Shown here: positions 1-64,000 of the stretch, one piece after another
Layout of the letters: each line of letters begins with the position of its first letter
How positions within the stretch are numbered: position 1 is the first letter of the stretch
Assembly (NCBI RefSeq): GCF_022695595.1
Contig: NZ_CP074380.1
Span: 5,834,001 to 5,898,000, forward strand
Direction: 5' to 3'
Source: Streptomyces sp. MST-110588
Lineage (GTDB): Bacteria > Actinomycetota > Actinomycetes > Streptomycetales > Streptomycetaceae
Length of the DNA: 64,000 nucleotides
Translations under genes and position numbers: made by a program
Notes under the pieces: generated by a model
The model's database searches: none
The model's input: the letters and a program-made list of their open reading frames with translations, nothing else
Told to the model about the DNA's origin: nothing

Positions 1-803
1 GCGATGGTGGTCGCAGTGGCCGTAGCGGTCCTGGTTCCGGTTTCCTCCGTTTCGGCAGTGCTGCCCACGTCCGCCAGGATCAGGCAGGGCGCCTCGTCGG
101 CCTCCGCCGCCTGTGCCGCGTCCGTCACCTCGGTCGGCTGCGCGATACGCCCGCCGTCAGGGGACCAGGCGCCGCTGTGCCCGCAGGCGGGCCCCGCGCT
201 GCCGCTGCCGATGCCGTTGGCGAGCAGGACGTACAGGCCGTTGTCCCGCGCCAGGTCCGCGTACCGGGAGACCCGCTCGGGCGTGCCGTGGAAGGAGCTG
301 GCGAGGTACACCGCACAGCCGTCCGCCGCGGCCCGCGCGGCAACCTCGGGGAAGCTGTTGTCGTAGCAGGTGGCCAGCGCGAACCGCAGGCCGTCCAGGG
401 TGAACCGGCCGTCGGCGGCGCCCGGTTCGAAGACGTCGTTCTCCTCCTCGAACAGATGCCGCTTGTCGTAGCGGGTCAGCAGCTCGCCGTCCGGCCCGTA
501 CACGAACGAGGTGATCGTCAGCGTTCCGTGCGGTGTGCGCGCCGGGCCGTTGACGACCGCGGCGACCTTCGAGGCCCGGCACGCCTCCCGTACGGGCTCC
601 AGCCGGATGTCGTCCGCCGTCACCGACAGCCGGTCCGGCTCGGCGGCTATCGCGCCCAGCTCGTAGTGGGTCAGGGCCAGCTCGGAGAAGACGACGAGCC
701 GGGCACCGCGCCCGCCGGCCTCGGTGACGAGCGCGGCCATCCGCGCCGCGTTGGCGTCGATGTCCAGTGGTGCGGACGCGAATTGTGCTGCTGCGATCAT
801 CAT
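1..803 (-). CDS. carbon-nitrogen hydrolase (nitrilase superfamily), C-terminus cut by window edge
   Basis: The minus-strand frame is open from an ATG at 803 to the window edge, so the C-terminus is missing. The ATG overlaps the stop of the preceding gene as ATGA, which fixes the start and suggests translational coupling. The Glu-Lys-Cys triad of nitrilase-fold amidases is visible: Glu in VFSELALTHYE near residue 45, Lys in TRYDKRH near 120, and the nucleophile in ATCYDNSFPE near 155. Such enzymes hydrolyse C-N bonds in amides, carbamoyl compounds or nitriles. No residue here picks a substrate. The last ~20 codons before the edge become Thr/Ala-rich. Confidence 0.85.
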   Translation of the reverse strand, partial: MMIAAAQFASAPLDIDANAARMAALVTEAGGRGARLVVFSELALTHYELGAIAAEPDRLSVTADDIRLEPVREACRASKVAAVVNGPARTPHGTLTITSFVYGPDGELLTRYDKRHLFEEENDVFEPGAADGRFTLDGLRFALATCYDNSFPEVAARAAADGCAVYLASSFHGTPERVSRYADLARDNGLYVLLANGIGSGSAGPACGHSGAWSPDGGRIAQPTEVTDAAQAAEADEAPCLILADVGSTAETEETGTRTATATATTI

Positions 804-2221
804 GGGGCCATCATGCCTGCCGCCACTGACAACGGCTCCGCCGACTGCCGTGCGGACAGCCGTGCCGGTGACGGCTCCGCCGACGCGACCTTCAGCACCT
901 CCCGCACCTGCCCGGTGATCGCGATCCGGTTCCGTACGAAGACGGGATCGCTGACCGTGCCGGTGCGCGGGTCACCGTTGCCCGGCCCGAACTCCAGGAC
1001 CGGCGTGTGCAGATGGCCGCCGGGCGCCTTCAGCCCCACCGCGTCGCGCAGCAGTGTCGCCCGGTAGGCGATCTCGTTGGACAGATAGTTTCCGCCCCCG
1101 CCGGCCCGGGCGGCGGAGCCCGGCGTCGGCCCGTCCGGCCGCTCCACGGGCGCGTCGCCGCCGGCCGGGATCTCGGTGACGGCGGTGTTGTCGCGCACCG
1201 GGTACGGCCCGGTGCGGGCCGCCACGATCCTCTCGTACGGCAGCGTCGTGGACGTCCACTGCGGCTGCGGCCGTACGGTCGGCACCCCGCGCGGGATCGG
1301 CACCGTCTCCGTCCGCGACTGCCGTACGTTGTCCGGGTAGCCGCCGCGCCAGGCGCCGTTGGTCCGCTCCACGTCGAAGCGGTCCGGCCGCCCCTGGCTG
1401 ACGGTGGTGAACAGATCCACCTGCCGGGGGCCGGGCCGGAAGTGCGGCAGCAGGGTCCGCTCCACCGTTCCCTGCGCGAAGTCCGCCCAGCGGACCGGGA
1501 AGACGGCGGTCTCGACGCGTACGAGCCGGCCCGACGCGGTCCGTAGGGTCCTGCCGTCCAGGGCCAGCGCCGCCGCCCCGGAGGGGTTGCTGCGCCGGGC
1601 GTCCGCGTCGAGCTGGAAGGGGTCGAAGCCGGTGACCACGGCTCGAAGGACCCGCTTGCCGGCGGGCAGGTCGATCGAGTCCTGGCCGCGCGAGGAGCGC
1701 TCCAGCGCGCCGGTCAGGGCGGCGCGCCGGCCCGCGGTCAGCCGGAAGCCGGGGTTCCACTCCTTGAGCGCCCGGGTCATGCCCAGCCGTGCCCAGTACA
1801 GCGGCCGGTCGTCGTCCCGGCTCAGGTCGCCGCCCGCGGGCCCGCGGCCCTGCACCCGGTCCACGGCCCGCCGCCACAGAGCCCGTCCTTCGCGCGTGAC
1901 GTACCGTTTCGCCTCCCCGTACGAGCCGGTCCGCGCCAGCCCCTCGGCGAACCGCGCGGCCACCGTGCCGAACCCGCTGCGCCGCAGGATCTCCTGCGGC
2001 ACGGCCTGCGCCAGCCGCCGTTCCTCCACGGTGAGCTGTTCCTCGCGCTGTTCCTCGCGCTGTTTCTCGTGCTGCCCCTCGCGCCGCTCATCCATGGTGT
2101 GCGGCCCGGCCCCGGCCGCCGCGTGCGCCGGGCCGGCCGCCTGCGGGCCGGCGACGAGCACGGGCAGCGCCGTGGCCAGCGCCGCGCCGAGCACTCCCAC
2201 TCTGTGGCGTATGAGTCTCAT
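800..2221 (-). CDS. secreted pyroglutamyl-peptidase-like (C15) protein with Cys-to-Ser nucleophile change
   Basis: 473 aa with an N-terminal signal peptide (basic n-region, then an Ala/Leu/Val-rich core to about residue 35). A charged Glu/Gln/Arg-rich stretch follows. The C15 signatures lie in the second half: TGFDPF followed by NPSGAA, then QGRPDRFDVERTN carrying the active-site Glu, then GNYLSNEIAYR, then GHLHTP carrying the active-site His. In classical pyroglutamyl peptidase I the third motif is Y-[LV]-C-N; here Ser stands at the Cys position. The family removes N-terminal pyroglutamate and is usually cytosolic and about 215 aa, so this is long, exported and altered at the nucleophile. 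Its stop overlaps the nitrilase-family start. Confidence 0.75.
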   Translation of the reverse strand: MRLIRHRVGVLGAALATALPVLVAGPQAAGPAHAAAGAGPHTMDERREGQHEKQREEQREEQLTVEERRLAQAVPQEILRRSGFGTVAARFAEGLARTGSYGEAKRYVTREGRALWRRAVDRVQGRGPAGGDLSRDDDRPLYWARLGMTRALKEWNPGFRLTAGRRAALTGALERSSRGQDSIDLPAGKRVLRAVVTGFDPFQLDADARRSNPSGAAALALDGRTLRTASGRLVRVETAVFPVRWADFAQGTVERTLLPHFRPGPRQVDLFTTVSQGRPDRFDVERTNGAWRGGYPDNVRQSRTETVPIPRGVPTVRPQPQWTSTTLPYERIVAARTGPYPVRDNTAVTEIPAGGDAPVERPDGPTPGSAARAGGGGNYLSNEIAYRATLLRDAVGLKAPGGHLHTPVLEFGPGNGDPRTGTVSDPVFVRNRIAITGQVREVLKVASAEPSPARLSARQSAEPLSVAAGMMAP

Positions 2222-2264
2222 GGGGCGAAGTAAAGCCGCGCCGCCCCGGGAGCGGTAGGGGGCG

Positions 2265-3416
2265 TCACCGTACGCGCGACAGGGCCGGCGACCTGCGGGC
2301 CGCTGCCGGCGTACGGCGCGCGGAGGCCGGTGCCGTACGCACCGGTGCCGCTGACCTGCGCAGCGCCCCGGAATCCCCCGGCATCCCTGAAACCTCTGGC
2401 ATCCCCGAAACCTCCGGCATCCCTGAAACCGTACGGGGAAAGGCCCTACGGTAGTCGGACGGCGAGACCCCGACCTGCTTGAGGAAGTGGTGGCGCAGGT
2501 TGTTCGCCGTCCCCAGGCCGCTCAGCTCGCTCACCTTCTCCACCGGCAGATCGGTGGATTCCAGCAGGCCGCGCGCCCGCCCGATGCGCTGGTCCAGCAG
2601 CCACTGCAACGGCGTGTTGCCGGTGGCCGCCTGGAGCCGCCGGTAGAAGGTGCGCGGGCTCATCGCGGCCCGTCGCGCCAGGTCCTCGACGGTCAGCGGC
2701 TCGTCCAGTCGCTCCCGCGCCCACTGGAGTACGGGCGCCAGGCCCGTGTCGTCCGTCGGGGGCACCGACTGCTCGATGAACTGCGCCTGGCCGCCCGGCC
2801 GGTGGGCGGGGACGACCATCCGCCGGGCCAACTGGTTGGCCACGTGTGCCCCCAGGTCGCGCCGGACCAGGTGCAGGCACAGGTCCAGCCCGGCCGTCAG
2901 CCCGGCGCTGGTCAGCACGTCACCGTCGTCCACATACAGCACCGAGTCGTCCACCCGCACCTTCGGGTAGCGCTCGGCCAGTTGGGCGGTGTGCATCCAG
3001 TGGGCCGTGGCCCGTCGGCCGTCCAGCAGCCCGGCCTCGGCGAGCGCGAAGGCGCCGGTGCACAGGGAGACCATCCGCGCGCCCGCGTCATGGGCGTCCC
3101 GCAGCGCGTCGGCCAGCCCGTCCGGCAGCGGGCTGCCGTCCTCGACACAGGCGTCCGGGACCGACGGGACGATGACGGTGTCGGCGCCGGCCAGGTCGGC
3201 CAGCCCGTACGGGGTGCGCAGCGTGAGCCCGGAGGCGGCGCGCGGCCCGTCCTGCGCCTGCGGGCCGGTCCCGCACAGCCGCAGGTCGTACCAGGGATCG
3301 GCCAGGTCCGGCTGCGGCTTGCCGAAGACCGTGAGGGGGATGCTCAGTTCGTACAGGTCCCAGGAGGGGAAGCCGATGTCCTCGGTCACCACCACGGCGA
3401 CGGATCCAGCGCTCAT
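2265..3416 (-). CDS. GlxA-type transcriptional regulator (DJ-1/PfpI domain plus AraC HTH)
   Basis: 383 aa. The N-terminal half is a DJ-1/PfpI-like domain starting VAVVVTEDIGFPSWDLYE, with VSLCTGAFALAEAGLLDGRRAT carrying the nucleophile-elbow Cys common in GlxA proteins. The C-terminal half is an AraC double HTH (LARRAAMSPRTFYRRLQ; GTANNLRHHFLKQVGVSPSDYRR). The ATG at 3416 is the natural start. The last ~60 residues are a low-complexity tail with three tandem GMP-E-V-S units, from an 18-bp DNA repeat at 2380-2430. It is divergent from the imine-reductase-like gene at 3551, a plausible target. Ligand unknown. Confidence 0.85.
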   Translation of the reverse strand: MSAGSVAVVVTEDIGFPSWDLYELSIPLTVFGKPQPDLADPWYDLRLCGTGPQAQDGPRAASGLTLRTPYGLADLAGADTVIVPSVPDACVEDGSPLPDGLADALRDAHDAGARMVSLCTGAFALAEAGLLDGRRATAHWMHTAQLAERYPKVRVDDSVLYVDDGDVLTSAGLTAGLDLCLHLVRRDLGAHVANQLARRMVVPAHRPGGQAQFIEQSVPPTDDTGLAPVLQWARERLDEPLTVEDLARRAAMSPRTFYRRLQAATGNTPLQWLLDQRIGRARGLLESTDLPVEKVSELSGLGTANNLRHHFLKQVGVSPSDYRRAFPRTVSGMPEVSGMPEVSGMPGDSGALRRSAAPVRTAPASARRTPAAARRSPALSRVR

Positions 3417-3550
3417 GGCACCGAGCCTATGACCGTGGCAGGAATTTGGTGGTGGCGGTCACCACGGTCACTGTCGCGGCCCGTTCCGCACTGCGAAGGT
3501 GGTCCTACGTGATCAACCGCCGTGCAGGCGGATGTACAAGGAGATATGCG

Positions 3551-4477
3551 ATGAATCCCGTACGCGAGGCCGTCACCGTCATCGGCCTGGGTTCCATGGG
3601 GTCGGCGCTGGCCGGCGCGCTGACGGGCCAGGGGCACCCGGTCACGGTGTGGAACCGCACGCCGGAGCGGGCCCGGGCGCTGGTCGCCAAGGGCGCCACC
3701 TCCGCGGCGACACCCGCCGAAGCGGTCGCAGCGAGCCGGCTGGTGATCGTCTGTGTGCTGGACTACGACGCGATGCACGCCGTCCTGGACCCGGTGGCCT
3801 CCGAGCTGGCGGGAAAGACGCTGGTCAACCTCACCTCCGGCTCCCCCGAGCAGGCCAAGGAGGCGTCCGCCTGGGCCGCTTCGCACGGCGCGGACTACCT
3901 CGACGGCGCCATCATGACCACCCCGCCGGGCGTCGGCAGCCCCGAGATGATGTTCCTCTACAGCGGTTCGGCGGACGCCTTCGCCACCCACCGCCCCACC
4001 CTGTCCGGCCTCGGCGACCCCCTCCACCTGGGCACCGACCCCGGCCTCGCCTCCCTCTACGACGCGGGGCTGCTCGGCCTGATGTGGGCCGCCCTGACCG
4101 GCTGGCTGCACGGCACCGCGCTCGCGACGGCCGAGAAGACGCAGGCCGTGGCCTTCACCGAGATCGCGGTCCGCTGGCTCACGGCGGTGGGCGGCTTCAT
4201 GTCCACGTACGCGCCCCAGGTGGACGCCGGACGCTACCCGGGCGACGACGCCACCGTCGACGTACAGATAGCGGCCATCGACCACCTCCTCCACGCCGCC
4301 GCGGACCGTGGGATCGACAACGCGCTGCCGCTGCTGCTGAAGCAGACCATGGAGCGGGCCAAGGCGGCCGGGCACGGCGCGGACAGCTACGGCAGCGTCA
4401 TAGAGGTGCTCAGGAAGCCGCAGGGCTCTGCACCCGCGGCAGGCACGGACGCCGGCTCCGCGGCGGGTGCGGCATGA
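3551..4477 (+). CDS. imine reductase/reductive-aminase-like NAD(P)-dependent oxidoreductase
   Basis: 308 aa from the ATG at 3551, preceded by AAGGAG at 3538-3543; the open frame upstream lacks a better start. The N-terminus is a Rossmann fold (VTVIGLGSMGSALAGAL, then WNRTPERA, which points to NADPH). The C-terminal helical part has the block typical of bacterial imine reductases rather than 3-hydroxyisobutyrate dehydrogenases: YLDGAIMTTPPGVG, then SLYDAGLLG, with Asp at the position often catalytic in IREDs. Members reduce cyclic imines or couple amines to ketones in vitro, and some act in natural-product pathways. Its stop overlaps the next start (ATGA at 4474), so the two are probably co-translated. 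The physiological substrate is not evident. Confidence 0.8.
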   Translation: MNPVREAVTVIGLGSMGSALAGALTGQGHPVTVWNRTPERARALVAKGATSAATPAEAVAASRLVIVCVLDYDAMHAVLDPVASELAGKTLVNLTSGSPEQAKEASAWAASHGADYLDGAIMTTPPGVGSPEMMFLYSGSADAFATHRPTLSGLGDPLHLGTDPGLASLYDAGLLGLMWAALTGWLHGTALATAEKTQAVAFTEIAVRWLTAVGGFMSTYAPQVDAGRYPGDDATVDVQIAAIDHLLHAAADRGIDNALPLLLKQTMERAKAAGHGADSYGSVIEVLRKPQGSAPAAGTDAGSAAGAA

Positions 4478-5064
4478 CCGCCGGCACCCTCCACGGCGAG
4501 GAACTGGTCCGCGCCGCCGTCGAGGAGTCCCTGGCCGCCCTGGAGAAGGGCGCCGGCCAGGACTGGTCCCGCCCGGCAGGCGGCCTGGAGTGGACCTGCC
4601 GCCAGACCCTGGACCACCTGGCCCTGGGCATCGTCGGCTACGCGGGCCTGCTCATCGCCCGCCCCACCGACCGCTACATCACGCTGTTCGCCTCGCTGGA
4701 CGCGCAGGCCCCGGTCGCCGCCTGCCTGGAAGGGCTGCGCATCGCCGGAACGCTGCTCGCCTCGACCGTACGCGACACCGGGCCCGAGGTACGGGCCTGG
4801 CACCCGTGGGGCCACTCCGACGCCCAGGGCTTCGCCGCCATGGGAGCCGTCGAACTGACCATGCACACCTACGACATCACCCGCACCATGGGTACGGGGT
4901 GGACCCCGCCGGACGGCATCGCCGCCGCCGCTGTGGAGCGTCTCTTCCCCGACGCGCCCACGGGCAACGCGCCTTCCGACACACTCCTTTGGTGCACCGG
5001 CCGGGCCGCGCTGCCCGGGCTGCCGCGCCGCCAGGAGTGGCAGTGGGACGGCACCGTACGCTGA
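4474..5064 (+). CDS. maleylpyruvate-isomerase/DinB-fold protein
   Basis: 196 aa, start overlapping the previous stop as ATGA. The sequence fits the mycothiol-dependent maleylpyruvate isomerase N-terminal/DinB-like four-helix family: W-TCRQTLDHLA near residue 45 and VELTMHTYDITRTMG near 130, with His residues in the positions that bind metal in this fold. The family includes mycothiol S-transferases and many uncharacterised actinobacterial proteins. Coupling to the imine-reductase-like gene suggests a shared small-molecule pathway, but no specific reaction can be read from the sequence. Confidence 0.75.
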   Translation: MTAGTLHGEELVRAAVEESLAALEKGAGQDWSRPAGGLEWTCRQTLDHLALGIVGYAGLLIARPTDRYITLFASLDAQAPVAACLEGLRIAGTLLASTVRDTGPEVRAWHPWGHSDAQGFAAMGAVELTMHTYDITRTMGTGWTPPDGIAAAAVERLFPDAPTGNAPSDTLLWCTGRAALPGLPRRQEWQWDGTVR

Positions 5065-5172
5065 GCGCGGCCCGTACGGAACCGCCGGCTCCGGCTCCGG
5101 CCCCGGTCCCGTACGGTCCCGTCGACTTGGGCCCGTACGGGAAGACGGGGCCGAAGGCCCGCCCGGGAGGAC

Positions 5173-5925
5173 TCAGGAGGGGGAGGACACCGACACGTCC
5201 CCGCCGTCGGTGTGCGCCTTGATCTTGTGCGGTGCACGGCCGTCCGTCGGGCCGCTGACCTTCCGGGTGCCGCCGCTCGTCGTGGCGTCCACCGCGTACG
5301 AGCCCTTCGGCAGCCGGATCGTGACGTTGCCGCCGCTGGTCCGGCCGTCCACCCGGTCGGGCACGCCGGTGAACTCGGCGTCCACGTCACCGCCGCTGGT
5401 CCGGGCCGTCGCCTTCTTGGCCGAGGACTCCTCGATGGTGACGTCCCCGCCCTCGGTCTCCGCGCCGATGTCACCGGCCAGGCCACGGACGACGACGTCA
5501 CCACCGTCGGTGTGCAGGTCGGTGATCATCGAGCGCGGTACCCGCACGTCGTAGCTCACCGTGCAGGTGAGGGAGGTGCCACCGCAGTCGTCGTTCTTCT
5601 GCTTCAGCGTCAGCCGCCCGTTCGCGACCGAGTGTTCGGTGACCGGCTTCTGCTCGCTGTACCGGTACCGCTCCGTCACCCGGATCGCCCCGCTGTCACC
5701 GTCGGTGGCGATGACCGTGATGTTGCCCCCGGACGTCGTGGCCGATATCTCCTTCGCCCCGCCCTTGACCATGTACGTACGCTCGCTCTTCTTGACGTCC
5801 TCGGTCACCTGGCAGGCGGTGGCCGCCACGGACAGCGCCGCGCAGGCGGCGACGGCCCCGGCGATGCGGACGGTACGGGCGGCGCGGGCGGTCCGGGCGG
5901 TCGGAGTGGAGCGGTAGGCGGTCAT
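5173..5925 (-). CDS. DUF4097-type beta-repeat lipoprotein
   Basis: About 250 aa. A lipoprotein signal (basic start, Ala/Val-rich core, lipobox A-A-T-A-C) ends near residue 38. The mature part is a run of short repeated beta-strand motifs, S/T-D/S-G-G-[DN]-V (for example TTSGGNITVIATDG, HTDGGDVVVRGLAG, RTSGGNVTIRLPKG), the signature of DUF4097 beta-solenoid repeats. I start at the ATG at 5925; a TTG at 5943 would add six residues. Expected to sit on the outer face of the membrane. Function unknown. Convergent with the gene ending at 5064; the 108-bp gap contains a CCCGTACGG/CCGTACGGG inverted repeat. Confidence 0.8.
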   Translation of the reverse strand: MTAYRSTPTARTARAARTVRIAGAVAACAALSVAATACQVTEDVKKSERTYMVKGGAKEISATTSGGNITVIATDGDSGAIRVTERYRYSEQKPVTEHSVANGRLTLKQKNDDCGGTSLTCTVSYDVRVPRSMITDLHTDGGDVVVRGLAGDIGAETEGGDVTIEESSAKKATARTSGGDVDAEFTGVPDRVDGRTSGGNVTIRLPKGSYAVDATTSGGTRKVSGPTDGRAPHKIKAHTDGGDVSVSSPS

Positions 5926-6145
5926 GAGGGAAGTGTTCTCCAAGAACGGCGGCAGTGCGGCGGCGGGAGGTCCGCGGCGGCGGGTCGTCGACGGCGAGCC
6001 GTCTTGACCCCTTCATTCTCGGTCCCGTCCACGGCTCGGCGCATAGCCGGCAAGGACGATCTCTCTCGCTCAGTTCCCCTAGGGGCATTCCCGGGTGCCT
6101 GCCCGGGACAACCCTCACCCCACCGCCGCCCTCGCCCCACCGCCC

Positions 6146-7246
6146 TCACCCCGCCGAGAAGCCGTACACGCTGGTGGAGCGGTACGTTCCGGACGGGCGC
6201 AGGACCGTGCCGGGGAAGTCCGGGCGGTTGGGGGAGTCGGGGAAGTGCTGGGTCTCCAGCGCGATTCCGGCACCCGCCGCGTACGGGTGGCCTCCGGAGC
6301 CCACCAGCGAGCCGTCCAGGTGCTCGGCGGTGTAGAGCTGCACGCCCGGTTCGGTCGTGGCGATGCGCATCCGCCGCCCCGAGAGCGGGTCGTGCAGCTC
6401 GGCGACCGGCTCCGGCTGCCGCGTCACCCCCTTGTCGAGCACGAAGTTGTGGTCGTAGCCGCGTCCCACCGCCCGGGGGCGCCGGAAGTCCCAGCGCGTC
6501 CCCGCCACCTCCGCCGGCCCGCCGACCGGGATGTTCGCCGCGTCGACGGGCGTGTAGCGCGAGGCGGCCAGCCGCAGGACGTGGCCCTCGGCGCTGCCGC
6601 TCGCGTCCCCGGCCAGGTTCACGTACGTGTGATTCGTCAGGTTGACGACGGTCGCCGCATCGGTGGTCGCGCGGTAGTCGATCCGCAGCTCCCAGGCGCC
6701 CGGAAGGGACGTACGGGTCGCAGAGCCCGCAAGGGACGTAGAGGGCATAGAGGATGTAGGGGACGTAGAGGCCGTAAGGGTGTACGTGGCCGTGACGTCG
6801 AGGGTGCCGGGGAAGCCCTCTTCGCCGTCCGGGCTCACCCGGCGCAGCGCCACCCCGCCCGGAACCGGCCGGGCGTCCCAGACCGCCTTGGCGAAGTTGC
6901 GCTCCCCGCCGTGCAGGCAGTTCGGCCCGTCGTTGCGCGCCAGCCGGTACGTACGGCCGTCCAGATCGAAGGACGCCCCGCCGATCCGGTTGGCGTACCG
7001 CCCGACCAGCGCGCCGAAGTGCGAACCGCCGTGTGCGAGGTAGGAGTCCAGGTCGGCGAAGCCCAGCGCGACCTGCGCCGGCGTCCCGTGACGGTCGGGG
7101 ACCTCGATGGTCTGCACGATGCCGCCGTACGTCAGGATCCGGACCCGCAGGCCCGCGCCCGTCAGCGTCCAGCGGTCGACGCGGGTGCCGTCGTCCAGGG
7201 TGCCGAAGGGTTCCGTGGTGACGACCGTACCGGCGTGCGCGTTCAT
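6146..7246 (-). CDS. galM: aldose 1-epimerase (mutarotase)
   Basis: 366 aa. Interconverts alpha- and beta-anomers of aldoses, classically galactose ahead of the Leloir pathway. Landmarks are LTYGGIVQTIEVPDR, the substrate-binding GRYANRI, NCLHGGERNFAKAVWDA with the first His, NLTNHTYVNLAG with the second His, GYDHNFVLD, and ALETQHFPDSPNRPDFP with the catalytic Glu just before. A Ser/Thr-rich stretch of about 28 residues interrupts the region between TYTL and WELRI, and the DNA there (6715-6785) is an imperfect purine-rich repeat. The insert lies in a loop position and all active-site motifs remain, so activity is likely kept. Stand-alone gene. Confidence 0.88.
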   Translation of the reverse strand: MNAHAGTVVTTEPFGTLDDGTRVDRWTLTGAGLRVRILTYGGIVQTIEVPDRHGTPAQVALGFADLDSYLAHGGSHFGALVGRYANRIGGASFDLDGRTYRLARNDGPNCLHGGERNFAKAVWDARPVPGGVALRRVSPDGEEGFPGTLDVTATYTLTASTSPTSSMPSTSLAGSATRTSLPGAWELRIDYRATTDAATVVNLTNHTYVNLAGDASGSAEGHVLRLAASRYTPVDAANIPVGGPAEVAGTRWDFRRPRAVGRGYDHNFVLDKGVTRQPEPVAELHDPLSGRRMRIATTEPGVQLYTAEHLDGSLVGSGGHPYAAGAGIALETQHFPDSPNRPDFPGTVLRPSGTYRSTSVYGFSAG

Positions 7247-7418
7247 GCTCCGGAGCCTACGGTGCCGGCGGCCCGCGGTCGCCCGGGCGGTGGCGTACGA
7301 GGTGACGGCCTACGGGGGTGACGGCATACGGGGAGCGCGCGCCAGGCGTACGGCATACGGCAGCGCGCCAGGCGTACGGCTCACCGGCCCCCGCCCCGCC
7401 TGGCTCGCCCCGCCTGAC

Positions 7419-8414
7419 TCAGCCCGCCGGCTCCTGACGGGTGATCTCGCGGTGGGCGAGGGCGGCCAGTTCCCGCTGTCCCTCCCGGCCGGGGTGGAAC
7501 CAGTCCCACCCGCTCAGCTCGTCGGTGGTGAACCGGTAGTCGAAGACGGCCCGGTCGTAGCGGCACAGTCGGTCCTTCGCGCAGACGTCCTTCAGTGCCG
7601 CGTTGTACGCCATGACCCGGTTCCGTACGCCCAGCCGCCGGTCGGCCGCCGCCTTGCCCAGATCGTCCGGGTCGCGGAGCATCGACCCGCATATGCCCAG
7701 CTTCCAGATCTCCTTGCCCAGGGAGCTGGTGCGCCCCTGGGACCACAGCCTCATCAGGTCGGGCACCGCCGCCACGTACACCTGGGTCTTGGGCAGTGCC
7801 CGCCGCAGCCTGGTCATCGCAGTCCGGAAGTCGGCGCGGAAGCCGGCGACCGGTGTCATGGCGGCGGCCGTGCTGCGACAGGCGTCGTTGGCCCCGATCA
7901 GGATCGTCACCAGTTCGGGGCGGTGCCGCACGGCCGCGTCGACCTGCGCGGGCAGCTCGCTCATCAGCGCACCCGTACGGGCGAGGTTCCAGCTATGCCC
8001 CACGGGGTCCTTCAGCAGCCGCCGGGCGACGCTGTTGACCTGCGGGTCGGTGCCGGTGGCCCAGGAGACGCGGGGGCAGTCGGCCAGTACGGAGCAGGCG
8101 TCGAACCCGACGGTGATGGAGTCACCGAGCGCCGCGACGGAGGCGGGGTCGGTACGCCAGGCGGGGGCAGGCTTGGGGGAGGGCTTGCGGGTGGCCGGGC
8201 CGCCTTGCCGGGAGGCCCAGTTGCCGTGGTCCGAGGGGTCGGCGCAGCCGGCGAGGGACAGCAGGAGCGCGGTGGCCGCCAGGACCGGACCGGCGGCGGT
8301 ACGGGACCGGATCCGGCCGGCGGAGGTACGGCGCGATCGCACGGCTGCGCCGGGGCGGATCCGGCCACGCGCGGGGGGACGGATGTGGCGAAAGGACCGA
8401 CCGGTGGGTGTCAT
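7419..8414 (-). CDS. SGNH/GDSL hydrolase, putative lipoprotein
   Basis: 331 aa from the ATG at 8414, preceded on its strand by a G-rich ribosome site. After an Arg-rich 45-residue start comes a hydrophobic core and lipobox L-A-G-C near residue 58. SGNH blocks follow in order: VAALGDSITVGFDAC (block I, nucleophile Ser), the block II Gly region, LIGANDAC (block III), and DWFHPGREG near the end (block V, catalytic Asp/His). This is an extracytoplasmic esterase or lipase of the Streptomyces secreted type; substrate not predictable. Several Cys pairs suggest disulfides. Direct repeats of GCGCGCCAGGCGTACGGC lie just downstream at 7335-7380. Confidence 0.85.
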   Translation of the reverse strand: MTPTGRSFRHIRPPARGRIRPGAAVRSRRTSAGRIRSRTAAGPVLAATALLLSLAGCADPSDHGNWASRQGGPATRKPSPKPAPAWRTDPASVAALGDSITVGFDACSVLADCPRVSWATGTDPQVNSVARRLLKDPVGHSWNLARTGALMSELPAQVDAAVRHRPELVTILIGANDACRSTAAAMTPVAGFRADFRTAMTRLRRALPKTQVYVAAVPDLMRLWSQGRTSSLGKEIWKLGICGSMLRDPDDLGKAAADRRLGVRNRVMAYNAALKDVCAKDRLCRYDRAVFDYRFTTDELSGWDWFHPGREGQRELAALAHREITRQEPAG

Positions 8415-8739
8415 CCTCTGTCCCCCTCAGGCGTGCGAGTGATATCTGTTCCGGTACCGACGGTACGTCACCCCTCGACTCCTGCCGCGCGGTAGCTTTC
8501 TCCGTAACGATCGGGCTTGCGCCCGAAGGGGCGAGTGCAGTCGGCAGAGATAAATTACAACACGTCATTTCCTGTCCCTTTTGCGGCAAATTGAGTCTCA
8601 TGGTGTTTACTGTAGGTAACCTCGCATGCTGGTGCCGAAGTGATCACTGGGGCAGAATGTCGGTAGCTGTCCCGGCCGCAACCGGAACGGGCACGAGGCC
8701 GCTGGGGAAGGCGAACCTCGAACCGTACTGGAGGTCCCG
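8415..8739. other. divergent intergenic region
   Basis: A 325-bp region between the SGNH hydrolase (minus) and DUF3145 (plus). It is noticeably more AT-rich around 8540-8620 than its surroundings, as expected for promoters. A possible plus-strand promoter is TTGAGT (8591-8596) with TAGGTA (8613-8618), spacing 16. I see no ORF or RNA gene that I can support. Confidence 0.4.
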
Positions 8740-9234
8740 GTGACGACACGTGGAGTTCTGTACGTCCACTCCGCTCCGCGCGCGCTGTGCCCGCACGTCG
8801 AATGGGCCGTCGCGGGCGTCCTTGGAGTGCGCGTCAACCTCGACTGGATCCGTCAGCCCGCAGCGCCCGGCACCTGGAGAGCCGAGTTCTCCTGGCAGGG
8901 CGAGGCGGGCACCGCGTCCAAGCTCGCCTCGGCACTGCGCGGCTGGCATCTGCTGCGCTTCGAGGTGACCGCGGAGCCCTGCGCCACCGCCGAGGGCGAA
9001 CGGTACAGCGCCACCCCTGAGCTGGGCATCTTCCACGCCGTCACGGGCATCCACGGCGACATCCTCATCCCCGAGGACCGGCTGCGCGCCGCGCTGGCCC
9101 GCTCGGCGGTCGGCGAGACGGAGCTGGCCGAGGAGGTCGCCAAGCTCCTGGGCAAGCCCTGGGACGACGAACTGGAGCCTTTCCGGTACGCGGGCGAGGG
9201 CGCCCCGGTCCGCTGGCTCCACCAGGTCGTCTAG
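8740..9234 (+). CDS. DUF3145 domain-containing protein
   Basis: 164 aa from the GTG at 8740, with TGGAGG at 8729-8734. The whole protein matches the actinobacterial DUF3145 family (start TTRGVLYVHSAPRALCPHVEWA, then FSWQGEAGTASKLASALRGWH, end WLHQVV). Cytosolic, single domain, about the usual family length; function unknown. Its TAG stop lies inside the CTAG at the left edge of the MITE-like element at 9231-9399, so the insertion abuts or supplied the end of the gene. Confidence 0.9.
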   Translation: MTTRGVLYVHSAPRALCPHVEWAVAGVLGVRVNLDWIRQPAAPGTWRAEFSWQGEAGTASKLASALRGWHLLRFEVTAEPCATAEGERYSATPELGIFHAVTGIHGDILIPEDRLRAALARSAVGETELAEEVAKLLGKPWDDELEPFRYAGEGAPVRWLHQVV

Positions 9235-9399
9235 GGCGTTTCTGATGGATCTCCGTGGAAGACGGAGCGGTGTTCGGTGCGTGCGCTCGGCGTGCGGTGT
9301 GAAGGGTCATGTGGCGGAGCCACCTGTCCCTTTGCGCCGTGCGGCGAGGGTGCGTGCCGGGCGTCGCGAGGCCGCGGAGATCCATCAGAAGCGCCCTAG
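9231..9399. mobile_element. MITE-like element with 28-bp terminal inverted repeats
   Basis: The ends at 9231-9258 and 9372-9399 are inverted repeats of each other, identical at 26 of 28 positions. Both begin CTAGGGCG and contain TTCTGATGGATCTCC. The ~113 bp between them carry no credible ORF. CTAG at each outer edge could be a duplicated YTAR-type target, as used by some IS5-family elements, which would make this a non-autonomous derivative. No second copy is in the window. Confidence 0.7.
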
Positions 9400-9461
9400 A
9401 TCCCGCGCCGGACCCCGCGCCTCCACCACCACTTCGGACACGCGTTGCAGGGGACCGTGCA

Positions 9462-9498
9462 TTGCCTTCGAGTGCGCTCCAGGGCCTAGCGTTCAACC
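9462..9498 (+). promoter_or_regulatory. MerR-type promoter with 19-bp spacer, probably leaderless
   Basis: TTGCCT (9462-9467) and TAGCGT (9487-9492) are separated by 19 bp, the overlong spacer typical of MerR-activated promoters. The spacer holds the imperfect dyad CTTCGAGTGCGCTCCAGG. The expected transcription start falls on the ATG at 9499. The same arrangement occurs at 17519-17549 in front of a MerR gene. Confidence 0.6.
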
Positions 9499-10374
9499 AT
9501 GACTGACAACTTCTCGGTGGCGGTGCTCGGCACCGGAATCATGGGCGCGGCGATGGCCCGCAATCTCGCCGGGGCCGGACTGGAGGTCCGCGCCTGGAAC
9601 CGTACGCGGGCCCGGGCCGAGCCGCTGGCGGCCGACGGGGTCACGGTCGTGGACACCCCGGCCGAGGCGGTCGCGGACGCCGATGTGGTGCTCACCGTGC
9701 TGCTGGACGGGCCCGCCGTCCTGGACGCCGTACGGCAGGCCGCCCCCGGTCTGCGCGCGGGCGCCGTGTGGACCCAGTGCGCCACGGTCGGTCCCCAGGC
9801 CCTCGCCCCGCTCGTCGCCTTCGCCCGCGACCACAAACTGCGCTTCGTCGACGCCCCCGTACTGGGCACCAGGGCCCCGGCCGAGAGCGGACGGCTGACG
9901 GTCCTGGCGGCCGGCCCCCAGGACGCGCGTGAGGCGGCGGACCAGGTCTTCGCGGCGATCGGGCAGCGGACCGTATGGCTGGCGCAGGACGCGGCCGAGG
10001 GCCCCGCCGGCCGTCTGAAGCTGGTGCTCAACAACTGGGTGCTGACGCTCGTCAACGGGACCGCCGAGTCGCTGGCCCTGGCGAAAGGGCTCGGCGTCGA
10101 CCCGCGCGCCTTCCTGGAGGCCGTCGAGGGCGGGCCGCTGGACTCGCCGTACCTGCGGATGAAGGCGGAGGCGATCCTCACCGGGGACTACCGCCCGCAG
10201 TTCGCGCTCTCCGGAGGGCTCAAGGACGCCCGGCTGATCGCCGAGGCCGCCGAGCGCGCGGGCGTGCGGCTGGACCTGGCCCCGGCGGGGCGGGCGCGCC
10301 TGGAGCGGGCCCAGGCGCAGGGGCACGGCGAAGAGGACTGCGCCGCCTCGTACTTCGCCGCGTTCGACCACTGA
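9499..10374 (+). CDS. NAD(P)-dependent beta-hydroxyacid dehydrogenase family protein
   Basis: 291 aa. N-terminal Rossmann fold (VAVLGTGIMGAAMARNLAGAG, then WNRTRARAE, suggesting NADP) and a C-terminal all-helical domain (GRLKLVLNNWVLTLVNGTAESLALAKGLG with the conserved catalytic Lys-x3-Asn-N). This fits the 3-hydroxyisobutyrate/glyoxylate-reductase-like family, likely reducing a small semialdehyde or 2-keto acid. No ribosome site is visible before the ATG at 9499, which coincides with the start point predicted from a MerR-type promoter, so the mRNA may be leaderless. A 13-bp hairpin follows at 10468-10498. Confidence 0.85.
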   Translation: MTDNFSVAVLGTGIMGAAMARNLAGAGLEVRAWNRTRARAEPLAADGVTVVDTPAEAVADADVVLTVLLDGPAVLDAVRQAAPGLRAGAVWTQCATVGPQALAPLVAFARDHKLRFVDAPVLGTRAPAESGRLTVLAAGPQDAREAADQVFAAIGQRTVWLAQDAAEGPAGRLKLVLNNWVLTLVNGTAESLALAKGLGVDPRAFLEAVEGGPLDSPYLRMKAEAILTGDYRPQFALSGGLKDARLIAEAAERAGVRLDLAPAGRARLERAQAQGHGEEDCAASYFAAFDH

Positions 10375-10467
10375 CGGCGCGGCGCCTTCGTACCTCCGCC
10401 CTCGGTGCCGGGCACGCCGTACAGCCGCGCCCGTACATACGAGCCGGTCATGCCGTACGTACGGCGA

Positions 10468-10498
10468 AGCCCGCCCGGTCGCGATGACCGGGCGGGCT
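10468..10498. terminator. bidirectional hairpin terminator
   Basis: AGCCCGCCCGGTC and GACCGGGCGGGCT form a perfect 13-bp stem with a 5-nt loop. It lies between the convergent dehydrogenase (ends 10374) and fabF (ends 10594) and could stop both. Confidence 0.75.
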
Positions 10499-10593
10499 CC
10501 TGCGTACATATGGGGCCGCATATGGGCCGCGTACGGACGGTGTACGCACCGTTTACGGACGCGTACAGGCCGGTCCGGGGCCCGTTCCGGGGC

Positions 10594-11859
10594 TCAGACC
10601 GAGCGGAACGCCAGGACGACGTTGTGCCCGCCGAACCCGAAGGAGTCGTTGAGGGCCGCGATGGTGCCCTCGGCCGGCAGCGGCCGGGCCTGGTCGCGCA
10701 CGATGTCCGCCTCCGCCTCGGGGTCGAGGTTGACGACGTTGATCGTCGGCGGCGCGACCCGGTGGTACAGGGCCAGGATCGAGGCCACGGTCTCCACGCC
10801 GCCGGCACCGCCGAGGAGGTGGCCGGTCATGGACTTCGTGGCGGAGATCGCCATGTGGTCGACGTGGTCGCCGAAGACCTTGCGCAGCGCCTTCAGCTCG
10901 GCGAGGTCACCCTGCGGGGTCGAGGTGGCGTGCGCGTTGACGTGCACGATCTCGGCGGGGTCCAGACCGGTGTTGGCCAGCAGGTTCTGCAGCGCGTGGG
11001 CGATGCCGTTGCCGGAGGGCTCGGGCTGCACGATGTCGTGGCTGTCGGCGGAGACGCCCTGGCCGAGGGCCTCGGCGTAGATACGGGCGCCGCGCTTGGC
11101 GGCGTGCTCGGCCGACTCCAGGACGATCACACCGGCGCCCTCGCCCATGACGAAGCCGTTGCGGTCGGCGTCGTAGGGCCGCGAGGCGCCCTGCGGGTCG
11201 TCGTTGGACTTCGACATCGCCATCATGTTGCCGAACGCGGCGATCGGCAGCGGGTGGATGGCCGCTTCGGTGCCGCCCGCCACGACCACGTCGGCGCGGC
11301 CGGTGCGGATCATCTCGATGGCGTAACCGATGGCCTCGGCGCCGGACGCGCAGGCGCTGACCGGGGTGTGCACGCCCGCACGGGCGTTGACCTCCAGGCC
11401 GACGTTGGCGGAGGGGCCGTTGGGCATCAGCATCGGGACGGTGTGCGGGGAGACGCGGCGGACGCCCTTCTCCTTGAGCACGTCGTACTGGCCGAGGAGG
11501 GTGGTCACGCCGCCGATGCCGGAGGCGATGACCGCGCCGAGACGGTCGGGGTCCACGGTGCCGTCCTCGCCGGCCCGGGCGGTGTAGCCGGCGTCCGCCC
11601 ACGCCTCACGGGCCGCGATCAGCGCGAACTGCGCCGAGCGGTCCAGCTTGCGGGCCTGGGCCCGGGGGATGACCTCACCCGGGTCGACGGCGGCCTGTGC
11701 GGCGATGCGGACCGGCAACTCGGCCGCCCACTCCTGATCCAGGCGCTCGACGCCGGAACGGCCGGCGAGCAGGCCCTCCCAGGTCGAAGCGCTGTCGCCA
11801 CCCAGCGGTGTGGTTGCGCCGATACCGGTGACGACCACGGTGCGATTGGTCGCGTTCAC
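10594..11859 (-). CDS. fabF: 3-oxoacyl-[ACP] synthase II
   Basis: 421 aa from a GTG at 11859 (VNATNRTVVVTGIGATTPLG), with GGAG upstream; a longer open frame to 11907 lacks support. This is the KAS II condensing enzyme that extends acyl-ACP with malonyl-ACP. The Cys-His-His set is visible: VSACASGAEAI near 170, VNAHATSTPQGD near 310, and KSMTGHLLGGAGG near 345, with the FGFGGHN Gly-rich end. It is the last gene of the fabD-fabH-acpP-fabF block, in the usual Streptomyces order and orientation. The ~75-bp gap from acpP may carry an internal start. Confidence 0.95.
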   Translation of the reverse strand: MNATNRTVVVTGIGATTPLGGDSASTWEGLLAGRSGVERLDQEWAAELPVRIAAQAAVDPGEVIPRAQARKLDRSAQFALIAAREAWADAGYTARAGEDGTVDPDRLGAVIASGIGGVTTLLGQYDVLKEKGVRRVSPHTVPMLMPNGPSANVGLEVNARAGVHTPVSACASGAEAIGYAIEMIRTGRADVVVAGGTEAAIHPLPIAAFGNMMAMSKSNDDPQGASRPYDADRNGFVMGEGAGVIVLESAEHAAKRGARIYAEALGQGVSADSHDIVQPEPSGNGIAHALQNLLANTGLDPAEIVHVNAHATSTPQGDLAELKALRKVFGDHVDHMAISATKSMTGHLLGGAGGVETVASILALYHRVAPPTINVVNLDPEAEADIVRDQARPLPAEGTIAALNDSFGFGGHNVVLAFRSV

Positions 11860-11935
11860 GGGAATTCTTACTCCACTGGTAGAGGGGTTGAGAATCGACG
11901 GCGCCACCGCGGGGTGGCGACATGCATGAGCTGGG

Positions 11936-12184
11936 TCAGCTCTGGTGGTCGAGGATGTACTTGGTCGCGTCGCCGACCGTCTTGAGGTTCTTCACGTCGT
12001 CGTCGGGGATCTTGACGTCGAAGCGCTCCTCGGCGGCCACGACGACCTCGACCATGGACAGCGAGTCGACGTCCAGGTCGTCGGTGAAGGACTTGTCCAA
12101 CTTGACGTCCTCGGCGGGGATCCCGGCGATCTCGTTCACGATCTCGGCGAGACCGGCGAGGATCTCTTCCTGAGTGGCGGCCAT
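11936..12184 (-). CDS. acpP: acyl carrier protein for fatty acid synthesis
   Basis: 82 aa, strongly acidic, ATG at 12184 with AAGGAG at ideal spacing upstream. It carries the phosphopantetheine attachment motif D-V-D-S-L-S-M-V-E near residue 40, with Ser as the prosthetic-group site. It shuttles acyl intermediates between the FabH, FabF and FabD products of its operon. Length and helix pattern are standard for type II ACPs. The position between fabH and fabF marks it as the primary-metabolism ACP, not a polyketide ACP. Confidence 0.95.
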   Translation of the reverse strand: MAATQEEILAGLAEIVNEIAGIPAEDVKLDKSFTDDLDVDSLSMVEVVVAAEERFDVKIPDDDVKNLKTVGDATKYILDHQS

Positions 12185-12287
12185 GATGGCGCTCCTTCGG
12201 TATTTATCGGGGAAAACTGCGTTATTCGGTGAAGCTCTGTACAGCGGCCCGTGCGTCCGGAGACGTACGGCGTTGCGCAGATCTTGC

Positions 12288-13331
12288 CTAGGGGAGGGTA
12301 ACGACCGTCGCGGCGTAGACGAGACCCGCCCCGAAGCCGATGACGAGCGCGGTGTCACCGCTCTTCGCCTGCCCGGTCGCCAGCAGCCGCTCCATGGCGA
12401 GCGGAATCGAGGCGGCCGAGGTGTTGCCGGTGGTCTCCACGTCACGCGCGACCGTGACAGTCTCCGGCAGCTTCAGAGTCTTCACCATCGAGTCGATGAT
12501 CCGCATGTTGGCCTGGTGCGGAATGAAGACGTCCAGGTCGTCCGGGGTGACTCCGGCCGCGTCCAGCGCCTGCTGGGCGACCTTGGCCATCTCGAACACC
12601 GCCCACCGGAAGACCGCCTGGCCCTCCTGGGTGATGGCGGGGTACCGGATCTCCTCGGCGGCGAGCCGGACCTCGGGGTCACCGCCGGGGACGGGCGTGG
12701 TGCGGTAGACGTCCCAAGGATGAGTCTGCTTGATCGTATCGGCCTTGTCGCCTTCGGAGCCCCAGACGGTGGGGCCGATCGCGGGCTCCTTGGCGGGGCC
12801 GACGATCACCGCTCCGGCGCCGTCACCGAAGAGGAAGGCCGTCGCGCGGTCCTTCAGGTCGGTCAGGTCCGACAGCCGCTCAACGCCGATGACCAGCACG
12901 TATTCGGCGCTGCCGTCGGTGACCATGCCCTTGGCGAGGGTCAGGCCGTACCCGAAGCCCGCGCAGCCCGCCGAGATGTCGAACGCCGCCGGCTTGCCCG
13001 CGCCGATGCGGTGCGCGATCTCGGTGGCGATCGCCGGGGTCTGCTTGAAGTGCGAGACGGTCGAGACGATCACCGCGCCGATCTGCTCGGGGGCGATGCC
13101 GGCGTCGGCGATGGCCTTGCCGGACGCCTCCACCGACATGGCGGCGACCGTCTCCTCCGGGCCCGCCCAGTGGCGGGTGGCGATGCCCGAGCGCGAGCGG
13201 ATCCACTCGTCGGAGGAGTCGATGTGCTTGAGGATCTCCTCGTTCGGTACGACCCGGGTCGGGCGGTAGCCGCCCACACCCATGATGCGCGCGTACGGGG
13301 AGCCCTTGGCGGGCTTGATCTTCGAGGTCAT
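12288..13331 (-). CDS. fabH: 3-oxoacyl-[ACP] synthase III
   Basis: 347 aa from the ATG at 13331. KAS III starts fatty acid synthesis by condensing an acyl-CoA primer with malonyl-ACP; in streptomycetes it accepts branched primers. The triad is visible: Cys in DISAGCAGFGYG near 120, His in FIPHQANMRIID near 255, and Asn in ETTGNTSAASIP near 290. The closing VIGFGAGLVYAATV is typical. It lies 12 bp downstream of fabD, so co-transcription is nearly certain. A ~100-bp gap separates it from acpP. Confidence 0.95.
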   Translation of the reverse strand: MTSKIKPAKGSPYARIMGVGGYRPTRVVPNEEILKHIDSSDEWIRSRSGIATRHWAGPEETVAAMSVEASGKAIADAGIAPEQIGAVIVSTVSHFKQTPAIATEIAHRIGAGKPAAFDISAGCAGFGYGLTLAKGMVTDGSAEYVLVIGVERLSDLTDLKDRATAFLFGDGAGAVIVGPAKEPAIGPTVWGSEGDKADTIKQTHPWDVYRTTPVPGGDPEVRLAAEEIRYPAITQEGQAVFRWAVFEMAKVAQQALDAAGVTPDDLDVFIPHQANMRIIDSMVKTLKLPETVTVARDVETTGNTSAASIPLAMERLLATGQAKSGDTALVIGFGAGLVYAATVVTLP

Positions 13332-13343
13332 GCTCTCGGGCTC

Positions 13344-14300
13344 CTATTCGGCCTGGCCGGCCTGGGCACAGTGCTCGGCGATCAGCGTGCGGGCCGCGTC
13401 GAGGTCGTCGGGGGTCTTCAGGGCGAGTGTGCGCACACCGGGCAGGGCGCGCTTGGCCAGCCCCACGAGCGTGCCGCCGGGCGCGGCCTCGATGATCGCG
13501 CTCACCCCCAGCTCCTTGAAGGTCTCCATGCACAGGTCCCAGCGCACGGGGTTGGCCACCTGGCCGACCAGCCGCTGTACGACGTCCTGGCCGGAGGTGA
13601 CGACCTGACCGTCCTTGTTGGAGACGTAGCGGGTGTGCGGGTCGGCGGCCGTCAGCTCGGCGACGGCGGACTCCAGCGCGGTGACGGCCGGGGCCATGTG
13701 CACGGTGTGGAACGCGCCGGCCACCTTCAGCGGGACGACCCGCCGGGTGCCCTCGGGCTTGTCCTCGGCCAGTGCGGCGAGCTGCTCGGCGGTGCCCGCG
13801 GCCACGATCTGGCCCGCGCCGTTGACGTTCGCCGGGGTCAGGCCCAGCTTCTCCAGGTGCGGCAGGACGTCCTGCGGCTCCCCGCCCAGCAGGGCGGACA
13901 TGCCGGTCTCGGTGACGGCCGCGGCCTCGGCCATGGCCAGGCCACGCCTGCGTACGAGCGTCATCGCCGACTCGTCCGGCAGCACACCGGTCAGCGCGGC
14001 GGCGGCCAGCTCGCCGACACTGTGGCCGGCCGCGGCGCCGACCTGGCGGGAGAAGTCATTTGCCGTCGCGAAGAGCTGACGTGCGGAGATCAGGGAGGCC
14101 GCGACCAGCAGCGGCTGGGCGACCGCCGTGTCGCGGATCTCCTCCGCGTCGGCCTGCGTGCCGTAGTGGACCAGGTCCAAGTCGATGGAAGCCGACCAGG
14201 CGCGAAGCTGTTCCTCGACACCGGGAAGGTCGAGCCAGGGGGTCAGGAAGCCGGGCGTCTGAGCGCCTTGGCCGGGAGCGACGAGTACGAGCACACTCAC
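13344..14300 (-). CDS. fabD: malonyl-CoA:ACP transacylase
   Basis: About 318 aa. It loads malonyl units from CoA to ACP. The N-terminal VLVAPGQGAQTPGFL, the nucleophile elbow AGHSVGELAAA with catalytic Ser near 92, and the His region SGAFHTVHMAPA near 200 are all present. The start is ambiguous: GTG at 14300 or GTG at 14294, with only a weak GAGAG site upstream. First gene of the fab operon; 84 bp upstream lies the end of the PucR-type regulator gene. The last residues (EHCAQAGQAE) run up to fabH. Confidence 0.93.
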   Translation of the reverse strand: MSVLVLVAPGQGAQTPGFLTPWLDLPGVEEQLRAWSASIDLDLVHYGTQADAEEIRDTAVAQPLLVAASLISARQLFATANDFSRQVGAAAGHSVGELAAAALTGVLPDESAMTLVRRRGLAMAEAAAVTETGMSALLGGEPQDVLPHLEKLGLTPANVNGAGQIVAAGTAEQLAALAEDKPEGTRRVVPLKVAGAFHTVHMAPAVTALESAVAELTAADPHTRYVSNKDGQVVTSGQDVVQRLVGQVANPVRWDLCMETFKELGVSAIIEAAPGGTLVGLAKRALPGVRTLALKTPDDLDAARTLIAEHCAQAGQAE

Positions 14301-14384
14301 ACTCTCTCTTGTGGAAGGTCCGGCCCGCCCGTGGGGACAGGGACGAAGAACCCTCAGGGGAATTGTTGGTGTTCCACAAAAAGT

Positions 14385-15575
14385 TTAGGGCTGCGTCTCG
14401 CCGGAGGCCAGACGCCCCAGGATCAGCGCGATGCGCAGCGTAAAGGCCGAGCGCACATCGGACGGTGACCATCCGGTGACGTCCGTCACACGTCGCAGCC
14501 GGTAGCGCACGGTGTTGGGGTGGACGAAGAGCATCCGCGCCGCGCCCTCCAGACTGCTGGCCTGCTCCAGATAGACGCTCAGCGTCTCCAGCAGAGCCGA
14601 CCCCGCCTCCTCCAACGGTCTGTAGATCTCCTCCACCAACTGGTCGCGTGCGGCCGGGTCCGACGCCATGGCGCGCTCCGGCAGGAGATCGTCCGCCAGT
14701 ACGGGGCGGGGGGCGTCGGGCCAGGCGGCACACGCCTTGAGCCCGGCCGCCGCGGCCTGCGCCGACCGGGTGGCGGCCAGCAGGTCCGAGACCACCGGAC
14801 CGGCCACCACCGGCCCCGCCGCGAACGGCCCGATCAGCGCCTTCGCGGCCTTGAGCGGATCGTCGCTGCCGCCCGCGATGACCACCAGACGGGTCCCCAG
14901 CACACCGGTCAGCACCTGGAGCTTGGCGTGCCGCGAGGCCCGCCGGATCGCCTCGACCGTCAGCTCGCTGTCGCCGTCCGGGGCCGTGCCCAGCACCACA
15001 CAGACGTGCTCGGGGGAGTTCCAGCCCAGCGCCGCGGCCCGCGAGACCGCGCCCTCGTCCGCCTCGCCGGAGAGCACCGCGTTGACCACCAGCGACTCCA
15101 GGCGGGCGTCCCAGGCGCCGCGGGCCTCGGCGGCCTGTGCGTACACCTGGGCGGTGGCGAAGGCGATCTCCCGCGCGTAGACGAGCAGCGCCTCGCGCAG
15201 CACCGACTCGTCCCCCGGCGCGGCGACGTCGTCGATCGCCGACTCCATGACCTCGATCGTGGTACGGACCATCTCGACGGTCTGGCGCAGGGTGATCGCC
15301 CGGGTCAGCTCGCGCGGCGCCGTACCGAAGACGTCGGTGCTGATGGCCTGCGGAGTCTCCGGGTGCCGGAACCACTCGGTGAAGGCCGCGATGCCCGCCT
15401 GGGCCACCAGGCCGATCCAGGAGCGGTTCTCCGGCGGCATCGCCCGGTACCACGGCAGTTGCGCGTCCATGCGGGCGATGGCGCTGGCAGCCAGCTTGCC
15501 GGAGGACTTCTCCAGGCGGCGCAGGGTCGCGGTGTGCGGATGCGGGTGCGGGTCGCGCGATGCGGGTTCAGACAC
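14385..15575 (-). CDS. fasR: PucR/CdaR-family regulator, FasR-like activator of the fab operon
   Basis: 396 aa from a GTG at 15575. A middle GGDEF-like/RsbT-linked region leads to a C-terminal PucR-type HTH (EGAARMLFVHPNTVRYRLRRVTDVTG near 350). Position and sequence match FasR, described in S. coelicolor as activator of fabD-fabH-acpP-fabF, which lies directly downstream in the same orientation with an 84-bp gap. The name rests on synteny and family resemblance. The N-terminus (residues 1-15) is Pro/His-rich. Confidence 0.85.
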   Translation of the reverse strand: MSEPASRDPHPHPHTATLRRLEKSSGKLAASAIARMDAQLPWYRAMPPENRSWIGLVAQAGIAAFTEWFRHPETPQAISTDVFGTAPRELTRAITLRQTVEMVRTTIEVMESAIDDVAAPGDESVLREALLVYAREIAFATAQVYAQAAEARGAWDARLESLVVNAVLSGEADEGAVSRAAALGWNSPEHVCVVLGTAPDGDSELTVEAIRRASRHAKLQVLTGVLGTRLVVIAGGSDDPLKAAKALIGPFAAGPVVAGPVVSDLLAATRSAQAAAAGLKACAAWPDAPRPVLADDLLPERAMASDPAARDQLVEEIYRPLEEAGSALLETLSVYLEQASSLEGAARMLFVHPNTVRYRLRRVTDVTGWSPSDVRSAFTLRIALILGRLASGETQP

Positions 15576-15682
15576 GGGGACAAGCCTGCCTTATCGGAGC
15601 GGTGGGGTGTCGCGGCGGGGCTACGGTGGACCGCCGCAGGCCCCGTACGGTGTCCGGTGCGGGTGGCACGAGGAGGGCTCCA

Positions 15683-16372
15683 ATGATCGAGGTACACGGC
15701 GGCGACGAACGCTATCGGGGCGGGGACGCGGACGTCGGCATCGAGTCGCTGCACGCCTTCTCCTTCGGCCCGCACTACGACCCGGACAACCTCCGCTTCG
15801 GCGCGCTGACCGCCTGCAACGAGGAACGGCTGGCGGCGGGCGCCGGTTTCGGGGAGCACCCGCACCAGGACACGGAAATCGTCACCTGGGTCATCGAGGG
15901 CACCTTGACGCACCGCGACTCCACCGGCCGTGCGACGGTCGTACGGCCCGGTGACGTGCAGCGGCTCAGCTCGGCCGGCGGCGTCCGGCACGTCGAGCGC
16001 AACGACGGCCCTAAGCCGCTGCGCTTCGTGCAGATGTGGCTGACGCCCACGGTCTTCGGCGGTCAGCCGGAGTACGAGGTGGTCCGCGGCATCGCCGACG
16101 GCACCCCCTACGCCCTGCCGCGTGCCGGCGCCCTGCTGCACGTCCGGCGCCTGGCCGGCGGCGAGCGGTCCGCGGTCCCCGACGCGCCCCGGGTGTACGT
16201 GCACGTGGTGCGCGGTGCCGTACGCCTGGGCGGCGGCGAGGTCCCGCAGGACAGCCGGCTGACGGCCGGGGACGCCGCCCGCGTCACGGACGCAAAGGGA
16301 CTGGAGGCACTGGCGGAGGAGGACGCGGAGTGCCTGATCTGGGAGATGGGTGCCGAACCCACGTACGGATGA
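15683..16372 (+). CDS. pirin family protein
   Basis: 229 aa, ATG at 15683 with AGGAGG at 15671-15676. Bicupin of the pirin family: FGPHYDPDNLRFGALTACNEE, then FGEHPHQDTEIVTWVIEGTLTHRDSTG, where the clustered His and Glu are the metal ligands (usually iron). The second cupin is shorter (LLHVRRLAGGERSAV). Bacterial pirins include quercetinases and proteins that bind central-metabolism enzymes such as E1 of pyruvate dehydrogenase; which applies here is unknown. Divergent from fasR. Confidence 0.88.
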   Translation: MIEVHGGDERYRGGDADVGIESLHAFSFGPHYDPDNLRFGALTACNEERLAAGAGFGEHPHQDTEIVTWVIEGTLTHRDSTGRATVVRPGDVQRLSSAGGVRHVERNDGPKPLRFVQMWLTPTVFGGQPEYEVVRGIADGTPYALPRAGALLHVRRLAGGERSAVPDAPRVYVHVVRGAVRLGGGEVPQDSRLTAGDAARVTDAKGLEALAEEDAECLIWEMGAEPTYG

Positions 16373-16456
16373 ACCTGTATGAGCGTCTCGGGGCGCGGCT
16401 GCCTGACGATGTCGAGCGGTCGCCGTCACGCCATGACGGGTCCGGCCTCACCGAGA

Positions 16457-16510
16457 CCCGCCCATCCGGATACCCGCCCATCCGGATACCCGCCCACCCG
16501 GATACCCGCT
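16457..16510 (+). repeat. 16-bp tandem repeat, about 3.3 copies
   Basis: Units CCCGCCCATCCGGATA at 16457-16472 and 16473-16488 are identical; the third (16489-16504) differs at one base, and a fourth begins. It lies in the 283-bp gap between pirin and the serine hydrolase, where no gene is evident. Confidence 0.8.
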
Positions 16511-16655
16511 CCTGGGCATCGAGGGCATCCTCAAGAAGCGTGCGACCAAAGACGCGGCCTACTGTTGAACTCCTTCGCCGGCGCACTCCAGGTCCTCGGG
16601 AACCTTCGTCCGCCGGGCGAGTTCGTCGTCGGGGCGGCGGACCTCGGGGCTTCCG

Positions 16656-17477
16656 TCAGGCTTCGGCGCGCAGTTCGGTGATGACCGCGTCCGTCAGCGG
16701 GGGCCAGGACTCGATCGCCCACGGGCCGAAGGCGCGGTCGGTCAGTGCCACACAGGCCGCGCCCGCGTCCGGGTCCACCCACAGGAACGTGCCGGACTGG
16801 CCGAAGTGCCCGAAGGTGCGCGGCGAGGAGGTGGCCCCCGTCCAGTGTGGCTCCTTGGAGTCACGGATCTCGAAGCCCAGGCCCCAGTCGTTCGGTTTCT
16901 GGTGGCCGTATCCGGGCAGTACGCCGGTCAGGCCGGGGAAGACCACCGAGGTCGCCTCGGCCAGGGTCTGCGGCGCGAGCAGGCGCGGCGCGAGCAGTTC
17001 GGCCGCGAAGCGGGTGAGGTCGGCGACGGTGGAGACGCCGTCCTTGGCGGGGGAGCCCGGCAGGTCGGTCGCGGTCATGCCCAGCGGCTCGAAGACCGCC
17101 TCGCGCACATATTGCGGGAAGGGGATGTCGGTGGCCTTGGCGATGTGGTCGCCCAGGGCCTCGAAGCCGGCGTTCGAATAGATGCGGCGGGTGCCGGGCT
17201 CGGCCATCAGCCGGTCCTCGTCGAAAGCCAGACCCGAGGTGTGGGCGAGGAGGTGGCGGACCGTGGAGCCCGCCGGGCCGGCCGGCTCGTCCAGCTCGAC
17301 GGCGCCCTCCTCGACGGCGAGCAGCGCGGCGTAGGCAGCCAGCGGCTTGGTGACGGACGCCAGCGGGAAACGGTGCTCCTGGGGGCCGTACGTTCCGGCT
17401 GTCGTGCCGTCGGCACGTACCACCGCTGCCGCCGCGGTCGGTACCGGCCAGTTCTCGATCATCCGCAAGCTCTCCAT
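16656..17477 (-). CDS. serine hydrolase, class C beta-lactamase/DD-peptidase family
   Basis: 273 aa, no signal peptide. Penicillin-recognising serine hydrolase motifs: PLASVTKPLAAYAAL (SxxK, near residue 41), IYSNAGFEALG (YxN, near 100), and HFGQSGTFLWVD near 225, occupying the KTG-like third motif as in esterase-type members. Likely cytosolic esterase or amidase; substrate unknown. An ATG at 17462 (MIENWP) is an alternative start. Divergent from the MerR regulator at 17646, and its start lies 42 bp from that promoter, so shared control is possible. Confidence 0.85.
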   Translation of the reverse strand: MESLRMIENWPVPTAAAAVVRADGTTAGTYGPQEHRFPLASVTKPLAAYAALLAVEEGAVELDEPAGPAGSTVRHLLAHTSGLAFDEDRLMAEPGTRRIYSNAGFEALGDHIAKATDIPFPQYVREAVFEPLGMTATDLPGSPAKDGVSTVADLTRFAAELLAPRLLAPQTLAEATSVVFPGLTGVLPGYGHQKPNDWGLGFEIRDSKEPHWTGATSSPRTFGHFGQSGTFLWVDPDAGAACVALTDRAFGPWAIESWPPLTDAVITELRAEA

Positions 17478-17518
17478 ACGGCGAGCCTAACGTTCCCAAG
17501 ATTGCGTCAAGACTCCGC

Positions 17519-17549
17519 TTGCTTGGAGTGCACTCCAGGTCTCTAGCGT
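17519..17549 (+). promoter_or_regulatory. MerR-type promoter with 19-bp spacer and palindrome
   Basis: TTGCTT (17519-17524) and TAGCGT (17544-17549) are 19 bp apart. The spacer is filled by CTTGGAGTGCACTCCAGG, nearly a perfect dyad (ideal CTTGGAGTG-CACTCCAAG). It lies about 95 bp upstream of the MerR gene, which it probably autoregulates, and resembles the promoter at 9462-9492. Confidence 0.7.
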
Positions 17550-17645
17550 TGCAGTCGTCGTGACAGACACGGCGGTCGCGGCGGATGCGATGGATGCGGC
17601 GGATGCGGCGGCCGTGAGGGATCCGGCGTACTCGGGAGGCACGGC

Positions 17646-18206
17646 ATGACGGTGACACAAGCGGGACCGACGAGGCTCGTCAGGTGCATGGGGAGGGTCA
17701 CACATCCGCGCCCGGAGGGGCAGGACCGGTACACGATCAGCGAGGTGGCCGAGCACACCGGACTGAGCGCGCACACCCTGCGCTGGTACGAGCGGATCGG
17801 GCTGATGCCGCACGTGGACCGTACGCATACAGGACAGCGGCGCTTCAGCAACCGCGACCTGGACTGGCTGGACCTCGTCAGCAAGCTGCGGCTGACCGGG
17901 ATGTCGGTGGCGGACATGGTCCGCTACGCCGAACTGGTGCGGGCCGGCGAGCACACCTACCCCGAGCGGGAGGAGCTGCTGACCGCGCACCGCGAGGACG
18001 TACGGCAGCGCATCGCCGAGTTGGGGAGCACGCTGGAGCTCCTCGACTTCAAGATCGACCTTTATGCCGACGCCCGCCGGGAGCGCGAGCGGCGGGAGAT
18101 GCACGAGAGCGTCTCGTACGGGGCGGCATACGGCGGTACTTCACGACAGACGCGGACATCAGCACAGACACAACAGACGCGACAGGCGGCGTACGAAAGC
18201 GCCTGA
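17646..18206 (+). CDS. MerR family transcriptional regulator
   Basis: 186 aa, ATG at 17646 with GGAGG about 7 bp upstream. After a 25-residue N-terminal extension, the MerR HTH begins DRYTISEVAEHTGLSAHTLRWYERIGL, then the wing RRFSNRDLDWLDLVSKLR, then a dimerising coiled coil to ~150. There are no Cys pairs for metal sensing, so the effector is probably a small organic molecule or stress. The C-terminus (about 35 residues) is Thr/Gln/Arg-rich. The next gene is an aldo-keto reductase in the same orientation, a common pairing. Confidence 0.9.
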   Translation: MTVTQAGPTRLVRCMGRVTHPRPEGQDRYTISEVAEHTGLSAHTLRWYERIGLMPHVDRTHTGQRRFSNRDLDWLDLVSKLRLTGMSVADMVRYAELVRAGEHTYPEREELLTAHREDVRQRIAELGSTLELLDFKIDLYADARRERERREMHESVSYGAAYGGTSRQTRTSAQTQQTRQAAYESA

Positions 18207-18235
18207 CGGAAGAGTCCGAGGGGCCTGGGATTCAT

Positions 18236-19300
18236 ATGAGCACGGAAGACAACGGCGGGAGTGGCGTGAGCGACGGAAGCGGCGTGGGTGCGAACGTGAT
18301 GGAGACGGTGGAGCTGGGCAAGGGCGGGCCGCGGGTCGGCGTGCAGGGCCTGGGCTGCATGGGTATGAGCGCCGCGTACGGGCCGACGGACGCGCAGGAG
18401 GCGCGGGCCACGCTGGAGCGTGCACTGGAGCTGGGCGTCACCCTCTTCGACACCGCCGACATGTACGGGGCCGGGGCGAACGAGGAATTCCTCGCGCCGT
18501 TCCTGCGGGCCCACCGCGCGGATGTCGTCCTGGCGACGAAATTCGCGCTGGCCGTGGACCCGCAGGACCCGACCAAGCGGACCCTGCGCAACGACCGTCC
18601 GTACATACGCCAGGCCATCGAGGCGAGCCTGCGGCGCCTGGGCGTGGACGAGATCGACCTGTACTACATGCACCGGCGCGATGTGAACGTCCCCATAGAG
18701 GAGACGGTCGCAGCCATGGCCGAGCTGGTGGCCGAGGGCAAGGTCAAGCACCTGGGCCTGAGCGAGGTCACCGGCAGCGAGCTGCGCGCGGCGCAGGCCG
18801 TGCACCCCATCGCGGCGGTCCAGTCGGAGTGGTCGCTGTTCAGCCGGGACGTCGAGGAGAACGTGGTGTCCGCCGCGCGTGAGCTGGGCGTCGGCTTCGT
18901 GCCGTACTCGCCGCTCGGCCGGGGCTTCTTGACCGGCTCGTTCGTCAGCGCGGACAAGGAACTGGGTACGGACGACTTCCGCCGTCTGCAGCCGCGCTTC
19001 ACCGGTGACAACGCCGCCGCCAACGCCGCGCTGCTCGCCCCCGTACGGCAGGTCGCCCAGGAGCGCGGGGTGACGGCCGGTCAGGTGGCGCTGGCCTGGG
19101 TCCACCACCAGGCGCGGGTGCACGGCCTGCCCGTCGTACCGATCCCCGGCACCCGCAAGCGCAGCCGCGTGGAGGAGAACGCCGCCGCCTCCCGCATCGA
19201 GCTGAGCGAGGCCGAGCTGGCTCTGCTGGAGCCGATCGCCTCCCAGGTCGCGGGCGCGCGCTACGCGGACATGACGCTCACCTCGGCGGGGCGGGAGTAG
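18236..19300 (+). CDS. aldo-keto reductase
   Basis: 354 aa from the ATG at 18236, or 333 aa from the ATG at 18299, where homology appears to begin (METVELGKGGPRVGVQGLGCMGMS). NADPH-dependent reductase of the AKR13-like group. The catalytic tetrad positions are visible: Asp/Tyr in LFDTADMYGAGANEEFL, Lys in VVLATKFAL, His in DLYYMHRRD. The cofactor end motif VVPIPGTRKRSRVEENAAA near 300 is also present. It follows the MerR regulator by 30 bp and is probably its target, acting on aldehydes or quinone-like carbonyls. Confidence 0.9.
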   Translation: MSTEDNGGSGVSDGSGVGANVMETVELGKGGPRVGVQGLGCMGMSAAYGPTDAQEARATLERALELGVTLFDTADMYGAGANEEFLAPFLRAHRADVVLATKFALAVDPQDPTKRTLRNDRPYIRQAIEASLRRLGVDEIDLYYMHRRDVNVPIEETVAAMAELVAEGKVKHLGLSEVTGSELRAAQAVHPIAAVQSEWSLFSRDVEENVVSAARELGVGFVPYSPLGRGFLTGSFVSADKELGTDDFRRLQPRFTGDNAAANAALLAPVRQVAQERGVTAGQVALAWVHHQARVHGLPVVPIPGTRKRSRVEENAAASRIELSEAELALLEPIASQVAGARYADMTLTSAGRE

Positions 19301-19389
19301 TCGGCGGGGCGGGGGTCAAGCGATGGGGCGAGGGTGAAGTGGGGCGGGGGTGATGCGGGGAGGCGCGGGGAGCCGGGCTTTGGTTCGGC

Positions 19390-19510
19390 TGCCCGCGCCT
19401 GTGCCCGGCTGTCCGTTCTTGTGCCCGGCTGTCCGTGCCTGTGCCCGGCTCCCCGGCCTGTGACCGGCTGCCCGCGCCTGCGTTCGGCTGTCCGCGCCTG
19501 TGCTCGCTCG
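19390..19510 (+). repeat. degenerate 22-25 bp tandem repeats
   Basis: About five imperfect copies of a unit like CCTGTGCCCGGCTGTCCG lie between the aldo-keto reductase and the acyltransferase 3' end, with both genes converging on it. No ORF is supported here. Confidence 0.6.
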
Positions 19511-19519
19511 CCTCTCATG

Positions 19520-20818
19520 TCATGCCAGCCCCAGCGCGAACGCCCCGAAGCCCATGGCCAGTACGGCCGCCAGGGCACGCCGTACCGCCGTCACCCCGGT
19601 CCACGGCGCCTCGAACCGCCGGGTCACCCGCCCGATGAGCACCAGCGCGAGCGCCAGGACCGGGATCCAGGCCAGCCGGGCCAGAACCCAGCCGACGGTG
19701 TCCGGCGCGGTGGTCAGGCCCGGCACCGCGCCCAGGAACGAGACGGGGGCGGCGGCCGAGAGCATGGCGGTCTGGTGCCAGCACAGGATCGTCATCGCCG
19801 AGAGGTTGATGATCACCACCGGTGCCCACAGGGCGGGCCGCTGCAGCAGGGCGGCGACGCGGTCGCGCAGCAGGACCGCGGCGCCGCACTGGGTGGCGGC
19901 CAGGGCCAGGACCAGCAGCGACGGCGGGTGGGAGTTCGTACGGTCCTGGCCGGGCACGCCGACCATGCTCGCGGGGTAGTCGAAGAAGAGCAGCAGCGCG
20001 GCGAACAGGGCGGCGCCGCCCAGCAGCAGAGTCCGGGCGGCGGGCCGGCCGAGCCTGCCGTGCCCCCAGGAGACGCCGAGCTGGTAGGCGAACATCCAGC
20101 CGGGCAGCAGATTGAGCAGGCTCAGCCAGGAGGGCATCGCGTCCGCGTACGGGCCGTACCGCAGGAAGTCCACGACGGCGACGCTGCCGAGCAGGGGCGC
20201 CGCGGACCACACGCCCATGGCGCGGGCGGCCCGGGAGCACAGCGGCGTCAGCGCGGTGATCACCGCGTAGACGCCGACGAACCACAGCGGCTGGACGACC
20301 AGGGTCGCCCCCGTCCGCAGGGTGGCCTCGGGGACCCCCAGCGCGTACAGGACGGGCACCATGGCCGCCCAGGTGGCGGTGACGCCGAGGACGGGGCGGC
20401 CCAGACGCGCGAGCCGGCCGCGCAGCCAGGCACCGGTCCGCTCACCGCGTGCGGCGGCGCGCCGGTAGGACAGTACGGAGGCGTAGCCGCCGACCAGGAA
20501 GAAGATGCCGAGCATCTGCAGCACCCAGCTCACCGGCGCGAGGGCGGCGAAGGTGCTCAGCGGGCTGGCGTTGTGCAGCGCGCCGCCGGAGTCCAGGGTG
20601 AAGCCGCCCAGCATCCAGTGACCGACGGGCACGGCCAGCAGGGCCAGGGCGCGCAGCCCGTCGACGGCGCGGTCGCGGTGGGCGGGGGTGCGGTCCTCGA
20701 TGGCGCGGACGGCTGACCGTACGGCCTTGGGGATGCCTGTGACGCGGGCGGCGGGTCGGGTGGCGGGGCGGCTGGTGGCTCGGACGGCGGGGCGTGGGGC
20801 CGGGTGCGTGGTGGTCAT
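19520..20818 (-). CDS. acyltransferase 3 family membrane protein
   Basis: 432 aa with about ten membrane segments. Acyltransferase-3 signatures: RDRAVDGLRALALLAVPVGHW with the conserved Arg and catalytic His near 65, then FFLVGGYASVLSYRR near 105, and WHQTAML near 345. Family members O-acylate sugars, antibiotics or surface polymers using acyl-CoA at the inner membrane face. The first 50 residues are Thr/Arg/Pro-rich and probably cytosolic. The neighbours (DUF1023 hydrolase upstream in the same orientation) do not define a substrate. Confidence 0.85.
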   Translation of the reverse strand: MTTTHPAPRPAVRATSRPATRPAARVTGIPKAVRSAVRAIEDRTPAHRDRAVDGLRALALLAVPVGHWMLGGFTLDSGGALHNASPLSTFAALAPVSWVLQMLGIFFLVGGYASVLSYRRAAARGERTGAWLRGRLARLGRPVLGVTATWAAMVPVLYALGVPEATLRTGATLVVQPLWFVGVYAVITALTPLCSRAARAMGVWSAAPLLGSVAVVDFLRYGPYADAMPSWLSLLNLLPGWMFAYQLGVSWGHGRLGRPAARTLLLGGAALFAALLLFFDYPASMVGVPGQDRTNSHPPSLLVLALAATQCGAAVLLRDRVAALLQRPALWAPVVIINLSAMTILCWHQTAMLSAAAPVSFLGAVPGLTTAPDTVGWVLARLAWIPVLALALVLIGRVTRRFEAPWTGVTAVRRALAAVLAMGFGAFALGLA

Positions 20819-20869
20819 CGGGCTTCCCTGATGGGTGAGGGCGGACGGTCAAGGGGCCGGTCGTTGGAG

Positions 20870-20960
20870 CACGGGTGCGGGTACGGGCCGTACGGGGTAC
20901 GAGTCCGGGTACGGGCCGTACGGGTACGGGCGTACGGAGCGGGCGCGGGGTCGTACGCGT
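20870..20960 (-). repeat. GTACGGG-rich simple repeat region
   Basis: Repeated GGGTACGGGCCGTACGG-type units fill the gap between the DUF1023 hydrolase and the acyltransferase. The GTAC-containing 7-9 mers recur in many intergenic gaps of this window. Confidence 0.5.
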
Positions 20961-20962
20961 GC

Positions 20963-22129
20963 TCAGCGCACGTCGGCGTAGCGGCCCAGGGCGATGGCGG
21001 CGAAGCTGCGCAGGGAGTCCGTGCCGGGCGCGAGGTAGCCGGTGTGGCCCTCCGCACGGTCCGCGGAGACCCGGCGGGCGCCGAAGTCCGGGCCGGTGGG
21101 GTCCTCGCCGTGCCCCAGCCCCAGGAACTCGACGTGGGGGACGCGGGCGATCCAGTCGGAGGCGTCGCGGGCCGCCCACACCCGGGCGCCGGTGTGCAAC
21201 TGCGTCACACTGTCCGCACGCATCCCGGGCGACCCGAAGACCACCAGGTCACCCAGTACGCCCCGGTCCAGTTCCGGTGCGGCCAGACCGCAGACGACCG
21301 AGCCGTAGCTGTGGCACAGCACGGCGGGGGCCGGGGCCTTGACGGCTGCGAGACCGGACAGGAAGCGGGCCAGGCGCGGGGCGCCGGCCTCGGCCAGGCG
21401 GCCGGTGGCGGCATCCGGGCCGAGGCCGACGGGGGTGGTGTAACCGGCCCAGGCGATCACTGCGGTGGGTGTGCCGGGCGCGTCGGCGGTCATCTGCGCG
21501 CGCAGCGACCTGGCCATGCCGGACGGCGTTCCGTACGCATCCGTCGTCCGGTCGAAGGAGGTCAGATCGATGTCGGAGCCGGGGACGACCACGGCCGTAC
21601 GCCGTGCCGCCGTCAGGTCCCCGTACACCTCGGCGACCTGGCCCCGGCCGCGCGGGTCGAAGGCCAGGATGTGGCGGCCGGAGGAGAGCAGCGCGGCGCA
21701 GCGGTCCGCCCGCTTGCGTGCCTCCTGGTGGTCTTCCGCGGTGTCGGCCGGGTCGGTGGCGCGGGCCAGTTGCTGCCGCTGCTCCTGCTCGATCGCGCGG
21801 GAGTTGGCCGCGTACCGCAGGGCGACGGGGGCGCCGTCCAGATTGCCGACGGTCAAGGGGTGACGGGCCGCCAGGTCCCGCTGCTGCGGCCCCGTCAGCG
21901 AGGCGAAGAAGCGGGCGACATCGCGCGGCGCGGCGGTCGCCGGGTCGGGCAGCGGGCGGCCCAGGGAGTGGTCCGCGCGCCAGGACGCGGCGCCGGGCGC
22001 GGGCCCGGTGACGGCTTCCTGCGCGGTCCCCGCGGCCCAGCCGCCGGTACCGGCGACGACCGCCGCCGCGAGCGCGGCGGCGGCCAGCGTGCGCTTACCG
22101 CGCCGGGTCAGGACCCGCAGCAAGGACAT
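20963..22129 (-). CDS. secreted alpha/beta hydrolase (DUF1023 family)
   Basis: 388 aa from the ATG at 22129, with GGGAG upstream. N-terminal signal or anchor (RTLAAAALAAAVVAGTGGW). The hydrolase domain has strand VVVPGSDIDLTSF, the nucleophile elbow LCHSYGSVVCGL with Ser near 280, and a late His in AEGHTGYL. DUF1023 proteins are actinobacterial serine hydrolases of unknown substrate, predicted to act outside the membrane. A paralogue with the same motifs lies at 26135-27352. It sits downstream of a two-component system in the same orientation. Confidence 0.85.
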   Translation of the reverse strand: MSLLRVLTRRGKRTLAAAALAAAVVAGTGGWAAGTAQEAVTGPAPGAASWRADHSLGRPLPDPATAAPRDVARFFASLTGPQQRDLAARHPLTVGNLDGAPVALRYAANSRAIEQEQRQQLARATDPADTAEDHQEARKRADRCAALLSSGRHILAFDPRGRGQVAEVYGDLTAARRTAVVVPGSDIDLTSFDRTTDAYGTPSGMARSLRAQMTADAPGTPTAVIAWAGYTTPVGLGPDAATGRLAEAGAPRLARFLSGLAAVKAPAPAVLCHSYGSVVCGLAAPELDRGVLGDLVVFGSPGMRADSVTQLHTGARVWAARDASDWIARVPHVEFLGLGHGEDPTGPDFGARRVSADRAEGHTGYLAPGTDSLRSFAAIALGRYADVR

Positions 22130-22304
22130 GGTGTTGTCTCCCTCTTCCGTCGGTGTGGCGGAGGGAAGGTAAGGAGACGATGTCCGACGCGGCGTCACAC
22201 CGCGGAGCCAACTGCCTTGTCATACCGGGGTAGGGGGTCCGTGTCCCGCTCGTCCTTTGGAAGGAGCCGTCTTCCCGGTCCGGAGGCGGGGCGGTCGGCG
22301 GACA

Positions 22305-22367
22305 GCGGTCAGCGCCCCACGGGCGGCGGTCAGCGCCCCACGGGCGGCGGCCGGCACCCCACGGGTG
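22305..22367 (-). repeat. 21-bp tandem repeat, three copies
   Basis: Units at 22305-22325 and 22326-22346 are identical (GCGGTCAGCGCCCCACGGGCG) except for their surroundings, and 22347-22367 is a diverged copy. They lie just downstream of the response regulator stop (22405) in the gap before the DUF1023 gene. Confidence 0.8.
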
Positions 22368-22404
22368 GCTGCGGGCCGCCGCGGGGGCGCTCAGAACTGA
22401 GGGC

Positions 22405-23085
22405 TCACCGCTCGCCGGGCGACACCAGACCCGACTCGTACGCGAAGATCACGGCCTGGGCGCGGTCGCGCAGGTCCAACTTGGCCAGCACGCGTCCGAT
22501 GTGGGTCTTCACCGTCTGCTCGGCGAGGACCAGCGAGCCGGCGATCTCCTGGTTCGACAGACCGCGGGCGATCAGCTCCAGCACCTCGGTCTCGCGCGGA
22601 GTCAGGCCGTTGAGCCGCAGCGAGGCCCGGTCCTTGCGGGGCTTGGGGCGCTGACGTGCGAAGTCGGCGATCAGCCGCCGGGTCACCGACGGCGCGAGCA
22701 GCGCCTCGCCCGCCGCCACGACCCGTACGGCGGAGATCAGATCGGCGGGCGGCGCGTCCTTGAGCAGAAAGCCGGACGCGCCGGCGCGCAGCGCCTCGTA
22801 CACGTAGTCGTCGACGTCGAACGTCGTCAGCATCAGCACCTTGGGGCGGTGGCTGACGCCGATGGGCGGGTCGAGCAACTGCCGGGCCGCCTCCAGCCCG
22901 TCCATCTCGGGCATACGGACATCCATCAGCACCACATCGGGGTGGACGCGACGGCTCAGTTCGACGCCCTGGAGGCCGTCCGGCGCGTCACCGACGACGT
23001 CGATGTCGCTCTGCGCGGCGAGCAGGGCGGCGAAGCCCGCCCGCACCATGGCCTGGTCGTCGACGATGGTCACCCGGATGGTCAT
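22405..23085 (-). CDS. NarL/FixJ-family response regulator
   Basis: 226 aa. Receiver domain: acidic pocket VTIVDDQAMVRAG, phosphoacceptor in VVLMDVRMPEMDG (Asp near 56), Thr in MLTTFDVDDYVYEAL, Lys in FLLKDAPPADL. C-terminal LuxR-type HTH: LTPRETEVLELIARGLSNQEIAGSL near 160. Its ATG overlaps the stop of the histidine kinase (ATGA, 23082-23085), so the pair is translated together. Targets are not stated by sequence; the co-oriented DUF1023 gene downstream is a candidate. Confidence 0.93.
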   Translation of the reverse strand: MTIRVTIVDDQAMVRAGFAALLAAQSDIDVVGDAPDGLQGVELSRRVHPDVVLMDVRMPEMDGLEAARQLLDPPIGVSHRPKVLMLTTFDVDDYVYEALRAGASGFLLKDAPPADLISAVRVVAAGEALLAPSVTRRLIADFARQRPKPRKDRASLRLNGLTPRETEVLELIARGLSNQEIAGSLVLAEQTVKTHIGRVLAKLDLRDRAQAVIFAYESGLVSPGER

Positions 23086-24674
23086 GCGGTGTCGGAATCC
23101 TTTGCTGTGTCAGGTGCGCCGGCCGGCCCGGACCCGGGGCCGGACTTCGGTCCGTACCCGGACCCGGACCTGGATCCCGGTCCGTACCCGGACCCGGGCC
23201 CCGGCCCGGCGACCGGTTCTGCGGCAGATTCTGCCCCAGGCCCTGTGGCGGGCCCTTCTGCGGTCCCCGTCGCAGGCCCTTCGCCGGGCTTCGCGGCAGG
23301 TCCCATGACCGGTTCGGTGACCGGTCCGGTGACCGGTGTGCCGACGGGGAGGCGGGCCGCGACACGGAAGCCGCCGTCGGGCAGGAGGCCGGTGTCCAAG
23401 GTGCCGTCCACCAGGCGTACGCGCTCGCGCATGCCGACCAGGCCGTGCCCGGTGCCGGTGGTCTCCAAAGGCGCGGAGGGCCGGGGCGGCGCGGAGTTGA
23501 CGACCAGTACGGTCAGGTGCCCGCGGTCCGGGGTGAGGGTGACCGATACCCGGGTCTGCGCGCCCGGAGCGTGCCGTACCACGTTGGCCAGCGCTTCCTG
23601 CACGATCCGGTACGCCGACAGCTCCACCGCCTGCTCCAGCTCCACCGGCTCCCGTGGCAGCGTCAGCTCCACCGGCACACCTGCCCGTACCGTCCCCTCG
23701 ACCAGCTTCGGCACCTGGTCCAGGCCCGGCTGCGGCGTCTTCTCCGGTCCGCCCGCGCGCTCGGACTCCTCGTTGCGCAGCACGCCCAGCAGCCGGCGCA
23801 TCTCCGCCAGCGACTCGCGCGCGGTGGCGGCGATGGCGCCGAACTCCTCCTGCGCCTCCTTCGGTATCCCGCTGATCCTGTAGGGCGCACTGTCGGCCTG
23901 GACCGTGATCACCGACATGTGGTGGGCGACGACATCGTGCAGTTCACGCGCGATACGGGCACGCTCCTCCAGCAGGGTGCGGCGGGCCCGTTCGGCCTCG
24001 CTGATGTTCTCCTGCTCGGCGAGCCTGCGCTGGGCGTCGCGGCGCTCCTGCAAGGTGCCGCCCACCAGCAGCACCACGCCCGTGAGGACGAACAGCAGCA
24101 GCCAGGTGCCGACGCTGCGGACCGGCCAGAACTCTTCCAGGACGGCGCCGACCGCGCCGGTCAGCAGCCAGACGGCCACCAGCGTACGGCGGCGCTCGCG
24201 CAGCGACAGGGCCAGCATCAGGGCGAGATAGCCGATGACCACGGTGGGCGGCCATGGCCAGGGGCGGCCGGCGGTGCCGGAGAGACCGCCCAGCACGACA
24301 GCGCATATGACGTCGGCTCCGAAGACCACCCACCATGCCTGGAGCGGCCGGGTGACCGAGAGCAGCAGCGGGGCGGTCTGCGCGGTGGCGAACGCCCCGG
24401 CCAGCGCCGGGGCCATGCCGTAGTCATGGATGAAGACGGTGATGGTGGTGGGCAGCAGCGAGACGGCGAAGAGGAAAGCGACGACGTACGGAAGCAGGCG
24501 CAGCCAGCGGCTGCCGGCCGAGCCGAGGAGCGGCTCGCCGCTGCCGGTCGGCGTGCCGAGGTCGTCGGCGAGCGCACGCAGTGCCCTCAGTGCTGTGCGG
24601 CCCGCGTGGGCCATGCGCCGACGGGCCGGGGACGAGGTGGGGGAGGCTCCGGAAGGAGGCAGTGGTGTGGACAT
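23082..24674 (-). CDS. sensor histidine kinase (HisKA_3 type) with Gly-Pro-rich tail
   Basis: 530 aa from the ATG at 24674. Residues ~60-215 hold five or six membrane segments. The dimerisation box ERARIARELHDVVAHHMSVI (phospho-His near 250) and an HATPase domain (EALANVVRHAPGA N-box; GHGLVGMRERV G-box) follow, as in NarL-partner kinases. After residue ~440 there is a ~90-residue tail of repeated GP-x-T-G-P and G-S-G-Y-G-P units, from low-complexity DNA at 23095-23340. Such tails are not part of the catalytic fold. The sensory signal is probably read in the membrane. Confidence 0.92.
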   Translation of the reverse strand: MSTPLPPSGASPTSSPARRRMAHAGRTALRALRALADDLGTPTGSGEPLLGSAGSRWLRLLPYVVAFLFAVSLLPTTITVFIHDYGMAPALAGAFATAQTAPLLLSVTRPLQAWWVVFGADVICAVVLGGLSGTAGRPWPWPPTVVIGYLALMLALSLRERRRTLVAVWLLTGAVGAVLEEFWPVRSVGTWLLLFVLTGVVLLVGGTLQERRDAQRRLAEQENISEAERARRTLLEERARIARELHDVVAHHMSVITVQADSAPYRISGIPKEAQEEFGAIAATARESLAEMRRLLGVLRNEESERAGGPEKTPQPGLDQVPKLVEGTVRAGVPVELTLPREPVELEQAVELSAYRIVQEALANVVRHAPGAQTRVSVTLTPDRGHLTVLVVNSAPPRPSAPLETTGTGHGLVGMRERVRLVDGTLDTGLLPDGGFRVAARLPVGTPVTGPVTEPVMGPAAKPGEGPATGTAEGPATGPGAESAAEPVAGPGPGSGYGPGSRSGSGYGPKSGPGSGPAGAPDTAKDSDTA

Positions 24675-24918
24675 CGCCCGGTCAGCGTAAGCGGCCACCG
24701 CGGCTCCGGCGTCACACCGGAGTCCGGGTCCCGTGGTCATACCCCGGTATGACACTCCGGTATGACATCGCGGCCGGCCCCTCGGCGTGACACCACGGAC
24801 CGACGGCCCGGAACGACAATGGACCCTCGGGCCCACGGCACCCCTGCTCCCAGCATCCACGCAACGCTCCCCCGTCCGCCCCGGGCGATCAACTCACCCC
24901 GGGCTCTGTCCCGCCTGA

Positions 24919-25800
24919 CTAGAGCTCGGCCAGCAGCTCCGCCTTCTTCGCGCTGAACTCGTCGTCCGTCAGCAGCCCCGCCTCGTGCAGTTCCCCGAGC
25001 TGGCGTATCCGGTCGGCGATGTCGGCCGGGTCCCGGCGGGCCTCCACGGCCGGCCGCACCGGCGGCGTACGTATGGTCGCCTCCGGGGCCGGACCGGCGG
25101 CCCGTACGGCCTGGAGGACCGCGGCGGCGAACGGCAGCGACTCATGGACCGGGCCGTAGCCGAGGCCGAAGACGACGGCGGCGGGGTCCTGGTCGGCCTC
25201 GCCGGGCGTCCGGCCGTCGGAGCCGCGCGCCAGCAGCCGCAGATGGCCGTTGAAGACCTCCGGCGAGCGCCACTCCACCCCGGCCAGCTCGCCGACCGGG
25301 AAGCTCTGGTCCCCGCATTTCCACTTCGCGGACGACGCCCCGGTCCAGAACCAGCGGAAGGCCACCGAGCTGCCGTCGAAGGACGCCTTGCCGTCGTACG
25401 CCTTGAAGTGCAGCGGCGGTTCGGGCGCGGCGACCAGGTGCCGGTCCGCGGGCGAGGAGGCGGCCGGTCCCAGCGCGGTGCGCAGCTCGTCGGCGTAGTA
25501 CTCGGCCAGCGTCTCGCGCTCGGCCGGCAGTACCAGGCGGTAGGGGTCGGCGTCCTCCTTGAGCTGCCCGGCCGCGGCCTCCATCAGCGGGTCGGCGCCC
25601 GGGCGCGGTACGGCGTGCAGCACCACGGTGCCGCGTCTGCCCGCGGACAGCTCGACGGACCTCAGCGCCTCGTACGGGATGCGTCGCTCGCCGAGCGCCT
25701 GGAACAGCTTCGGCCTGCGGATCCCCCGTTCGAAGCGGATGAGTACGGAGTCCGTGTCGAACTCCCAGACGGCGTGAAAACCGGCCAGCACATCACCCAT
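24919..25800 (-). CDS. DUF4429 domain protein with C-terminal SHOCT
   Basis: 293 aa from the ATG at 25800 (MGDVLAGFHAVWEFD); an ATG at 25809 would add three residues and neither has a clear ribosome site. Two DUF4429-like beta domains lie near residues 10-90 and 125-215 (the second begins FKAYDGKASFDGSSVAFRW). A SHOCT helix pair closes the protein (DIADRIRQLGELHEAGLLTDDEFSAKKAELL). SHOCT modules are thought to bind membranes or mediate oligomerisation. Function unknown. Confidence 0.85.
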   Translation of the reverse strand: MGDVLAGFHAVWEFDTDSVLIRFERGIRRPKLFQALGERRIPYEALRSVELSAGRRGTVVLHAVPRPGADPLMEAAAGQLKEDADPYRLVLPAERETLAEYYADELRTALGPAASSPADRHLVAAPEPPLHFKAYDGKASFDGSSVAFRWFWTGASSAKWKCGDQSFPVGELAGVEWRSPEVFNGHLRLLARGSDGRTPGEADQDPAAVVFGLGYGPVHESLPFAAAVLQAVRAAGPAPEATIRTPPVRPAVEARRDPADIADRIRQLGELHEAGLLTDDEFSAKKAELLAEL

Positions 25801-26134
25801 GCGGCTCATCGTATGCGGCGGTCGCCCGCCCGTCCCCCCTTCCGTACGCCGTGCGCTACGCGCGTCACGCCTTACCTGCCCCGGTACGCCGTCGCGCACT
25901 CGGCCCGGTCTTCGCGTTCACCCCTGAATCGACCCTGACGTCACCCGGACGCCGTCCCTGACGGCACTGCGGCCCGGCCCGTAAGCGTGTCCCTGACACC
26001 GACGGACCACCACATCACCGGACCGCCGGACATCATCGTCGCCCGGACCGGCCCGTTCCCCTACCCGACCCACCGCGCCGGCCGTATCCGGCCCATCACG
26101 CCGACCGGACCCGGCGCGGGTCCCGGCCCGTCGC
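25801..26134. other. intergenic region without recognisable features
   Basis: 334 bp between two minus-strand genes. It should contain the promoter of the DUF4429 gene and the 3' end of the DUF1023 paralogue transcript. I see no convincing ORF, RNA or long hairpin. Confidence 0.4.
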
Positions 26135-27352
26135 TCAGGCCAGGTCCGCCGCGCAGGAGCGGTCGTACGCCGCGCAGTCCACCGCACCGGGCGTACCGAC
26201 CCCCACCAGCGCGAAGTTGCGCAGACTGCGGGTGCCCGGCGTGAAGTAACCGGCGTGCCCCACGGCACCCTCGGCGGACAGCACCCGCGAGCCGAAGGCC
26301 GGACCGACCGGGTCGGCGCCGTGGCCGAGCCCGCCGACCTCCAGGTACGGAACGTCCTGGATCCAGTCGTCCGCGTCCCGCATCGCCCAGATCCGGGCCC
26401 GGCCACCCAGCGCGGCGGCGTTGTCCGCCCGCATCCCGGGGCTGCCCGCCACCGCGATGTCCGTGACGTTGGCCGGCAGCCCGCGGGCGGCCACCCCGCA
26501 CACCACGGACCCGTAGCTGTGGCAGAACAGCGAGACGCCGGTCGTCGTCGGCAGCGCGCGGACGAGCGCCTGGAGGCGCAGCGCACCGACCGCGGCGAGG
26601 TGCCCGGTCGCGGCCCCCATCCCGATTCCGGCGGGCGCGGTGTAGTCGGCCCAGGCGATCACGGCCGTACGGGCGTCGGGGCGTACGGCGCGCTCGGCGT
26701 CGTACAGCGAGCGCCCCATGCCCGACGGAGCGGACGTCGCCCGCACGGTGCGCTCGAAATTCCCCAGATTGGTGTCCACGCCGGGGACCACGACCGAGAC
26801 CCGGCGGGCGTGCGCAAGGTCCCCGAACACCTCCGCGGCCCGCCCGCCACCGGCCGGGTCGAAGGCGAGGATCTGCCGGTCCGGGGCCTTGAGCGAGTCG
26901 AAGCGGTGCGCCAGGCGGCGGGCGTCCTGCCGGCCGACCGGGGTGAGCCGCTGGTCGGTCGCCCGCCGCTGCGTGATGACGCGCGCCTGTTCCAGGGCGA
27001 TGCGGTTGGCGCGGTAGCGCAGCTCCACCGGGGCGCCGCCCGTGTTGCCGACCACCAGCGGGTAGCGGGCGGCCAGCGTGTCGCGGTCCGTACGGCTCAG
27101 GGAGGCGTAGAAGGCCGCTTGCACGCCGGGGGCGGCCTGCGGGTCGGGCAGCCGGCGCCCGTGGAAGGAGGCGTGTCTCCATGCTGCCCGCGCGGCACCC
27201 AGTGGGTCGCCGGTGTCCTTGGCGCCTCTGACGGCCGTCCAGCCGGTACAGGCGAGCATGACGAACACCACCAACAGAGCGAGGGCCATACGCCATGCGG
27301 TGGACTGCAGAAAGCTGAAGGGGGGAGCGCCGAGCCCCGGAAAGGAAGTCAC
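26135..27352 (-). CDS. alpha/beta hydrolase (DUF1023 family), paralogue
   Basis: About 405 aa from a GTG at 27352; an ATG at 27409 or an internal ATG at 27292 are alternatives, since no strong ribosome site is present. A hydrophobic N-terminal segment (MALALLVVFVMLACTGW) acts as signal or anchor. The nucleophile elbow FCHSYGSVVCGV and the late AVGHAGYFTPGTRSLRNFA match the copy at 20963-22129 almost motif for motif, so the two are ancient duplicates. Substrate unknown. Confidence 0.82.
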   Translation of the reverse strand: MTSFPGLGAPPFSFLQSTAWRMALALLVVFVMLACTGWTAVRGAKDTGDPLGAARAAWRHASFHGRRLPDPQAAPGVQAAFYASLSRTDRDTLAARYPLVVGNTGGAPVELRYRANRIALEQARVITQRRATDQRLTPVGRQDARRLAHRFDSLKAPDRQILAFDPAGGGRAAEVFGDLAHARRVSVVVPGVDTNLGNFERTVRATSAPSGMGRSLYDAERAVRPDARTAVIAWADYTAPAGIGMGAATGHLAAVGALRLQALVRALPTTTGVSLFCHSYGSVVCGVAARGLPANVTDIAVAGSPGMRADNAAALGGRARIWAMRDADDWIQDVPYLEVGGLGHGADPVGPAFGSRVLSAEGAVGHAGYFTPGTRSLRNFALVGVGTPGAVDCAAYDRSCAADLA

Positions 27353-27469
27353 CGCGGGCCACCCTAGGAGAAGACGAAGGGCACCTGCGCATCGCGTGAG
27401 TCTTATCACGTTTCAGGGCGGTCATTTGCGGTGGATCGGACACGTGTCGGCGTGGCGCAACGCTCAGAC

Positions 27470-27610
27470 GTGCGGAAACGGTCTCAGGAGGACACAGGAG
27501 GGCACAGGAGGACACACGGGAACACGCAAGATCTGGTGTGCTCATGAAGAGCCCCGAGCACCTGTAATCAGCCAAAGACGGCTGTAACCGGCCAAAGGCG
27601 GCCGGGCGGC
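27470..27610. repeat. short direct repeats between DUF1023 paralogue and TetR gene
   Basis: GGAGGACACA-type units repeat three times near 27487-27520. Two related 18-bp segments, CAGCCAAAGACGGCTG and CGGCCAAAGGCGGCCG (27569-27605), each form a short hairpin just after the TetR stop and may terminate its transcript. Confidence 0.5.
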
Positions 27611-28363
27611 TCATCGTCCGGTATGCCAGTCCTCCGCGATGGCCGGCCGGATGTGGTCGAGATACGTCGTCGTGAGCCGGCGGATCGACTCCATGCTGCA
27701 GTCCTGCCCCTCGCCCCACAGCTTCCCGGCGACCCGCATCACCCCGCTGAAAGCCGCGACCACCACCCGCGGCCTCGGGTCGGCTTCCACGTCCAGCCCC
27801 TCGCGCCGGGCGATCATGCAGGCGATCTGCTCCTCCAGCTCCGAGAAGCGGCGCAGATGCGCGGCGACCAGCGCCGGCGTCGACTCGATCATCCGGTACG
27901 AGCGCATGTGCAGCTCCAGGGGGATCACCGACTCGATCACGGCCGGGGCCCCGTCCCACACCTCCATCGCGGCGCATCGCAGCGCCTCAAGAGGGGCCTC
28001 GTCGGCGGGCCGGGCCCGCAGTTCCTCCAGGACGCGCTTGTCCACCATGTCGTGCACCGCGAAGACGACCTGCTCCTTGTTGGCGAAGTAGCGGAAGAAC
28101 GTCCGCTGGGAGACGTCGACGGCCTCCGCGATCTCGTCAACGGTCGTCTCTTCGTAACCCTGGCGCGTGAACAGCTCAAGGGCCGCGCGGACCAGGGCGT
28201 CACGGGTGCGCTGCTTTTTGCGCTCGCGCAGCCCGCCCGGCTGCTTGCCGGAACCGGTGCCGGTCCCGGCCTCGGGGCCAGGGCCGGATTCTTCCGGGGA
28301 TTCGGCCTCTTCGGAGCGGTCGAGGGCTTCCGGGGTCGCCGTACGCGGCGTCGGGCTCGCCAT
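27611..28363 (-). CDS. TetR family transcriptional regulator
   Basis: 250 aa, ATG at 28363. A 45-residue Pro/Glu/Gly-rich N-terminal arm precedes the HTH (TRDALVRAALELFTRQGYEETTVDEIAEAVDVSQRTFFRYFANKEQ, residues ~55-100), then a helical ligand-binding domain. Divergent from the DHA2 efflux pump, with a 115-bp shared region containing TGACAG/CTGTCA dyads, so it almost surely represses the pump and possibly itself. The inducer is presumably a pump substrate. Confidence 0.9.
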   Translation of the reverse strand: MASPTPRTATPEALDRSEEAESPEESGPGPEAGTGTGSGKQPGGLRERKKQRTRDALVRAALELFTRQGYEETTVDEIAEAVDVSQRTFFRYFANKEQVVFAVHDMVDKRVLEELRARPADEAPLEALRCAAMEVWDGAPAVIESVIPLELHMRSYRMIESTPALVAAHLRRFSELEEQIACMIARREGLDVEADPRPRVVVAAFSGVMRVAGKLWGEGQDCSMESIRRLTTTYLDHIRPAIAEDWHTGR

Positions 28364-28416
28364 CCTGCGCCGCCTTCCTGATTCATTGCCGCTGCTCAGA
28401 ATACCTGTGAGCGAAA

Positions 28417-28478
28417 TGACAGTTACCGACTCATGAATTGTTTTGTCAACTGTCAGTGGCTGACATTAGCCTCAAGGT
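28417..28478 (+). promoter_or_regulatory. promoter and TetR-type operator of the efflux pump
   Basis: TTGTCA (28443-28448) and TAGCCT (28467-28472) are 18 bp apart, and the predicted start falls on the ATG at 28479. The dyad TGTCAG-TGG-CTGACA (28451-28465) fills the spacer, an ideal repressor site. A further TGACAGTT (28417-28424) mirrors AACTGTCA (28448-28455). Confidence 0.6.
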
Positions 28479-30083
28479 ATGAGCTCTCAGACCCCGGTTG
28501 CCAACGCAGCGCCGGACCTTTCCGTACCGGAGCCCCGCAAGGGACTGCGGGGCCATCCGTGGCTGACCCTCTTCTCCGTCGCGATCGGCGTCATGATGGT
28601 CGCCCTCGACGGCACCATCGTCGCCATCGCCAACCCGGCCATCCAACAGGACCTCAAGGCGTCCCTCGCCGACGTCCAGTGGATAACCAACGGCTATCTG
28701 CTGGCCCTGGCCGTCTCCCTGATCACGGCCGGCAAGCTCGGTGACCGCTTCGGGCACCGCCAGACCTTCCTCATAGGTGTCGTCGGGTTCGCCGCCGCCT
28801 CCGGGGCCATCGGACTGTCCAGCGATGTCACGCTGGTCATCGTCTTCCGTGTGCTCCAGGGCATCTTCGGTGCCCTGCTGATGCCCGCCGCGCTGGGACT
28901 GCTGCGCGCGACCTTCCCGGCCGAGAAGCTCAACATGGCCATCGGCATCTGGGGCATGGTCATCGGTGCCTCCACCGCCGGCGGCCCGATCGTCGGCGGA
29001 CTGCTCGTCGAGCACGTCAACTGGCAGTCGGTCTTCTTCATCAACGTACCGGTGGGCATCCTCGCCCTCGTCCTGGGCCTGGTCATCCTCAAGGACCACC
29101 GCGCCGAGAACGCGCCGCGCTCCTTCGACATCCCGGGCATCGTGCTGCTCTCGGGAGCGATGTTCTGCCTCATCTGGGCCCTGATCAAGGCCGGCGAGTG
29201 GACCTGGGGCGACGCGAGGACCTGGGGCTTCCTCGGTGGCTCCGTGATGCTGTTCGTGCTGTTCGCCATCCTGGAGACCAAGGTCCGCGAGCCGCTCATC
29301 CCGCTGCGGATGTTCCGTTCGGTGCCGCTCACGGCCGGCACGATCCTGATGGTGCTGATGGCCTTCGCCTTCATGGGCGGCCTGTTCTTCGTCACCTTCT
29401 ACCTGCAGAACGTGCACGGCATGAGCCCGGTCGACAGCGGTCTGCACCTGCTGCCGCTCACCGCCATGATGATCGTCGCCTCACCCGTCGCCGGCGCGCT
29501 GATCACCAAGTTCGGTCCGCGCATCCCGCTGGTCGGCGGCATGATCTTCACCGCCGTCGCGATGTTCGGCATGACCACCCTGGCGACGGACACCGGCACG
29601 CTGCCGATGTCCGTCTGGTTCGCCCTCCTGGGCCTGGGCCTGGCGCCGGTGATGGTCGGCGCCACCGAGGTCATCGTCGGCAACGCCCCGCTGGAGCTGT
29701 CCGGTGTCGCCGGTGGCCTCCAGCAGGCCGCCATGCAGGTCGGCGGCAGCCTCGGTACGGCCGTGCTGGGCGCCGTGATGTCCAGCAAGGTCGGCTCGGA
29801 CCTCGCCGGCAACTGGACCAAGGCCGGGCTCCCGGGCGCGCCCGACCCCGCCCTGAAGGCCGCGGCCGAGCTGGGCCTGGTGCCGCCGCAGGTCGCCAAG
29901 GCGCCGCACATGACGCCGGACATCCTGTCCAGGATCAACAAGGCCGTCCACGAGACGTTCGTGTCGGGCATGGGCCTGGCCTTCTCCGTCGCCTGCGGGG
30001 TGGCGATCGTCGCGGCCCTCGTCGCGGTGTTCACCAAGCGCGGGAGCAACGCGGAGGCGGGCGCGGGCGTCGGCCACATCTGA
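28479..30083 (+). CDS. DHA2-family MFS efflux transporter (14 TM)
   Basis: 534 aa with 14 predicted membrane segments. Motif A GKLGDRFGHRQTF near 90, the DHA2 motif GVMMVALDGTIVAIANPAIQQDL in TM1 (Asp near 45), and motif C-like GPIVGGLLVEHVNWQSVFFINVPVG near 170. It belongs to the EmrB/QacA drug:proton antiporters, exporting hydrophobic or cationic compounds. No ribosome site is present and the predicted transcript begins at the ATG, suggesting a leaderless mRNA. Controlled by the divergent TetR protein. A 20-bp perfect hairpin follows at 30127-30172. Confidence 0.92.
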   Translation: MSSQTPVANAAPDLSVPEPRKGLRGHPWLTLFSVAIGVMMVALDGTIVAIANPAIQQDLKASLADVQWITNGYLLALAVSLITAGKLGDRFGHRQTFLIGVVGFAAASGAIGLSSDVTLVIVFRVLQGIFGALLMPAALGLLRATFPAEKLNMAIGIWGMVIGASTAGGPIVGGLLVEHVNWQSVFFINVPVGILALVLGLVILKDHRAENAPRSFDIPGIVLLSGAMFCLIWALIKAGEWTWGDARTWGFLGGSVMLFVLFAILETKVREPLIPLRMFRSVPLTAGTILMVLMAFAFMGGLFFVTFYLQNVHGMSPVDSGLHLLPLTAMMIVASPVAGALITKFGPRIPLVGGMIFTAVAMFGMTTLATDTGTLPMSVWFALLGLGLAPVMVGATEVIVGNAPLELSGVAGGLQQAAMQVGGSLGTAVLGAVMSSKVGSDLAGNWTKAGLPGAPDPALKAAAELGLVPPQVAKAPHMTPDILSRINKAVHETFVSGMGLAFSVACGVAIVAALVAVFTKRGSNAEAGAGVGHI

Positions 30084-30613
30084 CGCCCCCGCCCCGCCCC
30101 GCCGCTGCCCGACCGGCGGCTCCATCGGCGCGCGGCCGTCCGGAGGCTCACCCCTCCGGACGGCCGCGCGCCGTTTCGTATGCCGCTGCATCCGCTGCAT
30201 GAGCCGTCTGCCCTGATAGAGGCGTCAACCCGGCTCGAAACCAACCGGATCGACCGGCCCGTCACAGCCTTACGACAGCCCGGTCCGGTCCGGCCCGACT
30301 CTAGCCCGTCCGGGTGAATCCGGCACCGGGCGTACGGAGGCTGCGAGCGGGGCGTCGGCGGGCGCGGAACGCGGCCGGAAGCCGTTGCCCGCACGGCGGG
30401 CGGCGCCGGCGGCCCGCGCCCGCGGAAACGTCAACAATGGGCGAAAGCAATTCCTTTGGCGCGGCGGCGGGGGCCCGTCGCCTATCAGGGTGGGCCCTGC
30501 CGGGCGGGTCTTGGCAGGTGCGGCGCGCTCTCGCCAGGCTCGGTCCCGAACCCGCCGCGGGCAACCGCCCGCCCCGGGCCGACCTCGCCGAACTCCACGG
30601 GGGAGTGATTCCT
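30084..30613. other. intergenic region with terminator and inhibitor-gene promoter
   Basis: 530 bp. The first part holds the efflux-pump terminator (30127-30172). The remainder leads to the secreted inhibitor-like gene and has no supported ORF; the plus-strand frames open here lack coding character and join the real gene only at its GTG. Confidence 0.45.
30127..30172 (+). terminator. strong hairpin terminator after efflux pump
   Basis: A perfect 20-bp stem (30127-30146 with 30153-30172) with a 6-nt loop CTCACC, followed by GTTTCGT. It lies 44 bp after the pump stop. Confidence 0.85.
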
Positions 30614-31075
30614 GTGCGTACGTCCCACCTCACCGCACTCGTCGCCGGCACCGCGGCACTGGCCGCCGGAGCGCTCGCCGGTCCACCCGCGCACGCCACA
30701 CCACCCACGGGTGCCACGGCACCCGCGCACGCCACGGCACCCGCGCATGCCACGGCACCCGCGCATGCGGGGCCGCCCGGCCGTCGCGGTCCCGCCTCCG
30801 GCGACTGCGCGACCGGTCAGTTCTGCCTGTGGACCGCCGCGGACTTCGGCGGCACCCGGCGTACGTACGAACTGTCCGACACCGACATCGAGAGCTGCGT
30901 CCCGCTCACCGCCGGACCCGCGGCCTCCTTCGCCAACCGCACCGGACGGCCGGTCACCACCTACCAGAGCGCGGAGTGCGCCGAGACCGGGGAGTTCGAC
31001 ACCTATCCCGGCGGAGGCAGTTGGGTGCCCCAGTCCCCGTACCAGGTAAGGGCGTTCAAGGTCTGGGAGAGCTGA
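30614..31075 (+). CDS. secreted peptidase inhibitor family I36-like protein
   Basis: 153 aa from a GTG at 30614 with GGGAG at 30601-30605. A signal peptide (to about residue 28, A-H-A cut) is followed by three six-residue ATAPAH repeats encoded by 18-bp DNA repeats near 30715-30770. The mature domain SGDCATGQFCLWTAADFGG, with Cys pairs and the F-C-L-W-x5-G-G pattern, fits inhibitor family I36 (SMPI-like), beta-crystallin-like folds that block metalloproteases. Inhibitory function is inferred; many homologues are untested. Confidence 0.75.
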   Translation: MRTSHLTALVAGTAALAAGALAGPPAHATPPTGATAPAHATAPAHATAPAHAGPPGRRGPASGDCATGQFCLWTAADFGGTRRTYELSDTDIESCVPLTAGPAASFANRTGRPVTTYQSAECAETGEFDTYPGGGSWVPQSPYQVRAFKVWES

Positions 31076-31292
31076 GAGGAGGTGCCCGCCCCGCCCGTAC
31101 CTCAGGACGGGAAGGAGCCGCGACCGCGACCACGGCGGCGAAACCGAACCGGTGGCCCCGGCAGCCGTAGCGGAAAACGCCGTGTCCCCGACCGGTGAAC
31201 CGGCCGGGGACACGGCGTACAGAAACCGCGTGGACCCGTCGTACGGCGGGCGGACAAGGCGCCGCCCCGCACGTCAGCGCGTCAGTGGCGCG

Positions 31293-34025
31293 TCAGGCGT
31301 CGCCGCCCGCCTCGCCGGCCTCCGCCGCCGCGACGTCCAGCAACTGGTACCGGTCGATGGCCTGCTTGAGCAGCGAGCGGTCGACCTTGCCCTCCTTGGC
31401 GAGTTCGGTGAGCACGCTGAGGACGATGGACTGCGCGTCGATGTGGAAGAAGCGACGAGCCGCGCCACGGGTGTCGGCGAAGCCGAAGCCGTCGGCGCCC
31501 AGCGACTGGTAGGTGCCCGGCACCCAGCGCGCGATCTGGTCCGGAACCGCACGCATCCAGTCCGAAACGGCCACCTTCGGGCCCTCGACGCCCTGGAGCT
31601 TGCGCGTCACGTAAGGAACGCGCTGCTCCTCCTCCGGGTGGAGCAGGTTGTGCTCCTCGGCCTCCACCGCGTCGCGGCGCAGCTCGTTCCAGGAGGTCGC
31701 CGACCAGACGTCCGCCTTGACGTCCCACTCGTCCGCCAGGATCTGCTGGGCCTCCAGCGCCCACGGCACCGCCACGCCCGAGGCCAGGATCTGGGCCTTG
31801 TGCCGGCCCTTCTCGCCTGCCTTGAGGTGGTACAGGCCCTTGAGGATGCCCTCGGTGTCCACGCCCGCCGGCTCGGCCGGGTGCTGGATCGGCTCGTTGT
31901 AGACGGTGAGGTAGTAGAAGACGTCCTCGCTGTCCTCGCCGTACATCCGGCGCAGACCGTCCTTGACGATGTGTGCGATCTCGTACCCGTAGGCCGGGTC
32001 GTAGGCCACACACGCCGGGTTGGTCGAGGCGAGCAACTGGGAGTGGCCGTCCGCGTGCTGGAGACCCTCACCGGTCAGAGTCGTACGGCCCGCGGTCGCA
32101 CCCAGCACGAAGCCGCGCGCGAGCTGGTCGGCCATCTGCCAGAACTGGTCACCGGTCCGCTGGAACCCGAACATCGAGTAGAAGACGTAGACCGGGATCA
32201 GCGGCTCGCCGTGCGTGGCGTAGGCCGAGCCGGCGGCGATCAGCGAGGCGGTGCAGCCGGCCTCGGAGATGCCGTCGTGCAGCATCTGGCCGGTCGGCGA
32301 CTCCTTGTAGGCCAGCAGCAGGTCGCGGTCCACGGACTCGTACGCCTGGCCCAGCGGGTTGTAGATCTTCGCCGACGGGAAGAACGCGTCCATGCCGAAG
32401 GTGCGGTACTCGTCGGGCGCGATCAGCACGAACCGCTTGCCGATCTCCTTGTCCCGCATGAGGTCCTTGAGCACACGGACGAACGCCATGGTCGTGGCGA
32501 TCTTCTGCTGGCCCGAGCCCTTCTTGGCACCCGCGTACGTCTTGTCGTCCGGCATCTGCAGCGGCTTGCTGCGCACGACACGGGTCGGCACGTAACCGCC
32601 CAGCGCCTTGCGGCGGTCGTGCATGTACTGGATCTCTTCGGAGTCGCGGCCCGGGTGGTAGTACGGCGGCAGGCCGTCCTCCAGCTCCTTGTCCGCGATC
32701 GGCAGGTGCAGCCGGTCGCGGAAGCGCTTGAGGTCCTCGACCGTCAGCTTCTTCATCTGGTGGGTCGCGTTGCGGCCCTCGAAGTTCGGGCCGAGCGTCC
32801 AGCCCTTGACGGTCTGCGCCAGGATCACGGTCGGCTGGCCCTTGTGCGCCTTGGCCGCCGCGTACGCCGCGTAGATCTTCTTGTGGTCGTGACCGCCGCG
32901 GCCCAGGTGCTGGATCTGCTGGTCGGTCATGTTCTCGACCATCGCGCGCAGGCGGTGGTCGTCACCGAAGAAGTGCTCACGGATGTACGCGCCGGACTCG
33001 GTGGCGTACGTCTGGAACTGACCGTCCGGCGTGCTGTTGAGCTTGTTGACCAGGATGCCGTCGCGGTCCTGGGCGAGCAGCGGGTCCCAGCTACGGTCCC
33101 AGACCAGCTTGATGACGTTCCAGCCGGCACCACGGAACTGCGACTCCAGCTCCTGCATGATCTTGCCGTTGCCGCGGACCGGACCGTCCAGGCGCTGCAG
33201 GTTGCAGTTGACGACGAAGGTGAGGTTGTCCAGGCCCTCACGAGCGGCAAGGGAGAGCTGGCCGAGCGACTCGGGCTCGTCCATCTCGCCGTCACCGAGG
33301 TAGGCCCACACATGCGACTTGGAGGTGTCGGCGATGCCGCGCGCCTCCATGTAGCGGTTCATCCGCGCCTGGTAGATCGCGCCCAGGGGGCCCAGGCCCA
33401 TCGAGACGGTCGGGAACTCCCAGAAGTCCGGCATCAGCCGCGGGTGCGGGTAGCTGGACAGGCCGTAGGGGGCCTTGGACTTCTCCTGGCGGAAGGCGTC
33501 GAGCTGGCTCTCGTTCAGCCGGTCGAGCAGGAAGGCGCGGGCGTACACACCGGGGGAGGCGTGGCCCTGGAAGAAGATCTGGTCGCCGCCGTCGCCCTCG
33601 TCCTTGCCCCGGAAGAAGTGGTTGAAGCCCACGTCGTACAGGGAGGCCGAAGAGGCGAAGGTGGCGATGTGACCGCCGACGCCGATGCCGGGGCGCTGGG
33701 CCCGGGAGACCATGACGGCCGCGTTCCACCGGGTCGCGTTCAGGATCTTGCGCTCGATCTCCTCGTTGCCGGGGAAGAACGGCTCGTCCTTGGTCGCGAT
33801 GGTGTTCACGTAGTCCGTGCTGCGCATCTCGGGCACGGCCACGCGCTTCTCGCGGGCTCGCTCGATCAGGCGCAGCATGAGGTAGCGGGCACGTTCCCGG
33901 CCTCGCTCATCGACGGCTGCGTCGAGCGAGTCGAGCCATTCCTGGGTCTCTTCGGGATCGAAGTCCGGGACCTGGCTGGGAAGGCCGCCAATGATGATCG
34001 GGTTGCGATCGGATCCGGAAGCCAC
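31293..34025 (-). CDS. aceE: pyruvate dehydrogenase E1 component, homodimeric type
   Basis: 910 aa from a GTG at 34025 ([18 protein letters not shown]), with AAGGA well placed upstream; an open frame to 34094 adds 23 residues without a site. E1 decarboxylates pyruvate with thiamine diphosphate and passes the acetyl group to lipoyl-E2. The ThDP/Mg motif is [15 protein letters not shown], ending ~30 residues on in [11 protein letters not shown]. The C-terminal transketolase-like half has [15 protein letters not shown] and [15 protein letters not shown]. Length and layout are standard for the GC-rich actinobacterial AceE. No E2 or E3 gene is adjacent, as usual in Streptomyces. Confidence 0.95.
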
Positions 34026-34495
34026 GCTGTTCCTTCGCTGTTCGGTAATGCTCTGCCTTGGTGTCGCGCCGTCTTCCATCGTGTACCGAGTCACCGGGCT
34101 ACGTCATCTCTACCGGTGGGTAACCACCCCCTAAGAGACGGGCGCTGAAAAGGCCGATTTCTCAGGTCGGCCAAATCGCAACCATACGCCCATGTCGAAT
34201 GTGCTTGGCGTACGGCTGTGCGATCACCGAAAGCCTCTACAGGGCTGCCACGGCCCCCCAAAGGGCCCAGTCGCGCGCGACTACCCCACAAACCCGACAG
34301 ATCGCTGTGGTGTGAATCACTTCCGGCTGCCCCGATGGAGTCGTAGTTGCGGCGAGACGGCGGTAAACGTCACCGTTTCGACGGTCTCGGCCGCCGGGTA
34401 CTTGCGCGATCCGCCCTGCCCGTGTGGACTACGCCCAATGCCCCGCGCACGCGCGGGGTCAAAGGCATTTTCCGAAACATGACAGGAGGCAATCC
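34026..34495. other. divergent region between aceE and DUF3052 gene
   Basis: 470 bp with promoters expected in both directions. GGCCGA/TCGGCC (near 34161-34182) and the hairpin CCCCGCG-CACG-CGCGGGG (34441-34458), close before the DUF3052 start, are the visible structures. No ORF is supported. Confidence 0.5.
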
Positions 34496-34927
34496 GTGAG
34501 CGCGACCGCGGACCACGCGGAGGAGCGGACCAACCCTGCCGCCAGGCTGGGGTTCGAGCCCGGGCAGGTGGTCCAGGAGATCGGCTACGACGACGACGTC
34601 GAGCAGGATTTCCGCGAAGGTATTGAGGCCGTGACCGGCCAGGATCTCGTCGACGAGGACTACGACGACGTGGCCGACGTCGTCGTGCTGTGGTTCCGGG
34701 ACGACGACGGCGACCTTACGGACGCGCTGGTGGACGCCATCGGTCTGATCGACGAGGGCGCCCCTGTCTGGCTGATGACTCCGAAGACCGGACGCGACGG
34801 TTACATCGAACCGAGCGACATCAACGAGGCCGCGCGGACCGCCGGCCTGACCCAGACCAAGAGCATCAACGCGGGCAAGGACTGGACCGGCAGCCGCCTG
34901 GTCACGCCGAAGTCCGTCAAGCGCTGA
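34496..34927 (+). CDS. DUF3052 domain-containing protein
   Basis: 143 aa from a GTG at 34496 with CAGGAGG at 34483-34489. Acidic small protein matching actinobacterial DUF3052: ARLGFEPGQVVQEIGYDDDVEQDFREGIE, then VVVLWFRDDDGDLTDALVDAI, ending TGSRLVTPKSVKR. Conserved in Streptomyces beside aceE; function unknown. The proximity is divergent, so linkage to pyruvate metabolism is only positional. Confidence 0.9.
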   Translation: MSATADHAEERTNPAARLGFEPGQVVQEIGYDDDVEQDFREGIEAVTGQDLVDEDYDDVADVVVLWFRDDDGDLTDALVDAIGLIDEGAPVWLMTPKTGRDGYIEPSDINEAARTAGLTQTKSINAGKDWTGSRLVTPKSVKR

Positions 34928-35223
34928 ATCGCGGCGCCCAGGGCCCCGGCGCCCGGGGGCTCAGGCCCCCCGGCCCCGGGGCCCGGCGGCCGTGCCCGCA
35001 CGAGCCGGCCGCGCCGTGCGGAGTCGGCCGTGTCCTTGAGGGCCGGCCGCGCTCTTGCGGAGCCACCTGTGTCCGGGCGGGTCGGCCGGGTGCGTACGGA
35101 CGTCTCTTCCGGCCCGGTTCCGGAGGGGAGCTCGGGGGCGTACGGAGGGGCGCCCGGCGCGCGCCGCACGGCGCGTAGGGTTGGGGTGCATCTGTTGAGC
35201 GAGAGCGGAAGGGAAGCACCCCC

Positions 35224-35682
35224 ATGGCGATCGAGGTCGGCACGAAGGCTCCGGATTTCGAGCTGAAGAACCAGCACGGCGAGCTGGTCAAGCTCTCCGA
35301 CTTCCGGGGCGAGAAGGCCGTCGTGCTCCTCTTCTACCCCTTCGCCTTCACCGGCGTGTGCACCGGCGAACTGTGCGCGCTCCGTGACGAGCTGCCCAAG
35401 TTCGTCAACGACGACGTACAGCTTCTGGCCGTCTCCAACGACTCGCCGTTCTCCCTGCGGATCTTCGCCGAGCAGGAGGGCCTGGACTACCCGCTGCTGT
35501 CGGACTTCTGGCCGCACGGCGCGGTGTCGCGGGCGTACGGCGTCTTCGACGAGGAAAAGGGCTGCGCGGTGCGCGGCACCTTCATCATCGACAAGGAGGG
35601 CGTGGTCCGCTGGACGGTCGTCAACGGCCTGCCCGACGCACGTGACCTCAACGAATACGTGAAGGCACTGCAGAACCTCTGA
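35224..35682 (+). CDS. AhpE-like peroxiredoxin
   Basis: 152 aa, ATG at 35224, with AAGGGAAG upstream. Thioredoxin-fold peroxidase: APDFELKNQHGE, then FYPFAFTGVCTGELCALRD, with the peroxidatic Cys in TGVC near residue 46 and a second Cys five residues on. The Arg of the active site lies in GCAVRGTFIID. It reduces peroxides and peroxynitrite, probably with mycothiol/mycoredoxin partners as known for actinobacterial AhpE. Stand-alone gene; a large hairpin follows at 35712-35755. Confidence 0.92.
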   Translation: MAIEVGTKAPDFELKNQHGELVKLSDFRGEKAVVLLFYPFAFTGVCTGELCALRDELPKFVNDDVQLLAVSNDSPFSLRIFAEQEGLDYPLLSDFWPHGAVSRAYGVFDEEKGCAVRGTFIIDKEGVVRWTVVNGLPDARDLNEYVKALQNL

Positions 35683-35711
35683 AACCGCGGAGCGCCTTCA
35701 TCCCCCTGAGT

Positions 35712-35755
35712 CCGCGGGACCGAACCCGCTCCCGGGAGCGGGGCCGGTCCCGCGG
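35712..35755 (+). terminator. hairpin terminator after peroxiredoxin
   Basis: An outer 11-bp stem (35712-35722 with 35745-35755) encloses the inner palindrome CCCGCTCCC/GGGAGCGGG. It lies 30 bp after the stop codon. Confidence 0.75.
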
Positions 35756-35953
35756 GATCGAACGCCGGCCGCGCGGGGCCGGTCCACGGAGCGCCTGCGC
35801 GTTCAACGCCTGCGCATTCATGGAACGCGCGGAACCCGTGGAACGCGCGGAACCTGTGAAGTGACCGGTTTTCCGTGGCGCTCCGGACGGGCCGGTCGCG
35901 CGGATGTCCGACATCCGCCGCCGGTATCTGTAATCGGTGGGAACCGGTCACTA

Positions 35954-35971
35954 GGATCAAATCGTTGATCC
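35954..35971 (+). promoter_or_regulatory. 18-bp palindrome upstream of terD
   Basis: GGATCAA-ATCG-TTGATCC is a perfect inverted repeat, AT-richer than its surroundings, 60 bp before the GTG of the first terD gene. It may be an operator or overlap the promoter. No regulator gene is adjacent. Confidence 0.45.
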
Positions 35972-36031
35972 GATGCCATGCACGATGGGGGCGCAAAGCT
36001 TTACGTACCCCTCGAATCTATGGGAGGACTC

Positions 36032-36607
36032 GTGGGAGTCAGCCTCAGCAAGGGCGGCAACGTCTCGCTGACGAAGGAAGCCCCCAATCTGACCGCGGTC
36101 GTCGTCGGTCTGGGCTGGGACGCGCGCACCACCACCGGTACGGACTTCGACCTGGACGCCAGCGCCCTGCTGACGAACGACCAGGGGAAGGTCGCCAACG
36201 ACCAGAACTTCGTGTTCTTCAACAACCTCAAGAGCCCGGACGGCTCGGTCGAACACACCGGTGACAACATCACCGGTGAGGGTGAGGGCGACGACGAGCA
36301 GATCAAGGTGAACCTCGCCGCCGTCCCGGCCGATGTCGCCAAGATCGTCTTCCCGGTGTCGATCTACGACGCCGAGAACCGCCAGCAGAGCTTCGGCCAG
36401 GTGCGCAACGCCTTCATCCGCGTGGTCAACCAGGCGGACGGCAACGAGCTGGCCCGTTACGACCTGAGCGAGGACGCCTCGACCGAGACCGCGATGGTCT
36501 TCGGCGAGCTGTACCGCAACGGCGCGGAGTGGAAGTTCCGGGCCATCGGCCAGGGCTACGCCTCGGGGCTGCGCGGCATCGCGCAGGACTTCGGCGTCAA
36601 CGTCTGA
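36032..36607 (+). CDS. terD: TerD family protein (first copy)
   Basis: 191 aa from a GTG at 36032 with GGGAGG at 36022-36027; an open frame to 35978 has no site. TerD fold: [16 protein letters not shown] start, [22 protein letters not shown], then the Ca-binding loop [15 protein letters not shown] near 85, and the closing [14 protein letters not shown]. TerD proteins bind calcium and work with TerC-type membrane proteins in tellurite, phage and stress resistance; in Streptomyces they also affect differentiation. About 75% identical by eye to the next gene, so a tandem duplicate. Confidence 0.93.
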
Positions 36608-36626
36608 CCGGAGCAGCTTTCCGTGA

Positions 36627-36666
36627 CCGGCGCCGTACGCCCCCTGCCGGGGGAGTGCGGCGCCGG
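36627..36666 (+). terminator. hairpin between the two terD genes
   Basis: CCGGCGCCG (36627-36635) pairs with CGGCGCCGG (36658-36666), and inside this CCCCC pairs with GGGGG. It could attenuate read-through between the tandem terD genes or stabilise the upstream mRNA end. Confidence 0.55.
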
Positions 36667-36718
36667 GCGCGCTTGAGCACGACACAGCACCACCGTCACC
36701 GGGGAGGATGCGAACAAC

Positions 36719-37294
36719 ATGGGCGTCACGCTCGCCAAGGGAGGCAATGTCTCCCTCTCCAAGGCCGCTCCGAATCTCACCCAGGTCATGGTCGGCCTGG
36801 GCTGGGACGCGCGCTCCACCACGGGAGCGCCGTTCGACCTCGACGCCAGCGCGCTGCTGTGCCAGTCGGGGCGTGTGCTCGGGGACGAATACTTCGTCTT
36901 CTACAACAACCTCACCAGTCCCGAAGGTTCCGTCGAACACACCGGTGACAATCTCACCGGTGAGGGCGAGGGGGACGACGAATCGATCCTGGTGGATCTC
37001 ACCAAGGTCCCACCGCAGGTCGACAAGATCATTTTCCCGGTCTCGATTCATGAGGCCGATCTGCGCGGGCAGAGCTTCGGCCAGGTCAGCAACGCATTCA
37101 TCCGCGTCGTCAACCAGGCCGACGGCAGTGAGCTGGCCCGTTACGACCTCAGCGAGGACGCCTCCAGCGAGACGGCGATGATCTTCGGTGAGGTTTATCG
37201 CTACAGCGGGGAGTGGAAGTTCCGGGCCGTTGGCCAGGGGTATGCGTCAGGTCTGCGGGGCATCGCTCTAGACTTCGGGGTCAACGTTTCGTAA
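36719..37294 (+). CDS. terD: TerD family protein (second copy)
   Basis: 191 aa from the ATG at 36719; GGGGAGGA lies 8-14 bp upstream. Same plan as the first copy: [37 protein letters not shown], the acidic loop [15 protein letters not shown] and the end [20 protein letters not shown]. One difference is Cys in ASALLCQSG. The DUF475 membrane protein gene follows 53 bp later, and the two products are expected to interact at the membrane. Confidence 0.93.
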
Positions 37295-37347
37295 AGGCGC
37301 CGCGCGCTGCGCGCGGGGGACCCACACAACGAGGGATTGGGTAGGCA

Positions 37348-38499
37348 GTGCTCCTGAAAACCTTTGGCTGGTCGTTCGCCATCACGGCGGCCGGTCTGGC
37401 CTTGGCCGGCGTCCTCTGGGGGTGGCAGGGGCTCGCGATTGTCGGGATCCTGTCCATCCTGGAGATTTCGGTCTCGTTCGACAATGCGGTCATCAACGCG
37501 GGAATCCTGCGCAAGATGAACGCCTTCTGGCAGAAGATCTTCCTGACGGTCGGCATCCTCATTGCCGTTTTCGGCATGCGGCTGGTCTTTCCCGTCGTCA
37601 TCGTCGCGGTCACCGCGAAGATGGGGCCGATCGAAGCGGTCAAGCTGGCGATCAACGACAAACCGCAGTACGAGCAACTGGTCACGAGCGCCCACCCCGC
37701 CATTGCGGCCTTCGGTGGCATGTTCCTGCTCATGATCTTCCTCGACTTCATCTTCGAGGAGCGGGAACACAAATGGCTGGCCTGGCTGGAGAAGCCGCTG
37801 GCCAAAATGGGCAAGCTGGACATGCTGTCCGTGATCGTCGCGCTGATCGTGCTGCTGGTCGCGTCGATGACGGTCGCCACCGATGTCGCGCACGGCGGCG
37901 GTGACAAGAGCGCCACGGTCCTGCTGTCCGGCGTCGCCGGTCTGCTCACGTACCTGATCGTGGGCGGTGTCTCCGGCTACTTCGAGGACAAGTTGGAGGA
38001 GGTCGAGGACGAGGAGGACGAGGACGGCGAGGCAGCCGCCGCGTCGTCGGGCTCCGCGGCGAAGAAGAACGGCACCGGCGCGGCCGTGGGCCTGGCCGGC
38101 AAGGCCGCGTTCTTCATGTTCCTCTACCTGGAGGTCATCGACGCCTCCTTCTCCTTCGACGGTGTCATCGGTGCGTTCGCCATCACCAACGACATCTTCG
38201 AGATGGCTCTCGGTCTGGGCATCGGTGCGATGTACATCCGTTCGCTGACGGTCTACCTCGTCCGCAAGGGGACCCTGGACGACTACGTCTACCTGGAGCA
38301 CGGCGCGCACTACGCGATCGGCGCCCTGGCGGTCATCCTGCTCGCCACGATCAAGTACGAGATCAACGAGGTGATCACCGGTCTGGTCGGTGTCGTCCTG
38401 ATCGGCCTGTCCTTCCTGTCCTCCGTACGCAGGAACAGACTCCAGGGAAAGCCGGGAGAGAGCTCCCGGCCGAAGTCGGAAGTCTCATCCGGAGTGTGA
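37348..38499 (+). CDS. TerC-like integral membrane protein (DUF475)
   Basis: 383 aa from a GTG at 37348. Nine or so membrane segments. Two acidic membrane motifs typical of TerC/Alx folds: EISVSFDNAVINAGILRK near 35-50 and EVIDASFSFDGVIGAFAIT near 260-275. They probably form a metal-ion pathway. A cytosolic loop (residues ~215-250) is highly acidic then Ala/Ser/Gly-rich. TerC proteins are proposed metal exporters (manganese in some bacteria) that dock TerD at the membrane; here the gene directly follows terD-terD. Confidence 0.88.
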   Translation: MLLKTFGWSFAITAAGLALAGVLWGWQGLAIVGILSILEISVSFDNAVINAGILRKMNAFWQKIFLTVGILIAVFGMRLVFPVVIVAVTAKMGPIEAVKLAINDKPQYEQLVTSAHPAIAAFGGMFLLMIFLDFIFEEREHKWLAWLEKPLAKMGKLDMLSVIVALIVLLVASMTVATDVAHGGGDKSATVLLSGVAGLLTYLIVGGVSGYFEDKLEEVEDEEDEDGEAAAASSGSAAKKNGTGAAVGLAGKAAFFMFLYLEVIDASFSFDGVIGAFAITNDIFEMALGLGIGAMYIRSLTVYLVRKGTLDDYVYLEHGAHYAIGALAVILLATIKYEINEVITGLVGVVLIGLSFLSSVRRNRLQGKPGESSRPKSEVSSGV

Positions 38500-38525
38500 C
38501 GAGGGTCTGATTGAGGAACGCTTTC

Positions 38526-38567
38526 AGCGGGGCGGCCACGGGGTTCTCTCCCCGTGGCCGCCCCGCT
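38526..38567 (+). terminator. 18-bp perfect hairpin between terC-like and terA-like genes
   Basis: AGCGGGGCGGCCACGGGG (38526-38543) pairs fully with 38550-38567 around the loop TTCTCT. It ends the terD-terD-DUF475 transcript, yet sits only ~31 bp before the next start, so some read-through or a separate promoter is needed. Confidence 0.8.
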
Positions 38568-38597
38568 GTGGTTCCGGCGATCAAGGGGGTGGGCAGG

Positions 38598-39332
38598 GTG
38601 TCGTTCCTGGGGAACTGGTGGCGCGGTGGGGCGCCGATGTACGACGGCGGCGGTGCGTCGCATGTGGTCGAACTGACGAAGCGGAATCCCGTGGTCTCGC
38701 TGAGCAAGCAGGGCGCGGCCACCGGGCACCTGCGGGTCAACCTGCACTGGCAGATGCGGGCCGCGGACATCGGGCGGCCCGGGCAGTCCAGGGGAGGACT
38801 GCTGCGGCATCCGGGCCGGATGTTCAAGCCGGAGGTGGTGCAGGCACAGGGACCGGCGGTGGTCAAGATCGACCTGGACCTGGCCTGCCTGTACGAGCTC
38901 AAGGACGGCACCAAGGGCGTGGTGCAGCCGCTCGGGAACTTCCTGGGGGACATCAATGTCCCGCCGTACGTGAAGCTCAGCGGTGACGACCGGTTCGGTT
39001 CACCCTCCGGCGAGACGCTCTACATCAACATGGACCACCGCAACGAGATCAAACGACTGCTGATCTTCGTCTACATCTACGACGGCACTCCGGCCTTCGA
39101 CCGTACGCACGCCGTCGTGACGCTCTACCCGAGCAACGGCCCCCGGGTGGAGATAGGGCTGGACGAACGCGCACCGCAGGCCCGCTCCTGCGCGGTGTTC
39201 ATGCTGGAGAACAACAAGGGCGAGATGACCGTGCGCCGCGAGGTGAAGTACGTCTACGGCTTCCAGGCGGAACTGGACCGGCTGTACGGCTGGGGCCTCC
39301 AGTGGGGCCGGGGCTACAAGTCCAAGGTCTGA
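38598..39332 (+). CDS. TerA-like tellurium resistance family protein
   Basis: 244 aa from a GTG at 38598 (VSFLGNWWRGG). Matches the Streptomyces TerA-like stress proteins: VELTKRNPVVSLSKQGAATGHLRVNLHWQMR, then a TerD-like beta core with VKIDLDLACLYELKDG and KLSGDDRFGSPSGETLYINMD. It ends VKYVYGFQAELDRLYGWGLQWGRGYK. The acidic strand-loop pairs resemble the Ca sites of TerD. Likely cytosolic partner in the Ter complex. Convergent with the TerD-like pseudogene; the intervening gap holds a terminator. Confidence 0.85.
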   Translation: MSFLGNWWRGGAPMYDGGGASHVVELTKRNPVVSLSKQGAATGHLRVNLHWQMRAADIGRPGQSRGGLLRHPGRMFKPEVVQAQGPAVVKIDLDLACLYELKDGTKGVVQPLGNFLGDINVPPYVKLSGDDRFGSPSGETLYINMDHRNEIKRLLIFVYIYDGTPAFDRTHAVVTLYPSNGPRVEIGLDERAPQARSCAVFMLENNKGEMTVRREVKYVYGFQAELDRLYGWGLQWGRGYKSKV

Positions 39333-39675
39333 GACCGGGACAGGACGGCACCGGGACGCCCTGGAGTGATGGGCACCCACGCCCGGCAGGGCGTTCCGAA
39401 GCGGCGGGACGCCCAGGTCCCGCGGGACTCCCAGGCCCGGCGGTGCGCCGAGGCCCGGCGGGGCGCTCTGGAGCGGTAGGGCGCCCCGAAGCGGCGGGCC
39501 GTCCCGATGCGGCGCCGATCGGCGGGCCGTGGGCCGCGGTGGTCTCCATGTCCCGGACCGGGCCCGGGAGCCCGGCCCGGGACCGGACCGCAGGCCGAAC
39601 CGGGCCGTAAGCCAGGACCGAAGCCGGGCCGTAAGCCGGGACCGGAGCCTGCTCCTGCGGCAGGAGCAGGACCGC
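39333..39675. other. low-complexity convergent gap
   Basis: 343 bp of Gly/Pro-type repeats (GCCCGGCGG, GAAGCGGCGGG and GGACCGAAGCCGGGCCGTAAGCC units) with long shadow frames but no credible gene. Its right end contains the hairpin at 39648-39670. Confidence 0.5.
39648..39670 (-). terminator. hairpin after TerD-like gene
   Basis: CCTGCTCCTG and CAGGAGCAGG form a perfect 10-bp stem with loop CGG, 5 bp beyond the stop at 39676 on the minus strand. It can also serve the convergent TerA-like gene. Confidence 0.7.
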
Positions 39676-40919
39676 TCAGCGGTGCTGGAACTGCGGACCC
39701 TGCGGAGGCAGCACGAAGTTCGGGTCCGGCACCGGGGGCGCCGGCGGATAGCCGTACGTCTGACCCGTCGGTACCCCCGCGCCCGGGTACGCCGGCTGCT
39801 GAGGCGGGTACATCTGCGGCGGCTGATGCGTGGGCGGTGACTGCGGCGCCTGCTGCGGATAGCCGTACGAAGGCTGCTGCGGCGGCCCCTGAGGCTGCTG
39901 CGGAGGTCCTGGATAGCCGTACGCGGGCTGGGCAGGCGGTTGGGACGGTGGCCGGGACGGCGGCGGCGGAACGTTCGGCGGGTAGCCGTAGCCGCCGCCC
40001 GTGGGCTGCGGCACGGGAGCGGAGACGGGCGGCTGCGCGTACGCGGTGGCCGGGTGGGGCGCCGGCGAGGGCGCCGGCGCGTGCTGCGGTACGGGCGCCG
40101 GCTGCGGTACCGGGCCGGCGGGCTGGGGCGCCGACGGGGCCGGCGGAACGTGGGCCACGGTGGACGCGGAGGTGTCCGCCGCCGGATCGGGCATGTGCTG
40201 GGTGGCGTCGGGGTCCCCCGGCGTGGACGGTTCCGGCTCGGCGGCCTCCCGCGGGGAGCCGGACGCCGCCCCCGCCGGGGACGCCGCCCCCGCCGGGACG
40301 CCGCCCCCGGGGACGCGGCTTCCGGCGCGGGCGAGGCCGCGGCGGGCCCGGCTGCGTCCCCCGAGGACTCGTCCTCCTCGACCGAGACCCCGAATTCCGT
40401 GGCCAGTCCGACCAGGCCGCTTTCGTACCCCTGCCCCAGCGCCCGGAACTTCCAGGTCTCGGCGCGCCGGTACAGCTCGCCGCAGAGCAGGGCCGTCTCC
40501 TCGCCCGTGTCCGGCACCACGTCGAAGACCGCGATCGGTTCGCTCTCGCCCGCCGAGGCGTCGTACAGCAGCACGCGCAGATCCCGTACGAGCCCGAAGG
40601 CGCCACCGTCCGAGGAGGCGGTGAGCATGACCCGGTCCACCGAGGCGTCCAGCGCGGACAGGTTCGCCTCGACGGCATCGGTGTCGGTCGCGCCGTCCTC
40701 CAGATGTGTCTTGCGCAGATGCCGGACCAGGCCGCTGGGGTGCCGGGGCTGGTTGAAGAAGACGAAGTCCTCGTCGGAGCGCACGCGTCCGTCGCTGCCC
40801 AGGAGCAGTGCCGAGGCATCGACATCGGGAACACCGGCACCGGGGGTCCAGCGCAGTACGGCCCGTACTACCGTGGCGTCGAGGGGTACGTTCGACCCTT
40901 TCAGCATCGCGTGCGTCAT
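39676..40919 (-). pseudogene. TerD-domain protein with long Pro/Gln-rich tail, apparent -1 frameshift
   Basis: The TerD domain runs from the ATG at 40919 (MTHAMLKGSNVPLDATVV) to FRALGQGYESGLVGLATEFG near residue 170. The frame then leaves at an 18-bp tandem repeat around 40265-40315, where one copy reads GGG (40295-40297) and its neighbour GGGG (40277-40280). Adding one G restores a 414-aa frame with SPAGAA repeats and a tail of GYGYPP/QQP-type repeats, ending QFQHR at 39676. The Ca-loop GDNxTGEG of ordinary TerD is degenerate here (HLRKTHLEDGATDTD). Either a real slip or a sequencing error; the divergent neighbours belong to the same Ter system. Confidence 0.75.
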
Positions 40920-41136
40920 GCCGCAATCCTGCCTTCCCTGAGGTCGCAGGGACAACGCGGGGGGCCGGACGGCGTGGCCGGATCGTGGCACCGGACACCC
41001 GTACGTCGCGTAGGGGCAACCAGTTTTTCACGCGCGGGGGAACTTTCGATCGGCAGCCGCACGTACGATTACCGGCTGGATCCAGACAGCGAGACGCAGT
41101 GGGGACACCCCGGTCCACCTGCGGACGGGGAGTTGT

Positions 41137-42309
41137 ATGCGTCATTTCGGGTACCTTGCGCCGAGCATGCGGAAGGCATTGTTCCACCAGGAACCGGCCG
41201 AGTTCACTGCCGACTCGCCCGCCCATATGCTCTCGGTCGCGCTCGGGGCCACCCTCTACAGCCCCGCCACCCGCCCGTGCCTCGCCGCCGACATCGTCAA
41301 ACAGGCCGGCCGCGGTGTGGTGTCGATGGTGCTGTGCCTGGAGGACTCCATCGGCGACGGCGAGGTGGAGGCCGGCGAGGAGAACCTCGTACGGCATCTC
41401 ACCGCCCTCGCCGAGGAGGACGGCAGCGGCCCCGTCCTGCCCCTGCTGTTCATACGGGTCAGGACGCCCGGACAGATACCCGATCTCGTGCGCCGGCTCG
41501 GACCCGCGGTGCGGCTGCTGTCCGGATTCGTACTGCCGAAGTTCACCGAGACGCGCGGGATCCCCTTTCTGGAAGCGCTGGCCGGCGCGGAAGAGAACTG
41601 CGGGCGGCGGCTGTTCGCGATGCCCGTGCTCGAATCGCCCCAGTTGCTGTACCTGGAGAGCCGCGCCCAGACGCTGGAAGGCATCGCGCGGACCGTCGAG
41701 AAATACCGGGAACGGGTGCTCGCGCTGCGGCTCGGTGTCACGGACTTCTGCTCCGCCTACGGGCTGCGCAGGGCACCTGACATGACGGCGTACGACGTCC
41801 AGATCGTCGCCTCCGTCATCGCGGACGTGGTCAACGTCCTGGGCCGGGCGGACGGCACGGGTTTCACCGTCACCGGGCCGGTGTGGGAGTACTTCCGGCT
41901 GCACGAGCGGATGTTCAAGCCGCAGTTGCGGCGTAGCCCCTTCCTGGGCCGGGCCGAGGAACTGCGGACCACGTTGATCGAGCACGACATGGACGGGCTG
42001 CTGCGGGAGATCGAACTGGACCGGGCGAACGGCTTGCAGGGCAAGACCTGCATCCATCCCTCGCATGTGGCACCCGTACACGCGCTGTCGGTCGTCAGCC
42101 ACGAGGAGTTCAGCGACGCCGTCGACATTCTGCGGCCCGAACGCGGCGACGGCGGAGTCCTGCGCTCCTCGTACACGAACAAGATGAATGAAGTGAAGCC
42201 GCACCGCGCCTGGGCCGAGCGGACTCTGCTGCGCGCCGAGGTGTTCGGCGTGGCGCGCGAGGGCGTCGGCTTCGTGGAACTGCTGACCGCCAGCCTCCCG
42301 CAGCACTGA
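41137..42309 (+). CDS. HpcH/HpaI aldolase/citrate-lyase-like protein of Ter gene set
   Basis: 390 aa from the ATG at 41137 with GGGAG upstream. TIM-barrel C-C lyase family: SMVLCLEDSIGDG near 70, VLPKF near 130, MPVLESPQLLYL with the metal-binding Glu near 165, LRLGVTDFCSAYGLRR near 195, and GKTCIHPSHV near 305. The family cleaves or forms C-C bonds with enolate chemistry. Here it heads an operon with a PRTase, a StiP/PELOTA protein and a HAD phosphatase, the set linked to Ter proteins in comparative genomics and proposed to build a nucleoside-like metabolite. Substrate unknown. Confidence 0.87.
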   Translation: MRHFGYLAPSMRKALFHQEPAEFTADSPAHMLSVALGATLYSPATRPCLAADIVKQAGRGVVSMVLCLEDSIGDGEVEAGEENLVRHLTALAEEDGSGPVLPLLFIRVRTPGQIPDLVRRLGPAVRLLSGFVLPKFTETRGIPFLEALAGAEENCGRRLFAMPVLESPQLLYLESRAQTLEGIARTVEKYRERVLALRLGVTDFCSAYGLRRAPDMTAYDVQIVASVIADVVNVLGRADGTGFTVTGPVWEYFRLHERMFKPQLRRSPFLGRAEELRTTLIEHDMDGLLREIELDRANGLQGKTCIHPSHVAPVHALSVVSHEEFSDAVDILRPERGDGGVLRSSYTNKMNEVKPHRAWAERTLLRAEVFGVAREGVGFVELLTASLPQH

Positions 42310-42330
42310 CCGCACAGGAGGCGACGGACG

Positions 42331-43857
42331 ATGACGAGCGCGACACCGGACATGACGCCGCGACCAGGGCCGGATGCGGCAACGGAGACGACGGCGATGA
42401 CAGAGCCGGTGCATCCGGCAAAACCGACGGTGGCAACAAAGGTGAGTGAGGAGACAGGCCCGGTGGTGTGGACGGGGGAGTGGGTCGCGCGGAGGCTCGG
42501 GGTCTCGCTGAGCGGCGGTGACGAACTGCCCGGGCTGCTGGGCCTGGCCCTGCGCCGCAATCCCAAGCGGGCCCATCTGCTCGTGTCGAACGTGCTCGGC
42601 AAGCATGTGCCGCAGCGCCCCGCCGTGGTGTACGGCGCGGGCCTCGACCTCGGCCGCCGGGTCGGGGAACTGCTCGGCGACGCGGACGCCGCACGCGCCG
42701 TGGTCCTGGGATACGCCGAGACCGCCACCGGCCTGGGCCACAGCGTGGCCGACGGCCTTGCGTCGGCGCCCTACCTGCACTCCACCCGGCGGCCCATCGA
42801 CGGCGTGGAGCAGGCCGGCGGCTTCGAAGAGGAGCACAGCCACGCGACCTCGCACCTGCTGTTGCCGCAGGATCCGCACCTGCTGGCCGGGGACGGCCCC
42901 CTGGTCCTCGTCGACGACGAGTTCTCCACCGGACGCACGGTCTTGAACACCATCAAGGCGCTGCACGCCCGCTACCCGCGCGAGCGGTACGTGGTCGTCG
43001 CCCTGGTCGACATGCGGTCGCACGCCGACCGGGGCCGACTGGAGAAATTCGCGGCCGACCTCGGCGCGCGGGTCGATCTCATATCCCTGGCAGCCGGTGA
43101 CGTACACCTGCCGCCGGATGTCCTGCAGCGGGGACAGGAACTGGTCGCCGCGCACACCGCACACCAGGACCCCGCCCACGGCCCGACCCCGGCCCCGGCC
43201 CGTTGCGCGACGGCGCGGCCGGACGCGGAATCCGTCCGGGCAACAGATGTCGTACGTGTCGGCCTCGGCTGGCCCGAAGGGGTGCCGGACGGCGGCCGGC
43301 ACGGCTTCACCCCCGCGCACCGGCAGCGGCTGGAGGCCGCGCTGCCGGGCATGGCGGCCCGCCTCGCCGGGGAGCTGGAAGGTGCCCGCCGGATACTCGT
43401 GCTGGGCAGCGAAGAGCTGATGTACGCGCCGCTGAGGATCGCCGGGGAACTGGACGAGGCCGTCGGGGCGGAGGTGTTCTTCTCCACCACGACCCGCTCG
43501 CCCGTACTGGCCGTCGACGACCCCGGATACGCGATCCGCACCCGGCTCGCCTTCCCCGCGCACGACGCACCGGCCGACGGACCGGGCGAGCGGTACGCCT
43601 ACAACGTCGCGGCCGGCCAGGACCCCGCGCGCCGCTTCGACGCGATCGTCACCGTGATCGACTCGCGGGGCGACACCGCACAACTGCACGCCGCCGACGG
43701 GCTGCTGCACCGTCTCGCCCCGCACACCGACCGATTGCTTCTGGCCGTCGTCCCCTCCTACACGCCACGACCCGCGCAGCCGCGCACATCCGCAGCCGAA
43801 CCCGCGGCGGGCCGCACGTCCGAGCCCGCGCCGCACACCCCGCAACGACAGGTCTGA
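42331..43857 (+). CDS. phosphoribosyltransferase with C-terminal TRSP domain
   Basis: 508 aa, ATG at 42331 with GGAGG at 42316-42320; an ATG at 42397 is an alternative because the first ~40 residues are low-complexity. Residues ~60-260 form a type I PRTase: VVYGAGLDLGRR, then the PRPP loop LVLVDDEFSTGRTVLNT near 195. After a Pro/Ala linker (~275-290), residues ~300-490 are the TRSP domain named after its T-R-S-P motif, visible in STTTRSPVLAVDDPGYAIR. It probably attaches ribose-5-phosphate to a base-like acceptor. Starts 21 bp after the aldolase-like gene and ends 3 bp before the next. Confidence 0.87.
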   Translation: MTSATPDMTPRPGPDAATETTAMTEPVHPAKPTVATKVSEETGPVVWTGEWVARRLGVSLSGGDELPGLLGLALRRNPKRAHLLVSNVLGKHVPQRPAVVYGAGLDLGRRVGELLGDADAARAVVLGYAETATGLGHSVADGLASAPYLHSTRRPIDGVEQAGGFEEEHSHATSHLLLPQDPHLLAGDGPLVLVDDEFSTGRTVLNTIKALHARYPRERYVVVALVDMRSHADRGRLEKFAADLGARVDLISLAAGDVHLPPDVLQRGQELVAAHTAHQDPAHGPTPAPARCATARPDAESVRATDVVRVGLGWPEGVPDGGRHGFTPAHRQRLEAALPGMAARLAGELEGARRILVLGSEELMYAPLRIAGELDEAVGAEVFFSTTTRSPVLAVDDPGYAIRTRLAFPAHDAPADGPGERYAYNVAAGQDPARRFDAIVTVIDSRGDTAQLHAADGLLHRLAPHTDRLLLAVVPSYTPRPAQPRTSAAEPAAGRTSEPAPHTPQRQV

Positions 43858-43860
43858 TCC

Positions 43861-45033
43861 ATGCCCCTCCCCGAGCCCCTGCGCGGCCCCGACTTCTCCT
43901 CCTACGCCCCCGACGAAGTCGGCTGGCTGCTCCAGGACCTGTCCGCGATCACCCTCGAAGCGCCCACGGAAGAGCGCGAAGAGGCGATACAGCGCGGCGG
44001 CGCCCACTACGCCGAGTCGCTGCCGGTCGAATACCAGCCGAGCGAGCAGTACCAGGCGCTGTTCCACAACGCGCTCAAGACGTCCGCCACCCGGATCGCG
44101 CGAGCCGTGGGAACGGTCACCGAGACCGTGCTCGCCGAACACCCCCGGCGCGCCCGCCACACCGGCACTCCGTCGCGCCCCGTGCTTGTCTCGCTGGCCC
44201 GCGCCGGCACCCCCGTCGGCGTCCTGATGCGCCGCTGGGCCCGGCACGCGCACGGCCTGGACCTGCCGCACTACGCCGTCTCCATCGTCCGCGGCCGGGG
44301 GATCGACACCACCGCGCTGCGCTGGCTGGCCGCCCATCACGACCCGGAAGACGTCGTCTTCGTCGACGGCTGGACGGGCAAGGGCGCCATCACCCGGGAA
44401 CTGGCGCAGGCGCTGCGCGACGTCCCCCGCTTCGCCCCCAGGATCGCCGTACTGGCCGACCCAGGCCGCTGTGTGGAGACCTACGGCACCCGCGACGACT
44501 TCCTCATCCCCTCCGCCTGCCTCAACTCGACGGTGTCCGGGCTCATTTCGCGCACGGTGCTGCGTGCGGACCTGGTGGGCCCCGACGACTTCCACGGCGC
44601 GAAGTTCTACCGTGAGCTGGCGGAGGACGACGTGTCGCGGACCTTCCTGGACACGGTCTCGGCCCGCTTCGACGACGTCGCCGAGGACGTGGCCACCGAC
44701 GCCAAGGAGCTGGCCGCGGCCGACCGCACCCCCACATGGGAGGGCTGGGCAGCCGTCGAGCGGATCAGCGAGGCGTACGGCATCCATGACGTCAACCTCG
44801 TCAAGCCGGGTGTCGGCGAGACCACGCGGGTACTGCTGCGCCGTGTTCCTTGGAAGATCCTCGCCCGGCGGGGCGCCGGAACCGACCTCGATCATGTGCG
44901 TCTCCTTGCTGAACAGCGTGGCGTGCCCGTCGAAGAGACCGACGAACTCCCCTACACCTGTGTCGGACTGATCCACCCCCGCTTCACCCGCGGGGCGACG
45001 GGTGCGGACGGCAAGGCGGTGACCGCCCCATGA
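43861..45033 (+). CDS. StiP family protein (PRTase-like plus PELOTA RNA-binding domain)
   Basis: 390 aa, ATG at 43861, 3 bp after the PRTase stop. Databases label the family cysteine protease StiP; structurally it is a PRTase-like fold: LVSLARAGTPVGVLMRRW near 105, VSIVRGRGIDTTAL near 140, and FVDGWTGKGAITREL near 165 in place of the PRPP loop. The C-terminal ~80 residues (HDVNLVKPGVGETTRVLLRRVPWKIL to YTCVGLIHPRF) resemble the PELOTA/L7Ae RNA-binding domain reported in Ter-linked proteins. Its stop overlaps the HAD start. Whether it acts as protease, transferase or RNA-linked enzyme is open. Confidence 0.8.
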   Translation: MPLPEPLRGPDFSSYAPDEVGWLLQDLSAITLEAPTEEREEAIQRGGAHYAESLPVEYQPSEQYQALFHNALKTSATRIARAVGTVTETVLAEHPRRARHTGTPSRPVLVSLARAGTPVGVLMRRWARHAHGLDLPHYAVSIVRGRGIDTTALRWLAAHHDPEDVVFVDGWTGKGAITRELAQALRDVPRFAPRIAVLADPGRCVETYGTRDDFLIPSACLNSTVSGLISRTVLRADLVGPDDFHGAKFYRELAEDDVSRTFLDTVSARFDDVAEDVATDAKELAAADRTPTWEGWAAVERISEAYGIHDVNLVKPGVGETTRVLLRRVPWKILARRGAGTDLDHVRLLAEQRGVPVEETDELPYTCVGLIHPRFTRGATGADGKAVTAP

Positions 45034-45851
45034 GCACGGTCGTCGCCAGCGACCTGGACCGCACCCTGATCTATTCGGCCGCCGCACTGGGCCTGACCAT
45101 GCCCGACGCCCGGGCGCCACGGCTGCTGTGTGTCGAGGTCTACGAGCACAAGCCGCTCTCCTACATGACGGAGACGGCCGCCGGGCTGCTGGACACCCTG
45201 GCGCGCGAGACCGTTTTCGTGCCGACCACCACCCGCACCCGTGAGCAGTACGGCCGTATCCATCTCCCGGGGCCGAGGCCGCGATTCGCGATCTGCGCGA
45301 ACGGCGGCCACCTCCTCGTGGACGGGGAGCCGGACCGGGACTGGCGGCGGACGGTCACCGCACGGCTCACCGCGGAATGCGCCTCCCTGGAGGAGATCCG
45401 CGCGCATCTGCTGCGCACCGCCGACCCCGCGTGGCTGCTCAAGGAACGGGTCGCCGAGGACCTTTTCGCCTACCTCGTCGTCGACCGGGCCCTGTTGCCG
45501 GAGACCTGGGTGAAGGACCTGGCCGGCTGGGCGGAGGCCCGCGGCTGGACCGTGTCCCTCCAAGGACGCAAGATCTACGCCGTGCCGAAGCCGCTCACCA
45601 AGGGCGCGGCCGTCGCCGAAGTCGCGCGCCGCACCGGAACCGAGCAGGTTCTCACGGCCGGCGACTCCCTTCTGGACGCCGACCTGCTGCTGGCCGGAAC
45701 CCAGGGCTGGCGCCCGGGACACGGCGAGCTGGCGGACTCGGGCTGGGACGCCCCCCACGTCACGGCACTGACCGAGCGGGGTGTCGCGGCGGGCGAGGAG
45801 ATCCTGCGCGCGTTCATCCGCGCCGCCGCCTGCCCTGGCCGCGTCTGCTGA
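45030..45851 (+). CDS. HAD family hydrolase of Ter gene set
   Basis: 273 aa, ATGA overlap with the StiP-like gene. HAD motifs: I VVASDLDRTLIY (nucleophile Asp near 7), II FVPTTTRTREQY near 70, III Lys in KPLTKGAAVAEVA near 190, IV VLTAGDSLLDADLLLAG near 210. Cof-type cap region between. Probably removes a phosphate from the product of the preceding enzymes. The last ~13 codons overlap the 3' end of the convergent dedA-like gene by 38 bp, so the C-terminus (AACPGRVC) may be a recent extension. Confidence 0.87.
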   Translation: MSTVVASDLDRTLIYSAAALGLTMPDARAPRLLCVEVYEHKPLSYMTETAAGLLDTLARETVFVPTTTRTREQYGRIHLPGPRPRFAICANGGHLLVDGEPDRDWRRTVTARLTAECASLEEIRAHLLRTADPAWLLKERVAEDLFAYLVVDRALLPETWVKDLAGWAEARGWTVSLQGRKIYAVPKPLTKGAAVAEVARRTGTEQVLTAGDSLLDADLLLAGTQGWRPGHGELADSGWDAPHVTALTERGVAAGEEILRAFIRAAACPGRVC

Positions 45852-46443
45852 TCCGTACGGCCAGGAAGGCCAGCACCGCCAGTGCGGCAGCCAGCAGAAC
45901 AACCTTCGCATACACATCCACATAGCCGGTCACCTCCTTCCAGTTCTCGCCGAGCGCACGGCCGGCGAGAACGAAGACCGCATTCCAGATGGCACTGCCG
46001 AGCGTGGTCAGGACCACAAAGGCCGGTAACGGCATGCGCTCGATACCGGCCGGCACCGATATCAGGCTGCGGAAGACGGGAATCATCCGGCCGAGGAACA
46101 CCGCCTTGTGTCCGTGCCGCCGGAACCAGCGCTCCGTCTTCTCGATGTCAAGGACACTGACCAGCGGCAGCCTGGCCGCGATCGCGACCGTGCGCTCCCG
46201 CCCGAGCAGCGCGCCCACGCCGTACAGGGCGAGTGCGCCGGTCACGGACCCGAGCGTCGTCCACGCGAGCGCGGACAGCAGATCCATCCGCCCCTGGCCC
46301 ACCGCGAAGCCGGCCAGCGGCAGAATCAGCTCGCTGGGCAGCGGCGGGAAGAGGTTCTCGGCGGCGATCGCCAGGCCGGCGCCGGGCGCGCCGAGGGTGT
46401 CGATGAGGCTGATGAGCCAGCCCGTTCCGGTGTTCTCGATCAT
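45814..46443 (-). CDS. DedA family membrane protein
   Basis: 209 aa, ATG at 46443, five or six membrane segments. DedA/SNARE-associated features: ENLFPPLPSELILPLAGFAVGQG with the functionally important Glu near 40-50, then GRMIPVFRSLISVPAGIERMP with the R-x3-P-x-x-R-S/T motif near 120. DedA proteins are flippases or transporters for lipid carriers and affect membrane potential and drug resistance. Divergent from a two-component system over a perfect inverted repeat, so it may be its target. Convergent 38-bp overlap with the HAD gene. Confidence 0.87.
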   Translation of the reverse strand: MIENTGTGWLISLIDTLGAPGAGLAIAAENLFPPLPSELILPLAGFAVGQGRMDLLSALAWTTLGSVTGALALYGVGALLGRERTVAIAARLPLVSVLDIEKTERWFRRHGHKAVFLGRMIPVFRSLISVPAGIERMPLPAFVVLTTLGSAIWNAVFVLAGRALGENWKEVTGYVDVYAKVVLLAAALAVLAFLAVRISRRGQGRRRRG

Positions 46444-46476
46444 GCTTCAACGCTAAAAATTTCTCTCCGCGAGCAC

Positions 46477-46516
46477 ACTGCGGAAAACCGCACAGAACCT
46501 TGCGGTTTTCCGCAGT
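46477..46516. promoter_or_regulatory. perfect 16-bp inverted repeat, divergent operator
   Basis: ACTGCGGAAAACCGCA (46477-46492) is the exact reverse complement of 46501-46516, separated by 8 bp. Each arm is itself a dyad (TGCGG-AAAA-CCGCA). It lies between dedA and the histidine kinase gene. TAGCGT at 46538-46543 may be the -10 for the kinase. Confidence 0.7.
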
Positions 46517-46559
46517 ACAGCGCGATCACGCAGCCGCTAGCGTCTCGATCACGCGGGGG

Positions 46560-47687
46560 ATGACACGGCGCGGGATGCGCCACATGTGGAGAGCGCTGGT
46601 CGGCGCGGGCTTGGTGACGATGGAGCTGCCGTTCGTCGCGCTGACCGGGCTCGCGATGCTTTGCGTATACCTCTGGCCGCGCGGGCGGCGGGCGGTGCTG
46701 CGGCCGGTGATGTCCGTCGCGCGGTGGCTGGTGGAGATCGAGCGCCGTCGCCTGCGACGCGGCGGAGCCGACTTCGCCTCCGAGTACGACGACGCACGCG
46801 CGCTCGGATATCTCGCCTCGCGCGCGGCATTGGGGCTGCTGGGCGTGCTCGTGCTGGTGTGTGTGACCGCCGGGGCGACGGTGGTGCTGTGGGCGTCGAC
46901 GGCCTGGATGTTCGACGAGATCCGTCATCCGGTCGATGTCGCGGAGACCGGCTTCGGCGCGGCCCTGCTCCTGTTCATCAGTGTCCAGGGCATGTTCGGG
47001 GTGTCGACGATGGAAGCCCGGCTGGCCCGTCATTTCCTGGGCCCGAGTCACGCCAGGGAACTGGAGCGCCGCGTCGAGGAGTTGGCGTCCAGCCGCGCGG
47101 GGGTCGTGGCCGCGGTGAACGACGAGCGGCGCCGTATCGAAAGAGACCTGCACGACGGTGTGCAGCAGCGGCTGGTGGCCCTGGGCATACTGCTCGGCCG
47201 CGCCCTGCGAAGCAAGGACCAGGCACGCGCGACCGCGCTGCTGCAACAGGCCCATGAGGAAAGCCGGCGGGCACTGACCGAACTGCGCGAAGTGGCGTGG
47301 CGGGTCTATCCGACGGTGCTGGACGAGGCCGGTCTGCGTGCGGCGCTGGAGACGGTCGCCGAACGTTCCGCCATCCCCGTACGGCTCTGCTACCGCCTGA
47401 ACCGCGATCCGGATACCGCGGTGGCCACCGTCGCCTACTTCGTGGTGTGCGAGGCGGTCACCAACGCCGTCAAGCACTCCGGCGCCGGGCTGATAACCGT
47501 CTGCGTCGACCGGAAGGAGAGCATCTTGTTCCTGCACATCGAGGACGACGGCACGGGCGGGGCCAATGCCTCCGGAAGCGGACTGTTCGGGCTGTCCCGC
47601 CGGGTCGCCGCCCTCGACGGCCGGCTCAGGGTCAGCAGCCCGGTCGGCGGGCCCACCACTGTCACCGCGGAGCTGCCGTGCGCGTAG
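46560..47687 (+). CDS. sensor histidine kinase (HisKA_3 type)
   Basis: 375 aa from the ATG at 46560; ATGs at 46575 and 46584 are alternatives. The open frame to a TTG at 46500 is rejected because it would translate through the inverted-repeat operator. Two membrane hairpins (residues ~10-40 and ~95-150) precede DERRRIERDLHDGVQQRLV (phospho-His near 198), then FVVCEAVTNAVKHSGAG (N-box) and ASGSGLFGLSRRVAALDG (G-box). The response regulator overlaps its 3' end by 10 bp. The signal is probably membrane-related, given the divergent DedA gene. Confidence 0.92.
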   Translation: MTRRGMRHMWRALVGAGLVTMELPFVALTGLAMLCVYLWPRGRRAVLRPVMSVARWLVEIERRRLRRGGADFASEYDDARALGYLASRAALGLLGVLVLVCVTAGATVVLWASTAWMFDEIRHPVDVAETGFGAALLLFISVQGMFGVSTMEARLARHFLGPSHARELERRVEELASSRAGVVAAVNDERRRIERDLHDGVQQRLVALGILLGRALRSKDQARATALLQQAHEESRRALTELREVAWRVYPTVLDEAGLRAALETVAERSAIPVRLCYRLNRDPDTAVATVAYFVVCEAVTNAVKHSGAGLITVCVDRKESILFLHIEDDGTGGANASGSGLFGLSRRVAALDGRLRVSSPVGGPTTVTAELPCA

Positions 47688-48337
47688 TACTTGCCGACGA
47701 TTCGACCCTGCTGAGAGAGGGACTGATGCGACTGCTGGCCGAGGAGGGGCATGAGGTGATGGCCGCGGTGGGCGACGCCGCCGAACTGATCACGGTGCTG
47801 GAGCACGCCGCCAAGGAAGGACGGAGGCCGGACGCGGTCGTTGTGGATGTGCGTATGCCGCCCACGCACACCGATGAGGGGCTGCGGGCGGCGATGGAGA
47901 TACGGGAGCGCTGGCCCGGGGTCGGGGTGCTCGTGCTGTCGCAGTACGTCGAACGGCGTTATGCGACCGAGTTGCTGACCGACGACAGCAAGGGCGTCGG
48001 CTACCTCCTCAAGGACCGTGTGGTGCAGGTGGACGAGTTCCTGGACGCGCTGGAGCGGGTCGGTGCCGGGCAGGCGGCCTTCGACTCCGAAGTCGTACGC
48101 CAGTTGCTGACGCGCAGCAGACGCGCCGATCCACTGGGCACGCTCACCTCGCGTGAGCGGGACGTCCTCGCGCAGATGGCCCAGGGCCATACCAATGCCG
48201 CGATCGCGGGCCGGCTGCACATTTCACAGAGCGGGGTGGAGAAACACGCCAACGCGATTTTCGACAAGCTCCAACTGACAGGGGCCTCCGGATACTCCCG
48301 CAGAGTGCTGGCCGTTCTGCGGTACCTGGGGAGCTGA
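47678..48337 (+). CDS. NarL/FixJ-family response regulator
   Basis: 219 aa from a GTG at 47678, inside the kinase 3' end. Receiver: VRVVLADDSTLLREG, phospho-Asp in AVVVDVRMPPTHTDEGL near 55, Ser/Tyr switch VLVLSQYVERRYA, Lys in GYLLKDRV. DNA-binding LuxR HTH: LTSRERDVLAQMAQGHTNAAIAGRLHISQSGVEKHANAIFDKL. A natural reader of the inverted repeat upstream of its own operon, though this is inferred from position only. Confidence 0.92.
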   Translation: MRVVLADDSTLLREGLMRLLAEEGHEVMAAVGDAAELITVLEHAAKEGRRPDAVVVDVRMPPTHTDEGLRAAMEIRERWPGVGVLVLSQYVERRYATELLTDDSKGVGYLLKDRVVQVDEFLDALERVGAGQAAFDSEVVRQLLTRSRRADPLGTLTSRERDVLAQMAQGHTNAAIAGRLHISQSGVEKHANAIFDKLQLTGASGYSRRVLAVLRYLGS

Positions 48338-48604
48338 GGCGTCTGGAGTGTCTGAAGCGTTTGAGTTTCTGAGGCGCCTGGGGGTGATGATGCGTCGGAA
48401 AACGGCTGTGCGTGATCTGTGATCCGTGCGGTTCGTGCGACCTGTGCAAGGAGAGTTGCAGGGGCCTTCGGGGCGGGTTCGGCCGCGGACCAGCGGGAGC
48501 TGCGGGGCGCGTGCGGGGACAGGTGCGTTCGTTCGGCGGTGCGGGTGCTCGGTTACTCTCGCGGCGGGCCGTACGGCTTCTACCTGGGAATCTGAGGAGA
48601 CGAA

Positions 48605-49267
48605 GTGACCGAGAGCAAGAGCACGCCGATCACCCCGGAACTTTACGACTACATGCTCGCGCACAATGCGCCGCTGGACGCGGTCCAGAGTGAACTCGTG
48701 GAGGTCACGCATCGGCGCTTCCCCGATGCGGCGGGAATGCAGTCGGCGCAGGAGCAGGCCCCGTTGCTCGCCTTCCTGGTGCGGTTGGTGGGCGCTCGGC
48801 ATGTGGTCGAGGTCGGTACCTTCACCGGGTTCTCGGCTCTGGCCATGGCGCAGGCGCTGCCTGCCGACGGGAAGCTGATCGCCTGCGATGTGTCGGAGGA
48901 ATGGACGGCGTACGGCCGCGAGGCGTGGGAGAAGGCGGGGGTCGCGGACCGTATCGACCTGCGGATCGCGCCCGCGCTGGACACCCTGAGGGCGATGCCG
49001 GCCACCCCGCACATCGACCTGGCGTATCTCGACGCGGACAAGTCCAACTATGTGGCGTACTGGGAGGAGCTGGTGCCGAGGGTGCGGGCCGGTGGGCTGA
49101 TCGTTGCGGACAATGTGTTCTTCCACGGCCAGGTCGTCGATCCGTCGGCCACCGGATCCGCCGAGGCGATCCGCACATTCAATGATCACGTTATGGCGGA
49201 CGAGCGGGTCGAGGCGGTCATGCTCACCGTTGCCGACGGGTTGACGGTGGCGCGCAGGCGCGGATGA
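48605..49267 (+). CDS. class I SAM-dependent O-methyltransferase
   Basis: 220 aa from a GTG at 48605 with GAGGAGA upstream. Caffeoyl-CoA O-methyltransferase-like family: VVEVGTFTGFSALAMAQALP (SAM loop near 65), IACDVSEEWTAYGREAWEKAGV near 95, DLAYLDADKSNYVAYWEELVPRVRAGGLIVADNV, with the divalent-metal Asp and Asn residues near 140-165. It methylates catechol-type or related hydroxyls in a metal-dependent way. Stand-alone; the 267-bp gap before it holds degenerate GCGTCTGGA/GTGTCTGAA-like repeats and no gene. Confidence 0.9.
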   Translation: MTESKSTPITPELYDYMLAHNAPLDAVQSELVEVTHRRFPDAAGMQSAQEQAPLLAFLVRLVGARHVVEVGTFTGFSALAMAQALPADGKLIACDVSEEWTAYGREAWEKAGVADRIDLRIAPALDTLRAMPATPHIDLAYLDADKSNYVAYWEELVPRVRAGGLIVADNVFFHGQVVDPSATGSAEAIRTFNDHVMADERVEAVMLTVADGLTVARRRG

Positions 49268-49469
49268 GGCGGTAGCACCGGTCGACAGGGCACGGGCCGG
49301 CACGGGCTGCCACGGCATGGAGCAGGAAGAACGCGAACCGGGAGGAGCACGGACGGGAGGAGGGCGGGCAAGCGGTGGCGCGGCCGAGAAGCGGTCACGC
49401 CGGTGCGCGATGCACGGTGGGGACCCGTCTGTGTCGGCGGGGCTGCGCCGGTGGATCTGCTGCGGTGGG

Positions 49470-49688
49470 TCAGCCGCAGCAGCCGCCTCCGCAGCATCCG
49501 CCACCGCCACCGGTTCCCGCGCTACGGGCGGGGGCGGAGGCCGTGCCGCCGACGGCGACCGTGGACAGCAGCTTGACCGTGTCCGAATGGCCGTCGGGGC
49601 AGGTCGCCGGGGCGGAGGACTCAGCCATCGGCCGGTTGAGCTCGAAGGTGGACCCACAGGAGCGGCAGCGGTATTCGTAACGAGGCAT
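49470..49688 (-). CDS. FmdB-type zinc ribbon protein with Cys/Gly-rich end
   Basis: 72 aa, ATG at 49688. MPRYEYRCRSCGSTFELNRPM opens the FmdB/CxxC_CxxC_SSSS putative regulatory ribbon; the second half of the knuckle is CPDGH rather than a full CxxC. The C-terminus G-G-G-G-G-C-C-G-G-G-C-C-G is a Cys/Gly-rich tail that may add a metal site. Function in this family is poorly known. The adjacent galactonate dehydratase is on the same strand, upstream of it. Confidence 0.8.
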   Translation of the reverse strand: MPRYEYRCRSCGSTFELNRPMAESSAPATCPDGHSDTVKLLSTVAVGGTASAPARSAGTGGGGGCCGGGCCG

Positions 49689-49815
49689 GGGGACAGATTA
49701 GCCGTGCGGGATGTACGTCCGGGATGTACGTCAGCGTGTGACCGTACGTACAGCCGTGCACGGCCGTGTTCGTGGCCGTACGGGTGGATGTGCTCCCCGG
49801 CGTTCTCCGGCTTCT

Positions 49816-50970
49816 TCACCACTCCGCGAACGAGCCGTCCTCATGCCGCCACACGGGGTTGCGCCAGGCGTGGCCCCGCTCGCCCGCCGCCCGTACCGCT
49901 GCCTCGTCCACGTCCACTCCCAGTCCCGGGCGGTCGGTGCGCAGCAGTGAGCCGTCCTGGAAGCGGAAGGGCGCCGGGTCGATGACGTAGTCGAGCAGTT
50001 CGGCGCCCTTGTTGTAGTGGATGCCGATGGACTGTTCCTGGATGAGGAAGTTCGGTGTGGTGAAGGCGATCTGGAGGCTGGCGGCGAGGGCGATGGGGCC
50101 CAGGGGACAGTGCGGCGCGACATGGGCTCCGTACGTCTCCGCCAGCGCGGCGATTCTGCGCAGTTCGGAGATTCCGCCCGCATGGGAGACATCCGGCTGG
50201 AGTATCGCCACACCGGCCTGGAGCGGGGCCAGGAAATCGCGCCGGGTGAAGAGGCGCTCGCCGAGCGCGAGCGGGATGTTGGAGGCGTTCACCAGGCCGG
50301 GCAGTGCGTCCATGTGGTCGCAGAGCACCGGTTCCTCGACGAACATCGGAGCGTATTCGGCCAGCAGCGGCAGCAGGCGGCGGGCATTGGCCGGGGAGAC
50401 CCGGCCGTGGAAGTCCAGCCCGAAGTCCCGGTGGTCACCCAGGACTTCGCGGGCGGTTTGTGCACGGGACAGACAGGACCGTATTTCCGATCGGGTGGCC
50501 AGCGGCGTCATCCGGCCGCAGCCGTTCATCTTGACCGCGGTGAAGCCCGCCTCGATCTGTGCGGTGAGCGCGTCGCGGATGTCCTGGGGGTCGTCGCCGC
50601 CGATCCATGCGTACGTACGGATCTTCTCCCGTACGGGGCCGCCGAGGAGCTGGTGGACGGGTACGCCGTACCGTTTGCCCTTGATGTCCCACAGGGCTTG
50701 GTCCAGACCGGCGACGGTGGAGGAGAGAACCGGCCCGCCGCGGTAGAAACCGCCCTTGGTCATCACCTGCCAGTGATCTTCTGTGCGCATCGCATCCTGG
50801 CCGAGGAGGTATTCGGCGAGTACCTCGACGGCCGCGCGGACCGGTTCGGCCCGGCCTTCGACGACCGGCTCGCCCCAGCCGACGAGCCCCTCGTCCGTCT
50901 CCACACGGACGAACATCCAGCGCGGCGGAACCAGAAACGTCTCGATACGACTTATACGACTGATCTTCAC
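49816..50970 (-). CDS. dgoD: D-galactonate dehydratase
   Basis: 384 aa from a GTG at 50970 (VKISRISRIETFLVPPRW); GTGs at 50982 and 51000 are open alternatives. Enolase superfamily, mandelate-racemase group: metal ligands in FGLDFHGRV, MFVEEPVLC and ALGERLFTR (near 180, 205 and 235). The catalytic His is in VAPHCPLGPIA near 285, and the end WRNPVWRHEDGSFAEW is standard. It dehydrates galactonate to 2-keto-3-deoxygalactonate. No other galactonate genes adjoin it. The N-terminus shows a small ISRISR duplication. Confidence 0.88.
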   Translation of the reverse strand: MKISRISRIETFLVPPRWMFVRVETDEGLVGWGEPVVEGRAEPVRAAVEVLAEYLLGQDAMRTEDHWQVMTKGGFYRGGPVLSSTVAGLDQALWDIKGKRYGVPVHQLLGGPVREKIRTYAWIGGDDPQDIRDALTAQIEAGFTAVKMNGCGRMTPLATRSEIRSCLSRAQTAREVLGDHRDFGLDFHGRVSPANARRLLPLLAEYAPMFVEEPVLCDHMDALPGLVNASNIPLALGERLFTRRDFLAPLQAGVAILQPDVSHAGGISELRRIAALAETYGAHVAPHCPLGPIALAASLQIAFTTPNFLIQEQSIGIHYNKGAELLDYVIDPAPFRFQDGSLLRTDRPGLGVDVDEAAVRAAGERGHAWRNPVWRHEDGSFAEW

Positions 50971-51159
50971 GAGCCGGCGCACCTCATCCCCTCGCTTCAC
51001 GCCGCACCATCGCGGCCGATGCCGTCACGGCGATGCTGTCGCGTCCCGTGCCGTGACGTCCCGTGCCGCGATGCCCCGCGGAGTGATGTCCCGTGCCGTC
51101 ATGGCCCGGAGCGGTTCGGCCATCACGTCCCGGCGCGTCCCGGCGCGGTTCGAGTCTCC

Positions 51160-51810
51160 CTACCGGGGCGGTGCGTGGGAACCCGTACGCGACCGGGGGC
51201 CGTGGTCGGCGGGCTGCTCGGAGTGCCGGGAGCGCCAGTACGGATTGTCGTGCGGCAGACCGGCGGTGACCCGCCCGTAGAGTCCGAAGGTCAGCAGCAT
51301 CACGCCGACCGCGAAGCTGAAGAGGACGTTCTGGATGCGGAAGGCGAGGTAGTTGTGACCGGTGTCCAGGAGGGCGAGATTGGCGAATCCGCTCAGCAGG
51401 AAGACCAGGCCCAGCACGATGTTGAGCGTCGACGCGAAGTTCCCGCCGATCATCATGCCGACGAAGAGCACGAGGCCCACGACGATCGACAGGGTGCTGA
51501 GCGCGCCGTTGGTGTTGAGCCCGCCGACGGTGGCATCGCCCGTGTCGAAGAAGCCGATCTTGTCGATCAGGCCGAGGATGCCGAAGACCAGCAGGATCAG
51601 GCCGGTCAGCCCGGCACCGATGCGGTAGATCCTGCTGAGCCGGTGGTCCACGGGCAGATGTTCATCGAGCCGGGTGCGCCGGCGCGCGTGCCGCCCCCTG
51701 CCGTGTCGCGAGCCGGTGCCCTGTGGCGAAGCTGTGCCGTGTGGGGGGTCTGTGCCGTGTGGTGAGCGGAAGGGGTGAAAGGACCCGTGGAGGGTCTGGC
51801 CAGCAGCCAT
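51160..51810 (-). CDS. DUF4383 membrane protein
   Basis: 216 aa, ATG at 51810. A ~55-residue His/Arg/Gly-rich N-terminus precedes four membrane segments in the DUF4383 pattern (IYRIGAGLTGLILLVFGILGLI; STLSIVVGLVLFVGMMIGG; ASTLNIVLGLVFLLSGFANL; NVLFSFAVGVMLLTFGLYG). Function unknown; homologues are common in Streptomyces. It ends near a degenerate CGTCCCGTGCCG repeat zone (51010-51150) that lies beyond its stop. Confidence 0.85.
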   Translation of the reverse strand: MAAGQTLHGSFHPFRSPHGTDPPHGTASPQGTGSRHGRGRHARRRTRLDEHLPVDHRLSRIYRIGAGLTGLILLVFGILGLIDKIGFFDTGDATVGGLNTNGALSTLSIVVGLVLFVGMMIGGNFASTLNIVLGLVFLLSGFANLALLDTGHNYLAFRIQNVLFSFAVGVMLLTFGLYGRVTAGLPHDNPYWRSRHSEQPADHGPRSRTGSHAPPR

Positions 51811-52064
51811 GTCCGGCCTCCTTCGCGCAGATGAGCCGCTGTGGTCAACCGTTGTGGATCAACCGTTGCAGACGGGCCGTCCGGGCCGTACCGCCGTACC
51901 TTTCGTACCTCTCTCCAGCATCCGCCTCGACGCCCCGTACCGCCAACGGGCCACAGCCACGGCACTCCACGCCCACCGCACCTCACGCCCCACGGCACCC
52001 CGTGGCATCCCAGGCGCCCCAGCAGCGCCCTGCATCTCGGCGGGCAGCACGTTCGAAGGCCGGC

Positions 52065-53488
52065 TCAGCCGCCCCCGGCGCCCCGCTCCTCCCGGATCTC
52101 CTGTACGACGCGCGTCGCCGTCTGCCGTACCGCTTCCGTCTCCATCAGGAAATGCCACCAGTCCGGATGCCGGCCCTCCAGGCCCGCGACCGCCCGGTCC
52201 AGCCGCGCCACCGCATCGTCCAGCGGACGAGCGTGCCGGGGATCGGGCGTACTGCGTCCAGCCATCGCCAACCGCTGGGCATCCCTGATCGCGAACCGCG
52301 TCCGTTCGATCTCTTTCTGCTGATCGAAGGACACTTCATCCAGCCGTCGCAGCCGGTCACCGGCCGCCGACACGGCTTCGTCCGTGGTGTTCAGCAGCGC
52401 CCGCACGGTCGCCAGCCGCGAGGTCGCGTCCGCCCACCGCTGTTCGTCCCGCGCCTGCTGCGCCTCCCGCAGCTTCACTTCCGCCTGCTGTACGGACCGG
52501 GCCGCCTGCTCCGGTACGTGCTGGAGGTCCTGCCAGCACGCCGCGCTGTAGCGCCGGCGCAGCTCGCTGAGCACCGGATCGACCTTGCCCGCCCGCGTCG
52601 TGATCGCCTGGGACCGGGTCCGCAGCGACACCAGCCGCTTGTCGATCTCCGCGGCCTTCTCCGGCAGCCGTTCCGCCTCGGTCCGTACGGATTCGGCCTG
52701 GCGCAGCACCTCGTCGGCGCGCCGGATCGTCTCCTGTACGCCGTGTACGCCCGCGCCCTGGTTGAGCTTGGTCAGCTCCGGCGCGAGCGTCGCCAGCCGG
52801 GCCGTGAGATCGTCGGCCTTCAGGCCCCGCGCACGGACCGCGTCCAGCGTGTTGCTCGCCGCCAGCAGGGCCTGCCGCGCCCGCTCCACCGCCGGCGCCA
52901 GCCGTGCCAACTGCGACTCGGCGGTCTGCAGCAGGGGCTCCAGGCTCTGCGCGAACCGGTCCAGCTCCCTCTTGACCTGATCCAGTTCGTCCTTGGCCCG
53001 CGTCAGGTCCGCGCGAGCCCGCGAGGCGGCGCCCCCGTCGAGATCGTCGCGGTCCAGGTCATGGGAGTCCACCGCGCTGATGTAGCCCTGGCTGACCTCG
53101 TCGATCCGCTGCCCGAAGCCCTCGTAGTCCGCCGCGGCCTTCCGCGCCGCGGGCGAATTGTCCACGGCGGTGATCGTTTCTATCGTGATCCGCAGATCGC
53201 GCTGCGCCGTGTCCAGCTCGTAGAACGCCGCCGCCGCGGCATCCTTGGCGGCCTGGGCGTCGGCCCGCTGGCTCTCGCCCCGCCCGAACCAGCGCCGCGT
53301 ACCACCCCCGCGAACGCCGCGGGGACCACTGCCACCGCCGCCGCCAGCAACGGCAGGGGCAACAGCATCAGCGTCACCACATCGCGGACCGGCCCGCTCG
53401 CCGCCGGCCTCCTGCCCCGCCGGACCGCCTCCCCACGGACACGACGGCTTGCCCGCTGCTCGTACGGCTGCGTGTGTGTCGCCGTCAC
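52065..53488 (-). pseudogene. membrane-anchored coiled-coil protein, apparent -1 frameshift
   Basis: Start GTG at 53488 (VTATHTQPYEQ) with AGAGGG just upstream. One membrane segment follows (LMLLPLPLLAAAVAVVPAAFAG, near 45-68), then the frame is lost at a run of five C at 53305-53309 (plus strand). With one more base it continues GGTRRWFGRGESQRADAQAAKDAAAAAFYELD into a ~390-residue Ala/Leu/Arg/Glu-rich coiled coil (for example LARLAPAVERARQALLAAS), ending at 52065. The restored protein is 474 aa, type II topology likely. No known domain recognised. It may be intact in the cell if the missing base is a sequencing error. Confidence 0.7.
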
Positions 53489-53637
53489 ATCCCTCTCCCG
53501 ATCGGATCGCCCCAGGCCGGCTGCCCGGCTGTCATTCTCCCACCCCACACGAACGAACACACCGGCCGGTAAGTTCACGCTTCGCCCACGGGTTTGCAGA
53601 TCAGCCCGGGTGGCAAGGTAGTCTGTCGGTTCGAAGG

Positions 53638-53712
53638 GGGCGCATAGCTCAGCGGTAGAGCGCTGCTCTTACAAAGCAGATGTCGGCGGTTCAAATCCGT
53701 CTGTGCCCACCA
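53638..53712 (+). tRNA. tRNA-Val (anticodon UAC)
   Basis: 75 nt with encoded CCA. Acceptor GGGCGCA pairs with TGTGCCC. D-arm AGCTCAGCGGTAGAGC, anticodon stem CTGCT/AGCAG around loop CTTACAA (anticodon TAC, reads GTA), and T-arm with GGTTCAAATCC. Followed at once by a 15-bp terminator. Confidence 0.97.
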
Positions 53713-53715
53713 GTG

Positions 53716-53751
53716 AAAAGACCCCTGGCCGATCACGGCCAGGGGTCTTTT
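53716..53751 (+). terminator. terminator after tRNA-Val
   Basis: AAAAGACCCCTGGCC pairs fully with GGCCAGGGGTCTTTT around GATCAC. The T-rich end on both strands makes it a classical bidirectional terminator. Confidence 0.92.
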
Positions 53752-53823
53752 GGCATCTGCCGCGGCGACTGGGCCGGCATCAGCGGCTACGCTCCGCGAC
53801 GGCGGTGCCCCGGGCCGATGGGT

Positions 53824-54561
53824 TCATCGGGCGGAGGTGAGGAGTTCGGCGGGTACGTTGCCCTGGGCGACGTGGGCCGAGAGGGCGGTGAGTTTTTGCC
53901 GGCGGGAGCGGGCGTAGGTGCGTAGCCGGGTGAAGGCTTCGTCCACGTCGATGTCCAGCCGGGCCGAGAGCACGCCCTTGGCCTGCTCGATCACCACGCG
54001 GCTGACCAGGGCGGTCTTCAACTGGCTCAGGACCTTGTTCTTGTCGGCCAGCTCCTGCTGGTGGGACAGCGCGGCGCTGACGGCGTCGGCCAGGGCCTGA
54101 ACCAGGTGGAGGTCGCGGGTGTTGGCGTACGGCGGGCCGGCCATCAGCAGGTTGAGTGCGCCCAGGGACGGTCGCGGCAGGCGCAGGGTCACCGAGGCCA
54201 CCGCCATGATCCCGGCGCGGCGGGCGCGAGGTGCGAAGCGGGGCCACCGGGCCGTACCCGGCGGGCCGGTGAGCGAGGTCAGCGGCAGGGGCCGCTGGGT
54301 GCGGGCGGCGTCCAGGCAGGGGCCCTCGCCGAGGTCGATCTGGTCGTTCTCCAGTCTGCGGCACGCTTCCTCGGAGGCGGCGACGTGAATGACCCGGCCG
54401 TCGCAGTTCATGACGGTGACCCCGGCCCAGTGCACCGGCAGCAGGGCGACCACCTCCGTGGTCAGGTCGTGCAGCAACTCCAGCGGCTCTGAGTCCGTGG
54501 GGTGGTTGGCGAGGCGGAGGATCGTCCGGGCGATCCGTACTTCGCGGTCGGTCGTGGACAT
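53824..54561 (-). CDS. GAF-ANTAR transcription antitermination regulator
   Basis: 245 aa, ATG at 54561. A GAF domain (residues ~30-160: WAGVTVMNCDGRVIHVAASEE, then DLGEGPCLDAARTQRPL) is joined by a helix (LADAVSAALSHQQELADKNKVL) to a C-terminal ANTAR domain (ALVSRVVIEQAKGVLSARLDIDVDEAFTRLRTYAR). ANTAR proteins bind paired RNA hairpins to permit antitermination. GAF may sense a small ligand or redox state. The closing part is typical (LTALSAHVAQGNVPAELL). Target RNA not identified here. Confidence 0.9.
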   Translation of the reverse strand: MSTTDREVRIARTILRLANHPTDSEPLELLHDLTTEVVALLPVHWAGVTVMNCDGRVIHVAASEEACRRLENDQIDLGEGPCLDAARTQRPLPLTSLTGPPGTARWPRFAPRARRAGIMAVASVTLRLPRPSLGALNLLMAGPPYANTRDLHLVQALADAVSAALSHQQELADKNKVLSQLKTALVSRVVIEQAKGVLSARLDIDVDEAFTRLRTYARSRRQKLTALSAHVAQGNVPAELLTSAR

Positions 54562-54983
54562 GCTGAGCCTGCCGATCGGCCGGCTCGCGTCTCCTCGGCG
54601 ACGGCGCGGTCGGAGCTGCGCCGGGGTGGGAGGGGGTCGGCGTCATGTGTCATGTCGTGCACGCGCCGAGAGGGAATGTCCCTTCCAGCCTTGCCTGGCC
54701 TTCCCTGGTTTTTCTTGTCTGCCTTCATTCGGCTTGTCGCCGGCGACCCGGCCGTACGTCGGGATCTCGCGGTACGTCGGGTCGGATACCCGGCGCCCGG
54801 CTCGTCAAACGGGGACGGACAGGGCCCGCCAGCGGATTTCTCCCTAAGCGGCCGGAGCGGGGCCGAAAATCGGCGGGTCGGCATGATCGGGGCCCTCGGA
54901 TTTCATGGGACCGGCTTGTCGCTCGCCGTGCGGTAATGCCCTTTCGGCGGGCCGTGGAGTGTGAAGAATCGTATCGTCGCGGT
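54562..54983. other. intergenic region, no features
   Basis: 422 bp between the ANTAR gene and a small ORF, less GC-biased than the genes around. It must hold the ANTAR promoter. I find no convincing RNA, repeat or hairpin, and the open frames in it lack coding signs. Confidence 0.4.
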
Positions 54984-55181
54984 ATGCGAGACGAGAGATT
55001 CGAGGAGCGGTTGAGTGCGGAGGAGATGGAGTTGTTTTTTCAGTACCTCCATCGGTTCTGCCGACATGATCTGGATCTGTTCGCGCTGCTGGAAGCGGGG
55101 GATCCGCAGTACCCCGCCTATGTGACCTTCTCCAGGGACCCGATGACGGGGGTCGATCCGGACGCGTACCGGCGGCCTTGA
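54984..55181 (+). CDS. small acidic hypothetical protein
   Basis: 65 aa from the ATG at 54984; the same frame is open to an ATG at 54936. No clear ribosome site precedes either start. The protein is acidic and amphipathic (LSAEEMELFFQYLHRFCRHDLDLFALLE) and ends in a Pro/Asp turn-rich part (SRDPMTGVDPDAYRRP). The codon use fits a real gene (high GC3). No family recognised; it could be a small adaptor. Confidence 0.5.
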   Translation: MRDERFEERLSAEEMELFFQYLHRFCRHDLDLFALLEAGDPQYPAYVTFSRDPMTGVDPDAYRRP

Positions 55182-55304
55182 GGTGGTGGGGCGGGCCGAG
55201 CGCCACAGCGGTCGAGCGGCGGAAGCGGCGAGCTGCGGGAAGGGGGAGTGAGCGGCGAGGGTTGTTTAACTTTCAATCTGTGTGTATGGTCGGTCGAAGT
55301 AGTG

Positions 55305-55320
55305 ACTTGAAAGTTCAAGT
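55305..55320 (+). promoter_or_regulatory. palindrome upstream of doxX-like gene
   Basis: ACTTGAA-AG-TTCAAGT is a perfect 16-bp dyad, similar in form to MarR-family operators. It is ~95 bp before the DoxX start in an AT-rich patch (GTTTAACTTTCAA lies just upstream). CCGGTGGC units repeat at 55338-55380. Confidence 0.5.
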
Positions 55321-55414
55321 ACTTTGGTTCCGGGTAGTCCGGTGGCCCGGTGGCCCGGTGGCCCCGTAGTTCGGTAGTCCGGCTGTTTCGGCCGGTGGAT
55401 GGAAGGGCGCTCGT

Positions 55415-55951
55415 ATGACGTCTCCCCTTGGCACACTCGGCGCGCCCGCGCGGTCCGCCTCGTCCCCGTACGGCTATGGCGCGGGCCTGCTCCTGTTGCG
55501 GCTCGCGATCGGGCTGACCATGGCCGTGCACGGCGCGCAGAAGCTGTTCGGCTGGTTCGGCGGGGGCGGGCTGGAGGGGACCGGGCAGTTCTTCACGGCG
55601 AGCGGATACCCGTCCGGCAAGGCGATGGCGGTCGTGGCCGGGCTCAGCGAGACCCTGGGCGGGCTCGGGCTCGCGGTGGGTCTGCTCACCCCGCTCGCCG
55701 GGGCGGCGATCGTCGGAACGATGATCAACGCGCTCGCGGTGAAGTGGGGCGGCGGCTTCTTCTCCCCCAAAGGGGTGGAGTACGAGCTGCTGCTCACGGC
55801 GGTCGCGGCCTCGATCACGCTGGCCGGCCCCGGCCCGTACGCCCTGGACCGGTTCGTGCCGGGGCTGCGTACGCACAAGCTCACTTACGGGGTTGCGGCC
55901 CTGGTGCTCGCCATACTGGCGGCCGGTGTGATTCTGCTGATCCGGAAATGA
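55415..55951 (+). CDS. DoxX family membrane protein
   Basis: 178 aa from the ATG at 55415. Four membrane segments in the DoxX pattern: GLLLLRLAIGLTMAVHGAQKLFGWFGGGG with the conserved His-Gly-x-x-K, FTASGYPSGKAMAVVAGLSETLGGLGLAVGLL, and later helices to the LLIRK end. DoxX proteins link to quinone/thiol stress and, in some bacteria, to thiosulfate oxidation. The downstream VOC gene starts 53 bp later in the same direction, so an operon is likely, probably under the palindrome at 55305. Confidence 0.88.
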   Translation: MTSPLGTLGAPARSASSPYGYGAGLLLLRLAIGLTMAVHGAQKLFGWFGGGGLEGTGQFFTASGYPSGKAMAVVAGLSETLGGLGLAVGLLTPLAGAAIVGTMINALAVKWGGGFFSPKGVEYELLLTAVAASITLAGPGPYALDRFVPGLRTHKLTYGVAALVLAILAAGVILLIRK

Positions 55952-56003
55952 CGGGGCAGGGGAAGAGTGAGCGGCAGGAAATGAGGAGTTGGGGAGTGGT
56001 GTG

Positions 56004-56504
56004 GTGAGCGTGCGTCGGCTGAATCACGCGGTGCTTTATGTACGTGACGTGGCCCGGTCCGTGGCGTTCTATACGGAGGTCTTCGGGTTTTCCGTGGACA
56101 AGGAAATCCCCGGGCGGGCTGCGTTTCTCCGTGCCGAGGGATCGCAGAACGACCACGATCTCGGACTGTTCGCCGTGGGGATGGACGCGCCGGCTCCGGA
56201 AAAGGGGCGGGTGGGGCTCTACCACCTGGCGTGGGAGGTCGGCACGCTGGGGGAGCTGGCCGAGGCCGCCGCCGATCTCGCCGGACGCGGTTCCCTGGTC
56301 GGTGCCAGCGACCACATCGTGTCCAAGTCGCTGTACGCCAAGGACCCGGACGGCAACGAGTTCGAGGTCATGTGGCGTGTGCCGCGCGAGGACTGGCCGG
56401 GCGCCGGGGAACGGGAGCTGGTGCGTCCACTGGACCTGAACGAGGAACTCAAGCGGTGGGGGCCGGACAGGGTGACGGGGGCCGCCGCGGGGTCGGCCAC
56501 CTGA
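56004..56504 (+). CDS. VOC family (glyoxalase/dioxygenase-like) protein
   Basis: 166 aa from a GTG at 56004 with GGGGAG at 55991-55996. One vicinal-oxygen-chelate unit: LNHAVLYVRDVARSVAFYTEVFGF, with a metal-ligand His, then GLYHLAWEVGTLGELAEAA (second His), and YAKDPDGNEFEVMWRV with the Glu ligand. Members cleave catechols or isomerise thiol adducts. Pairing with DoxX and the MarR-like palindrome suggests quinone or electrophile detoxification. The remaining C-terminus (LVRPLDLNEELKRWG) is a common dimer helix. Confidence 0.88.
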   Translation: MSVRRLNHAVLYVRDVARSVAFYTEVFGFSVDKEIPGRAAFLRAEGSQNDHDLGLFAVGMDAPAPEKGRVGLYHLAWEVGTLGELAEAAADLAGRGSLVGASDHIVSKSLYAKDPDGNEFEVMWRVPREDWPGAGERELVRPLDLNEELKRWGPDRVTGAAAGSAT

Positions 56505-56568
56505 CGGGGGCGCGCGGCGGCCCACCCGGCGGGAGTGCCGGAGGGGCCGCCGCGGCCGAGCGGTGCGC

Positions 56569-57753
56569 TCAGGTCTCCTGCGGGGCCTGTGCCGTACGGG
56601 ACGCCCAGCGCTTTTCGACGCCGGCCAGGCGCCAGTACGCGAGGGCCGCGGCCCAGACCACCACGAACAGGCCCACGATGACGAAGCCGACGTTGTCCAG
56701 GTTCAGGGACGATATCCAGCCCGTGAGGCCGTCGCTGAGCCCGAGTTTCTCGTGCAGGACGGACACCAGCTCGATGGTGCCGATGAAGAACGCGACGGCG
56801 ATCGACAGCCCGGTGATGGTGAGGTTGTAGTAGACCTTGCGTACCGGGTTCGAGAAGGCCCATTGGTACGCGAAATTCATGAACGTACCGTCCAGGGTGT
56901 CGAACAGGCTCATGCCGGCGGCGAAAAGGAGCGGCAGGCAGAGAATCGCGTACCAGGGGAGGCCGGCGGCGGCACCGCTGCCCGCCATCACCATCAGCGT
57001 CACCTCGGTTGCGGTGTCGAAGCCGAGCCCGAAGAGAAAACCGAGCGGAAACATCTGGCCGGGCCGGGTGATGGAACGCGTGAAACGGCCCAGAACGCGG
57101 TTCATGAAGCCACGGGAATCGAGGTGCTCCTCCAGTTCCCGCTCGTTGTAGCGGCCCTCGCGCATGGCCCGGAAGACTCGCCAGATGCCCGCCAGCGCCA
57201 CGAGGTTGAGGGCGGCGATGAGGTAGAGGAAGGTACCGGAGACGGTGGTGCCGACGGTGCCGAGGATTTGGTGCGTACGGGACTCGTCGTCCATCAGGAC
57301 ACCGGCGAGCTGCGCGCCGCCCGCCACCAGTGCCGCCATTGCGACCACGACGCTGGAATGCCCCAGCGCGAACCAGAAGCCGACCGAAACGGGCCGCTTT
57401 CCGTCAGCCATCAGTTTGCGGGTGGTGTTGTCGATGGCGGCGATGTGGTCGGCGTCGAAGGCGTGCCGCATGCCGAGGGTGTACGCGGTGATGCCCAGTC
57501 CCACCCCGAACACCTTGTTTCCCACCGTGTAATGGTGGGGGGCGACCAGCAGGAACAGCACGCCGAAGGCGACGACGTGCAGACCGGCTATCACGGCTAT
57601 CAGGCCCGCGGTCCGTACGGTGTCCTGACGCCGCCAGCGGAATGCGGGGAGTTCGGGCGCGGCGGAGGAAGAAGAGGAGGAGGGGGAAGGGGTAGGAGAA
57701 GGGGAAGGGGCAGGGGAAGCCGGGGGAATGGGGGGAGTTGGGGACGGGGACAT
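56569..57753 (-). CDS. NiCoT nickel/cobalt transporter
   Basis: 394 aa from the ATG at 57753; an in-frame start at 57786 would sit right against the riboswitch. The first ~40 residues are Pro/Ser runs. Eight membrane segments follow with the NiCoT signature GMRHAFDADHIAAIDNTTRKL (metal site in TM2, near 95), LGHSSVVVAMA, and LGFLFGLGFDTATEVTLM. It imports Co or Ni. The cobalamin riboswitch directly upstream on the same strand argues for cobalt to feed B12 synthesis. Confidence 0.92.
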   Translation of the reverse strand: MSPSPTPPIPPASPAPSPSPTPSPSSSSSSAAPELPAFRWRRQDTVRTAGLIAVIAGLHVVAFGVLFLLVAPHHYTVGNKVFGVGLGITAYTLGMRHAFDADHIAAIDNTTRKLMADGKRPVSVGFWFALGHSSVVVAMAALVAGGAQLAGVLMDDESRTHQILGTVGTTVSGTFLYLIAALNLVALAGIWRVFRAMREGRYNERELEEHLDSRGFMNRVLGRFTRSITRPGQMFPLGFLFGLGFDTATEVTLMVMAGSGAAAGLPWYAILCLPLLFAAGMSLFDTLDGTFMNFAYQWAFSNPVRKVYYNLTITGLSIAVAFFIGTIELVSVLHEKLGLSDGLTGWISSLNLDNVGFVIVGLFVVVWAAALAYWRLAGVEKRWASRTAQAPQET

Positions 57754-57796
57754 CCGGTGGTCACGCTCCAGCACCTCGTGGATCAATTCGTGAGAT

Positions 57797-58000
57797 GCCG
57801 TGGCCGGTCTCCTGGCTTACGGGTGTCCGCGCCCGGCCCGGCCTTCCCGGCCGCGGGCTGCGGTCAGTGGCCCCGTACGCGCGCACGATGCGCATGACAC
57901 CTCGTGACACGTACGGAAGGGTCGGGAACTGCCCGATCACAGTGGCGAGGGCCGCTCCGGACTGGGACCTCTAGGTCCGTCACCGGTCTTCCCGAACACC
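57797..58000 (-). promoter_or_regulatory. cobalamin (B12) riboswitch
   Basis: On the minus strand, read from 58000 down, the RNA has GGGAAGACCGGTGACGG, then CGCCACTGTGATCGGG, then GGCCACTGACCGC and GGCCGGGAAGGCC, and finally the B12 box AAGCCAGGAGACCGGCC (57802-57818). These are the conserved core pieces in order. It ends ~44 nt before the NiCoT start. Adenosylcobalamin should shut off cobalt uptake. Confidence 0.92.
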
Positions 58001-58157
58001 ACGGCCCGGACACTCTAACGTCCGGCCAGGTCATCCGGTCACCGAGCCGCTGTGAGCCACTTCGGGACGGGTGGGAACCGGGCGGCGGGTTCGTTCGACT
58101 ACCTGGTCCGGGTTCGCAGCGGTGAGCCCGTGATCGGTCGAATTCCAGGGAGTACGG

Positions 58158-59309
58158 ATGCGCCTTCGCGCGAAGTGCGGCGTCGCGGTGACGATGACGG
58201 TTGCGGTCGTGGCGACACTGGCCGCCGGCTGCGGCGGCGGAAGCAGCGGCGGCAGCGGTGACAGCGGAAGCGGAAGCGGAAGCGGTGATGGCGGTACGGC
58301 CGGCTTCCCGGTGTCGGTGACCGATTGCGAGGGCCGTAGAACGACGTTCTCCCGACCGCCGGCGAAAATCGTGACCAGCAATGCCTCTGCCTTGGACATG
58401 CTGCTCCGGCTCGGTGCCGGGGACCGGATCGTCGGCACCGGATTCCCGCCCGGGAAAGGCACGTTGCCCGGTGAACTGGACGCACGGGCGCAGAAGGTTC
58501 CGGTCCTGGGCAAGGCGGTGATCCCGAAAGAGAAGCTGCTCGGTTCGGGGGCCGATCTCTACGTCGACACCTTTGCGTCGATGGGCAACATGGGCGCGGC
58601 GGGGGACCTGCCGTCCGAGGCGGAATTCTCGGCGGCCGGCATCAAGCACGTCTTCCTCGCCTCGACCGCCTGTGCACCGAAGAAGAACGCACCGCAGCGG
58701 GATCTGTCCGGGGTCGAGGGCGACATCCGGCGGCTCGGCGCGATCACCGGGACGTCGCGGCGCGCGCTGGAACTCGTACGGGGAATGGAGAAGAAGGTGG
58801 CGGCGGTGCGGAAGGCCGTGGCCGGTGTTCCGGAGGCGAGGCGGCCCACGTACTTCTTCTTCGATTTCGACGCGGGGACGAAACAGCCCATCGCGGTGTG
58901 CAACCGGCAGGTTGCCAACGCGGTGATGACGCAGGCCGGCGCCCGCAATGTCTTCGCCGACTGCGCGGGCGACTTCAAGCCGGTTTCCTGGGAGGACATC
59001 GTCAAGAAGGACCCGGACTGGATCCAGCTCGGTGTCCGTCGCCGTGGCGACCCGGCGGCCGACCGGAAAGCCTTCGCGCAGGCCGAGGAATTCCTCAGGG
59101 AATTCCCGGGGACGGCGGGGCTGCGCGCGGTGAAGGAAGGGAGATTCCTGCGGATCGGGTCGGAGGAGACCACCATCGCGGGCGTCGGGAACGCGGACAC
59201 GGTGGAGAAGATCGCGCGGACGCTGTATCCGGGACAGATGGGTCAGGTGGGGGAGAAGGGACAGACAGGGGAGAAGGGGCCGTCGGGGGAGAAGGGGCAG
59301 GCCGGGTGA
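58158..59309 (+). CDS. ABC importer substrate-binding lipoprotein (cobalamin/iron-chelate type)
   Basis: 383 aa, ATG at 58158. Lipobox L-A-A-G-C near 24, then a Gly/Ser-rich linker. Two helical-backbone lobes of the FecB/BtuF class: KIVTSNASALDMLLRLGAGDRIVGTGFP, and KVPVLGKAVIPKEKLLGSGADLYV. Cys-containing STACAP and CNRQVANAVMTQAGARNVFADCAG follow. The C-terminus has four G-E-K-G-x units of low complexity. Substrate may be cobalamin, cobinamide or a ferric chelate; the neighbouring NiCoT with its B12 riboswitch favours a corrinoid. GTGA overlap with the permease. Confidence 0.87.
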   Translation: MRLRAKCGVAVTMTVAVVATLAAGCGGGSSGGSGDSGSGSGSGDGGTAGFPVSVTDCEGRRTTFSRPPAKIVTSNASALDMLLRLGAGDRIVGTGFPPGKGTLPGELDARAQKVPVLGKAVIPKEKLLGSGADLYVDTFASMGNMGAAGDLPSEAEFSAAGIKHVFLASTACAPKKNAPQRDLSGVEGDIRRLGAITGTSRRALELVRGMEKKVAAVRKAVAGVPEARRPTYFFFDFDAGTKQPIAVCNRQVANAVMTQAGARNVFADCAGDFKPVSWEDIVKKDPDWIQLGVRRRGDPAADRKAFAQAEEFLREFPGTAGLRAVKEGRFLRIGSEETTIAGVGNADTVEKIARTLYPGQMGQVGEKGQTGEKGPSGEKGQAG

Positions 59310-60499
59310 GGCTCCGTACGGGGCGTATGCCTCAAGACGCGCGTACGCGGCGTACGGTGCGCATATCGCGCACAGGGCCTACGGGGCGTACGGGACGTAC
59401 AGGGCGTGGTGTCAGGGCCGGATGGCTCGCCGCCGGGCTGGGCATCGCGCTGCTGGTCGCGCTGACCGCCGCCGTCTCCTTCGGCTCCACCGACATCGCG
59501 CCCGGTCAGGTGTGGTCGGTGGTCTTCCGCAGGCTGTCCGGCGAGGCACCGCGGCCCGGCACGGACGACCTGATCGTCTGGCAGTTGAGGGTGCCCAGGG
59601 CGCTGCTGGCGGCGTTCGTCGGGGCAGGGCTCGGACTGATCGGTACGGCGGCCCAGGCGCTGGTGCGCAATCCGCTCGCGGACCCGTACCTGCTGGGCAT
59701 TTCCAACGGCGCGTCGCTCGGCGCGGTGGCCGCGATCGTCCTGGGAACGGGACTGGGGACGGGACTGGGAGCCGGGGCGGGCGCGGACGCGGGCGCGGGA
59801 TCAGGATCGGGCGCGGGCGCCGGGGGTGTGACTTCGGGGCTGAGCCTGTCCCTGGCGGCCTTCGCCGGTGCATTGGCCGCCTTCGCGCTCGTCTGGCTGC
59901 TCGCCCGTAGGGGTGGTGGTTTCTCGCCGCTGCGGCTGGTGCTGGCAGGCGTGGGCATCGGACAGTTCCTGTCCGGTTTCACCAGCTACCTGGTGTTGCA
60001 GGCGGGGGACGAGCAGCAGACGCGCGGCGTCCTGTTCTGGCTCATGGGCAGCCTCAGCGGCGCGACCTGGAGCGCGCTGGCCCTGCCGGTCGTCGCGGTC
60101 CTGGCGGGCCTGCTGTTCCTCCAGTCGCGGGCCCGCGCGCTGAACGCCATGACCATGGGCGACGAGACGGCGGCGAGCGTGGGCGTCGACGTCGTACGGC
60201 TGCGCAGGCTGCTGTTCGTGGTGACGAGTCTGCTCACCGGCGTCCTGGTGTCGGTGTCCGGGGCGATCGCCTTCGTCGGGCTGATGGTGCCGCACCTGTG
60301 CCGCCTGGTCGTCGGGGGCGATCATCGCAGGATGCTGCCGCTGGCGGCGCTGACCGGCGCGCTGCTGCTGGTCGTGGTGGACATCGTGTGCCGTACGGCG
60401 ATGAGTGACCAGGAACTGCCGGTGGGGGTGGTGACCGCGCTGATCGGCGCGCCGGTGCTGCTGCTGGTCCTCGACCGGCGTCTGGACAGCGGCAGATGA
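59306..60499 (+). CDS. FecCD/BtuC-type ABC permease
   Basis: 397 aa from a GTG at 59306 overlapping the upstream stop; an ATG at 59327 is possible. About nine or ten membrane helices: AFVGAGLGLIGTAAQALVRNPLADPYLLGISNGASLGAV is the class hallmark in TM2-3, and the ATPase contact (GAIAFVGLMVPHLCRLVVGGDHRRMLPLAALTG) lies near 310. An inserted Ala/Gly run (residues ~155-172) is unusual and from a GC-rich simple repeat at 59750-59830. The first ~35 residues are Arg/Thr-rich and cytosolic. Overlaps the ATPase start by ATGA. Confidence 0.9.
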   Translation: MRLRTGRMPQDARTRRTVRISRTGPTGRTGRTGRGVRAGWLAAGLGIALLVALTAAVSFGSTDIAPGQVWSVVFRRLSGEAPRPGTDDLIVWQLRVPRALLAAFVGAGLGLIGTAAQALVRNPLADPYLLGISNGASLGAVAAIVLGTGLGTGLGAGAGADAGAGSGSGAGAGGVTSGLSLSLAAFAGALAAFALVWLLARRGGGFSPLRLVLAGVGIGQFLSGFTSYLVLQAGDEQQTRGVLFWLMGSLSGATWSALALPVVAVLAGLLFLQSRARALNAMTMGDETAASVGVDVVRLRRLLFVVTSLLTGVLVSVSGAIAFVGLMVPHLCRLVVGGDHRRMLPLAALTGALLLVVVDIVCRTAMSDQELPVGVVTALIGAPVLLLVLDRRLDSGR

Positions 60500-61437
60500 G
60501 CGGGGAGCGGGGAAGGGAGAGGAAGGAGCGGAGAAGGGTGAGCGGGGAGCGAAGAAGGGGGAGCGGGAGCGGGGAGCGCCAGGTGAACAGCGGTGAGGAG
60601 AACGGCGGCAGTGGTGGGGACGGCGGGTGCGCAGTGACGGGGATGCGTATCGACATCGACGATCTCCGGGTGTCGTACTCCGGACGGTGCGTGGTGGCCG
60701 GCGTACGGATGATGGCCGCACCCGGCGAGATCGCGGGCGTGGTCGGTCCCAACGGGAGTGGCAAGTCCACGGTCCTGCGTACGGTGTACCGGCACCTGGC
60801 CCCCGACGCCGGACGGGTGCTGCTGGCCGGTGAGGACGTACGGGCGATGCCCTCGGCGCGGGCCGCCCGGCACATCGCGGCCCTCCCGCAGGAGCGCGGC
60901 GGCGACTTCGAACTCACCGTCCATGAGGTCGTGGCGATGGGGCGCACCCCGTACAAGAGGGCCTTCGCGGGCGAGGACGAAACGGACCGTGACGTGGTGT
61001 CCCGGGCGTTGGCCGATGTGGGACTGGCGGGCCAGGGCGGGCGCCGGTTCTCCGCGCTCTCGGGCGGGGAACGGCAGCGGGCGCTGCTCGGCCGGGCCTT
61101 CGCACAGCAGCCGGACGTGCTGGTACTGGACGAGCCGACCAACCACCTGGACGTACGGCACCAGGTGGAGCTGCTGGCCCTGCTGCGCGCGCAGGGCCGT
61201 ACGACGCTGGTCTCGCTGCACGATCTGAACGCGGCGGCGTCCGTCTGCGACCGGCTGCACGTGATGCACGAAGGAGCGGTGGTGGCGTCCGGGGCACCGC
61301 GCGAGGTGCTCACGCCCGAGCTGCTGGCGGAGGTCTTCGGCGTACGGGCCGCGGTGGTCGACCATCCGCTGACGGGCGACCCGCTGATCGCGTTCGACCA
61401 CCGACGGCCGGCGGATGCGGACGGGTGCCGGCTTTAG
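60496..61437 (+). CDS. ABC importer ATPase (FecE/BtuD type)
   Basis: 313 aa from the ATG at 60496 in the ATGA overlap, or ~264 aa from the ATG at 60643 (MRIDIDDLRVSYSG), where homology begins. The first 45 residues are Arg/Glu/Gly-rich from purine-rich DNA and are atypical. Walker A GVVGPNGSGKSTVLRT, Q-loop LPQERGG, signature RFSALSGGERQRALLG, Walker B DVLVLDEPTNHLDVRHQ, H-loop SLHDLNAA. It powers the permease at 59306-60499. Confidence 0.92.
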   Translation: MSGERGRERKERRRVSGERRRGSGSGERQVNSGEENGGSGGDGGCAVTGMRIDIDDLRVSYSGRCVVAGVRMMAAPGEIAGVVGPNGSGKSTVLRTVYRHLAPDAGRVLLAGEDVRAMPSARAARHIAALPQERGGDFELTVHEVVAMGRTPYKRAFAGEDETDRDVVSRALADVGLAGQGGRRFSALSGGERQRALLGRAFAQQPDVLVLDEPTNHLDVRHQVELLALLRAQGRTTLVSLHDLNAAASVCDRLHVMHEGAVVASGAPREVLTPELLAEVFGVRAAVVDHPLTGDPLIAFDHRRPADADGCRL

Positions 61438-61520
61438 CGTCTCCCGGCTTTAGCGTCTCCCGGCTTCACGGCGTGGTCGGCTCTTGAGTGGATCAAGTGG
61501 CCGGCTCTTGAGTGGATCAA
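61430..61520 (+). repeat. direct repeats after ABC operon
   Basis: CCGGCTTTAGCGTCTC occurs twice just after the ATPase stop. CGGCTCTTGAGTGGATCAA occurs at 61478-61496 and 61502-61520, a 24-bp period. No gene is supported in 61438-61719; short frames there lack coding signs. Confidence 0.65.
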
Positions 61521-61719
61521 CTCGTGACGCGGCGAGGAGCTGCATGGAGTGAAGGCACTTCAACCACTCAGGGAGAATGAGGGCATGGACTGAATGGGGA
61601 CGAGGCTGTGCTGCGTCCGGTGGCCGATGGCGATGCTGAGGTTCTCGAAAGGGGCGTAGGAGAACCGGAAGTCGCGGTGATGCGAGACGATCCAGCAGCA
61701 AGAGAGCGCCGGTGTCCGG

Positions 61720-62087
61720 TCAGTGTGAGGGGCGGCAGCGGCGTACATAGTAGGCATAGGTCAGTGCCAGTACCAGAGGGCCCCACAACATGCCCGGGGT
61801 GATACAGACCTTCGCCAGGATCTCCCACCAGATGTTGGAGAAGCCGACTCCGTCGAAGCCGGGGACGTGGAGCCAGTGCAGCAGCGTGGGCGCCCAGAAG
61901 GCCGTCGCGCCCAGGCCGCCGAGCGCGGCGGGGACGATAGCCGCGAAGGGCGGAATGCGCTTCCCCCGATGACCGGCAGCCAGCGGGGCGCCGCCTCGCC
62001 CCAGCCTCGCACCAGGCCGAAGGAGAGCAGCGCCAATGCCTCTGAGACGACGCTGAGCCCGAACACGTAGGGGATGGCCCACCACAC
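61720..62087 (-). pseudogene. decayed membrane protein, truncated and frameshifted
   Basis: A first piece reads VWWAIPYVFGLSVVSEALALL to RWLPVIGG, and a second in another frame continues KRIPPFAAIVPAALGGLGATAF to YAYYVRRCRPSH. The switch lies at five C on the plus strand (61963-61967), where one more base rejoins them. The joined piece has three or four membrane segments and the G-W-G-E-x3-P-R-W-L-P pattern I associate with uncharacterised Streptomyces membrane proteins. No start with coding context exists: an in-frame stop lies 18 bp before the GTG at 62087, so the N-terminus is missing. Confidence in decay is moderate. Confidence 0.6.
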
Positions 62088-62349
62088 CCACTCGGCCCGT
62101 CAGTCTTAACGATCTCCGGTGAATGGCTGACCGCCCCGCCCCGCACCGGCCGGATGCACGACCAGGCTGCGGTCCGCACCGAGGGCATCGCCGGGCGACT
62201 GCGGTTGCCGCGGTTGCATCCGGACGTGGAGGCAGGGTGTGGCGCTTCGGTGGTTTGTCGCTTTGTGGCTGTCGTCATGCCGGCAGACGCGGAGTAGTTT
62301 CCGCAGTGGGCCTGGGGCCGAAAGGGCGGCCCGGCCCACGGGAGAGATC

Positions 62350-62760
62350 ATGCGCCTCCACAACCCTCTTCTCCAGAACCTGGCCGTCAAGACCCGGCTG
62401 AGCCCAGGCGTGCTGGAAGAGTCCGTCGCCGCCCTGCGCGAGTGCGAGGAGGCCGTCACGGTCTGCGCGGCGGCGATGCTCACCGAGGGAGAGCCGGAGC
62501 AGATGCGGGAGGCGGTCTCCCGCGACGTGGACTGCGCCGATGTCCTGACCGCCACCCGCCGGGTGCTGGCCCGGGCCGGCGGCGGCGACGTCGGCGTACT
62601 GGCCGCTCAGTTGAACGCCTGCGCGGTGGCCTGCGAGCGCAGCAACGAACTCTGCTCCCAGCACGCGGACCACCTCGAACACTGCCGTGTCTGCGCGGAG
62701 GCGACCGGCAAGGCCGCCGAGGCGTGCCGCCGCATCATGGCGGGGGTGACGTCCGCCTGA
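62350..62760 (+). CDS. four-helix-bundle copper-storage-like protein (DUF326/Csp)
   Basis: 136 aa from the ATG at 62350, with GGAGAG upstream. All-helical, with about nine Cys in helix-spaced positions: ECEEAVTVC, VDCADV, LNACAVACERSNELCSQHADHLEHCRVCAEATGKAAEAC. This layout fits the DUF326 family whose Csp members bind many Cu(I) ions inside the bundle. No Tat or Sec signal, so cytosolic. It converges on the isocyanide synthase gene; a copper link between the two is inference. Confidence 0.85.
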   Translation: MRLHNPLLQNLAVKTRLSPGVLEESVAALRECEEAVTVCAAAMLTEGEPEQMREAVSRDVDCADVLTATRRVLARAGGGDVGVLAAQLNACAVACERSNELCSQHADHLEHCRVCAEATGKAAEACRRIMAGVTSA

Positions 62761-62834
62761 GCGGACGTTCCCGGCGGACGCGGACGCGGACGCGGAGGCG
62801 AAGGCGGGCGCGGAGGCGGAGGCATGCCGACTCG

Positions 62835-63950
62835 TCACGACTCGTAGTGGCTCGGCCGTCCGTCCCGGTGGACGAGGCGGCCGGCCGCGTCGGCGTCCGC
62901 GCGTCGCATCAGCCGTACGCTGCCGTCCGGGCGCCGCAGCACACATGAGTGCCACGGCGTCATCCAGGCGTCCGGCGCGTCCAGCAGCCTGATGCCGAAC
63001 TTGGCCGCGCCGCGCGGCTGCGGGTGGATGGACAGGCGTACGGCGTCCGGGTGGTGCTCGGCGATCAGGGCTCCCCAGGCGCGGCTGCGCTGGATGACCG
63101 CGTAGGCGCGGGTACGGCAGTGGCGCTGGAGGGCCGAGCGGGTGCCGGCGAAGCCGGTGGTGTCCTCGACGAGGAAGCGGGTGATGCCCCGGTACAGGCG
63201 CAGGACCTCCTGGGGGTCGGGTTCGTGCGGGTCGGGTTCGTGTGCGTTTGGAGAACCGTGCGCGTCCGCTGGTTCCGCTGTTCCTGGTGGCTGCGTGGTT
63301 CGCGTATCGGCTCGTGTACTGGCCTGCGTACCGGCCCGCGTACCGGCGCGTCCTGCTGTACGCGTTGCCGCACGCAGGGCGTCCAGGGGCGGGGCGTAAC
63401 GTTCGTGCACCAGCGTGCGCTTGGCTTCACAGGACAGATCACCGTATACGTCGCGCAGGTCGAACGTGCGGAGGCGGGACAGGCCGGCGGCACGGATCAT
63501 GGCGCGCAAGGCGTCGTTGTACGCGTCGACGCGCGGGTCCGGGACGCCGATAAGGTCGCTGAACAGGTGCCCGTCGGAGCAGATGACCAGGTGCGCGCCC
63601 GGTTCGTACAGCGTGCCGACCTCGGAGCACAGGCGGTCCAGGAAGCGCAGCGCCAGGCGTTCGCCCTCGTCCGGGAGGGCGCCCAGGACTTTTGCCGGGT
63701 TGGGTGACTTGCAGGGAAAGCCGGGGAGGGTGAAGCGGATCGGACGGCGGTCGGCTATCAGCGCCGTCAACTGCCTTAGCTGGTACGGGAAGTCGTCGAC
63801 CGTGGCCGGATCGTGCTCCAGTGTGCGGCGGTAGGGGAGGAGCGTGGCGAGTACCGCTCTCGCTGTTTCCGTGGCGCTCTGGGCGTGGGCTTGGGCGTGG
63901 GCCTGGGCATGGGCCCGGGGGTGGGAGCGCATGCGGATGTCGTGGGTCAT
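62835..63950 (-). CDS. isocyanide (isonitrile) synthase, DIT1/PvcA family
   Basis: 371 aa from the ATG at 63950. Family landmarks: RRPIRFTLPGFPCKSPNPAKVLG near 70-90, RLALRFLDRLC near 105, and LVICSDGHLFSDLIGVPD near 120-140. They are followed by SRAWGALI and IHPQPRGAAKFGIRLLD. PvcA-type enzymes convert the alpha-amine of Tyr or Trp to an isonitrile using ribulose-5-phosphate. An Arg/Thr/Pro-rich insert (about residues 195-245) and a His-Ala-Gln repeat near the start are unusual. The ATG overlaps the stop of the gene before it (ATGA), so an operon enters from outside the window. Confidence 0.85.
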   Translation of the reverse strand: MTHDIRMRSHPRAHAQAHAQAHAQSATETARAVLATLLPYRRTLEHDPATVDDFPYQLRQLTALIADRRPIRFTLPGFPCKSPNPAKVLGALPDEGERLALRFLDRLCSEVGTLYEPGAHLVICSDGHLFSDLIGVPDPRVDAYNDALRAMIRAAGLSRLRTFDLRDVYGDLSCEAKRTLVHERYAPPLDALRAATRTAGRAGTRAGTQASTRADTRTTQPPGTAEPADAHGSPNAHEPDPHEPDPQEVLRLYRGITRFLVEDTTGFAGTRSALQRHCRTRAYAVIQRSRAWGALIAEHHPDAVRLSIHPQPRGAAKFGIRLLDAPDAWMTPWHSCVLRRPDGSVRLMRRADADAAGRLVHRDGRPSHYES

Positions 63951-64000
63951 CGCGCGTCTCCCGCGGACATGGGACAGGCCGGGCCCGGGACCGGGGGTTC
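63947..64000 (-). CDS. 3' end of an upstream gene, partial
   Basis: The minus strand is open from the edge to a TGA at 63949-63947 that overlaps the isocyanide synthase ATG as ATGA. Only 17 codons are seen, ending C-P-M-S-A-G-D-A-R. The overlap suggests translational coupling. PvcA genes are often next to a PvcB-type Fe(II)/2-oxoglutarate oxygenase, but the visible tail cannot prove that. Confidence 0.6.
   Translation of the reverse strand, partial: EPPVPGPACPMSAGDAR

Follow-up and report, generated by a model that had tools for sequence, protein, structure and literature searches.

The isonitrile synthase gene of Streptomyces sp. MST-110588 converges with a gene for a copper-storage-like protein, which raises the question whether the locus encodes a copper-responsive isonitrile pathway and which of the surrounding genes belong to it. 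The analysis was done on a window of 64,000 nucleotides, i.e. the whole stretch of DNA (bases 5834001-5898000) taken from the single-contig 7.9-Mb genome (G000), the assignment of which to Streptomyces agrees with its named relatives. DNA to the right of the window was covered by two additional stretches, L004 (window position = L004 position + 61000) and L005. The following features were identified, numbered in the window unless L004 is given:

58073..58102, + strand: ECF/SigC-type promoter GGGAAC-N17-CGACTAC, 55 bases 5' of the importer operon
58158..59309, + strand: FecB-type substrate-binding lipoprotein, predicted chalkophore importer (NCBIfam F420-0/siderophore binding-protein families, under cut-off)
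59327..60499 (start inferred from translation), + strand: FecCD-type permease (Pfam FecCD, 312.4 bits)
60643..61437, + strand: FecE-type ATPase of the importer (NCBIfam F420-0, corrinoid, heme and Fe(3+) ABC ATPase families, all four under cut-off)
62350..62760, + strand: Csp3-type cytosolic copper-storage protein, 136 aa, 9 Cys (by profile and predicted fold)
62835..63950, - strand: isonitrile (isocyanide) synthase, DIT1/PvcA family, 371 aa (Pfam DIT1_PvcA, PF05141)
63947..64000 (3' end; full gene L004:2947-4320), - strand: P450 (Pfam p450, 92.2 bits)
L004:4388-6316, - strand: AsnB, asparagine-synthase-type amidotransferase (glutamine amidotransferase and Asn_synthase domains)
L004:6977-9340, divergent from the biosynthetic genes: CopA (HMA and P-type ATPase)
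L004:9325-9834, divergent from the biosynthetic genes: PCu(A)C
L004:10067-10756, - strand: SigC-like ECF sigma factor (best matches SigC)
L004:10797-11141, + strand: short zinc-finger anti-sigma-like ORF (22.7 bits, cut-off 50)
L004:11375-12208, - strand: Met/His-rich membrane-protein-like ORF without Pfam or NCBIfam match

The converging pair was as originally predicted. The synthase matches PF05141 with 248.2 bits (curated cut-off 26.4), which places it in the family, and its closest solved relative is PvcA (3e59, E 1.7e-69); a low-complexity insert of about 45 aa separates the two halves of the Pfam match. Since the score against the NCBIfam L-tyrosine isonitrile synthase equivalog (239.4 bits) is below the cut-off of 600, the protein is not claimed as PvcA itself. 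Both the synthase and the Csp gene are genuine, not chance ORFs.

A further gene leaving the window and overlapping the synthase had also been anticipated, and was identified as a P450: its stop ends at 63947 and the synthase ATG begins at 63950, a 4-base overlap. Because AsnB, P450 and synthase lie on the same strand and the last two overlap, the three genes form, by layout, one predicted operon. The P450 carries the heme Cys motif FGHGIHFCPG and the sequence AGQEPV, which we take to be the I-helix site and which is invariant in all 15 aligned P450s (the other 14 are 68-77% identical to the L004 protein). The genes to the right of the synthase (P450, amidotransferase, copper and sigma genes) are thus not unrelated housekeeping genes. 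Among the partners that were to be looked for there, the P450 was found; no PvcB-type oxygenase, NRPS, fungal-type ICS fusion or cassette-type exporter was seen, and P450 and AsnB stand beside the synthase instead.

Synthase, P450 and amidotransferase are presumably the enzyme set expected for hazimycin, a known chalkophore, the structure of which we take to be a dimeric tyrosine isonitrile amide requiring isonitrile formation, amide formation and phenol coupling. The window locus shows the hazimycin-type composition of synthase, P450, amidotransferase and importer in one cassette. The cassette type itself is already known.

The Csp protein gave no Pfam match at E 0.001 and only 16.4 bits against the NCBIfam Csp1 family (cut-off 100). 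A profile built from it and 12 relatives retrieved the cytosolic copper-storage protein of Streptomyces lividans with E 5e-47. The AlphaFold model (pLDDT 86.5) consists of four long helices, and Foldseek aligned it to the S. lividans Ccsp chains with TM 0.79-0.85 by query length and rmsd 1.0-2.4. By this model, the protein is a predicted Csp3-type four-helix bundle. Of the Cys-lined core that would bind many Cu(I), it keeps 9 Cys and, like its five nearest relatives (49-52% identity), lacks several Cys that other rows of the alignment have.

The specific pairing of Csp and synthase did not hold up as a conserved unit. No Csp-like gene (at least 20 bits) was detected in the 40 synthase loci fetched from the genus or in 80 named loci (80 of 240 relatives; flanks of about 10 kb or less), and adjacency of the two genes was seen only in G000 among the loci scanned; the pair was ruled out as a unit by these scans. 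A Csp-like gene lies at most 13 kb from the synthase in three of the nine genomes having both (G000, G040 and G097, the last with a weak match of 24.7 bits). For two of the five nearest relatives of Csp (L187, L188), CopA, PCuAC and Met-rich genes are found in the same island, a third (L190) adjoins a motif-bearing PepSY_TM gene, and L186 and L189 have no CopA, PCuAC, Met-rich or motif-bearing PepSY_TM gene within 20 kb. From these neighbourhoods, Csp is assigned to the copper genes around it and not to the predicted isonitrile operon.

The recurrence of the other genes was followed in 150 genomes of the genus. Out of 48 PF05141 matches, the 39 full-length ones and G146:C46 were fetched as 40 loci; G090 was added later, and the partial matches of G033, G101 and G117 were left out. 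At least one of FecB, SigC-like, CopA and PCuAC was present in 26 of the 40 loci, and all 26 are among the 30 in which the synthase scores above 335 bits against that of the window (31 rows with L004). None of the four genes was found in the ten loci with a synthase below 335 bits; the 14 fetched loci lacking all four include L048, L050, L051 and the short contig L055. Among the named loci, 74 of 80 carry at least one of these genes, whereas the other six comprise two Archangium loci, where only P450 and synthase are present, and four short contigs. S. rimosus NRRL WC-3904 and S. monomycini come out as the nearest relatives in this named set, several members of which are Kitasatospora.

After dereplication, 84 of 97 candidate loci were kept; those without a P450 above 400 bits, or sharing at least 30% of 24-mers in the P450, were dropped. 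The partner genes in these cassettes, several of which end at contig ends or at the 10-kb flanks, are FecE (79), FecB (78), FecCD (78), SigC-like ECF (69), Met-rich (64), MFS (50), AsnB (44), PCuAC (42), anti-sigma (41) and CopA (38). AsnB is missing from 40 of the 84 cassettes, therefore an amide product cannot be universal. Two main layouts were observed. In layout A, the Met-rich, SigC-like, importer, MFS, AsnB, P450 and synthase genes are all on the same strand. In layout B, to which the window locus belongs, CopA-PCuAC is divergent from the biosynthetic genes and the importer is convergent on the synthase. As judged from gene content, the cassette is widespread in Streptomyces and Kitasatospora. 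The proposal of a copper-responsive isonitrile pathway was thereby retained in part: P450, AsnB, CopA, PCu(A)C, the SigC-like gene and the Met-rich gene recur around related synthases, so that the pathway is copper-linked and probably copper-responsive.

The importer genes (58158-61437, + strand) lie to the left of the Csp-synthase pair. FecB matches above 400 bits were obtained in 27 of the 150 genomes, of which 26 (G000 counted) hold a PF05141 gene, though only 35 of the 150 do so overall (G000 included); the remaining genome, G106, has the importer and no synthase. No cassette-type MFS exporter was found near the operon in the window, L004 and L005. The two MFS ORFs detected in this DNA (window 28470-30080 and L005:12711-14966) are about 30 kb away, one on either side, and score 66-71 bits against the layout-A cassette MFS.

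A link between importer and biosynthesis was found at the level of the promoter. An unbiased search for spaced word pairs in the 79 regions 5' of FecB returned GGAA-N18-CGAC / GAAC-N17-CGAC in 78 (the shuffle background stayed at its floor of 0.7). The consensus GGGAAC-N17-CGACTAC resembles an ECF -35/-10 pair. With a position weight matrix (PWM) trained on the FecB upstream sites, L004 being left out, and a threshold of 10 bits, the importer promoter of the window (starting at about 58072-58073) reached 31.9 bits; AsnB is preceded by a site of 25.7 bits and by a weaker one of 12.5 bits. In the 7.9-Mb genome the exact consensus occurs at two places only, once in each orientation, before the importer and before the biosynthetic operon (AsnB). 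A looser pattern with CGACNNC gave 18 sites and a reversed control pattern 19, so most loose sites are due to chance; of the 18, only the importer and AsnB sites read CGACTAC. Five of the other 16 were scored as possible further regulon members (L202, L206, L211, L213, L214) and none exceeded 6 bits.

Across the 84 loci, the FecB-trained matrix found a site above 10 bits before the first biosynthetic gene in 66, i.e. in 40 of 50 where MFS comes first, 22 of 28 with P450 first and 4 of 6 with AsnB first; in 18 loci the motif is absent or below 10 bits at this place. The result on FecB itself (79/79) is partly circular. Among 420 regions upstream of CopA, PCuAC, FecE, FecCD, ECF, Met-rich and anti-sigma genes, only 4 bear a site. 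The loci hold 178 sites above 10 bits in total, 15 of which precede no listed cassette gene, and 30 shuffled loci gave no hit. At the window locus no site above 8 bits was found before CopA, PCuAC or Csp. Given the lack of such a site, Csp is more likely a gene of copper excess than of copper scarcity, as far as the PWM scan indicates. Sites of 12-28 bits precede CopA in at least seven other places (L187, L188 = L272, L253, L259, L270, L271, L273), hence CopA may belong to the predicted regulon elsewhere.

The bare motif is present in 130 of the 150 genomes and is not specific across the genus. Among 30 motif loci inspected by eye, four precede isonitrile-pathway genes (L220, L225, L236, L241), nine fall in or beside a conserved coding stretch, five lie before a methyltransferase-like ORF and five are of other kinds. 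In the other seven, the motif is followed by a PepSY_TM gene (one Pfam-confirmed, the others by eye), a possible non-isonitrile target; a search for this gene in G000, run without a positive control, gave no match.

The best PDB matches of the island ECF protein are to SigC of Mycobacterium tuberculosis (2o7g, 2o8x). Its best NCBIfam match is SigC NF007231 with 179.5 bits (NF009187 gives 175.0 bits); this is below the equivalog cut-off of 219, and the protein is therefore labelled SigC-like. G000 has no second SigC-like gene besides that of the island (464.7 bits, against 67.3 for the next-best paralogue). As 106 of the 150 genomes carry a SigC-like gene, far more than have isonitrile pathways, the family serves other genes too. 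From linkage, we infer that the island sigma factor reads the GGGAAC-N17-CGACTAC promoter.

Some motif sites in the genus fall in genomes without a PvcA cassette. In one of them (G016; no PF05141 match in the genome), locus L254 was chosen for its two motif sites. It contains CopA, PCuAC, Met-rich and SigC-like genes (NF007231, 150.7 bits; another model, 166.3), then a TauD-family enzyme, an FcoT thioesterase, an acyl ligase and an NRPS that ends in a reductase. By domain content, we assume this to be the SF2768-type diisonitrile route (ScoE/TauD). A second locus, L255 (G033), was also chosen for the motif, so these two are not independent of it. A TauD search blind to the motif returned 18 places in 15 of the 150 genomes, each of them inspected over as much as 20 kb. 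Ten loci have a TauD at least 73% identical to that of L254, of which eight (L269-L276, 73-85%) were found by TauD alone. In all eight, a site precedes the biosynthetic genes (AspHyd or MFS), at less than 300 bp in five and at about 0.4-0.65 kb in L269, L274 and L276. Where the importer was visible, a site precedes it in 5 of 6 (only 10 bits in L269, none in L275), and seven of the eight (not L272) have a SigC-like gene above 180 bits. With L254 and L255 added, the counts are 10/10 for the biosynthesis site, 7/8 for the importer site and 8/10 for the SigC-like gene. At 40 bits, neither a SigC-like gene nor an importer, CopA or PCuAC was found in the eight loci with a TauD of 59-63% (L277-L284), which hold a single stray 12-bit site. 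On sequence grounds, the same sigma/motif/copper module thus accompanies an unrelated NRPS-type diisonitrile pathway.

In a phylum-wide sample, only one of 396 genomes gave a TauD match at E 1e-50, the mycobacterium-like G515. Its locus (L285) comprises a PPE gene, TauD, FcoT, ligase, NRPS, HMA, PepSY_TM, a copper-ATPase-like gene and a SigC above the equivalog cut-off (269.5 bits). Three exact copies of the core GGGAAC-N17-CGAC lie in 20 kb (0.14 expected; none of 200 shuffles reached three), before PPE (12237), before TauD (10766, only about 10 bases from the ATG) and before the likely ATPase start (1258); a core with one mismatch lies before HMA/PepSY_TM at 3573. With the Streptomyces matrix, the HMA, PPE and TauD sites scored 8.7, 7.3 and -1.3 bits and the ATPase site fell outside the top six. 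As all are below 10 bits, only the core of the motif is shared with Streptomyces. No FecB-type importer was found in L285.

Taken together, the window probably carries a copper-starvation-induced isonitrile chalkophore operon, belonging to a SigC-type regulon shared by two unrelated isonitrile chemistries. This reading draws on the gene content, its recurrence, the promoter motif common to importer and biosynthesis and the homology of the sigma factor to SigC, all documented here from sequence. The synthase would form an isonitrile from its presumed substrate, tyrosine; with amide formation by the amidotransferase and coupling of two phenol rings by the P450, the putative product would be a hazimycin-type diisonitrile. 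Once presumably exported, the diisonitrile would bind copper outside the cell, and FecB/FecCD/FecE, if it transports inwards as proposed, would take the complex back. The SigC-like sigma factor would switch importer and biosynthesis together from the common promoter, the signal being most likely copper scarcity. CopA, PCu(A)C, the Met-rich membrane protein and Csp would handle, deliver, sense or store copper.

With less confidence, we lean towards a broader proposal, in which an old actinobacterial SigC-type copper-starvation regulon with the core GGGAAC-N17-CGAC had two unrelated pathways (PvcA/P450/AsnB and TauD/NRPS) plugged in and swapped around the same regulator. The window operon would be one member, and the G106 importer would take up the chalkophore of others. 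In an ECF tree obtained by a quick method (79 rows, many weak branches), the fewest changes between PvcA- and NRPS-linked labels is two, which gives only a hint of such swapping.

Three other explanations were weighed. The isonitrile might serve mainly as an antibiotic against competitors, with the copper genes as self-protection or chance neighbours and the importer carrying something else. Hazimycin is antimicrobial, CopA and Csp would fit self-protection, and L048, L050 and L051 have P450 and synthase without importer or CopA. This explanation is nevertheless unlikely: importer and biosynthesis have one promoter motif in common, which CopA, PCuAC and Csp lack here, and PF05141 accompanies the importer in all but one FecB genome though it is infrequent overall. 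It is highly improbable that the isonitrile stays intracellular as a copper buffer or detoxifier together with CopA and Csp where, as here, no exporter is near. The adjacency of CopA, PCuAC and Csp and the lack of a cassette-type MFS gene within L004 speak for it, but the exporter may lie elsewhere (the two distant MFS ORFs), and an intracellular-only ligand makes little sense because the importer has the same promoter as the biosynthetic genes.

The remaining alternative concerns the regulator: another ECF sigma factor could read the promoter, the SigC-like gene being linked only through a separate copper response with PCuAC. The pairing of motif and sigma factor comes from linkage, and the SigC-like gene was not seen in 15 of the 84 cassettes within the fetched DNA. 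Against this, the only SigC-like gene of G000 sits in the island, and in L285 the motif core is found at a SigC locus before PPE, TauD and the copper ATPase, which matches the SigC targets ctpB and ppe1-nrp reported in PMC7924339. We consider this alternative very unlikely and retain the SigC-like protein as the candidate regulator of the chalkophore operon.

Isonitrile chalkophores are known from a few organisms, and in the open PMC literature searched neither their switch outside mycobacteria, a sigma-chalkophore link in Streptomyces, nor a SigC-type control common to two unrelated isonitrile pathways is described. What is new here is the predicted ECF-type promoter placed before both importer and biosynthetic operon, exact only at these two places of G000. 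Together with the SigC-like gene, it offers a directly testable switch for Streptomyces and connects two unrelated isonitrile chemistries through a single copper signal. It predicts copper-starved medium as a condition for expressing silent isonitrile clusters, and draws attention to the importer kept without synthase in G106.

Compared with known systems, the window Csp has the fold and His/Cys positions of the S. lividans cytosolic protein (Ccsp/Csp3) and differs from it in its 9 Cys, several Cys being lost. The PvcAB paerucumarin and fungal isocyanide synthase clusters have the same synthase family; the window locus differs in the SigC-type motif and in its synthase neighbours, among which neither a PvcB-type oxygenase nor an NRPS domain was seen. 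Hazimycin was reportedly described by Matsuda et al. (cited in PMC11085572) as an actinobacterial chalkophore, with copper binding proposed. Its cassette has in common with the window locus an isonitrile synthase, a P450 and an amidotransferase with transporter genes around. The window locus differs in the adjoining CopA-PCuAC pair and SigC-like/anti-sigma/Met-rich set, and no MFS exporter of the cassette type was seen there; the likeness is one of composition only, the producer Kitasatospora purpeofusca not being among the named loci listed (80 of 240 relatives). The SF2768-type NRPS clusters of Streptomyces have, in most of the ten loci, the SigC-like, Met-rich, PCuAC and CopA genes, the importer class and the motif in common with the window, whereas their isonitrile comes from a TauD-family enzyme with FcoT, acyl ligase and NRPS.

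The closest regulatory parallel is M. tuberculosis. According to PMC7924339, ctpB and the nrp operon are induced by SigC, and a sigC mutant lags when copper is low; PMC9600254 reports that a SigC mutant underexpresses the chalkophore cluster in low copper. The window cassette appears to be under a sigma factor related to that of copper-starved tuberculosis bacteria, which make their isonitrile with unrelated enzymes. The regulon of M. tuberculosis differs from the window locus in the NRPS route and in that the Streptomyces sigma factor is under the SigC equivalog cut-off. The two have in common a homologous sigma factor, a copper ATPase and isonitrile biosynthesis as targets (PMC7924339) and the core motif, as seen in the PPE-bearing locus L285.

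A FecB/FecCD/FecE importer set with a 40-bit ECF/SigC-type promoter motif (GGGAAC-N17-CGACTAC) was found in the locus L253 (G106:C31:24800-44700), together with SigC-like, Met-rich, PCuAC and CopA genes. A search of the same genome for the isonitrile synthase family (PF05141) gave no match, the assembly being a draft which contains N stretches. The importer of L253, lacking its own synthase, perhaps belongs to a user of a foreign chalkophore or is a remnant.

The motif was also detected in front of other genes in Streptomyces. PepSY_TM-like genes are preceded by it in seven loci of other genomes (L218, L227, L229, L235, L237, L240 and L245), the Pfam assignment to PepSY_TM being that of L218 only. 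These genes may form part of the core of the SigC-type copper regulon, and their product possibly acts as a metal reductase. In five genomes (L224, L234, L238, L244 and L247), an ORF considered by eye as methyltransferase-like lies downstream of the motif.

Two further genes of the window neighbour the importer:

56569-57786, reverse strand: NiCoT-type transporter-like ORF (named by eye), adjoining the importer
61720-62274, reverse strand: membrane-protein-like gene that seems to be divided between two reading frames, located after FecE and before the copper-storage gene

The NiCoT-like ORF is also located next to the importer in L056, L071, L076, L077 and L078, and a match to it was found on the opposite side of the synthase in L046 and L115. 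For the piece 61720-62091 of the split gene, no match above 25 bits was obtained in the other loci scanned.

The synthase of the window (62835-63950) displays at residues ~200-245 a low-complexity insert of ~45 amino acids, rich in Ala, Thr, His and Pro. It is missing from the other 16 rows of the synthase alignment (A1), where short stubs occur only in L056 and L071. In L259 (G090:C1:8453000-8472900), the synthase match is in two pieces and the rest of the cassette is well stocked.

Beyond the synthase, a second, different FecB/FecCD/FecE set was identified in L052, L053, L055, L065 and L069. The scores of its FecB and FecCD are similar to those of the importer from the NRPS-type diisonitrile locus L254.
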